A stretch of DNA of 31,083 bases from IMG/VR virus record IMGVR_UViG_3300050015_000418, positions 1-31,083 of that record. One strand, given 5' to 3'. The notes beneath the pieces are model-generated. The model saw only the letters and a list, made by a program, of their open reading frames with translations, did no database searches and had not been told where the DNA came from. Positions 1 to 31,083 of the stretch are shown piece after piece (position 1 is the first letter of the stretch; every line of letters begins with the position of its first letter). The DNA is from a virus. A program made the position numbers and the translations under genes.

Positions 1-1226
1 TTTAAATCATTGAGAAAAGTTACGCCCTCGCGGATCTTCTGCAATCCCCCGTATATAATCGTCATAGCTGCGAACCAGATAGGGACTCGTTCCATAGCTA
101 TTTTAAATTGTTGGAAGAATCCTAAGTCTTTATTTTTAGCCTGAACCATTGCATCGCTATGTTTATATAAGCTTCCATTTACCGCATCTAATTCACCTTT
201 GATTTTTCTGTTTTGAGTAGCATTTTCAGCTATTGTTGCTGTCCATTTACTAGTTGCTTTATCCAATGAAACTTCTCGAATTTCTAATCCTTGATATACT
301 TTGCTTAATTCTTGAGCAATAGTTTTTTCTGAAGTTAAACTTCCCACAAGATTAGGAGAAGTAGTTAAAATACTTCCCTTATAAGTAGAAGCGGTGGTAA
401 TAGGTGTATTATTTATTCCAATTTGTTGTTTTATTACTGTATCCGCTATTTGTTTTTGAACCTTTAAAATGTCACGTTTCATTTGTAATTGTTGAGTGTC
501 TCCAAGAGCAGTTTGTTTTTCACCTTCACTAACATTAATTTGAGAAGTATATATTTGTTTAATTATTGCCCCACTCTCTTGAAGTCTCATTTTCCAATGA
601 TCTGTAGCAATGGTATCTTGTTCACTCAAACCCAATAGGTTTTTCCTATATGTTGCTATATTTGCTAATTCTGTTTTAATTATTTTATAATTGTCTGCTT
701 GTTTAGCGGTAATATTTTCTATTATTTTCTCAGAGGCAACTGCACCATCTGTGCCATAAAGAACAGTGCTGTTATTAGTTTTTGTACCAGATGTTACTGC
801 CATAGAAGTACCTGACTTAGCATTTAATGTAGAAATTTTCATTATTTGATCGCCAATTGCTTTTTGTACTTCTACTTCTTTTTGAGCCAAATTAATGCTT
901 TGTTGTTTTGCTTTATTTGTAGTTTCAATATTTCTAGTAATAATAGAACCATCAGACATTTGTTGTTTGATGGCTTTAGTAGTAATTCCATTTAATTCTT
1001 GAGTTATTTTTACTTCTTCAGATAAAAGTTGATTAGACTTTTTAGTAATCTCAGATACTTTATCTAGATTTTTAATAAAGTAATTTAATGTATTAATGAT
1101 ATCTTTATCGACCTTTATTTCTAAAGGTTTAAGAATTGCCTGTAGTTCTTTTAATTGAGTTTCTATTGTTGTTTTAGAATTTTCATTTAGTCTTGCTTGA
1201 ATAAGCAAATTTATAATATTGGGCAT
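1..1226 (-). CDS. Tape measure protein, N-terminal part (runs off left edge)
   Basis: The frame is open from an ATG at 1226 to the window edge, giving the first 408 residues of a larger protein. The start follows a GGGGTGG ribosome-binding site. The visible part is rich in Lys, Gln, Glu and Thr, almost free of Cys and Pro, and looks largely helical and coiled coil. It ends in a more hydrophobic stretch (PIWFAAMTIIYGGL at about residues 383-396), as tape measure proteins do before their membrane-active middle. Tape measure proteins set tail length and are threaded through the tail tube. The position downstream of tail tube and chaperone-like genes on the same strand supports the call. No enzymatic domain is visible in this portion. 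Confidence 0.75.
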   Translation of the reverse strand, partial: MPNIINLLIQARLNENSKTTIETQLKELQAILKPLEIKVDKDIINTLNYFIKNLDKVSEITKKSNQLLSEEVKITQELNGITTKAIKQQMSDGSIITRNIETTNKAKQQSINLAQKEVEVQKAIGDQIMKISTLNAKSGTSMAVTSGTKTNNSTVLYGTDGAVASEKIIENITAKQADNYKIIKTELANIATYRKNLLGLSEQDTIATDHWKMRLQESGAIIKQIYTSQINVSEGEKQTALGDTQQLQMKRDILKVQKQIADTVIKQQIGINNTPITTASTYKGSILTTSPNLVGSLTSEKTIAQELSKVYQGLEIREVSLDKATSKWTATIAENATQNRKIKGELDAVNGSLYKHSDAMVQAKNKDLGFFQQFKIAMERVPIWFAAMTIIYGGLQKIREGVTFLNDL

Positions 1227-1248
1227 CTCACCACCCCTTCATTATTTG

Positions 1249-1734
1249 TTAACCTATAATTATACAATCGAAACCTTTGCTGTTTAAATATAAAAGCATA
1301 GATTGCATTATTTTTAGATTTTCTTTACTCATATTTTCCATCATATGAATACCCTTATATGAATATATTGGACTATTTTGACCATACTCTATATCATACG
1401 GTATCCATTCTGAAACATCGGTTTTACTTAAACTCATATGTTGATTCCACATAGAATCCGTTACTTCGTTTGCCTGTATCTCGCTTGTATCAAAGTAGAG
1501 TTCGACAGAATAATTATCTCCTATTTGTTTTACTTGACCAACCCTCAACGAATTAACCATTTGGTATGTACGCAAATATTCTTGTGGTGTATGTTCGTTA
1601 TACCAATTTTCCAATATAAAATCTGTGATTAATTTCTCAACTTCCTTGCCAATTTGTTGTAAAGAAATTTTTATACTTCTATTAATGTAAGCAAATAAAC
1701 TTTCATATGAATCAAAATTAGGCGTTTTAAACAC
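1249..1734 (-). CDS. HK97 gp10-like minor structural protein (tentative)
   Basis: About 161 residues, between the recombinase gene and the tape measure gene. The N-terminal third has a long helix followed by a YNEHTPQEYLRTYQMVNSL segment. This resembles the Y-x-P-x-x-Y-x-R-T-x-x-L-x-x-S pattern of HK97 gp10-like head-tail/tail-completion proteins. The start is unclear. The only canonical codon, GTG at 1734, lies inside its own Shine-Dalgarno sequence (TAGGAGGTG), and a TAG sits two codons upstream. At the normal 8-nt spacing the in-frame codon is ACG (1725). A terminator-like hairpin directly upstream implies its own promoter or read-through. The coding sequence is convincing; the function is weakly supported. 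Confidence 0.6.
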   Translation of the reverse strand: MFKTPNFDSYESLFAYINRSIKISLQQIGKEVEKLITDFILENWYNEHTPQEYLRTYQMVNSLRVGQVKQIGDNYSVELYFDTSEIQANEVTDSMWNQHMSLSKTDVSEWIPYDIEYGQNSPIYSYKGIHMMENMSKENLKIMQSMLLYLNSKGFDCIIIG

Positions 1735-1751
1735 CTCCTAAAATATCCAAT

Positions 1752-1777
1752 AAAAAAAGAGTAATTATAAATTACTC
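1752..1777 (-). terminator. Rho-independent terminator after the tail-module recombinase
   Basis: An 8-bp stem GAGTAATT/AATTACTC with a 3-nt loop is followed, in minus-strand sense, by seven T residues and ATTGG. It would end transcription coming from the recombinase gene. Confidence 0.7.
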
Positions 1778-1784
1778 CTTAAAT

Positions 1785-1866
1785 CCATACTACCACATAT
1801 AGTATACAATAAAATATACGCCACAACATATGGTGTATTAATACCCAATAAAATCTGTTTTTTATT
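1785..1866 (-). other. Palindrome-rich segment next to recombinase gene, candidate recombination site
   Basis: This gap holds GTATTAATAC (a perfect 10-bp palindrome at 1835-1844), a GTATA-N8-TATAC inverted pair around 1802-1819, and two related ATATGT...GG...GTAT motifs in direct orientation. It ends in an AATAAAA-N6-TTTTATT hairpin (1847-1866) that overlaps the recombinase stop codon. Tyrosine recombinases often act on short inverted core sites near their own gene. That this is such a site is inference only; the last hairpin may simply be a terminator. Confidence 0.3.
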
Positions 1867-2876
1867 TAAAATCCAAACATTTTATCTATATCTTCTTCAG
1901 TATGGTCTTTCGAATAGTCCTGGGTCGTTTTTGGGTCACTGTGATGGACAAATTTCTGCACTTCTTCTAATGTGAATTTTTTAGGCAATCCAGTTTTAGG
2001 ATCAATTATTCTAGGATCTTCACCCATTAGCAAACACTCAATTCTTGAATGGCGAAGACTGTGCGGGAAAAACTCAATTTGTTTTCCTTCAATTTCACTA
2101 AATATTTTTGACATATAAACTACATGATCATATAAATTTTCATAAGATGCGGATCTTTTATTTTCGCCCTTACCTATTACCCATAAACAATTTATATCAT
2201 CATTTCCACGTTCTAACATATATTTTCTAATTAATTCTTTAGTGTCATTTAGATAAACTAACGGAAATGGTTTGCCTCTTTTCCCAATAACTATATTAGT
2301 TTTATTATTATTTTCATTTAATAAATTCTGTTTATTAATCTCAAATACTTCTCTTCTGCGACCACCACTATCAAAAAAAACCATTAGTAAAACAGCATGA
2401 TATAATTTATTTCTTTTTAAAAGTTCATCTTTTAATTTAATAATTTGATTATAAGTTAAAAAGAAATTATCCTCATCTGTTCTAACCGCCTCTTTGGGTA
2501 ATCCATGTACTTTTTTAGCAATATTGTTATTATATTCATAGCAATCATCATCTTCAATATATGTCAATAAAGAACGTATCGCACTCATTAAACCATTTGT
2601 TCTTGCATTACTTAATTTAAGAGTATCACTAAACCAAATACTTAAACTGCGAAAATCTTTTTTATTAAGTTCTAATAAACTTCTATTATCTAAATGTCTA
2701 TATATGTAAATTAATATAATTCTTAAATCATTAGCATATTGTTTAATTGTACTGGGTTTCTTTTTTCTTTGAGTATATTCCTCAAGATAATCTTTTACTA
2801 TTGCAATATTTATAGGATTAACTTGAGCATAATCTTCTTCTGTATAAGTCCTGTTATATACTCTGCCTCTTGCCAA
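1866..2876 (-). CDS. Tyrosine recombinase/integrase inside the tail module
   Basis: A site-specific recombinase of about 336 residues. Counting from a possible TTG at 2888, an N-terminal SAM-like core-binding domain lies at about residues 25-115. The catalytic domain carries box I SGGRRRE (Arg near 177), Lys in GKRGKP near 203, HSLRH (His276, Arg279), His315/316 in FVHHS and the nucleophile Tyr325 in TTQDY. The full R-K-H-R-H-Y set is therefore present. I prefer the TTG at 2876 because GGTGA lies 5 nt before it, while nothing precedes 2888. It follows the 184-aa chaperone-like gene closely and ends in terminator-like hairpins. An integrase-type gene between tail genes is unusual, since such genes normally sit at a lysogeny locus. 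It could integrate the phage, mobilise this cassette or rearrange tail genes. Confidence 0.88.
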   Translation of the reverse strand: MARGRVYNRTYTEEDYAQVNPINIAIVKDYLEEYTQRKKKPSTIKQYANDLRIILIYIYRHLDNRSLLELNKKDFRSLSIWFSDTLKLSNARTNGLMSAIRSLLTYIEDDDCYEYNNNIAKKVHGLPKEAVRTDEDNFFLTYNQIIKLKDELLKRNKLYHAVLLMVFFDSGGRRREVFEINKQNLLNENNNKTNIVIGKRGKPFPLVYLNDTKELIRKYMLERGNDDINCLWVIGKGENKRSASYENLYDHVVYMSKIFSEIEGKQIEFFPHSLRHSRIECLLMGEDPRIIDPKTGLPKKFTLEEVQKFVHHSDPKTTQDYSKDHTEEDIDKMFGF

Positions 2877-2904
2877 ATGTTTCACCAACTATCGTTTAAA
2901 ATTA

Positions 2905-3459
2905 TTACTTATTTTGTTTCAAAATATCCTTAAATGCTTCAATATTTTCTAACCCCTTGAGTTTCTCAGCAAAACCTTCAATATCAAAAGAATTGAACTT
3001 ATCCAATAAAGTCTTAATTACATTTGTAAAAGATTGTTCTCTCTTCATAATATGAAATTGCTCGTTCAATACTTCGTCCAACATTTCTTCAAGAAAATAT
3101 AATTCATCAGAAGGAATTGTATTTTTAATCATTGTCAATAAACCACTCTTTTTTAGCAAATCATATGTACCTGTATAATCATTCTCTAAAAGAACCAAAT
3201 CCGTGTAATTTTTTGCTAAATAATAATCAAATAAGAATTCCATAAATACAGGTTTGTATGTTTTAATTCCATTTTCTTCTATGAAACTTCCAGCAACAAT
3301 AGTGTCAATCATTACGGCTTTATCAGTAATAGGGAGGTACTGTTTTACTAGAATTATTTTTTCATTAAATGAAATTTCATCTGTATATCCTTGTTCTTGA
3401 TCATTTAAATAATCTTTAATAAAATCTAATCCTGAATCTTTTTTCTTTCTTCCTGCCAT
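2905..3459 (-). CDS. Tail assembly chaperone-like protein
   Basis: A protein of 184 residues starting at ATG after GGAGAG. It begins MAGRKKK and is mostly helical, with a ...YLP...IV...ENGIKTYKP...YYLAKNYTDL...YDLLKKSGL...IP pattern. I associate this pattern with proteins encoded between tail tube and tape measure in Firmicutes phages. Such proteins usually help the tape measure fold during tail assembly. Two strong terminators lie upstream, so it probably has its own promoter. Two TTGACA boxes occur at about 3504-3533, but neither has a good -10 partner. It is paired with the downstream recombinase gene (28-nt gap), and the two form a cassette bounded by ACCCAATAAAA repeats. The family assignment is from pattern memory and is moderate. 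Confidence 0.6.
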   Translation of the reverse strand: MAGRKKKDSGLDFIKDYLNDQEQGYTDEISFNEKIILVKQYLPITDKAVMIDTIVAGSFIEENGIKTYKPVFMEFLFDYYLAKNYTDLVLLENDYTGTYDLLKKSGLLTMIKNTIPSDELYFLEEMLDEVLNEQFHIMKREQSFTNVIKTLLDKFNSFDIEGFAEKLKGLENIEAFKDILKQNK

Positions 3460-3552
3460 TTAAAAATACACTCTCCTTCTTTTTCTTAAAATTTTGTAAA
3501 TTGTCAAAATCTAAATTCCTTTATTGTCAAGGATTATTTGATATCATAAACC

Positions 3553-3574
3553 CAATAAAAACTCGCTTTTATTG
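3553..3574 (-). terminator. AT-rich hairpin CAATAAAA-N6-TTTTATTG
   Basis: A perfect 8-bp inverted repeat (3553-3560 and 3567-3574) with a 6-nt loop, followed in minus sense by GGG. The same AATAAAA-N6-TTTTATTGGG arrangement occurs at 1844-1866. It could be a weak bidirectional terminator or a protein-binding site. Confidence 0.35.
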
Positions 3575-3587
3575 CCTAGAAATACTT

Positions 3588-3630
3588 AAAAAAATAAGGA
3601 TTTTAAATCTAGCTAACATTTAAAATCCTT
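3588..3630 (-). terminator. Strong rho-independent terminator
   Basis: A perfect 13-bp stem AAGGATTTTAAAT/ATTTAAAATCCTT (3596-3608 and 3618-3630) with a 9-nt loop is followed in minus sense by A and then seven T. It separates the tail tube transcript from the chaperone-recombinase cassette. Confidence 0.85.
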
Positions 3631-3661
3631 CCATAAAATTTATTTCCTGAAAATAATAATA

Positions 3662-3694
3662 AAGAAGAGGGGATTTTTCTAATCCCCTCTTCTT
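3662..3694 (-). terminator. Second hairpin terminator, 14-bp stem
   Basis: A perfect 14-bp stem AAGAAGAGGGGATT/AATCCCCTCTTCTT (3662-3675 and 3681-3694) with a TTTCT loop is followed in minus sense by TTTATTATTATTTTC. With the terminator at 3588-3630 it forms a double terminator. Confidence 0.75.
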
Positions 3695-3739
3695 ATTATT
3701 AAATAAGTTGTACACGCCTATTTAATAATTATCCGAAAA

Positions 3740-3928
3740 TTACATAGCAAATGGCTTTTTGGTAATAGGAGAATAGATATCTACTAATTTTATAGTTTTA
3801 CCTATGATGCTATTATCTAAAAACCCTTTTACAATAGGAATTTGATAAATTATTTTATCTTTATCTTCTACTTCTAAAGTGTCATAATCATATTTTCCTT
3901 CATAAATTTTTAATACCTTATAGTCCAT
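3740..3928 (-). CDS. Small tail-module protein, unknown function
   Basis: A protein of 62 residues starting MDYKVLKIYEGKYDYD. The ATG at 3928 lies 9 nt after AAGGAG; a TTG at 3937 is too close to that site to be the start. The protein looks like beta strands of a small acidic-basic fold, with no Cys, signal or membrane segment. It sits 32 nt after the tail tube gene and just before the double terminator, so it is the last gene of the head-tail transcript. Small genes in this position can be tail tube partners or chaperones, but I do not recognise the family. Confidence 0.6.
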   Translation of the reverse strand: MDYKVLKIYEGKYDYDTLEVEDKDKIIYQIPIVKGFLDNSIIGKTIKLVDIYSPITKKPFAM

Positions 3929-3969
3929 CGCATTCAACTCCTTAGAGAAAAGAAACTTATCTCTTCTAT

Positions 3970-4782
3970 TTAAATTAAATTATTAGCATATTGAGACATA
4001 GTAACCATTTTGTCTGTGGAAGTTTCTTTAAGGATGTCGAGGTTCATATCAAAAGCTGACGGATCACCATCTGCTTTAAACTCAAACTTAAAGTTTGATT
4101 GTACTTTCGCATTATTTATTACTAATTGGAAGGATTCATCTTTCAAAGTTCTGGCGTTACGAATACTAGTATCGCCAACTATGCGATAAGATCCAGGAAA
4201 ATTACTAGAAGTAATTAAATATGTTTGAACTCCAGTTTGACTAACACTATAATATGCTACTAATTTTTTCGATGCCCATGCTATATTAGTTAAAATTTTT
4301 CCAGATAAAGTCCCTGCTACTAAAGGTGTTCCACCATCATCTGTAACTTCATAAACTAAAATATCTGATGCCACTTCATTAGGAGTAAATGCTAAAGTAA
4401 TTGCTCCTGCACCAGTAGCCGTTAATGGATATAGCGCACCTTTATCTATCATCTTTTGAACATCACTTGAATCTATCATCCAGTCTGTATCTTGACGCAT
4501 ATAAATTTTTTGTGTTCCTGTAGTAACTATATTACCAGAGAGTAATTGGAAAGATTTTGGACTCATAAGAGCATCGGTCACTGCCATTGAAATTTCTTTA
4601 TCAAAATCCCATATTAGAAGTTTTGGATTTCCTTTCCCACCACGCGCAAATACCTGAGAAGCTTTAACATCCATTGTTGAAACTTTTAAAGTATCACAAA
4701 ACAAAACAGGTTTATTTGTTACTGTATCATAGAATGTGACATCGAGAACTTCCTTAACTCCAAATTTATCGCTACCTGCCAT
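3970..4782 (-). CDS. Tail tube (major tail) protein
   Basis: A protein of 270 residues starting MAGSDKFGVKEVLDVTFYD at an ATG after AAGGAGG. The N-terminal ~100 residues (LDVTFYD...KPVLFCDTLKVSTMDV...FARGGKGNPKLLIWDFDKEIS...LMSPKSFQLLSG) match the pattern of tube proteins of Firmicutes phages. The C-terminal part (SYRIVGDTSIRN...FQLVINNAKVQSNFKFEFKADGDPSAFDMNLDIL) also looks like the second half of a tube fold. Residues ~125-200 are a Gly/Thr/Val-rich stretch that may be an inserted surface domain. The gene follows the tail terminator and a chaperone-like gene and precedes the tape measure region. With no sheath gene seen, it would form the tube of a non-contractile tail. The call rests on pattern and position. 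Confidence 0.65.
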   Translation of the reverse strand: MAGSDKFGVKEVLDVTFYDTVTNKPVLFCDTLKVSTMDVKASQVFARGGKGNPKLLIWDFDKEISMAVTDALMSPKSFQLLSGNIVTTGTQKIYMRQDTDWMIDSSDVQKMIDKGALYPLTATGAGAITLAFTPNEVASDILVYEVTDDGGTPLVAGTLSGKILTNIAWASKKLVAYYSVSQTGVQTYLITSSNFPGSYRIVGDTSIRNARTLKDESFQLVINNAKVQSNFKFEFKADGDPSAFDMNLDILKETSTDKMVTMSQYANNLI

Positions 4783-4818
4783 ATTAGAATTCCTCCTTAT
4801 TTAAATTATATTATTTTG

Positions 4819-5535
4819 TTATTTTATTTTAGACATCCAATGTTTTAAATCAACATCTTCTGCCTTTGCTCCAGCTAGTAAACTTCGTATAGAAATATCA
4901 TAATCCTCAAGCATTTTCATTCTATTGAATTGATTATTAAATTGATAAAAATTTAAATCCCAAACATTTAAAAGATTAATATTATTACCATTAGCAGATA
5001 ATATAGAAACTAAATCAGCAAAAGTTAATGGTTCTCCATCTGAATCGTTTTTTTTTGCCTTTTCAAGCAATTTTCTTGCTTCTGCTCTTTTTCTTAATAA
5101 TTCAGCAGTTCTGGCATCAGCAGGATTTTCACCATCTTTTTCTTCATCAGTTTTAAAACAATTTTGTAATTTAATAATCTTACAAATCTCATCCCAATTA
5201 TCCCTGTCAATTTTTTTATCATCTAATAAAATAGTGTTTTTATCAACATATGTTATTTCAACATTTAATAATTTTTCAATCGAATTCAAAAGTCCTTCTA
5301 GTAATTCTTTTTCTCCTGAATTAATTAATAGATCAAAAACATTAATATCTTTAAATTCATCTGATATTTCACCTTGAATAATATCTCCAATACTCAAAAC
5401 AAAAATATTCAACATCTGTTGATATTTCATATATCCTAAAGCAATTATATCTTTTAATATGAATGGTTTTATTTCAATTCCATCCACAAAAAAAGAACCT
5501 CCACTAAGAAGTTTTAACTCATCATCAATATCCAT
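4819..5535 (-). CDS. Tail-module protein, possible assembly chaperone
   Basis: A protein of 238 residues. Its ATG (5535) overlaps the stop of the tail terminator gene by one base (ATAATGG), and it has only a weak ribosome-binding site, so translation is probably coupled. The N-terminal part reads like a chaperone-type domain (FFVDGIEIKPFILKDIIALGYMKY). A charged Ala/Glu/Lys helix spans ~140-165. The C-terminal motif NVWDLNFYQFNNQF...MLEDYDISIRSLLAGA...DLKHWMSKI recurs, as I recall, in Firmicutes phage proteins encoded beside tail tubes. No enzymatic residues are visible. The location between tail terminator and tail tube fits an assembly role; the exact one is unknown. Confidence 0.55.
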   Translation of the reverse strand: MDIDDELKLLSGGSFFVDGIEIKPFILKDIIALGYMKYQQMLNIFVLSIGDIIQGEISDEFKDINVFDLLINSGEKELLEGLLNSIEKLLNVEITYVDKNTILLDDKKIDRDNWDEICKIIKLQNCFKTDEEKDGENPADARTAELLRKRAEARKLLEKAKKNDSDGEPLTFADLVSILSANGNNINLLNVWDLNFYQFNNQFNRMKMLEDYDISIRSLLAGAKAEDVDLKHWMSKIK

Positions 5536-6017
5536 TATATCAACATCATTTCCGCTCTAATACGAAATGTAATAAATTTACTTTCATTAAATGATAATTG
5601 ATGCCAAGTTTTAAAATTTAACCTTCCAAGTGTACTAATATTAATTCCATCAAAAGTATTAATTAATTCTTTCATAATTTCATAGGGTCTTAATTTAGGT
5701 TCTCCGTCAATAGTAATTAAAAATAAACTCTTGGCAATTACTATATCTAAAAATACATCATTAATACTTATGTCTGCACCTTTAAAATTTCCCGTATAAA
5801 CCCAAACTCTTAATTGTACACAATCTTCAACAATTGTTTCATCATCAGAAGAATAAGGGAATAAGGAAGTTCTTAATAAACTACTTGCAGGTAAAACTAA
5901 ATCAGTTTGTGCCAAAGGAGTAGACTCATTGTAATTAATCAATTTACATAAATTTTGCTGTTTCATAATTTCTTGTAGGATAATAATTAAATTATCCGAA
6001 AGCAATTCTAATTTCAT
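5535..6017 (-). CDS. Tail terminator / head-tail joining protein
   Basis: A protein of 160 residues with an ATG seven bases after AAAGGAGG. Helix-strand alternation, the stretch VQLRVWVYTGNFKGADISINDVFLDIVIAKSLF and the GRLNFKTWHQLSFNESKF segment suit the small alpha/beta fold of tail terminators, which cap the tail tube and join it to the head. It lies directly before the tail-module genes and after the connector genes, the usual order. The family was not identified by a specific motif, so the call is largely positional. Confidence 0.5.
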   Translation of the reverse strand: MKLELLSDNLIIILQEIMKQQNLCKLINYNESTPLAQTDLVLPASSLLRTSLFPYSSDDETIVEDCVQLRVWVYTGNFKGADISINDVFLDIVIAKSLFLITIDGEPKLRPYEIMKELINTFDGINISTLGRLNFKTWHQLSFNESKFITFRIRAEMMLI

Positions 6018-6029
6018 GATCTACCTCCT

Positions 6030-7214
6030 TTACCACATTCCTTTACATGTTATTGTTTTAGTTTCACTTATTACACCACTTAAAGTAAATTGTGCGTTCA
6101 AAACTACAGTACCGCTTGCAATATTTTTTAAGACACAAGTTGTGCCATTTTGACTTACAATACTTCCGTAATTGCTGCCAATTGTGATACTCCAAGTTAC
6201 AGATTTATTCTCAACATTCCCATTATTAGTAACTATAGCAGTATAAGTTTCATTAGCACCATATAATATATCTTCATTGCCAGAAATAACTATTAAATAA
6301 TTATCTACAATCACAGTATTTACAACAGTAATATTAATACTATTGTTTACCCCATTTGAAGTAGCGGTAATAATCGAACCTCCTAATGCTATAGGAGTTA
6401 CAACCCCTAATGAATTAACTGTAACTTTTAATGGATTGCTACTACTATAAACAACAATAGGATTGATTAAAATATTATTCCCACATTTAACTTCTACGTT
6501 TAATTGTAGGGTTTTGGTTATATCTAAAGAAGCTGTCAATCCATTTAAAATTGTTAATCCATATGATATATCACTATAATTCGCAATTTGTAATTCTGTA
6601 TTATCATTGATATTTATAATATCTTCCTCTACAATTAATTCAACTAGTCCTGGCATAGTAGATTTATCAGTAGAAATAATTTTAAATGCCCCATCATTAA
6701 ATATAAATCTTTTATCCCTTATTAATTTATCAGTATTATCATCCAATGAAAGCAGAATACCAAATTTATTAGCAGGCAATATTATATATTGGTTAGTTGT
6801 TATATCACCTTGTCTATTAGATATAATACAATTATATTCATTTAATTGTGTTCCATCTAACCACCTTAAAGACTGAGTGCATTTAAGCATTCTTCCAAAT
6901 AAATATGCTTGAGTTGTATCTATTTTACTGGCAACTATATAATAATTATTATCATAATAAACTAATGAACCTCTTTTAATATTGCTATCTAGAGAACAAA
7001 AAGTCTTTTTATCTTCTTTGTCAAGATTCAATAAACTAATATGATTTTGAATCACAACTTGTTCAATTGCGCCATCAATAATTACCGAAAATCCTTCTGT
7101 TGATTCATATCTTTGTTTATCAAATCTATTAATTGCTAAAGAAATAGTAAGACTTTTTTCATAATTACTACCAAATAATGTATTATCTGTCATCCAATTA
7201 TTGTGTAAATCCAT
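6030..7214 (-). CDS. Head-closure-like protein with C-terminal Ig-like domains
   Basis: A protein of 394 residues with a TTAGGTGA ribosome-binding site. Residues 1-~210 form a beta-rich domain that begins MDLHNNWMTDNTLFGSNY and contains SLVYYDNNYYIVASKID, reminiscent of small head-closure/stopper proteins. Residues ~215-300 look like a bacterial Ig-like (Big_2) domain (SLDITKTLQLNV, a ...YSSSNPLKVTV core, SLGVVTPIALGGSIITATSNG). Residues ~305-394 look like a second Ig-like domain (VTWSI...GSIVSQNGTTCVLKNIASGTVVLNA). Ig-like domains on phage structural proteins often decorate the virion and bind surface carbohydrates. A fusion to a connector-position protein is less usual than a fusion to capsid or tail tube. 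The Ig part is fairly clear; the N-terminal role is inferred from position. Confidence 0.6.
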   Translation of the reverse strand: MDLHNNWMTDNTLFGSNYEKSLTISLAINRFDKQRYESTEGFSVIIDGAIEQVVIQNHISLLNLDKEDKKTFCSLDSNIKRGSLVYYDNNYYIVASKIDTTQAYLFGRMLKCTQSLRWLDGTQLNEYNCIISNRQGDITTNQYIILPANKFGILLSLDDNTDKLIRDKRFIFNDGAFKIISTDKSTMPGLVELIVEEDIININDNTELQIANYSDISYGLTILNGLTASLDITKTLQLNVEVKCGNNILINPIVVYSSSNPLKVTVNSLGVVTPIALGGSIITATSNGVNNSINITVVNTVIVDNYLIVISGNEDILYGANETYTAIVTNNGNVENKSVTWSITIGSNYGSIVSQNGTTCVLKNIASGTVVLNAQFTLSGVISETKTITCKGMW

Positions 7215-7222
7215 TTAATCAC

Positions 7223-7456
7223 CTAATTATCTATATCTTTATTAGATATTATAATTTCAGATACCATAGAAGGAAGCCTTCTTATATAATTACCCGTATC
7301 TAGAATTGATTTTCTTAATTCTGGATAATTATTTAAATCTACTAAAAAAGTTTCCTCTATTAATTTCATTATCAACATTACTCTTTTATATTCTTTTTCT
7401 GCCCAAGTTTTTATTTCCATTTCCCCTAAACTATTTTTAATTAAAATATTTTTCAT
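7223..7456 (-). CDS. Small connector-region protein
   Basis: A protein of 77 residues, predicted mainly helical (KEYKRVMLIMKLIEETFLVDL), with no Cys or membrane segment. It lies 8 nt upstream of the Ig-domain protein gene and 11 nt after the next gene, clearly within the head-tail operon. I do not recognise the family; a head-tail joining or chaperone role is only positional. Confidence 0.5.
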   Translation of the reverse strand: MKNILIKNSLGEMEIKTWAEKEYKRVMLIMKLIEETFLVDLNNYPELRKSILDTGNYIRRLPSMVSEIIISNKDIDN

Positions 7457-7467
7457 ATCATCAACCC

Positions 7468-7890
7468 TTAATATTTATAATCGAAGAATTGTTGTTTAAA
7501 ATCATTAATTTCTTCCATTAATAATCTTTTGCTATTTTGTATACCATCTAAATTTCTTTTTTTATCAGGCAAAGAATTAAAGTCTTTTGTTGAAATAAGA
7601 TCTCTGAGCGAAACCCAATATTTTTCCTGTCTGCTTAGATGTTCATATAGCATATACATAGAAATTAATTCAATTTCATCTTGATTAAGGGTATCGTTAA
7701 AATATCCATCATATCCATCATATAAAATAGGATCTGATAAAATAAAAACAATAGAATGAATAATGTTTTTATAACTTTTTGATAAAGCAGATTTTAAATA
7801 TTGAAAAATCAAATATTCTTTTCCCGTTAAATCTTCATCAACTCTTGCAATAAAAGAATTATATACCTCCTGTAGGGGAGTACCATTCAA
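7468..7890 (-). CDS. Head-tail connector/adaptor protein (positional)
   Basis: A protein of 140 residues starting at TTG (7890), 7 nt after TAGGGGG. It opens MNGTPLQEVYNSFIARVDEDLTG and is nearly all helical. A central hydrophobic segment and an acidic stretch (LNQDEIELISMYMLYEHLSRQEKYW) recall helical adaptor proteins that sit under the portal. The gene is third after the major capsid gene, where adaptor genes are common. No diagnostic motif is visible. Confidence 0.5.
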   Translation of the reverse strand: MNGTPLQEVYNSFIARVDEDLTGKEYLIFQYLKSALSKSYKNIIHSIVFILSDPILYDGYDGYFNDTLNQDEIELISMYMLYEHLSRQEKYWVSLRDLISTKDFNSLPDKKRNLDGIQNSKRLLMEEINDFKQQFFDYKY

Positions 7891-7901
7891 GTTAATTCCC
7901 C

Positions 7902-8372
7902 CTATTCTTGTTTTTGTTCTTGTTTGAATTTAATACTAGTATGCGATTCTAAAAATGTAATTTTATCAAAATCATTAAAATTATGTTTTCTAGCATAATT
8001 CATTATTTTATCCTTTTCTTGTGAAGTAACAATATCTTTATTAATATTATCTTCAAACGCTTTTTTAGTTTTTAAATTTAAAATATAATCACATTTTTCA
8101 TCGTTTAAAATATTACCTTCAATACCTAAATAATCTCTGGTTTCCTTATCTTCAATTAAAATTCTTGCATGTTTTCCTAATTCTGTACCTACAAAAAATA
8201 CATTATTAGAATTATATTGGGCAATAATTTCACTTACAAGCATACTACGTGTAGCATTTGCGTCCATTTTTACTTCACCTGGAGTATTAATGAGAGAAAA
8301 ATATATTGCCCAATCACATAAATTTCGCACCTGAACATGTTTATCCATATTTAAACTTTTAACTTCTTCCAT
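7902..8372 (-). CDS. Head-module protein of unknown function
   Basis: A protein of 156 residues with ATG after GGAGG, lying 42 nt after the major capsid gene. The N-terminal part (VQVRNLCDWAIYFSLINTPGEVKMDANATRSMLVSEIIAQY) looks globular. The C-terminal third is charged and helical and ends in a Lys/Gln/Glu-rich tail. Its place right after the capsid gene suggests a head-fibre, decoration or connector role, but I do not recognise it. Confidence 0.5.
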   Translation of the reverse strand: MEEVKSLNMDKHVQVRNLCDWAIYFSLINTPGEVKMDANATRSMLVSEIIAQYNSNNVFFVGTELGKHARILIEDKETRDYLGIEGNILNDEKCDYILNLKTKKAFEDNINKDIVTSQEKDKIMNYARKHNFNDFDKITFLESHTSIKFKQEQKQE

Positions 8373-8414
8373 TACAAAACCTCCATAAAATTAACCTTTT
8401 ATATTATATTTATA

Positions 8415-9527
8415 TTATAATTTATTAACTGCGAAATTAGAATCTGATACAAGACCTACCATCGGAATATATTCAGGAATTATTACTGAGCCAAATTCAA
8501 GATCGAAACGTGTCATATTCATTCCAGTTACAACGTCAAACCCAGATGCAGATTGCAGGCCGCCACGATAACCAATTTGCAAACAACTCAACTCCCCTGT
8601 AACCAAGAAGAACAAGAGACCTTCAGGCAAATAGGTGTCATAATTATCTCCACCCGCATTAAGTTTAAGTAAATTATAACTATTGGGAATTTCAGTTACA
8701 GGTGTTCCATAAAATGTAGAAATCAAACCAGTTTTCATGATTTCTTCAATTACTGCTATAGGAAGCTGTTTAGCTAATGTTCCTGCGGTATCAGTATTGA
8801 AACCAGCAAACTCATTAAGTTGACTCGTAGCGCTATAATCACCAAAAATACCTACGTTACCCCAACGTCTAATAACCTTTAACATATCTTTTACAGATGT
8901 TTTTGTAATTCCAGCAGCTTCAGTAAAATGTTTAATACCAGAAGCACCCTTTACTCCACTGTAAAGAACATTCATTACAGTATAAAATATTTTATTTTGC
9001 ATATCTGTAAGAACCTGTTCTTGAGCAACGCCCATTCCGTTAAGATTACCAGTAGCAAGTTCTCTGTAGTTTATAGCAGTACCACCAGAAATAGTTCCAG
9101 TGGTCATTTCACGATAACTCCAAGTGGACATCGGAAACGCAACATCACCTTGATTAGCTTGGAAATTAGACATTTTACCCTGTAATTTATATACTTTATA
9201 AAGTAATCTTTCATTAAATGCTACAGAAGTAACATTGCCCATAAAATCAAAAAGATTCAATCTTTTAAGCAAAGGAGCTTGAATCATTATACTAGTAATA
9301 GTATTAAGTTCAACTTTAGCTCTACCGTCACCAGCAAGAGCATCTGCACCTAATTTCTTAATATAGTTATATGCTTTATTGGCTTTTTCTCCGTATTTGC
9401 TAGTATCTTCTCCTTTTACCATCTTGGAAAAGATTTCTACGACAGGAGTTTTTTCTGTATATTGATGATCAATTACTACACTATTGAGTTCTGCGTCAGG
9501 TCTAAAGTTATTAATTTCAAAAGTCAT
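8415..9527 (-). CDS. Major capsid protein
   Basis: A protein of 370 residues starting MTFEINNFRPDAELNSVVID at an ATG after AAAGGAGG. The ~60-90-residue N-terminal segment is helical and charged, as expected for a part cleaved or used as scaffold. The rest is a balanced alpha/beta sequence (for example LKRLNLFDFMGNVTSVAF and GMNMTRFDLEFGSVIIPEYIPM). Size, composition and place after the protease-scaffold and decoration genes and before the connector genes fit an HK97-fold capsid subunit. Identification is by context and general pattern rather than a single motif. Its product should be the most abundant virion protein. Confidence 0.75.
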   Translation of the reverse strand: MTFEINNFRPDAELNSVVIDHQYTEKTPVVEIFSKMVKGEDTSKYGEKANKAYNYIKKLGADALAGDGRAKVELNTITSIMIQAPLLKRLNLFDFMGNVTSVAFNERLLYKVYKLQGKMSNFQANQGDVAFPMSTWSYREMTTGTISGGTAINYRELATGNLNGMGVAQEQVLTDMQNKIFYTVMNVLYSGVKGASGIKHFTEAAGITKTSVKDMLKVIRRWGNVGIFGDYSATSQLNEFAGFNTDTAGTLAKQLPIAVIEEIMKTGLISTFYGTPVTEIPNSYNLLKLNAGGDNYDTYLPEGLLFFLVTGELSCLQIGYRGGLQSASGFDVVTGMNMTRFDLEFGSVIIPEYIPMVGLVSDSNFAVNKL

Positions 9528-9560
9528 TTATATAAATCCTCCTTTAATTATATTTTTAAA

Positions 9561-10346
9561 TTATACGATTTTGCAATAAAGGCCAGTATCTCCAAAAGTA
9601 GTTTTTTCAATTACTTTCAAAGCAACTGCAAAAGTACCTTTTGCTCCTTTAACCCATTTAAAGTTGCCATTATCAGGAATTAAAACATCTCCGACAGCAA
9701 CAGTACTATAAGTAGTGGTAACAAGATCGCTAGATATTTCAACAGGATATCCTATAAGGTTGTTCAACCCATAAGCGTTAACGAAACCACCCGCACTAAT
9801 TTTGAAATCACTTCTAGTCCACAATTCGGGCTGATCAATGATATTTAATGCAACAAAATACTGATCAGTAGCAGTTCCACTTGAAATAGCCGTAGTTGCT
9901 TCCGTATAGGCCACAGCATCAGATCCAGCGGTAATAGTAGGAGTAAGAGTTACGCCACTTGCACCAGCATCAACTACAGTTACAACAACCGGAGCAGTAC
10001 TAGCACCACTGGCGGGGGCGGTAATAACCACAGTACCAGGGGTGGTATTATCAAGAGTATATCCATATGGAATAAGAATTGTACCAAGTGCAGTATAAAT
10101 TACGGTTGCAGTTAAGGCAACAGTGGTCGAGGTAGTAGTAATATTGGCTAGATGATCCGCAACACTAATTTTAAGAGTTCCAGCAGCAGGAGTACCTCCA
10201 ACAACTACACTATTAGCAGATTTTGCTCCACCACTTGAATAAGAATCTACTTTAAAAACATTTCCATTTTTAATATCCCCAGTAGCTTTAACTCTAGGAT
10301 TGTTAATAGCTTGGTTATAAATACCAAGAGTTCCAAATTTAAACAT
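9561..10346 (-). CDS. Capsid decoration-like structural protein with Ala/Thr/Val-rich insert
   Basis: A protein of 261 residues with ATG after AAAGGAGG. The N-terminus (MFKFGTLGIYNQAINNPRVKATGDIKNGNVFKVD) and C-terminus (YCKIV) form a small beta-rich fold. The middle, ~45-160, is a low-complexity Ala/Thr/Val/Gly-rich beta segment without Lys or Cys. This segment is visibly richer in G+C than the surrounding genes and may be an inserted surface domain. The place between scaffold and capsid genes is typical of decoration or stabilisation proteins. The assignment is positional. Confidence 0.6.
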   Translation of the reverse strand: MFKFGTLGIYNQAINNPRVKATGDIKNGNVFKVDSYSSGGAKSANSVVVGGTPAAGTLKISVADHLANITTTSTTVALTATVIYTALGTILIPYGYTLDNTTPGTVVITAPASGASTAPVVVTVVDAGASGVTLTPTITAGSDAVAYTEATTAISSGTATDQYFVALNIIDQPELWTRSDFKISAGGFVNAYGLNNLIGYPVEISSDLVTTTYSTVAVGDVLIPDNGNFKWVKGAKGTFAVALKVIEKTTFGDTGLYCKIV

Positions 10347-10380
10347 TAATATTTCCTCCTTTAATTATAATATTATAGTA

Positions 10381-10854
10381 TTAAAATAAATCAGAATAAT
10401 CTTCATCTGACTTTTCTGTGTTCTGAATACTCATAAAAAGAGCATTATTATCAGTATTAGTTTCTATAGTTTTTTCAATAGAGTTAAGTTCTTTAACTTT
10501 CTTCACACAAAATTCAGCTTCTTTGATTTTCAATCCGTCTAAATCCATTTTATCAACATAATCAGTTTTCAAAGAATTCAGTTCAGTTTCAGTAAAACCA
10601 TTTTTCTTTACTTCAGTTTCAAAATAAGTATTTACTTCTGCTTTTTTAATTTCTAAGTCTTTTTCTTCCTTAAATACCCTCAACATATTCAATTCTTCAG
10701 TTGCAGAATTGAGTTCAGTAGTTTTAACTTCAATTGTTTTATTGGCTTCAACTATAGCAGAATTGAGTTCGGCAATCTTAGAATCAGAATCAGTTAATTT
10801 TGTCGTTAGATCATCTAACTTTGCATTAATTTCAGCAATTTTTGTTTCATCCAC
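10381..10854 (-). CDS. Nested in-frame scaffold protein (internal start)
   Basis: Within the protease gene, AAAGGAGGAGAT (rc of about 10862-10873) is followed by AAAAAA and GTG at 10854, in frame with the large protein. Translation from there gives 157 residues starting (M)DETKIAEINAKLDDL, which is the coiled-coil scaffold portion alone. This mirrors the lambda Nu3-in-C arrangement, where a shorter product supplies extra scaffold. The site is much stronger than chance in-gene purine runs and falls at the domain boundary. That it is used is inference. Confidence 0.6.
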   Translation of the reverse strand: MDETKIAEINAKLDDLTTKLTDSDSKIAELNSAIVEANKTIEVKTTELNSATEELNMLRVFKEEKDLEIKKAEVNTYFETEVKKNGFTETELNSLKTDYVDKMDLDGLKIKEAEFCVKKVKELNSIEKTIETNTDNNALFMSIQNTEKSDEDYSDLF

Positions 10855-11880
10855 TTTTTTATCTCCTCCTTTGTTTGAATTATTTTTTTGTAATATATCC
10901 CTAATCAACGATGTATTTAGTTCAACATTAGCCTCATCGTTGGAAGGTGTCCATGTCATTTCTACTTCTGTGACATCACCAATAGTAACATCATTATTCG
11001 TAATGTTATAAGTAGTTTTATAATATTCTGTTGGGGTATCCCAACTACAAAAAATTACTGTCCCACTAACAGGATAAAATCTATAAATACAATAACAGTA
11101 ATATTCATTAGGTTCTTTCATAGCCATTATATTATTAAAAGCTCTGGAAACAATGGTTGCAATATCGTCATAAGATAATTCATTTATTTCAAATGATTTA
11201 GATTTTATAAGTATTTTATCTTTTTTCAAATCTTTATTCACCTCATTTACTTCTGAGTTAATTCCATCAATTATTATTTTATTTTCTTTAAAATGATTCA
11301 ATTCAATCATCAGGGCACTATCATCAGACGGTTGCTGTCCTATAAGAATTGCATGACCTGAATAATCATAAGTCTCAGGTATACGACCTTGAGGTTTATA
11401 ACCAGTAGCATAAACAATTTGACTATTCCCACTAGATTTACAAATCTCTATCGAACTTTCTACTGAACGATTATTTTCATATTCATCTCTTAAATATTCT
11501 ACAAGATGTGGAAATCTTTGCTCATAAATATATGCTTCTCCAATCAATGCATTAATTTTTTTATTATTAACTTCAACTTCATCTATATAAGCATTTTCAA
11601 AAGAACCAACAACTAAACTATCTTTAAAAGTAATAATGCCATCCACTACATTAATTTCACCGTGTCCTCCAAAAGGAATTGTTTTTTCGTCATCTAAAAA
11701 TTGTGTAACTAATGGCATTCCTTTTACGGTATGAGCATTTTGTTCAACATATGGTTGTTCCCAACTTATACCATTTTTATTAAATTCAGTATCATTGTCA
11801 AAAATTTCATGAAGTATAAATTTTACACTAGCACGACCCGCCAATGAATCCCTTTTAGATATTTCTATTATACGACCCAT
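10381..11880 (-). CDS. Prohead protease fused to scaffold
   Basis: A protein of 499 residues. Residues 1-~190 look like a capsid maturation protease. His-containing PFGGHGEIN (~70) and a Ser-rich NRSVESSIEI near 138-147, followed by strands ending in SGHAILIG, would hold the catalytic His and Ser. Residues ~190-340 are a linker domain. Residues ~345-430 form a heptad-like Glu/Leu/Lys coiled coil typical of scaffolding proteins. The ATG has GGAGGTGA upstream, inside the end of the neighbouring homing endonuclease gene (13-nt overlap). A second strong ribosome-binding site inside the gene should yield a free scaffold as well. In the lambda C/Nu3 arrangement such a protein processes and shapes the prohead. 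Confidence 0.65.
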   Translation of the reverse strand: MGRIIEISKRDSLAGRASVKFILHEIFDNDTEFNKNGISWEQPYVEQNAHTVKGMPLVTQFLDDEKTIPFGGHGEINVVDGIITFKDSLVVGSFENAYIDEVEVNNKKINALIGEAYIYEQRFPHLVEYLRDEYENNRSVESSIEICKSSGNSQIVYATGYKPQGRIPETYDYSGHAILIGQQPSDDSALMIELNHFKENKIIIDGINSEVNEVNKDLKKDKILIKSKSFEINELSYDDIATIVSRAFNNIMAMKEPNEYYCYCIYRFYPVSGTVIFCSWDTPTEYYKTTYNITNNDVTIGDVTEVEMTWTPSNDEANVELNTSLIRDILQKNNSNKGGDKKVDETKIAEINAKLDDLTTKLTDSDSKIAELNSAIVEANKTIEVKTTELNSATEELNMLRVFKEEKDLEIKKAEVNTYFETEVKKNGFTETELNSLKTDYVDKMDLDGLKIKEAEFCVKKVKELNSIEKTIETNTDNNALFMSIQNTEKSDEDYSDLF

Positions 11881-13061
11881 TTATTTTTATCACCTCCTTC
11901 AAACGATTTATCATCAATATATTTCCAATGTAAATAAGTTCCATCTACCAAATGTCCCATTATTTTTGATTTAGAAAGAGTGGTGTGTCCTTTTATATTA
12001 TATTTTCTTTTGGCTTCTGAGATTGAATCAAATTCTTCACCTGTTTCTAAACATTTTATACGAATACCAGAATTAATTTTGTTAAATAACCATATATCAT
12101 ATTTATGTTTTTGAGGATTGTAATCACATAACTCAAGAACTACACCTTCTCTTAACCATCTACAACATGTAGTTTCTGATATCTTATAGACCGAATATAT
12201 TTTTGAGAAATTATGATATTGATTCCAACAATTAATCACTTGAATTTTCTGTGAAAACATTGTATTCTTAAAAATTTGTGTCCAATTTATATTTGATAAG
12301 TCAAACAATATTGCTAAATCACTTTTAATAATATTATCTTGAATATAATTAAAGTTACTTTTATTACATTCAATCCTTATTACTTTATGATTGTTTTCAT
12401 TAGCTAATTTATCTTTTTCAGCATCGATATATTGACTCTCTTCTTTTGTTTGACCACTTAAAATATTATTATTAGTATGAAAACCTCCATCCATTTCAAC
12501 TATATAATTATCATTATCAATACTAAAAGAAAAATCATATGTACCTGTATATCTTTTATTTTTATAATAATAAAAACACCATTCAAATTTAATTTCTCTA
12601 TTAAAAATAATATTTAATTCATTTAATAAATTGAACATGATTTTATTTGGTAATGAGATTCCATCTGAACATTTTGGACACGTTAATCCACATGTAATAA
12701 TATATTTTATTTCTTTATTCTCAATAATTGTTTTACAATTTGGACATATCCAATCTACTTTTTTATGACTTCCATATGTATATAATTTACCATCTTCGTT
12801 ATTTTTAAGTAAAGCCACATAATGTGGATGAGTTGTATTTAAATCATTATAACCTACTAATACTTTTTGCCCAGAACATACTGGGCATCCAGATTTAATT
12901 GATAATAACGTATTAGGTTTTGGATACCATATATGATTGCAAATTTTACAGCAACACTCTACATTTTCATTTGATTTTTTATAAATTCCTTTAATAACAA
13001 TATCAGAATTTATTAATGCCATTTCTTGTACAAATTCTTCATGTGTTTTCTGTTTACTCAT
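11868..13061 (-). CDS. Vsr-like (EDxHD) homing endonuclease with zinc ribbons and NUMOD1
   Basis: A free-standing endonuclease of 397 residues. The N-terminal part has zinc-ribbon Cys pairs (CCCKIC at 37-41, CPVC at 59-62, CPNC at 106-109, CPKC at 128-131). The nuclease core shows Asp176 (TYDFSF), EMDGGFH (Glu189, Asp191, His195) and a DAEKDKLA helix at 213-220. This resembles the PD-(D/E)xK-derived EDxHD family of I-Bth0305I. A helix-turn-helix-like VYKISETTCCRWLREG (291-306) and a NUMOD1-like domain (331-380) follow, as expected for DNA target reading. It lies between portal and protease genes, overlaps the protease start, and carries that gene's ribosome-binding site in its 3' end. Such genes spread selfishly by cutting alleles that lack them. 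Confidence 0.85.
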   Translation of the reverse strand: MSKQKTHEEFVQEMALINSDIVIKGIYKKSNENVECCCKICNHIWYPKPNTLLSIKSGCPVCSGQKVLVGYNDLNTTHPHYVALLKNNEDGKLYTYGSHKKVDWICPNCKTIIENKEIKYIITCGLTCPKCSDGISLPNKIMFNLLNELNIIFNREIKFEWCFYYYKNKRYTGTYDFSFSIDNDNYIVEMDGGFHTNNNILSGQTKEESQYIDAEKDKLANENNHKVIRIECNKSNFNYIQDNIIKSDLAILFDLSNINWTQIFKNTMFSQKIQVINCWNQYHNFSKIYSVYKISETTCCRWLREGVVLELCDYNPQKHKYDIWLFNKINSGIRIKCLETGEEFDSISEAKRKYNIKGHTTLSKSKIMGHLVDGTYLHWKYIDDKSFEGGDKNKWVV

Positions 13062-13101
13062 TATTTATCATTCCTTTCTATGATCCCTTTCTAAAATTAA
13101 T

Positions 13102-13135
13102 CAATAAAAGAAGAGGTGCGAAAGGAACACCTCTT
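13102..13135 (-). terminator. Terminator downstream of the portal gene
   Basis: An 8-bp stem AAGAGGTG/CACCTCTT (13111-13118 and 13128-13135) with a 9-nt loop is followed in minus sense by CTTTTATTGATT. It would limit read-through from portal into the homing endonuclease. Confidence 0.7.
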
Positions 13136-13186
13136 TTCGGTTAAGTTAATTACTCTCAACCTATCTTTTTAAAACTATATTATTAA

Positions 13187-14755
13187 CTAATTTGATGGTT
13201 TTGGTTGTTTATTTGACCCTAGTGATTTTGACTTAATGGTATTGCTATTTTTAGGATCTGTTTCTGTTGGTCTGCCATTACTATCTCCTGTTGCTGTGAA
13301 TGATGTTAAATGAGGAGGAAAGCGTTCATCAAATTTTTGTTCTCTTTCATATTCCATTAAGCTCATATACATATCTACATCTGCGCCAGCACAAGCAATC
13401 CAATATAGTCTAGAACCTCCTCCAAGAGTATAAAGGTCTTTAGCATTACCAACACTTTTTTCTTGATTTAATATAGTAGTTTTTAAATAAATAATATCAA
13501 CAATTTCTTCACCTTTTGAACTTATCAAATTATTTAAAACTCTTGTATATTCAAATGCTATTTGTTCAATTAATGCAAAAATTTGTACTAAAATTAAATC
13601 CACATTAACTTGTAGTGTTGAATACGAAGCTCCACCTTCACTACTAGCATTTAATGCCGAAGATGCAAATCCTAATGATGTAGAAATCTTTTTAATGTTT
13701 TCATCACTTAAAGTATCTTTTAATAATGAAGCATCTTTTGTCATACGAGCTATTGTCGCACCTGGAGCCAATGTAAGTTTACTTATTTTTGATTTTCCAC
13801 ATGTATTAGATGTATTGGAACTTACGGCACTTTCAAATGCTGAAACAAGATTTTTCTGTTGCTCTTTATTAAGAGAACAAGACCCTGTTTGTGCACCTTC
13901 TGGCAAAGTAAGAGAATAAATACTACTTGCTAAATCACTAACAGTATTTATTTGCGACATATAATAATCATCGGCAAATCTTATATCGAATAATGCCGCC
14001 AAACCAATAGGTCTACCGTATGGTTCTAAAGTATTTGCATTAAATTTAATAACAATAGTAGATTTTGTATCTAGAGCAAACCATTGTTTAGAAGCGTCTT
14101 TTTGATATGCTAAATATGCTTTAGCAAATTCTGGTGGGAAATTTTTAATTTCATTAAGTAACCCACCATGTTTAAATTGATTAAAATACATTAAATTAAA
14201 TGCCGCCACTTGAGTTCCATTTTGTACTCCAATAATTTTACAATAATCAAGATCAAGAGGTTGAATTTGTAAATTATCATCCATTGATAACCCTTCAAGT
14301 CTATCTAAAGAATCAACAAATCCTTGTTGCAACTGAGGATTTGTATTATTGGCTTTTGTATTGCGTAAAATACCTATAAACATACCATCAATATAAGCAC
14401 TTAAACAAATATCTCTTGTAACTGCTTTGTGATTAATTTTTTTAAATATATTATTAAATATTTTTCTTTTCTTTTGATTAACGGAAGTATTTTCACGACA
14501 AACAGTAATAAAATCAAGAGAGGGGATAGCAGTCATATAAGAAATTACGTTATTATACTGACCATTACTATTATAGGATTCTCTTGACAATTTACGAATT
14601 TGCATATTATATCTCATAGGATATTTTATATATAATCGCAATTGTTCTATATTTATTCCAGTTGTAAGAGCTTCTTGAAAAAAATACGTTGAAGTATTAA
14701 GAGAATTTAATTCAATAGGGAATGATGTTTCTATATTTGATGTTTCATCTGACAA
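13187..14755 (-). CDS. Portal protein
   Basis: A protein of 522 residues starting at TTG (14755), 7 nt after AGGAGG. It opens MSDETSNIETSFPIEL and runs as mixed alpha/beta with a long helical centre (FADDYYMSQINTVSDLASSIYSL). An Asn/Pro/Ser-rich polar tail (SNGRPTETDPKNSNTIKSKS) suits a disordered C-terminus. Length, order (after terminase, before protease and capsid) and composition fit a portal, the dodecameric ring through which DNA enters the head. There is no single motif to prove it. The 3' end is followed by a terminator and a homing endonuclease gene, so the link to the head genes is broken here. Confidence 0.75.
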   Translation of the reverse strand: MSDETSNIETSFPIELNSLNTSTYFFQEALTTGINIEQLRLYIKYPMRYNMQIRKLSRESYNSNGQYNNVISYMTAIPSLDFITVCRENTSVNQKKRKIFNNIFKKINHKAVTRDICLSAYIDGMFIGILRNTKANNTNPQLQQGFVDSLDRLEGLSMDDNLQIQPLDLDYCKIIGVQNGTQVAAFNLMYFNQFKHGGLLNEIKNFPPEFAKAYLAYQKDASKQWFALDTKSTIVIKFNANTLEPYGRPIGLAALFDIRFADDYYMSQINTVSDLASSIYSLTLPEGAQTGSCSLNKEQQKNLVSAFESAVSSNTSNTCGKSKISKLTLAPGATIARMTKDASLLKDTLSDENIKKISTSLGFASSALNASSEGGASYSTLQVNVDLILVQIFALIEQIAFEYTRVLNNLISSKGEEIVDIIYLKTTILNQEKSVGNAKDLYTLGGGSRLYWIACAGADVDMYMSLMEYEREQKFDERFPPHLTSFTATGDSNGRPTETDPKNSNTIKSKSLGSNKQPKPSN

Positions 14756-14785
14756 TTAGTAACCTCCTTTCTTGTTGTTGTTGGG

Positions 14786-16543
14786 TTATGAAGATGTAAA
14801 AACGAAATCATAATCGGAATCTTCTTCTTCTTTTTCTAAAAATAGTGAAATATAATATAGTCCATAAACAGTTGCAGAAAATCTATCTTTATCTACTCTT
14901 TTTACAACCTGTTCTACTGTTATACTATTTGTAGTTTTCTTTAATTTTAAATTCGCTACTTCGTCTATTAATATCTGAGTTTGAGAACATATTGTTTCAA
15001 TTTCTAATTCATTATCTTCTTTAATTAAATTACCTTTAATATCTTCAAATGGTTTAACTAATTTCAAGACATTTGATTCAACATAATTAATAAAAATTCT
15101 TATTATATCTCCATTAATTCCTTGAGATTTTAAGGCATAAACAATAAGAGGCGCATCACTTACTTTAGGTTTATCATCTGTATTTATAGTTGCCCAACAA
15201 CCTAACTCTTCATTTGTTTCATAATCTGTAACATCTTCTAATAATTTTTCGACCAGACCCTGTCCAATTGTATTGGCATCAATTATACAGGCTTTTACTC
15301 TTGATTTTGTTAAATCTAAATTACCACCATATTTATAAAAAGTTCTTTTAACTAAAATAGATTGTTCTTCGTAATTAAGGCCATTTGGAGGAGTTATTAT
15401 ATTAACTATCTGAATTTGTCTAATAGTGCCAGTTTGATTTCTAATAATTTTTAAAACTACAATGGCACTTTTATTGTTACTATCAGATGAAGATCTAGCC
15501 ACATCTACAGCCATCACATATTCATTTAATTCTAAATTACCTTTTTTATCTTTTGGACATTCTAATTCAACTGTAGTTAATATACGAGATTTAATCATTT
15601 TAGAAATATTTATTAAAGCTCCATCTGTAGCCCCTATCCAATCACAGAGATAATTTTGCCGAAACCTAACAATATTCCCACTTCTTGCTTTATTTATTAT
15701 AGACATTTTTTGTCTTCCAAAATGAACTGGGATAAACCAATCTGAACCAAATACAAAAGATCCTTTTAAATCAACCATTTCTTTTAACATAGTTAATATT
15801 TTTTCATATTCATCACTATTTTTATATCCACTTGTAGAAAACCTGTTTATGGCTCCGTTTAACTCTGTGGGGTCAATTTCTCCTGTCATAGTAGATCGGG
15901 GTATATTAAAAATTGGCTCAATTGCATCTTCATAAAGGTCTTTATCTATTAAACAAGCTTCCTCTAGACCGCCTCTTCGCCTGCGAAGTCCTTTACTTTG
16001 TTGAGCGTTAGCTAAATTGTCTATTACTGCGCCATTTTGAAACTCTACTCTTCCAGTATCTTTAGAAAAATTAACAGACTTAATTTCATTTGCTAAACTA
16101 GGATAATATCTTAATATTTCATCATGTTTTTCTTTCCATATTTTTGTTGCACTTTCTTTTGTGCTTGAGGTAATAGCAAGAGTAATATTTGGATGACAAA
16201 TAGCTGTATGATATGCCACCATTATGTGTAATAATGTCTTCGATCCTCCTCTTGGAATACAAAAATAATTTTGTTGAAATCTACTTAATAAACGCATCAT
16301 AACTCTTTGATAAACGTCAATTGAAATTTTTGTACCTTCGGTGGGTGTGATCATATCATAGTAGATGTCCGGCATCCACTTAATAAAGGCGCAAAATTCA
16401 GCAAATTTAGATATATTTTTTTTAATTATATTAGAGTTATAATCAGATGATTCTATAGGATTTTCAAAAGTAGAATTATATACATCATATCTATCTTTTG
16501 TAAATTTATTATTATCGCTTTCATGATTATTATGACTCGCCAT
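14786..16543 (-). CDS. terL: Terminase large subunit
   Basis: The packaging motor ATPase and headful/cos nuclease, about 585 residues. The Walker A-like IPRGGSKT lies at ~97-103, with the ASCE acidic region GLEEA at ~192-196. The RNase-H-like nuclease shows VMAVDVARSSSD (Asp347) and ACIIDANTIGQG (Asp422), with a third Asp in DKDRFSATVYGLYY near the C-terminus. I chose the ATG at 16543 (MASHNN), 6 nt after GGTGAT; upstream ATGs at 16564 and 16561 lack a good site. It overlaps the small terminase gene by 14 nt, so the two are co-translated. The product docks on the portal encoded next. Confidence 0.93.
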   Translation of the reverse strand: MASHNNHESDNNKFTKDRYDVYNSTFENPIESSDYNSNIIKKNISKFAEFCAFIKWMPDIYYDMITPTEGTKISIDVYQRVMMRLLSRFQQNYFCIPRGGSKTLLHIMVAYHTAICHPNITLAITSSTKESATKIWKEKHDEILRYYPSLANEIKSVNFSKDTGRVEFQNGAVIDNLANAQQSKGLRRRRGGLEEACLIDKDLYEDAIEPIFNIPRSTMTGEIDPTELNGAINRFSTSGYKNSDEYEKILTMLKEMVDLKGSFVFGSDWFIPVHFGRQKMSIINKARSGNIVRFRQNYLCDWIGATDGALINISKMIKSRILTTVELECPKDKKGNLELNEYVMAVDVARSSSDSNNKSAIVVLKIIRNQTGTIRQIQIVNIITPPNGLNYEEQSILVKRTFYKYGGNLDLTKSRVKACIIDANTIGQGLVEKLLEDVTDYETNEELGCWATINTDDKPKVSDAPLIVYALKSQGINGDIIRIFINYVESNVLKLVKPFEDIKGNLIKEDNELEIETICSQTQILIDEVANLKLKKTTNSITVEQVVKRVDKDRFSATVYGLYYISLFLEKEEEDSDYDFVFTSS

Positions 16544-17588
16544 TATTATCACCAATTTCATCATATAACGGTTCTTTATAAACTAAGCTTAAATCTCTAA
16601 ATATATTATTTCTTTTTTCTTTAAATATTTTAATTTCATTTTTATTCATACCTTTTTGAAGACAAACTTCTTCGATCATTTCATCATAAAAATTCCATAT
16701 ATCTCTATATGCAATTCTAGGTTTATCTTCTAATTTTCTATAATAATTAATTACTGTCCAAATAATTAAATCTGCATCATCATATGGTTGTTCTAATAAT
16801 TTGGGCAATAAAGGAATAATACCTAATTCACTTTCAACTGCCTCAAAAATCTGACATACTAAATCTACACCGCCAGATATATCTGACTTAGATAACTGAG
16901 AAACATTAATTTTTGCATCCATAGCCGCCTTTGATGCTAAAGCTCCCCATTCTTTAGATTCTTTAACTTCGCCCTTTGCAGTAGAAATTTCTTCTTTGAC
17001 TCTATATCTTATATAAACCTTTAATCCTTCAGTATGTAATGCAGTTTTTTCTCCATAATTATTTATTAGTGAATTCCATTTTTTTTCAAATTTTTGGTAT
17101 TCATCAGGATAATATCCTTCTCCCCATTTCTCTAATAGATCATCTGTGATATCAGATTGTTTAACTTTAGTTTTACGAGTTGCTTTTTGTGGGATAGATT
17201 GTTGCTTATTTGATTTACCACCTTTAAGAGGAGTCGCTTTAAAATTACCACTTAAATTAATAATACTAAACATATGTCCTGAAATTGCCGAAAATAATTT
17301 AACTTCAAAATCTTCGGGTAGTTCAGAAATATTATTTAGTTTAAGTTTTTTTAATTCTCTTTCTTGGACATATCTCTTAGCTTCCTGATATGTATTTTCT
17401 TCAAACTCAATTTTATGTTGAGTTAAATAATCTATAAGTGCATCTTTTGAAGTCAACATTCCAGATTTACAACTTTTGCAATAGTGTTCTAGATTTCCTT
17501 CAATAAAAGGGGATGAAGCAAAATTACCTTTGATTAACTTTGTTTTACCGCATCCTAAGCATTTTTTACTTAATTTATCTTCACTCAA
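16530..17588 (-). CDS. Terminase small subunit-like protein with zinc finger
   Basis: A protein of 352 residues. Start TTG (17588) shares TTGA with the stop of the upstream homing endonuclease and follows AAGGTGAT by 8 nt. A CLGC...CKSC finger (Cys10, 13, 37, 40) is at the N-terminus. The pattern WGEGYYPDEYQKFEKKWNSL, then EGLKVYIRYRVKEEISTAKGEVKESKEWGAL and AAMDAKINVSQLSKSDISGG, recurs in proteins encoded just before the large terminase in Firmicutes phages. The small terminase recognises phage DNA and loads the motor. This one is longer than many small subunits. Position and pattern support the call. Confidence 0.7.
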   Translation of the reverse strand: MSEDKLSKKCLGCGKTKLIKGNFASSPFIEGNLEHYCKSCKSGMLTSKDALIDYLTQHKIEFEENTYQEAKRYVQERELKKLKLNNISELPEDFEVKLFSAISGHMFSIINLSGNFKATPLKGGKSNKQQSIPQKATRKTKVKQSDITDDLLEKWGEGYYPDEYQKFEKKWNSLINNYGEKTALHTEGLKVYIRYRVKEEISTAKGEVKESKEWGALASKAAMDAKINVSQLSKSDISGGVDLVCQIFEAVESELGIIPLLPKLLEQPYDDADLIIWTVINYYRKLEDKPRIAYRDIWNFYDEMIEEVCLQKGMNKNEIKIFKEKRNNIFRDLSLVYKEPLYDEIGDNNGES

Positions 17589-18760
17589 TTATAAATCACC
17601 TTATCTATTATTTTATCATTTAAATAATTATCTAAAATATCTTCAATATTTTTAAAATCCCAATACGGTATTCTTAATAATGAGATATTATTATTTTTAC
17701 AATATTTATTTTTAATTTCATCATGGTACTGTATAATTTTAAAATTTTCTAATGCTCTTTCGTTTGAAATACCGCCAAAATTTACGGGTCTAAAATGTTG
17801 TTGACCATCTGCTTCTATTAAATAAATATTTTCTTTATAAAATATTGCCATATCAAAAGGTAACGGATGTTTATCTTTACATTTATTTGTTCTATATTCG
17901 GGTAAATAAATTAAATTATTAATTATGCAAAAATTAATTAATTTATTATTAGCATTAGAATCGGAACATTTAGGGCAATTCTTACCGTTACTTCTATTAC
18001 ATATTATTGCAGGCCATTCATGTCCTCTTTCACATTGCCACCATATATCTTTATTGCAACCACAAGTAACATCATAGGGTGTTAATTCTCCATTTTTAAC
18101 AGAATGCCATTCTGAAATTAATTCTGGATTTTTAGTTGCTAAACAATTTGATAAACACACTTGATGACCAGAACAAAAGGAACAACCTTTCCCGCTTTGA
18201 ATATTATTCCAACTTGCTTCAAATATTTCTCCGCAATTATCTTTTAAACATTTCCATTTAAGATTCTTACTATTTCTTTCCCATTGCTCACTCATTAATT
18301 TAAAAGGTTTATTATTTAATTTACACCATAATTTAATATTTTGAAGCGTATATGGATTTGTTTTATGAAATTTACTTGAACTTTTATATCTAATTAAATT
18401 ATTTAATGATGGAGTGTAATAATATCCTTCTTTATCTTTAACGGTTATTCTGCTACGAATATCTTGATATTCATTATTTAATAATTCATAGCCTAAATCA
18501 TCAATATATTTTTTCACTTCATCATAAGAAAATTTTCTATTTATATTAACTAATATTTTAGAACAATCATTACATTGTTTTTTATTTTTACCCTTAAATC
18601 TCATAAAAGAAACTTCAAATTCATTCCCGCATTTACATTTAATTAATAAATTTTCTTTCGTAGTTTTATATTTTTCCCTAGTAGTTAATAATTTACATCC
18701 ACTATTAGATTCAATTTCTATAAAACTTTTTACTTCCTCATAAATTAATTTTTTTGTCAT
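17585..18760 (-). CDS. Vsr-like (EDxHD) homing endonuclease with DUF4379-type zinc ribbons
   Basis: A protein of 391 residues with ATG 8 nt after GGGAGG. Cys-rich ribbons occur at 42-44/63-66, 171-176/193-196 and 233-265. The last, with NPELISEWHSVKNGELTPYDV and GHEWPA, matches the DUF4379 zinc-ribbon pattern. The C-terminal nuclease has Asp303 (PFDMAIF), EADGQQH (Glu316, Asp318, His322) and YHDEIKNKYC (His346, Asp347), the EDxHD set of I-Bth0305I-like homing enzymes. It sits just before the terminase genes and ends inside the small-terminase start. Its leader holds a three-way-junction RNA and two tandem Shine-Dalgarno sequences. No intron is evident, so it is a free-standing mobile gene. 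Confidence 0.85.
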   Translation of the reverse strand: MTKKLIYEEVKSFIEIESNSGCKLLTTREKYKTTKENLLIKCKCGNEFEVSFMRFKGKNKKQCNDCSKILVNINRKFSYDEVKKYIDDLGYELLNNEYQDIRSRITVKDKEGYYYTPSLNNLIRYKSSSKFHKTNPYTLQNIKLWCKLNNKPFKLMSEQWERNSKNLKWKCLKDNCGEIFEASWNNIQSGKGCSFCSGHQVCLSNCLATKNPELISEWHSVKNGELTPYDVTCGCNKDIWWQCERGHEWPAIICNRSNGKNCPKCSDSNANNKLINFCIINNLIYLPEYRTNKCKDKHPLPFDMAIFYKENIYLIEADGQQHFRPVNFGGISNERALENFKIIQYHDEIKNKYCKNNNISLLRIPYWDFKNIEDILDNYLNDKIIDKVIYN

Positions 18761-18784
18761 CTAACATACCTCCCAAATTTATAA

Positions 18785-18877
18785 TCCTCCCATAAAAAAT
18801 ACCAATAAAATAAGGGACAAAGAGCGATGAGAGGATCGCTCAAAAGAATAGGAAGCAACGCCTATTCTTGTCCCTTA
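18785..18877 (-). ncRNA. Three-way-junction RNA with anti-Shine-Dalgarno loop (candidate attenuator)
   Basis: Minus-strand RNA. The outer stem is a perfect 10 bp, TAAGGGACAA/TTGTCCCTTA (18877-18868 with 18820-18811). Two perfect inner hairpins follow: GAATAGG/CCTATTC with loop CGTTGCTT, and GAGCGA/TCGCTC with loop TCCTCTCA. Only U and UUUU joints separate them. The 3' side is TTTTATTGG and a T6 run, so it can act as a terminator. Loop TCCTCTCA can pair over all eight bases (one G-U) with TGGGAGGA at 18792-18785, the first of two Shine-Dalgarno sequences of the downstream endonuclease gene. The structure is seen directly; regulation is inference. Confidence 0.7.
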
Positions 18878-18918
18878 AAACTTATTTCTAAATCAAAATA
18901 AATTATATCTTTTAACAC

Positions 18919-19404
18919 CTATTCGTCAAAATACTCTTGTTCACTTACCTCAAAAACTAGATCATCCACATGATAAAGCATCTGATTCATCGACTCGATA
19001 CTCTGTCTCAGTGCAACCTCTATCCCCATGCGAATTCCGTTATCCAATGCTTCTTGTTCAATTTGATCTAATATATCATTTAGAAACGAGAATGCTTCTT
19101 CATCAGAAACTTCTTTGATATCTGAGATTACGGTTTTAATAAATTGACAACGATCACAACACCCATCTTCACATTCATCATTTTCTCTTGTTTTAAAATC
19201 TACAACATTATCTTTAATATCTTCTTTCTTCTTATCTTCAAGTCTTTTCTTTTTCTTATCTTCTATTGCTTTTTCATTTTTGCTCTTCTCTAATCTATCA
19301 GAAGATAATTTATCATAGACTTCTTCTGACACGGGTTTCTTATCTATTATATAGACTCTTTTTAATTCACCATCAACAATTTCTTCATTAATCTCAAATT
19401 TCAA
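18919..19404 (-). CDS. Acidic protein with Cys cluster, unknown function
   Basis: About 161 residues. I place the start at TTG 19404, 8 nt after AGAGG, rather than the GTG at 19413 that lies in the ribosome-binding site. A Lys/Glu/Asp-rich helix (~40-65) is followed by a Cys cluster DECEDGCCDRCQF that could bind zinc. An acidic helical C-terminus (LNDILDQIEQEALDNGIRMGIEVALRQSIESMNQML) follows. It is 11 nt downstream of another small Cys-containing protein, so the two may work together. I do not recognise the family. Confidence 0.6.
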   Translation of the reverse strand: MKFEINEEIVDGELKRVYIIDKKPVSEEVYDKLSSDRLEKSKNEKAIEDKKKKRLEDKKKEDIKDNVVDFKTRENDECEDGCCDRCQFIKTVISDIKEVSDEEAFSFLNDILDQIEQEALDNGIRMGIEVALRQSIESMNQMLYHVDDLVFEVSEQEYFDE

Positions 19405-19415
19405 AATTTGCACCT

Positions 19416-19571
19416 CTATTCTTCTTTTGATTGTCTTTCTTTTGAGTATTTTTTAACTTTTGGTTTTTTATCTTTTATATTTATATTTTTCTTATTTATA
19501 TATTCTAACAAACACTGTGACTCGGATTCACAGTCATCAATAAATGGGCATTTCCAACATTGATTTTCCAA
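19416..19571 (-). CDS. Small Cys-rich protein, 51 residues
   Basis: A short gene starting at TTG (19571), 7 nt after AGGAG, and ending at TAG (19416-19418). The product begins MENQCWKCPFIDDCESESQC: four Cys in a CxxC-x5-C-x5-C arrangement that suggests a zinc or metal site. A strongly basic tail (KDKKPKVKKYSKERQSKEE) follows. It abuts the next gene, whose Shine-Dalgarno lies right after its stop. A DNA- or RNA-binding role is possible, but no family is recognised. Confidence 0.6.
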   Translation of the reverse strand: MENQCWKCPFIDDCESESQCLLEYINKKNINIKDKKPKVKKYSKERQSKEE

Positions 19572-19601
19572 AACTTCACTCCTAAATAGTTTTTTTATAA
19601 T

Positions 19602-19630
19602 AAAGAGGGGAGGTAATTATCCTCCAAAGT
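19602..19630 (-). terminator. Weak hairpin after metallophosphoesterase gene
   Basis: GGAGG/CCTCC with a 7-nt loop (19609-19613 and 19621-19625), flanked by AAAGA/TCTTT that can extend the stem with an internal loop. In minus sense it is followed by TTTATTATA rather than a clean T-run. Confidence 0.4.
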
Positions 19631-19639
19631 CTTTTTATT

Positions 19640-20803
19640 TTATATATCTAATCTAATCGAATAACTTGCTTCTCTACCTTCTTCTTCATTAAAAACTATA
19701 AACATTTGTGCTGGCTTAGAAGTTAATCTCTTTCCAAAAGAATAAGAATCTACGCCTATCAAACTTGAATTAACCACTAATTCACAACTATGTACTTCAT
19801 CAGATTGCAAATGATGAAAATGACTTAAAAATATATATTCTGGAAACATTTTAAACATTAAAGAAAGATTTTGAGTAGCATTAGTTATTCTGTCTTTATC
19901 TCCATGAGAACCAAAACATAAATGTCCACAAATATTAAGTAAAGCAACGCCATCATCTAATATGTTATCTATAACTTCAATATTTAATATATCTGATACT
20001 CTTGATTTTACATACCAAGGAATTATCCGTGATAAATTTTCTTTATCAATAGATTCATCTTTTTTAGAAGTAACTCTGCTATGATTATCAATTACTGAAT
20101 AAAATTTAATATATTCAAATTCGTCAGAGAATTTCATAAGCATTTCAGATAATATTTCACTAACATACATTAATTGAGTTATATTATCTTCGTTACTTGA
20201 AACTCTTATTGATACATGAATTAAACCCGCAATTAAATCACTTAAATTCAAAACATGGAGTGTTTTTATATTATGAAATTTTCCATGCTCTATTGTTTTA
20301 ACCACTAATCTATTTATTCTTCTTTTAAATTCTTCTTTATTAAAAGTATTTAAATAATTATTAATTTCTAAATTTGAGTGCCAATCTGAAACAATTAAAA
20401 CTCCTTCTTTATCTGAGTTAATATGATTAAGATTTAACCATTTAAAAGGTTTATCTTTTTTAATATCTTCTGCAACCTCTTGAATTACTTCTTGAAGATA
20501 TTCATATCTTGCTAAATCGGTTACTATTTTTCTAAACTCTCTTTTTTGATCTCTAACCTTAATTTTTTCTTTATCTAAATCTATTATTTTTAGATCTAAT
20601 AAATTCAATTTACTTTCTAATCCACTACTCACAACTTCTTCTCTTTTTGGTAATTTACCAATCTTTTTTAGGTGTTTTCTTACTATATCTCTTGCTTTCT
20701 CGCCAGAAATACCAAATTGCATTCCAATAGAATCCCATGAATCTTTAATGTCACCATTTCTCTTTTTAATACCTATCTCGATTAAAGATTGATACTTCTC
20801 CAA
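19640..20803 (-). CDS. Calcineurin-like metallophosphoesterase with N-terminal helix-turn-helix
   Basis: A protein of 387 residues starting at TTG (20803). The metal-binding motifs are in order: VSDWH (Asp140, His142), NLSDL (Asp189), IDNHSR (Asn240, His241), FGSHGDKD (His300) and LSHFHH (His328, His330). This is the full dinuclear centre of the superfamily. Residues ~20-46 (DSWDSIGMQFGISGEKARDIV) look like a helix-turn-helix, and a coiled coil spans ~65-100. Known members cleave phosphodiester bonds in nucleic acids or nucleotides; the DNA-binding front end makes a nucleic-acid substrate likely (inference). It is the first gene after the tRNA in reading direction. Confidence 0.8.
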   Translation of the reverse strand: MEKYQSLIEIGIKKRNGDIKDSWDSIGMQFGISGEKARDIVRKHLKKIGKLPKREEVVSSGLESKLNLLDLKIIDLDKEKIKVRDQKREFRKIVTDLARYEYLQEVIQEVAEDIKKDKPFKWLNLNHINSDKEGVLIVSDWHSNLEINNYLNTFNKEEFKRRINRLVVKTIEHGKFHNIKTLHVLNLSDLIAGLIHVSIRVSSNEDNITQLMYVSEILSEMLMKFSDEFEYIKFYSVIDNHSRVTSKKDESIDKENLSRIIPWYVKSRVSDILNIEVIDNILDDGVALLNICGHLCFGSHGDKDRITNATQNLSLMFKMFPEYIFLSHFHHLQSDEVHSCELVVNSSLIGVDSYSFGKRLTSKPAQMFIVFNEEEGREASYSIRLDI

Positions 20804-20860
20804 ATCTTCACTTCTTTCTCTTTTAAAATATCTATATAAAGTATATAATTTTCAAATTTA

Positions 20861-20935
20861 TGGAGCTTCCGATAGGATTTGAACCCACAACCTATTGATT
20901 ACAAATCAATTGCTCTACCATTGAGCCACGGAAGC
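20861..20935 (-). tRNA. tRNA-Thr (anticodon UGU)
   Basis: A complete cloverleaf on the minus strand. The acceptor is GCTTCCG/CGGAAGC, the D arm GCTC...GAGC, the anticodon stem ATTGA/TCAAT with loop TTTGTAA, and the T arm GTGGG/CCTAT with loop TTCAAAT. It is followed by T and an encoded CCA. The anticodon TGT reads ACA, a codon well suited to this AT-rich phage. Confidence 0.95.
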
Positions 20936-20947
20936 ATATTATTGAAC

Positions 20948-20985
20948 TCTTGCAGGTACATGCAAAATAGTCATGTCCTGCAAGA
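20948..20985 (-). other. 14-bp hairpin just upstream of the tRNA
   Basis: TCTTGCAGG-T-ACATG pairs with CATGTCCTGCAAGA over 14 bp with one bulged T and a 9-nt loop. There is no T-run on the minus side. It sits 12 nt before the tRNA in transcription order and may be a processing signal or a remnant; it does not fold as a second tRNA. Confidence 0.5.
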
Positions 20986-21042
20986 ATCCGCTAGGTGATC
21001 TTCCTATATACAATTGAGTAAAATAGGAAATCTATTATTTAT

Positions 21043-21231
21043 TTATTCACTTTTACCTTCAGAAATTACATCTAGTAAAGCAAACGAGAACCTTACATCT
21101 TCTCCGTTAAACATCTGTAGTTTCTCTTTTAAGTCAATTATTTCATCGCCTATAGTGATAGTAAAATCACTAGCATCATATACGCCATTACCACTTAGTT
21201 TCTTGGTTATTTCAAGTTTTTGTCTTGCCAA
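21043..21231 (-). CDS. Small phage protein, possibly YonK-like
   Basis: A protein of 62 residues starting at TTG (21231), 10 nt after AGAGG inside the end of the HU gene. The stretch IIDLKEKLQMFNGEDVRFSF recalls small phage proteins such as SPbeta YonK (L-x-x-FNG-x-x-V pattern). The YonK comparison is from memory and tentative. It lies 4 nt after the HU gene and is probably co-translated with it. Confidence 0.55.
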   Translation of the reverse strand: MARQKLEITKKLSGNGVYDASDFTITIGDEIIDLKEKLQMFNGEDVRFSFALLDVISEGKSE

Positions 21232-21235
21232 ATTA

Positions 21236-21511
21236 TTATACCTCTACCGTAAGATTCTTCTTTGTCCCTGCCCCAAATTTAAATACAGGTACATATTTTG
21301 CAGGAATATCAACAGAGGCTCCAGTGGCAGGGTTTCTACCAGTTTTTGCTTCACGTTTTGCCATACTAAACTTACCCAATGATCCCAAAGCGACAACTTC
21401 ATCAATATTATCAACAATAATATCACATAAAGTATCCATGATGTCTTTTGCATCCTTCTGCTTAATTTCAAGTCTCTTTCCTAGTTCTTTTACGGTTTCC
21501 ATGTTATTCAA
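21236..21511 (-). CDS. HU/IHF-family DNA-binding protein
   Basis: A protein of 91 residues. It has two N-terminal helices (TVKELGKRLEIKQKDAKDIMDTLCDIIVDNID), then the family core VVALGSLGKFSMAKREAKTGRNPATGASVDIPAKYVPVFKFGAGTK. The core holds GRNPATG, the signature of the DNA-bending arm, and the usual end of the fold. Start is TTG at 21511 (after AAGGAGAG) or ATG at 21502. Phage HU proteins such as SPO1 TF1 bend phage DNA and influence replication, transcription or packaging. Length and motif match the family well. Confidence 0.92.
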   Translation of the reverse strand: MNNMETVKELGKRLEIKQKDAKDIMDTLCDIIVDNIDEVVALGSLGKFSMAKREAKTGRNPATGASVDIPAKYVPVFKFGAGTKKNLTVEV

Positions 21512-21540
21512 ATAAATCTCTCCTTCTTAATACTTAATAC

Positions 21541-21807
21541 TTAATACTTCTTCTTCGACAACTCTTCTAGTTTAAATAAACAACTCCAATATTTTTCTCT
21601 GTCATCAGCCAACTGACTGATTTGCTGGCAAATCTGTTCATAATTTTGGTGCAGTCCATTTTTAATTAAATTTTTTAGAATATTAGATATTTCAATATCT
21701 AAATTCATTGATTCAATAATTAAAGAAAACTGTTTTTTATCTTTCTTCAATAATTCAATCCCTATTAAATTTGTACATTCTGCCAACAATACTTCTTTTT
21801 CTTCCAC
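21541..21807 (-). CDS. Small helical protein, unknown function
   Basis: A protein of 88 residues starting at GTG (21807) after GGAAGTGGAAGA. It is predicted mostly helical (ECTNLIGIELLKKDKKQFSLIIESM, YEQICQQISQLADDREKYWSCLFKLEELSKKKY) and has 4 scattered Cys. It precedes the HU gene by 29 nt. No family is recognised. The 158-nt gap behind it (21808-21965) holds no convincing gene. Confidence 0.5.
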   Translation of the reverse strand: MEEKEVLLAECTNLIGIELLKKDKKQFSLIIESMNLDIEISNILKNLIKNGLHQNYEQICQQISQLADDREKYWSCLFKLEELSKKKY

Positions 21808-21965
21808 TCTTCCACTTCCTTACTTGTTTACTTGACGCTTTCACCTTCTTCGCTTAATCTTTAAATCAATCGGCATAAAGCCTTTTATACTAAATAATAA
21901 CTTCCCAAAACTATCTAATTCTCTAAAATTCAATTTGCAAAATTTATAGTAGGGAAGATATTTTA

Positions 21966-22640
21966 TTATTTTATATTATCAGCATGATTTGAAATCCAAC
22001 CTCTAAAATTCTCTGTAAGTACACATGTTTTACATCTCACTTCTGGTCTAAAATGTTCTAAATATTTTACAAAGCCAGAAGTTGATTCATCATCTAAATC
22101 ACATTGACCATCGTGTCCTATGACTAAAATTTTGTTTGATTCATGAAGTCTAGTTAATGTTTTTTGTAAATCTTTAACTGTAAAATTCTGAGCTTCGTCA
22201 ATAATAACTACTTTATTTTCTATGTTTATACCCCTCATAAAAGTATGACTAACGCAATCAATCCATGTTTCGTTTCTTTTAATCATATTTATATCCGTAA
22301 TTAATTGTCTAATTGCTCTTTCAGGTTGTTCGTTAATCTTAATTAATGCACCAATTAAAGGTTCATAGTACGCCCTCTCCTTGTCTGCTTGGTTGCCAGG
22401 CCGAAAACCACACTTATCTTCTTCTGTAGGATTAAATATGTAAACAAGTCCATTATATTTTTTTTCAGTTATTAACATTTTTGCAGTTGCAACAGAAAGT
22501 GTCGTTTTACCTGTTCCCGATTTTGAATTGCAAAATAAAATATCATAGTCATTACCATAAATTGCATCTCTAAATTCTTTTTGTTCATTATTTAAATTAA
22601 GTCCAAAAAATATATGGTCATCAGATATCTTCTTAGCCAA
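21966..22640 (-). CDS. PhoH-like P-loop ATPase
   Basis: About 224 residues. Walker A is SKSGTGKTT (about residues 42-50 counted from TTG 22649), and Walker B is VVIIDEAQNF (147-156). The GHDGQCDLDDESTSGF stretch fits the family's sensor region, and TENFRGWISNHA the C-terminal arginine segment. TTG at 22640 lies 9 nt after GAAAGGA, while 22649 abuts that site, so I take 22640. PhoH-like proteins of phages are ATPases with reported RNA-helicase/RNase-linked roles. Here it lies in the early block between a 71-aa protein and HU. The family call is secure; the role is not. Confidence 0.88.
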   Translation of the reverse strand: MAKKISDDHIFFGLNLNNEQKEFRDAIYGNDYDILFCNSKSGTGKTTLSVATAKMLITEKKYNGLVYIFNPTEEDKCGFRPGNQADKERAYYEPLIGALIKINEQPERAIRQLITDINMIKRNETWIDCVSHTFMRGINIENKVVIIDEAQNFTVKDLQKTLTRLHESNKILVIGHDGQCDLDDESTSGFVKYLEHFRPEVRCKTCVLTENFRGWISNHADNIK

Positions 22641-22664
22641 ATAGTTCAATCCTTTCGGGAAATA

Positions 22665-22880
22665 TTACGCTGGACTAATAAATTTGCTTTCAATCTTCTC
22701 TGTGTTGCCGTCCATAAATATCAAATGGTTATCTCGTTCAATCACAAAGATATTATCCATGTCATCGCCAGATTCACTTGTTTGATATTGTTTAACTTCG
22801 TCATTTATCTTGTAATAAATCCTCTTATAAAGAAAGATATTGTCATTATCGACATAGCAAATTGCTATCTTCTCATTCAT
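22665..22880 (-). CDS. Small protein overlapping the GIY-YIG gene, unknown function
   Basis: A protein of 71 residues starting at ATG (22880) after AAGGAG, overlapping the end of the GIY-YIG gene by 8 nt. It looks like a small beta fold (IAICYVDNDNIFLYKRIYYKI...NIFVIERDNHLIFMDGN) and has no recognised family. Overlap with the endonuclease and a 24-nt gap to PhoH place it in the same transcript. Confidence 0.55.
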   Translation of the reverse strand: MNEKIAICYVDNDNIFLYKRIYYKINDEVKQYQTSESGDDMDNIFVIERDNHLIFMDGNTEKIESKFISPA

Positions 22881-23628
22881 CGCTTAACTCCTTATCTAAA
22901 TCTTCTTCTTTATCTAAATCCTTAATCACCATTTTGATCGCTTTATTATTAATAAAATCTTTAAAATCTTCTTGATATTCATATGTTTTTCTAAATTCAT
23001 TGAATTGTTCTTCTTCAAGAAGAGGAGAAAAACTAAAAGGCGTATTATGTTCAAAAAACTTTTTATTATTTCTATATGTAGCACCATTTAATGTATTTAA
23101 CGCTCTTGCAATAATAGTTGCTTTTTCTTTACACTCTTCTTCTGTCCAATTAGGGTTTTCATATTTATAAACTTCTGCAATATCGTTTTTTGACCACCAT
23201 AAGTTATTTTTATGTTTATTGGGTGCATTTCCTTTATTCTTGTTTAAATTATTAACATTAGTATTCTTTTTTCTTTTATTAACATTTTTTTTAACAATAT
23301 CTTTATTGATATTAAAATTATCTGACCCACCAGTAGTTAAATTATATCCATTTTCTCCGAATGAATTATAATATTTAATCCATTTAACCTCTAAAAAATC
23401 CAATTCATCTTTATTATATGCAAAATCAATTATATCCCAGTCAAAATTACTTTCTCCGTGTTTATTTAGTGAATTATGAAAATAGGTATAATCATATCTG
23501 GCTGCATTAATATGTGCCAAGGTTCTTGTTTCTAAGTTTCTTGTAGTTTGCCCTATATAAATTTTATCATTTATAGTATTAATACATTTATATATAATAC
23601 CATAAACTTCATTACCATCATAAATTAT
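22873..23628 (-). CDS. GIY-YIG homing endonuclease, non-canonical start
   Basis: About 251 residues. The full N-terminal GIY-YIG domain is readable: VYGIIYKCIN, then KIYIGQTTRNLETR with the catalytic Arg of the TR motif, LNKHGESNFDWDII, and FLEVKWIKYYNSF with the catalytic Glu and a GENGYNLTTGG turn. It continues into a Lys/Asn-rich linker and a C-terminal DNA-binding-type region. A TTG at 23520 lies inside the motif, so it cannot be the true start. Upstream, the frame reaches TAA at 23634-23632 with no ATG, GTG or TTG; ATC, ATA and ATT (23631, 23628, 23625) follow AGGAGG by 5, 8 and 11 nt. I use ATA at 23628. Confidence 0.8.
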   Translation of the reverse strand: MIYDGNEVYGIIYKCINTINDKIYIGQTTRNLETRTLAHINAARYDYTYFHNSLNKHGESNFDWDIIDFAYNKDELDFLEVKWIKYYNSFGENGYNLTTGGSDNFNINKDIVKKNVNKRKKNTNVNNLNKNKGNAPNKHKNNLWWSKNDIAEVYKYENPNWTEEECKEKATIIARALNTLNGATYRNNKKFFEHNTPFSFSPLLEEEQFNEFRKTYEYQEDFKDFINNKAIKMVIKDLDKEEDLDKELSDE

Positions 23629-23636
23629 GATTTATT

Positions 23637-23661
23637 CCTCCTAAAATATAAAGTACCTCCT
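23637..23661 (-). promoter_or_regulatory. Two tandem Shine-Dalgarno sequences before the GIY-YIG gene
   Basis: AGGAGG occurs at 23661-23656 and again at 23642-23637. After the first site, ATT at 23647 would open a nine-codon frame (second codon TTA, then GGA GGA from the second site) ending TGA inside the endonuclease start region. Translation of one could affect the other. Confidence 0.4.
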
Positions 23662-23686
23662 ATAAGATTACGTATTAATATTACTT

Positions 23687-23711
23687 AAAAAAGTGGTACT
23701 GAATTATACCA
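23687..23711 (-). terminator. Short hairpin at the end of the sigma-like gene
   Basis: TGGTA/TACCA with an 8-nt loop spans the stop codon and is followed in minus sense by C and TTTTTT. The 5-bp stem is weak. Confidence 0.35.
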
Positions 23712-24222
23712 TTTTCAAAAAAGTCTTTATTGCCTGACTTTTTTTGATCTTATCATAAGCGTCTTCAAGATAGTGCGCTATTGTAGCTCTATCAATTCCT
23801 AATTCTTGGGCAACTACTTCTTGTGTCATACTTGCCCCGTAATATAACGAAATTACCTTAAATTGTTGTGGAGATAATTCTTCTTTTAAAATTTTATATA
23901 ATTCTTCACGATATGATTTATTAGAAATTATTTCCCCAATATTTTTTCTAGTTAATGGGATGTATCCAAATTCAACTTGTCCATTAATAATAATTTTATT
24001 ATTTTCGTGCTTATTTGAATAAATTCTTTTTTCTTGAGATAAATGAAATTCTATTTCTTTTAATGTTGCCATAATTCCATCTTCTGTTTCATATACTATA
24101 TTTCTATGATTTTTTTCTTGTATACTTAATTTTCTTTTTCTTCGTTTTTCTTTATTCTCATTTTGTAAATATCTTTTATATCTCCTTATCTTCCTTAAAG
24201 CCTCTTTATAATCTTCATACAT
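23704..24222 (-). CDS. Sigma-region-4-like transcription factor
   Basis: A protein of 172 residues from ATG 24222. The C-terminal helix-turn-helix (LSPQQFKVISLYYGASMTQEVVAQELGIDRATIAHYLEDAYDKIKK, here in parts: LSPQQFKVISLYYG 116-129, TQEVVAQELGIDRATIAHYL 133-152) resembles sigma-70 region 4 and RinA/ArpU-type late regulators. The N-terminal third is a very basic helix (KIRRYKRYLQNENKEKRRKRK). It may switch on late genes, since it precedes the packaging block (inference). The frame stays open upstream, without a canonical start, to ATA at 24291. That codon overlaps the previous gene's TAG and lies 9 nt after AGGAGG, so the true protein may be 195 residues. Confidence 0.7.
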   Translation of the reverse strand: MYEDYKEALRKIRRYKRYLQNENKEKRRKRKLSIQEKNHRNIVYETEDGIMATLKEIEFHLSQEKRIYSNKHENNKIIINGQVEFGYIPLTRKNIGEIISNKSYREELYKILKEELSPQQFKVISLYYGASMTQEVVAQELGIDRATIAHYLEDAYDKIKKSQAIKTFLKMV

Positions 24223-24287
24223 TGATTCCCAATTTGTTTCTGAAAATTTTATAAAACTTGCTGGTATTAATGCACTGTTTCCGTTCT

Positions 24288-25037
24288 CTATTTGATTTCA
24301 CCTCCTCCTATAAAACTAACTCCTTTATTAATTTGAATTTTCTTATATTCATTGATATGATTACTTAATATCTTATCTGCCCCTTCCGCTTGTAAAATAT
24401 AAAAATTAGGTGATTCTTTAACCGTATTATCTACAAATCTTCTCATATTAGGATTATCATAAAGAATTAATCCTATATCTTGAAGAATACCAATATATTT
24501 TTTTACCGTTTTTTTATCAATGTTTATTTCATTAATTATAGTATTTGTACTTATATAGCAAGCTTGATTTTCATAAATTCTATATCTAATAGCGTAAAAT
24601 AAAGATAATAATTTAGATTTATTTTCTTTTCCTTTGTAATCCATTATTATATCTATGTGATCCTTAAACACAGTAAAATAATCTTTTTTAAATGAAACAG
24701 GGAAATTAACCTCTGCTTCAATAAAATCTTCTGCTTTGGGTTTATTAAAATCAATTTCTTGTTTTAATAATAAAACATCATTACCTACTAATTTATTTAA
24801 TGCCTGATATCCAATATTGGCACGTTCACTTCTTGCTCCACCAAAATAATTAGAGATTAATTGTCTATTAAAGCATACCGTGTTTCCATATGTACGTTTC
24901 GTTAATAAATTCACCAGAAGATAAAATCCTTCTATGCTTACTTTTTTAATTAAGTTTTCTCCGTCAATTATTTTAAACCATTTATTTTCTAATTGAATAA
25001 ATCCATTATCATAAAAATCATTATATTTCAATTGCAT
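24288..25037 (-). CDS. Winged-helix protein, replication initiator- or regulator-like
   Basis: About 249 residues with ATG at 25037 after GAAAGG (a TTG lies one codon upstream). An N-terminal domain (KVSIEGFYLLVNLLTKRT, FNRQLISNYFGG, then GYQALNKLVGNDVLLLKQE) looks like a winged helix. A second helix-turn-helix (ISTNTIINEINIDKKTVKKYIGILQDIGLILY, parts at ~163-193) follows. Two winged helices of this kind occur in plasmid/phage replication initiators and in DnaD/RepA-type proteins. The 41-bp repeats lie 230 bp upstream and could be its binding sites. Both helix-turn-helix units are seen; the replication role is inference. Confidence 0.6.
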   Translation of the reverse strand: MQLKYNDFYDNGFIQLENKWFKIIDGENLIKKVSIEGFYLLVNLLTKRTYGNTVCFNRQLISNYFGGARSERANIGYQALNKLVGNDVLLLKQEIDFNKPKAEDFIEAEVNFPVSFKKDYFTVFKDHIDIIMDYKGKENKSKLLSLFYAIRYRIYENQACYISTNTIINEINIDKKTVKKYIGILQDIGLILYDNPNMRRFVDNTVKESPNFYILQAEGADKILSNHINEYKKIQINKGVSFIGGGEIK

Positions 25038-25055
25038 CAAACCTTTCGTCTTGCA

Positions 25056-25238
25056 TCATTTGTTTTGTATGTTGCACCACATATCAAATACTTTATTAGA
25101 ATCATCGTTTCTTAAAAACTTAATATAAACTGCTTGTGAATTTCCTTTTCCTATCTCTATAGGCTGAAGATTATTTTTTACAAAAAAGTCAGCTTGTTTA
25201 ACATTATAAATATAAAAAAATTCTTTAATATCAATCAT
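25056..25238 (-). CDS. DUF5659-like small protein
   Basis: A protein of 60 residues: MIDIKEFFYIYNVKQADFFVKNNLQPIEIGKGNS...IKFLRNDDSNKVFDMW. The pattern (Y-x-V-x-QA-x-F-x-x-x-x-G/N-x-x-P-I-E-I-G, then F-x-x-x-D/E-x-x-x-V-F-x-x-W) is that of a small phage domain known to me as DUF5659, function unknown. The ATG directly abuts its AAAGGA sequence, an odd spacing; in-frame ATT at 25229 would be 9 nt away. It is the first gene of the leftward operon after the control region. Confidence 0.6.
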   Translation of the reverse strand: MIDIKEFFYIYNVKQADFFVKNNLQPIEIGKGNSQAVYIKFLRNDDSNKVFDMWCNIQNK

Positions 25239-25265
25239 TCCTTTAAATTAGTGTGGGGAAAATGA

Positions 25266-25361
25266 GTATCTACAGATACCGAAAATCTCAATCTCAGGGA
25301 AAGTTAGTATCTGGGGATACTCAAAATCTCAGGTTCAGGGAAAGTTGGTATCCCCAGATAC
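25266..25361. repeat. 41-bp direct repeats with GTATCNNNNGATAC palindromes (iterons or operators)
   Basis: Three palindromes, GTATCTACAGATAC (25266), GTATCTGGGGATAC (25307) and GTATCCCCAGATAC (25348), are spaced exactly 41 bp apart. Conserved spacer blocks AAAATCTCA and CAGGGAAAGTT lie between them. The second and third palindromes are reverse complements of each other. They lie between the leftward operon and an AT-rich stretch, so they could be replication iterons or repressor operators. Confidence 0.85.
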
Positions 25362-25372
25362 CGAAAAGGGGA

Positions 25373-25500
25373 TGAATCAATATATACATTATAATAATAT
25401 AAACAATATATAATAATATATCCACAATCCCATAAATGGAATTGGATTTCATATTATAATAATATATTATATTGACATTAATCAAAGAACCAAATACACC
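25373..25500. other. AT-rich stretch beside the repeats (possible unwinding element)
   Basis: Almost pure A/T with repeated TATAATAATAT blocks, next to the 41-bp repeats. It could be a DNA unwinding element. A reading frame through it (25321-25509) has no credible composition. AGGAGGGG at about 25498-25505 lies in front of no good start. Confidence 0.4.
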
Positions 25501-25518
25501 CCTCCTCATTTTTCTCTA

Positions 25519-25553
25519 TAGTATATTATACTACTTTTTGACATAAAAAATGC
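25519..25553 (-). promoter_or_regulatory. Leftward promoter-like site with palindromic -10
   Basis: Minus-strand TATAAT at 25530-25525 lies within TAGTATA-T-TATACTA (25519-25533). A poor -35 (GCATTT or TGCATT) is 17-18 nt away. The sequence GTAGTATAATATA is identical to that in the rightward promoter. Confidence 0.45.
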
Positions 25554-25627
25554 ACTTTTCTAAAAATAATTTCATAAAAATTACCAAATCATCTTTAAAA
25601 AATAAATATTAATAATTCAATAAAAAC

Positions 25628-25658
25628 TTGCATATATTGAATTCATTTGTAGTATAAT
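25628..25658 (+). promoter_or_regulatory. Rightward promoter of the integrase gene
   Basis: TTGCAT, 19-nt spacer, TATAAT at 25653-25658, about 60 nt before the integrase start. The spacer is long, so activity may depend on a regulator. Confidence 0.5.
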
Positions 25659-25669
25659 ATATATAGAAA

Positions 25670-25694
25670 GATAAAATGAATATCATATTTTATC
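25670..25694 (+). promoter_or_regulatory. Inverted repeat in the integrase leader
   Basis: GATAAAAT/ATTTTATC with a 9-nt spacer lies just upstream of AAAGGAGG. It could be an operator or a hairpin close to the ribosome-binding site. Confidence 0.45.
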
Positions 25695-25717
25695 ATTCAA
25701 ATAAAGGAGGAATTTAA

Positions 25718-26611
25718 ATGGGTACATTATTGGCAATCAAACAAGAACAAAATACGGTAGATAACTTCTTATCAGATTATGATTCAGACAGAACAATTCA
25801 GGCATATACTACAATACTAAAAGAATTCTTTCAAGTAAGCGACAGCCGACTAATTACTAATTACAAAATAACTAAAGTAACATATGAAGACGTATATAAA
25901 TATGTTCTTGGTTTAATTGATGCTAAAGCTAAGAGTACCGTTAATCAAAGAGTAGGATGTTTAAGAGCTTTCTTTAATTACATTATGGATCACGAAGAGG
26001 AATTAGATATATATATTAAAGAAAATCATTTTGCTAATTCTAGTTTAAATCGTCTTATCAATAGAAAATGCCAAAAGGGACAAGAGGTAGGTAGAGCATT
26101 AAGTATTGATGAGATTGAAAAATTAATGAGCGTGATTACTAAACAAAGAGACAAAGCATTGATTCACTTTATGTTGCGTACGGGCGTAAGAAAAGAAGAA
26201 GTTATGAATGTAGTTTGGGAAGATATTAAATATAATACTATTGAAGGTAAGTGGTTTGTTACTATTATAGGTAAAGGAAATAAATTAAGACAAATACAAT
26301 TGATGGATAATATGATGCAAGAATTAAACGATTGGAAAGAAGTTTGGAATCCTATAAAAGAAACCATATTTGGATTAAATGATATGAGTAATATTAATAA
26401 GATGTTAGATAAGTATTGTATTTTAGCAGAGATTCCTCATTGTACTTGTCATGATTTAAGGAGAACTACGGCTACTAATTTAATAAAGAAAGGAATGAAT
26501 ATTAGAGAATTACAAAAATTACTTGGGCATGCGTCAATTAGCACCACAGAAGGTTATCTTAAGGATATTCAAACACTAGAACAAAACTTAGAACAATTTA
26601 TTACATGGTAA
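25718..26611 (+). CDS. Tyrosine recombinase/integrase, XerC/D-like
   Basis: A protein of 297 residues with ATG after AAAGGAGGAATTTAA. A SAM-like core-binding domain spans ~12-92. The catalytic domain has TGVRKEE (Arg158), a GKGNKLR beta-hairpin (Lys186/189), CHDLRR (His245, Arg248), LLGHAS (His271) and TTEGYL (Tyr280). The full R-K-H-R-H-Y set is present and the size fits Xer-like enzymes. It is alone on the plus strand, opposite the phage operons, with its own promoter and a strong terminator. It may be the phage integrase or a dimer-resolution enzyme. The attachment site could not be located. Confidence 0.93.
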   Translation: MGTLLAIKQEQNTVDNFLSDYDSDRTIQAYTTILKEFFQVSDSRLITNYKITKVTYEDVYKYVLGLIDAKAKSTVNQRVGCLRAFFNYIMDHEEELDIYIKENHFANSSLNRLINRKCQKGQEVGRALSIDEIEKLMSVITKQRDKALIHFMLRTGVRKEEVMNVVWEDIKYNTIEGKWFVTIIGKGNKLRQIQLMDNMMQELNDWKEVWNPIKETIFGLNDMSNINKMLDKYCILAEIPHCTCHDLRRTTATNLIKKGMNIRELQKLLGHASISTTEGYLKDIQTLEQNLEQFITW

Positions 26612-26754
26612 AACGATAGTAAAAAAATTATTGATTTTTATTAATAATAGAAGATAATTAAGTAATTATTAATAAAAATAACATATAAATAACAGAAAAT
26701 AAGTATGTTTTAAGAGATTATTTAAAGGTGTTTTTAATAAGATATTATTAATAG

Positions 26755-26787
26755 AGTCATAATTCTGAAAAGAGTTATGGCTTTTTT
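26755..26787 (+). terminator. Strong terminator after the integrase
   Basis: AGTCATAATTCT/AGAGTTATGGCT forms a 12-bp stem with two G-U pairs and a GAAA tetraloop, followed by six T and ATTG. Confidence 0.88.
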
Positions 26788-26791
26788 ATTG

Positions 26792-27764
26792 ATCATTTTT
26801 AAAGATAGAGCAATATATAAAAAGATAAATATATTTTAGTTGGAAAGTACCCCATGTAAAAATATAAAAGTTAAGAGAAAGAGTTAGGTAGGGTAAATGA
26901 GAAGTTTTTTATGATCTTCAAAAATAGTATATAACAAAGGAATAATATAGATAAAATAATGAATTGTAATTATAGTAATAATATCGGTGAAAATTAAGAT
27001 TTGGATGATTGAGCAGACAGAAAACGAACTATGTTTTTGAGAGGTAATAGCAAAGGTGCTTAAAATATAAAAGTGTCTTAGACGGAAAGAAACGAAGGAT
27101 TTTAAATATATAAATAAATAATAAAAAATAATATAAATATGTCTTCAGAGAGATTTTATTTTGAGGTAATACGGAAGGTCAAGGAATTAAAAATAAAGCC
27201 TTAAATGGCTTCCAGCAATTACCATAAGATGCTTTGTATACGGTAGGAGTAAGGCTGAAAGGGTGTTTGAGAGGAATGGCTATATAGTGGGATTTGAGAG
27301 AGTTTTAAAGGAATAAAATAAAAAGGTAAGGTTAGGGATTTTAGATAAACTTCTAGTAAAATTATTTGCTCTTGCATAGCAAATATATGTGGGAGGTAGA
27401 TGAGATAGAACTAAAAGGTAGGAATTTGAAAAGGTAATTAATGTAAATTGTAAAATAGGAAATAATGGGATTTGAAGATTAAAAGTAAGGAGTAAAAAAT
27501 AAGTTATCTAAAAGGGGAATTGAGAAAAATAAGAAAAATGGATTTAAGAGAGAATGGTTGTAATGAGGGTATATTGGGGATAGTTGGAGGTTGAATATGA
27601 GGGTGAGAGGTGATAAGGGAGGATTAGAGGAGAATATAGTCGTGTAAAAAAGAAGATAGTAAAGGATAATAAGGATGAGATAGAGAAAGGATAAAAGATT
27701 GATAATAAAGGATTATCGAGCGAGTTTTTGTATAGGTGTGGAAATAGATGTACTGTCCTGGATA
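26792..27764. other. Gene-free purine-rich stretch
   Basis: The plus strand is strikingly rich in A and G, with only short frames and no ribosome-binding site in front of any. Visible structure: an AGCCTTA/TAAGGCT pair (27197-27203, 27250-27256) that encloses a TTACC/GGTAG pair, and a TATTTGCT/AGCAAATA hairpin (27363-27385). No gene is supported. Confidence 0.5.
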
Positions 27765-27783
27765 ATTGCCAAAAAATGGCAAT
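27765..27783. other. Perfect hairpin ATTGCCA/TGGCAAT
   Basis: A 7-bp stem with an A5 loop at the right end of the purine-rich stretch. No T-run follows, so it is not a clear terminator. Confidence 0.4.
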
Positions 27784-28078
27784 GAATGATGTAAATATAC
27801 CCCCTTCCAATACCATGAAAATATTCAACCTAACATATAGTTATATGGAATTTTTACCTGAATTGGCATCATGAGCACAAGATCAAGCGAATTAGTACCA
27901 GATAAATTAACTCTCTTATCAGGTTTTGAAGGATGAAAATGGTATTGCTGCAAGGCAGGGAAATGAAGCAAAAGGGGAGGTAGAATTAAAGCAGAAATAG
28001 AAGCGGGACATATTTGTCCCAGTATTCGCATATTAACAGCGCGTCTAATATAGAAGTATTTAATTAATACGTTAACTA

Positions 28079-28150
28079 TTAACATGTTAATAATACATTA
28101 ACATAATATACTATATTAAAATGTAATCATTACAATATCAGAATATTCTG
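28079..28150. repeat. Cluster of perfect palindromes
   Basis: TTAACATGTTAA (28079-28090), TGTAATCATTACA (28122-28134) and CAGAATATTCTG (28139-28150) lie within 72 bp, with further TTAAC repeats around 28070-28105. The region is AT-rich and free of genes, so they may be operator sites or part of an origin. Confidence 0.6.
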
Positions 28151-28164
28151 TAAATGTATTCATT

Positions 28165-28628
28165 ACAATTTATTATCACTTATTATTCCATCTCCCTCTA
28201 TCTCCCATTATATCCTCATCCCTTCTCACCTCATTCCTTCAATCCCCAATCTTTCGGAATTCTTTACCTCTACCATTATTTAGGTGATGATATCCGCTCT
28301 CTAAGCACCTTATAATAATCCTGTCATTAATGCCTATCCAATATCATATCTCCTAACCTTGCACCTATTAAGCACCTATCCAATCAGCATATGCTCCTAA
28401 CTACCATTATACCTATACTATCCTTATACTTTATTAATCCCAATATATTTGCGTTACTTACTCAATGCTTATACCGTCCTCTAAGCCTTGCCTTGCTTAT
28501 ACACGCACCTGGACGCCCTATAAAGCATCATATCATTGCCGTGCTGCACGATACTATTATAAGGAAGTGATCAATCTTAATCCCTCATTAATCCCATTAT
28601 CACGGTATCTATTCTTATTCTGTATAGA
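28165..28628. other. Gene-free pyrimidine-rich stretch
   Basis: The plus strand is rich in C and T, the mirror of the left side. It has an imperfect 42-bp-spaced direct repeat: CCTATCCAAT...CTCCTAAC at 28333-28357 and 28375-28401. A reading frame at 28465-28647 has no ribosome-binding site and unlikely composition. No gene is supported. Confidence 0.45.
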
Positions 28629-28646
28629 TATACATTATAATGTATA
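28629..28646. repeat. 18-bp perfect palindrome TATACATTATAATGTATA
   Basis: A perfect inverted repeat 155 bp upstream of the 60-aa gene, in an AT-rich zone. It could be an operator or promoter-associated site; TATAAT lies at its centre. Confidence 0.5.
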
Positions 28647-28800
28647 AACATCCATTTATACCTCTTAAATGCCAATATTACGGGATTATTAAATATAATA
28701 TAAAACATTAATGATAAAATACTATAAAAGCACTTGTAGTATCTATTATAATGTGATACATTATTATTATCTTATATGTATGAAAGGATAGTGATTATGA

Positions 28801-28983
28801 ATGATGAATAGTAAAGTTAAGCTTAATGATCTTTACACTTGGGCAGGGTTCCGCTTTGAAAGTTATATCCAATCTCACAACCTATCTGCAAGGACTGAGT
28901 GTCTTGAGATGTACATTGAATATATCAGTAGAAATGGCAAAAAGCGCAATGCATCAATTGACGCTTATTTAGCAAGGATTTAG
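28801..28983 (+). CDS. 60-residue protein, unknown function
   Basis: The product begins MMNSKVKLNDLYTWAGFRFE and reads as a compact helical protein with balanced composition and a basic C-terminal part (YISRNGKKRNASIDAYLARI). AAAGGA is 12 nt before the ATG at 28801. An out-of-frame ATG at 28797 is better spaced and opens a four-codon frame (MNDE) that overlaps the start, which might lower or couple translation. It is followed by a structured 350-nt region and the DUF262 gene. No family is recognised; a small DNA-binding or regulatory protein would fit. Confidence 0.55.
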   Translation: MMNSKVKLNDLYTWAGFRFESYIQSHNLSARTECLEMYIEYISRNGKKRNASIDAYLARI

Positions 28984-29135
28984 CCCTTCTCATGCCCACT
29001 AACTCAGTGGGTATGGATAAGGATTAAAACACCTTAGAACAATATTGAATAGCGGACTGCATGACGCTACGGTCCATTGGTTCTTTGATAACTTCACACA
29101 AAGTGGCTGGCTTATCCAGCAATACCCCTCCACTT
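28984..29135 (+). other. Structured untranslated segment
   Basis: It contains the hairpins CCCACT/AGTGGG near 28995-29011 and GCTGG/CCAGC near 29106-29120, the long-range pair GGATAAG/CTTATCC, and GGAC/GTCC around 29059-29080. It could be a structured leader RNA for the DUF262 gene. No known class is recognised. Confidence 0.35.
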
Positions 29136-29164
29136 CTTATTATTTTGCTCTATATACTGTATAT

Positions 29165-29307
29165 TGCAATATATAAGCAGTTGCAGGTTATACCTAATGT
29201 TAATAGTCAAAAAGCTTGAATGTATGTGTGAATGATGCGCATAAACTATATAGTTAGTATGCAAATTAGCATTGCAATATAACCTAAGATACTGCTTATA
29301 TATTGCA
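29165..29307. repeat. 17-bp inverted repeat upstream of the DUF262 gene
   Basis: TGCAATATATAAGCAGT (29165-29181) is inverted exactly at 29291-29307. Just inside lies a second pair, GGTTATA/TATAACC (29186-29192 and 29278-29284). The 85-bp interior has the palindrome AACTATATAGTT (29244-29255). The arrangement suits a large DNA or RNA hairpin, an origin or a recombination site. Confidence 0.75.
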
Positions 29308-29350
29308 GTATATTGGATATACTAGCTTAATATGAAAGAGGTAATGAATA

Positions 29351-30490
29351 ATGAGTAACACAAACCAAACCGCAACCAAACCAATACAGGAAAAAATCAG
29401 TGCAGGAATCTTTACCATTCAGCAAATTTTATCCATGCAAAAAGCCCAAAAATGGGTATATCCTGATAAACAAAGAGGGATAGTTCATACTCCTGCGAAA
29501 CGTGCTGAAGTCTTAGAAGTTATCATTAGTGGAAAGTTTTGTGGCGAATTGAGACTTCAAAAAACAGGCAACATTTATCAGGTATGGAATGGCAAACAAA
29601 GGACTGAAGATATTTTATATCAGGTAGCACAATGGAATGAAAAAGAGGAAAAAATACCAGAATCATTCCTCAATTATTCATTCCCAGCCATAGTCCATGA
29701 AAATGTAACAGATGAAAAAATGCTACAAATTTTTGAGGACTTGAATGGTAGATTTTCTACTAACCTAAAGTCCAGCGAAATTGCCAAGAATCACATTGTA
29801 CTCCCTGAAGTATGGAGAGATCATGCATTCTGGACAAAAACTGCCGTATCAGACAAAAGAGCGGATACGGTATCAGTATTTCAATATGCTGCACAACTTT
29901 TAAAGCATATTGATAAAAAAGGTAATATCCCTTTTGTCTTAGATGATTATGATTATGCTTCAGAAGTTTCTTCTCAGCTTGTCTCAGCAATGGATTATCT
30001 CAATGAAGGTTTTGAACTTGACGAAAAGAAATACCTCAAAACCAGTAGTATCCCTTTTATTTTGATTCAGGCAATTCAAGCAAAAGAAGAAAATTATTCA
30101 CCTTCAGAATTCGCTGGATTCATTCAGGAATTTTTTGCAGTCTCCGAAAAACTAAAAAAATACAGAATCAACTTTTCAAATGCTCAGTCTTCAGGAACTA
30201 CTAAGCTAGAAAAAGTCTCAGCACGTTTTACGGCGCTTGCTGATGGCTATGCTGATAGCAACCTGCACACTATGTGTTATAAGATTTCCGATATCCGCAA
30301 AAATGCAATTGCAAAAAAATTGCAAGGTTCCGCTCCCAAACTAACCAAAGAGCAAAAAGAAGCAAAAGAACTAGCAGATATCAACGCATTAGTTGATAAA
30401 ATGCTAGCAGAAAAATTAGAAAAAATGGGATTATCTGAAGCAGATATGAGCGCAGATATTGACCTAACCGAAGAAATGCTAAGCGTGTAG
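29351..30490 (+). CDS. DUF262-family (ParB/GmrS-like) protein
   Basis: A protein of 379 residues with ATG 9 nt after GAGG. The N-terminal domain shows the DUF262 layout: KWVYPDKQRG, then KRAEVLEVIISGKFCGELRL, the catalytic-type NGKQRTEDIL (80-89; canonical DGQQR), and FEDLNGRFSTNLKSSEIAKN (128-147). The rest is helical and ends in a Lys/Glu/Ala coiled coil (~330-375). DUF262 proteins have a ParB/sulfiredoxin-like fold and act in GmrSD-type restriction and other defence or regulation; NTPase and nuclease activities are reported. The usual C-terminal HNH (DUF1524) is not seen, so it may act alone or with a missing partner. Confidence 0.75.
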   Translation: MSNTNQTATKPIQEKISAGIFTIQQILSMQKAQKWVYPDKQRGIVHTPAKRAEVLEVIISGKFCGELRLQKTGNIYQVWNGKQRTEDILYQVAQWNEKEEKIPESFLNYSFPAIVHENVTDEKMLQIFEDLNGRFSTNLKSSEIAKNHIVLPEVWRDHAFWTKTAVSDKRADTVSVFQYAAQLLKHIDKKGNIPFVLDDYDYASEVSSQLVSAMDYLNEGFELDEKKYLKTSSIPFILIQAIQAKEENYSPSEFAGFIQEFFAVSEKLKKYRINFSNAQSSGTTKLEKVSARFTALADGYADSNLHTMCYKISDIRKNAIAKKLQGSAPKLTKEQKEAKELADINALVDKMLAEKLEKMGLSEADMSADIDLTEEMLSV

Positions 30491-30527
30491 CAAATAGCAA
30501 GATAATAAAAGTGGAGGGTGAAATATT

Positions 30528-30560
30528 TAAGCAAGTATTTATTTACTTGCTTATTTTTTT
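30528..30560 (+). terminator. Strong terminator after the DUF262 gene
   Basis: TAAGCAAGTA/TACTTGCTTA, a 10-bp perfect stem with a TTTATT loop, is followed by seven T. Confidence 0.9.
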
Positions 30561-30576
30561 ATCCATTTTTATCTGA

Positions 30577-30606
30577 TTGACAACTAAACATAAAGCCCTG
30601 TATAAT
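30577..30606 (+). promoter_or_regulatory. Consensus sigma-A promoter
   Basis: Perfect TTGACA (30577-30582) and perfect TATAAT (30601-30606) with an 18-nt spacer, just after the terminator. It should drive the region with LexA-like boxes and ATAACA repeats. Confidence 0.85.
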
Positions 30607-30706
30607 GGCATTAGTTAATACTTTACCGTATTCAATCCCATTGTTACGGCGTTATAGCATATCAATATTTAAAAGGAGGTCTTGCAGCAGGGATAAAATT
30701 ATTCAC

Positions 30707-30795
30707 AAACATTTGTTCTATTTTCAGATCGTAAATATTTTAGAACAATTGTTCTGCAATGAATTCCATGCTAAACTTTACCAGAATTATTCTGG
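30707..30795 (+). promoter_or_regulatory. LexA-like boxes and adjacent palindrome
   Basis: AGAACAATTGTTCT (30742-30755) contains GAAC-N4-GTTC, the Firmicutes SOS-box pattern. A weaker copy, AAACATTTGTTC, is at 30707-30718. CCAGAATTATTCTGG (30781-30795) is a separate 15-bp palindrome. SOS or damage control of the downstream genes is possible. Confidence 0.5.
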
Positions 30796-30809
30796 CAATA
30801 AATTTTACC

Positions 30810-31033
30810 ATAACAGTCATAGAATGCGATATAACAGCGAACCATAACACTATAACAGCGTGACCAATGGTTATAACACAAGGTTGCTTATAACAGAAGG
30901 GAAGTGAGAATGAAATGGAAAATAACAATAACAGAGATATAATAAAATTTGCTCAATTACTTTTACTTGCAATGATTATGCGTGAAAGAGGTATAACAAT
31001 AATAAAATAATACCATAACAGAACTATATAACA
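30810..31033 (+). repeat. ATAACA repeat field
   Basis: Eleven exact ATAACA copies start at 30810, 30831, 30844, 30852, 30873, 30890, 30922, 30928, 30993, 31015 and 31028, many extended to TATAACAG. Gaps of 21, 13 and 8 recur. They run through both non-coding DNA and a short frame, so codon use alone does not explain them. Confidence 0.7.
30915..31010 (+). CDS. 31-residue peptide, possible membrane-associated
   Basis: A short frame starting at ATG (30915) after GGGAAGTGAGA. It reads MENNNNRDIIKFAQLLLLAM and ends in a basic tail (MRERGITIIK). The polar front, a hydrophobic helix of about ten residues and the charged end look designed rather than random. An out-of-frame ATG at 30910 overlaps it. 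It is too short to be sure, and its end lies in the ATAACA field. Confidence 0.4.
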   Translation: MENNNNRDIIKFAQLLLLAMIMRERGITIIK

Positions 31034-31053
31034 GATTGAAGGGAGGTCATAAA

Positions 31054-31083
31054 ATGAATGATCTTATAATAATCTGGCAACAA
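31054..31083 (+). CDS. Gene start cut by the right edge
   Basis: ATG at 31054 lies 7 nt after GGGAGG. Ten codons are visible, MNDLIIIWQQ, and the frame remains open at the edge. Only the start signal supports it. Confidence 0.5.
   Translation, partial: MNDLIIIWQQ

Follow-up and report, generated by a model that had tools for sequence, protein, structure and literature searches.

In satellite-phage immunity, the CI RNA of phage P4 has one short sequence whose complement occurs at two sites of a single transcript. The int-alpA RNA reportedly goes back to Weinberg et al. 2017. It is listed in Rfam as a candidate motif (RF02996), and the literature that we searched contained no description of its function or of that of the leader family reported here. 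The C4 antisense RNA of phages P1 and P7 (RF01695) has a three-stem structure, with loops that pair at and upstream of a ribosome-binding site, and is reported to arise by processing of a longer transcript (PMC5320573). Control of homing endonucleases by leader structure is known for T4 I-TevI, segB and Aeh1 mobE, in which an RNA structure blocks the ribosome-binding site (PMC2988022). The initial annotation of our locus rightly pointed to this control in T4, but the layout is different: in those genes the Shine-Dalgarno (SD) sequence lies inside a hairpin, whereas here a separate junction reaches the SD by means of a loop. Two targets and a fold conserved across phages are features of the leader family, in contrast to T4-type SD hairpins.

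The window, meaning the whole 31,083-nt stretch of viral DNA analysed, contains a 67-nt RNA leader (18877-18811, minus strand) that forms a tight three-way junction before a homing endonuclease gene (HEG; 18760-17585, minus strand). On the other side of the leader is gene 18919-19413 (P0002), for which no relatives were found in IMG/VR. The HEG encodes a protein of 391 aa with a DUF4379 zinc finger, an assignment to PHROG 559 and an EDxHD-like C-terminus, and among PHROG families the protein matches homing/HNH endonucleases. A PDB search with the endonuclease profile gave zinc-domain matches only, and a PADLOC defence scan was empty. In the computed folds, the 10-bp outer stem is formed by UAAGGGACAA (18868-18877) and UUGUCCCUUA (18811-18820). 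Hairpin 1 (18846-18867; GAAUAGG-CGUUGCUU-CCUAUUC) has 7-8 bp, formed by GAAUAGG and CCUAUUC, and hairpin 2 (18822-18841; GAGCGAU-CCUCUC-AUCGCUC) has 7 bp, formed by GAGCGAU and AUCGCUC. The anti-target loop, assigned from the fold and from comparison of loops with targets, is UCCUCUCA (18835-18828) in hairpin 2; the true loop is of 6 nt, as the outer U and A of UCCUCUCA also close the hairpin. The initial annotation had placed these elements correctly, including the loop match, the tandem SD-like sites and the T-rich tail, without giving a strand; its stem lengths of 10, 7 and 6 bp hold for the outer stem and hairpin 2, but not for hairpin 1. The folding energy of -32.1 kcal/mol is far beyond chance when compared with dinucleotide shuffles (-12.6 +/- 2.7 kcal/mol; z -7.1, 0/200). 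This shuffle test was done on the plus-strand sequence; the minus strand was folded separately, and in that fold the leader belongs with the most stable 95-nt stretches of the whole 31 kb. The hairpin-1 region (18841-18865) recurs with 22/25 letters at 19735-19759, inside gene 19640-20803.

The loop UCCUCUCA is complementary to all eight bases of UGGGAGGA (target 1, 18792-18785, minus strand), with one G-U, and to the seven bases of UGGGAGG (target 2, 18775-18769, minus strand), as had been annotated. Pairing with target 1 is worth -10.8 kcal/mol. The SD falls within target 2, 8 nt upstream of the AUG, and pairing of this target with the loop rivals that with the 16S rRNA in strength (-9.8 kcal/mol versus -11.1 kcal/mol with the anti-SD). 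The two SD-like sites of the initial annotation are present; they are better described as two tandem targets, which is the rule in the family, with the SD at the second. A run of eight is reached by 11% of all 8-mers of the window, and eight plus seven by 2.2%. The match is weak by itself and not beyond chance, and relatives were needed because it is unremarkable within the window; on our reading of the sequences, it is the family comparison that makes it convincing. It could be argued that the leader is an ordinary terminator of the upstream gene and that the loop-SD match, as found in about 2% of window 8-mers, is incidental. A strong stem with a U-rich tail does follow the stop of gene 18919-19413. 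This terminator-like tail, UUUUAUU (18804-18810, minus strand), is short and interrupted, and a simple terminator and hairpin scan of the window did not list the leader with its stem and UUUUAUU. A sigma-70-type promoter (TTGACG, 16 nt, TATAAT; 18902-18929, minus strand) has 11/12 consensus letters, and transcription is expected to start approximately 15 nt upstream of the junction.

Relatives were collected using P0003, P0001 and the second endonuclease of the window as bait, and 45 three-way junctions were chosen among 214 distinct endonuclease leaders by fold and position alone. A first covariance model (R1), built from five leaders, found the family; a second (R2) was trained on 33 matches, none of them from the window. 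The window leader was detected by R2 (18878-18805; 31.7 bits, E 6.5e-5), while the narrower R1 gave a borderline match (20.8 bits, E 0.29). Absence of covariation in homologous leaders had been named in the initial annotation as an observation that would refute its proposal, and the leaders passed this test. In the R2 alignment, 23/23 stem pairs change on both sides and 96% of cells pair, with a covariation score of 0.636 versus 0.188 in shuffled and at most 0.156 in slid alignments; loops and SD-side targets also change together. MAFFT misaligns the 3' half of these diverse leaders, hence the use of alignments fitted to the structure by the covariance model, which favours that structure. The shared plan, found before dozens of phage HEGs, consists of an outer stem, hairpin 1, hairpin 2, a U-rich tail (on average 4.4 T within 8 nt after the stem) and two targets, with the conserved junction letters GAUAG and GANAAG. 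The window leader lacks both sets of junction letters. The initial annotation knew no example with this shape; the leader is, however, not a one-off but one member of a large family.

The same window contains a second, canonical leader (13099-13171, minus strand; R2 77.1 bits, E 2.2e-15) before its other HEG (11868-13061, minus strand; 397 aa, DUF4379, assigned also by sequence relatives). This leader has the GAUAG and GANAAG letters, a hairpin-1 palindrome UAAUUA and a loop, UUCCUUUC, with two GAAAGG-type targets, GAAAGGGA (13091-13084) and GAAAGGAA (13078-13071), both within 13071-13091 on the minus strand. A further match of the covariance model in the window (3739-3653; 24.1 bits) was set aside, as it resembles a plain terminator and its loop, UUAGAAAAA, had no SD match by eye. 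R2 matched 35 sites in 20 phage records; some of these sites were near-duplicates or loci already known, and single records carried up to five leaders with different loops (a 154-kb record had five). No exact pattern of the window's own hairpins turned up in scans of IMG/VR. In nine isolated phages that carry P0001-like endonucleases (Lactococcus, Staphylococcus, Streptococcus and others), no leader was found: there was no convincing descriptor match and no R2 match at E 0.5. R2 also found none in 290 further Clostridia genomes, with strict filters and few candidates scored per genome. Most loci were found via the endonuclease bait, and the contigs are metagenomic.

The loop and its targets vary together across the family. 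For the 45 leaders picked by fold, the hairpin-2 loop fits its own downstream sequence at -6.27 kcal/mol versus -4.54 +/- 0.27 kcal/mol when permuted (0/20000), while the hairpin-1 loops of the same leaders, used as a control, fit their own downstream sequence no better. For the 49 leaders defined by the model, the fit is -9.75 versus -6.79 permuted, and 86% have at least two targets versus 29% permuted (0/20000); the window leader's own downstream sequence ranks first of 49 for its loop. As the leaders are related and the permutation tests are uncorrected for shared ancestry, these counts are not true probabilities. Examples are CUCCAU with AUGGAG twice (L048), UCCUCAA with UUGAGGA and UUGAGG (L039), GCUCCAAU with AUUGGAG twice (L144) and ACUCGCA with UGCGAGU and GCGAGUA (L151). 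In some leaders (L047, L179 and L326) the pairing flanks the SD core instead of covering it. An IMG/VR scan on hairpin 1 and the junction letters only gave nine distinct leaders, the majority of them before homing-type endonucleases; at least one target was present in 9/9 and two in 8/9. When the descriptor that had picked the 45 leaders was applied to 709 "control" genes of the loci, strong matches were obtained for, among others, two GIY-YIG endonucleases and one PHROG homing endonuclease not caught by the bait, and the remaining matches resembled chance or GC-rich sequence. A terminator would need neither three covarying stems nor conserved junction letters, and would not account for family-wide tandem targets that co-vary with a loop. 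Because of the covariation and the loop-target permutation results, the view of the leader as a mere terminator is largely refuted, and we regard it as highly unlikely. In one leader (L326:1501-1578), 11 nt of the loop match each of two targets of 11 nt. The second target ends just before the start codon; neither is SD-like, and the downstream gene is unidentified.

The genes after the leaders encode nucleases of the EDxHD-like/treble-clef, GIY-YIG or T5orf172, and HNH types. The exceptions are two unidentified genes (L337 and L326), two with weak nuclease matches only (L317 and L330), and L004, L334 and the E. coli cases, all described below. This diversity bears on a reading in which the leader is an RNA antitoxin or protein-binding operator and the endonuclease binds its own leader, as in C. 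difficile AbiF-RCd22. A stable leader whose terminator allows read-through into a nuclease that may do harm, which is reported for AbiF (PMC12373285), would be consistent with such binding, as would the conserved junction letters. However, this RNA is found before nucleases with unrelated folds (EDxHD-like, GIY-YIG and HNH) as well as before non-nuclease genes, so that a shared protein ligand is unlikely, and protein binding would leave the loop-SD co-variation unexplained; we consider this reading very improbable. The conserved GAUAG and GANAAG could instead belong to a riboswitch that senses a ligand and uses the loop-SD pairing for its expression platform. There is, however, no conserved pocket-sized core outside the junction, and the window member keeps the pairing without the junction letters, which makes a riboswitch the least probable of the readings that we considered. 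One leader (L004:8-73) is followed immediately by a P0003 homologue, without an intervening endonuclease, while the corresponding site in the window is occupied; it is possibly a relic or a captured regulator. Another (L334:1501-1563) has no reading frame after it, has lost its targets and looks decayed.

The family overlaps the Rfam int-alpA RNA, and sequence comparison indicates that Rfam names a part of it. Three leaders (L103, L099 and L056) score above the RF02996 gathering cut-off of 35.8 bits. The second window leader scores below it (26 bits, E 0.0017), and the first gave no match to E 10 over 18700-19000. int-alpA RNA has the same outer stem, UAG, hairpin 1, GAAAAG, hairpin 2 and U-run, and, as in the family, its hairpin-2 loop has complementary sites at two places further downstream, of which the second lies near the SD. 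A compensatory change between loop and target is present in E. coli (ACCUUA-UAAGGU versus GCCUUA-UAAGGC). The window leader shares the three-way junction with loop-target pairing but lacks the junction letters, and the E. coli hairpin-1 loop is GACG. From its sequence, the window element is therefore best filed as a divergent relative and not as an int-alpA RNA. The genes after the E. coli int-alpA RNAs (L301, L302 and L304), located between the integrase and an alpA-like gene, encode proteins of about 300 aa that differ from one another and are unidentified; these proteins had no Pfam or PADLOC match and, for one, a weak PHROG match.

We consider it probable that the leader, encoded in cis, acts as an RNA brake on the selfish gene, combining attenuation with blocked translation. 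This had been the proposal of the initial annotation and it remains the best reading, supported by covariation; termination, repression and trans action are inferred, as there are no expression data. RNA polymerase would make the three-way junction first, and the junction with its U-rich tail would end part of transcription, releasing a short structured RNA. In read-through transcripts, the hairpin-2 loop would pair with target 1, target 2 or both, and pairing with target 2 would cover the SD and deny ribosomes access to the endonuclease gene. The terminated RNA could also repress in trans, as P1 C4 antisense RNA does (PMC5320573). C4 differs in that two loops serve two sites, whereas here one loop fits both, and Rfam RF01695 gave no match in any leader searched, the window leader included. 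P4 CI RNA differs from the leader in its genes and termination logic. The device probably serves many phage HEGs as a brake, one that has not been explained so far. What comparison of sequences has demonstrated is the fold, the covariation, the tandem loop-target co-variation, the association with homing endonucleases and, in some members, a promoter at the junction.

Hairpin 1 raises a different possibility. A 6-nt palindrome is present in the hairpin-1 loops of 30/43 curated leaders, versus 5.0 in shuffled loops (maximum 15 in 5000 shuffles), and in the hairpin-2 loops of 1/43. Hairpin 1 played no part in the filtering of this set, which relied on hairpin-2 targets; a few of its members are doubtful. 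Nine palindromes occur (UAAUUA, UUGCAA, UGAUCA, UCAUGA, UUAUAA, UCGCGA, CUUAAG, UAGCUA and GUCGAC), and the self-duplex is stronger than the cross-duplex (-4.1 versus -1.2 kcal/mol). Many of the loops read AG-NNNNNN-A, or purine-purine-palindrome-A, like the 6-nt palindrome with purine flanks of the HIV-1 dimer initiation site (DIS), and the GACG of int-alpA hairpin 1 is the known kissing loop of MoMuLV (PMC7357161). These self-complementary loops, new here and out of reach of the initial annotation, may point to kissing dimers; dimerization is inferred from statistics in the relatives only. The retroviral loops are an analogy, no dimer has been shown and the feature is absent from the window leader, the hairpin-1 loop of which (CGUUGCUU) is, unlike most, not self-complementary. 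In ten relatives, versus 1.1 expected, a promoter ends 0-12 nt before the junction, with no enrichment at more than 12 nt; in the window the gap is 23 nt, beyond the enriched range. It is thus conceivable, if rather less than an even prospect, that the leader mainly yields the terminated junction RNA, which dimerizes via hairpin 1 and, in trans, represses the same endonuclease mRNA whichever copy it is made from, as copy-number control or immunity like that of P1 C4 and P4 CI; two targets would suit the two loops of a dimer. Against this, the window leader has no palindrome, palindrome-free leaders also carry two targets, so that the features are not tied, and the existence of the short RNA is unproven.

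Cis repression by the loop could also be combined with such trans action. We tentatively suggest, short of expecting it, that the leaders make up a large class, as yet unnamed, of RNA regulators in phages, with a dimerizing DIS-like hairpin and a guide loop matched to two tandem sites at the start of the gene, several with different loops per phage, acting in cis and, as terminated short RNAs, in trans, and with the endonuclease dose limited by copy number. If true, this reading, with its gene-specific "address", would also give int-alpA RNA a mechanism. Self-restraint of free-standing homing endonucleases is largely untested outside T4, and a predictable device in many phages opens dozens of loop-target pairs to reporter swaps. 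Bacterial mRNA leaders that dimerize via retrovirus-like kissing loops are another possible implication. Elsewhere in the window, 22873-23704 (minus strand), judged by eye, probably encodes a GIY-YIG homing endonuclease; it is split in frame and has no family leader, and a profile scan of this region returned no Pfam family. Finally, a hairpin with a UAAUUA loop, GGAGGAUAAUUACCUCC (19609-19625, minus strand), lies before a 51-aa frame and is possibly a decayed leader.
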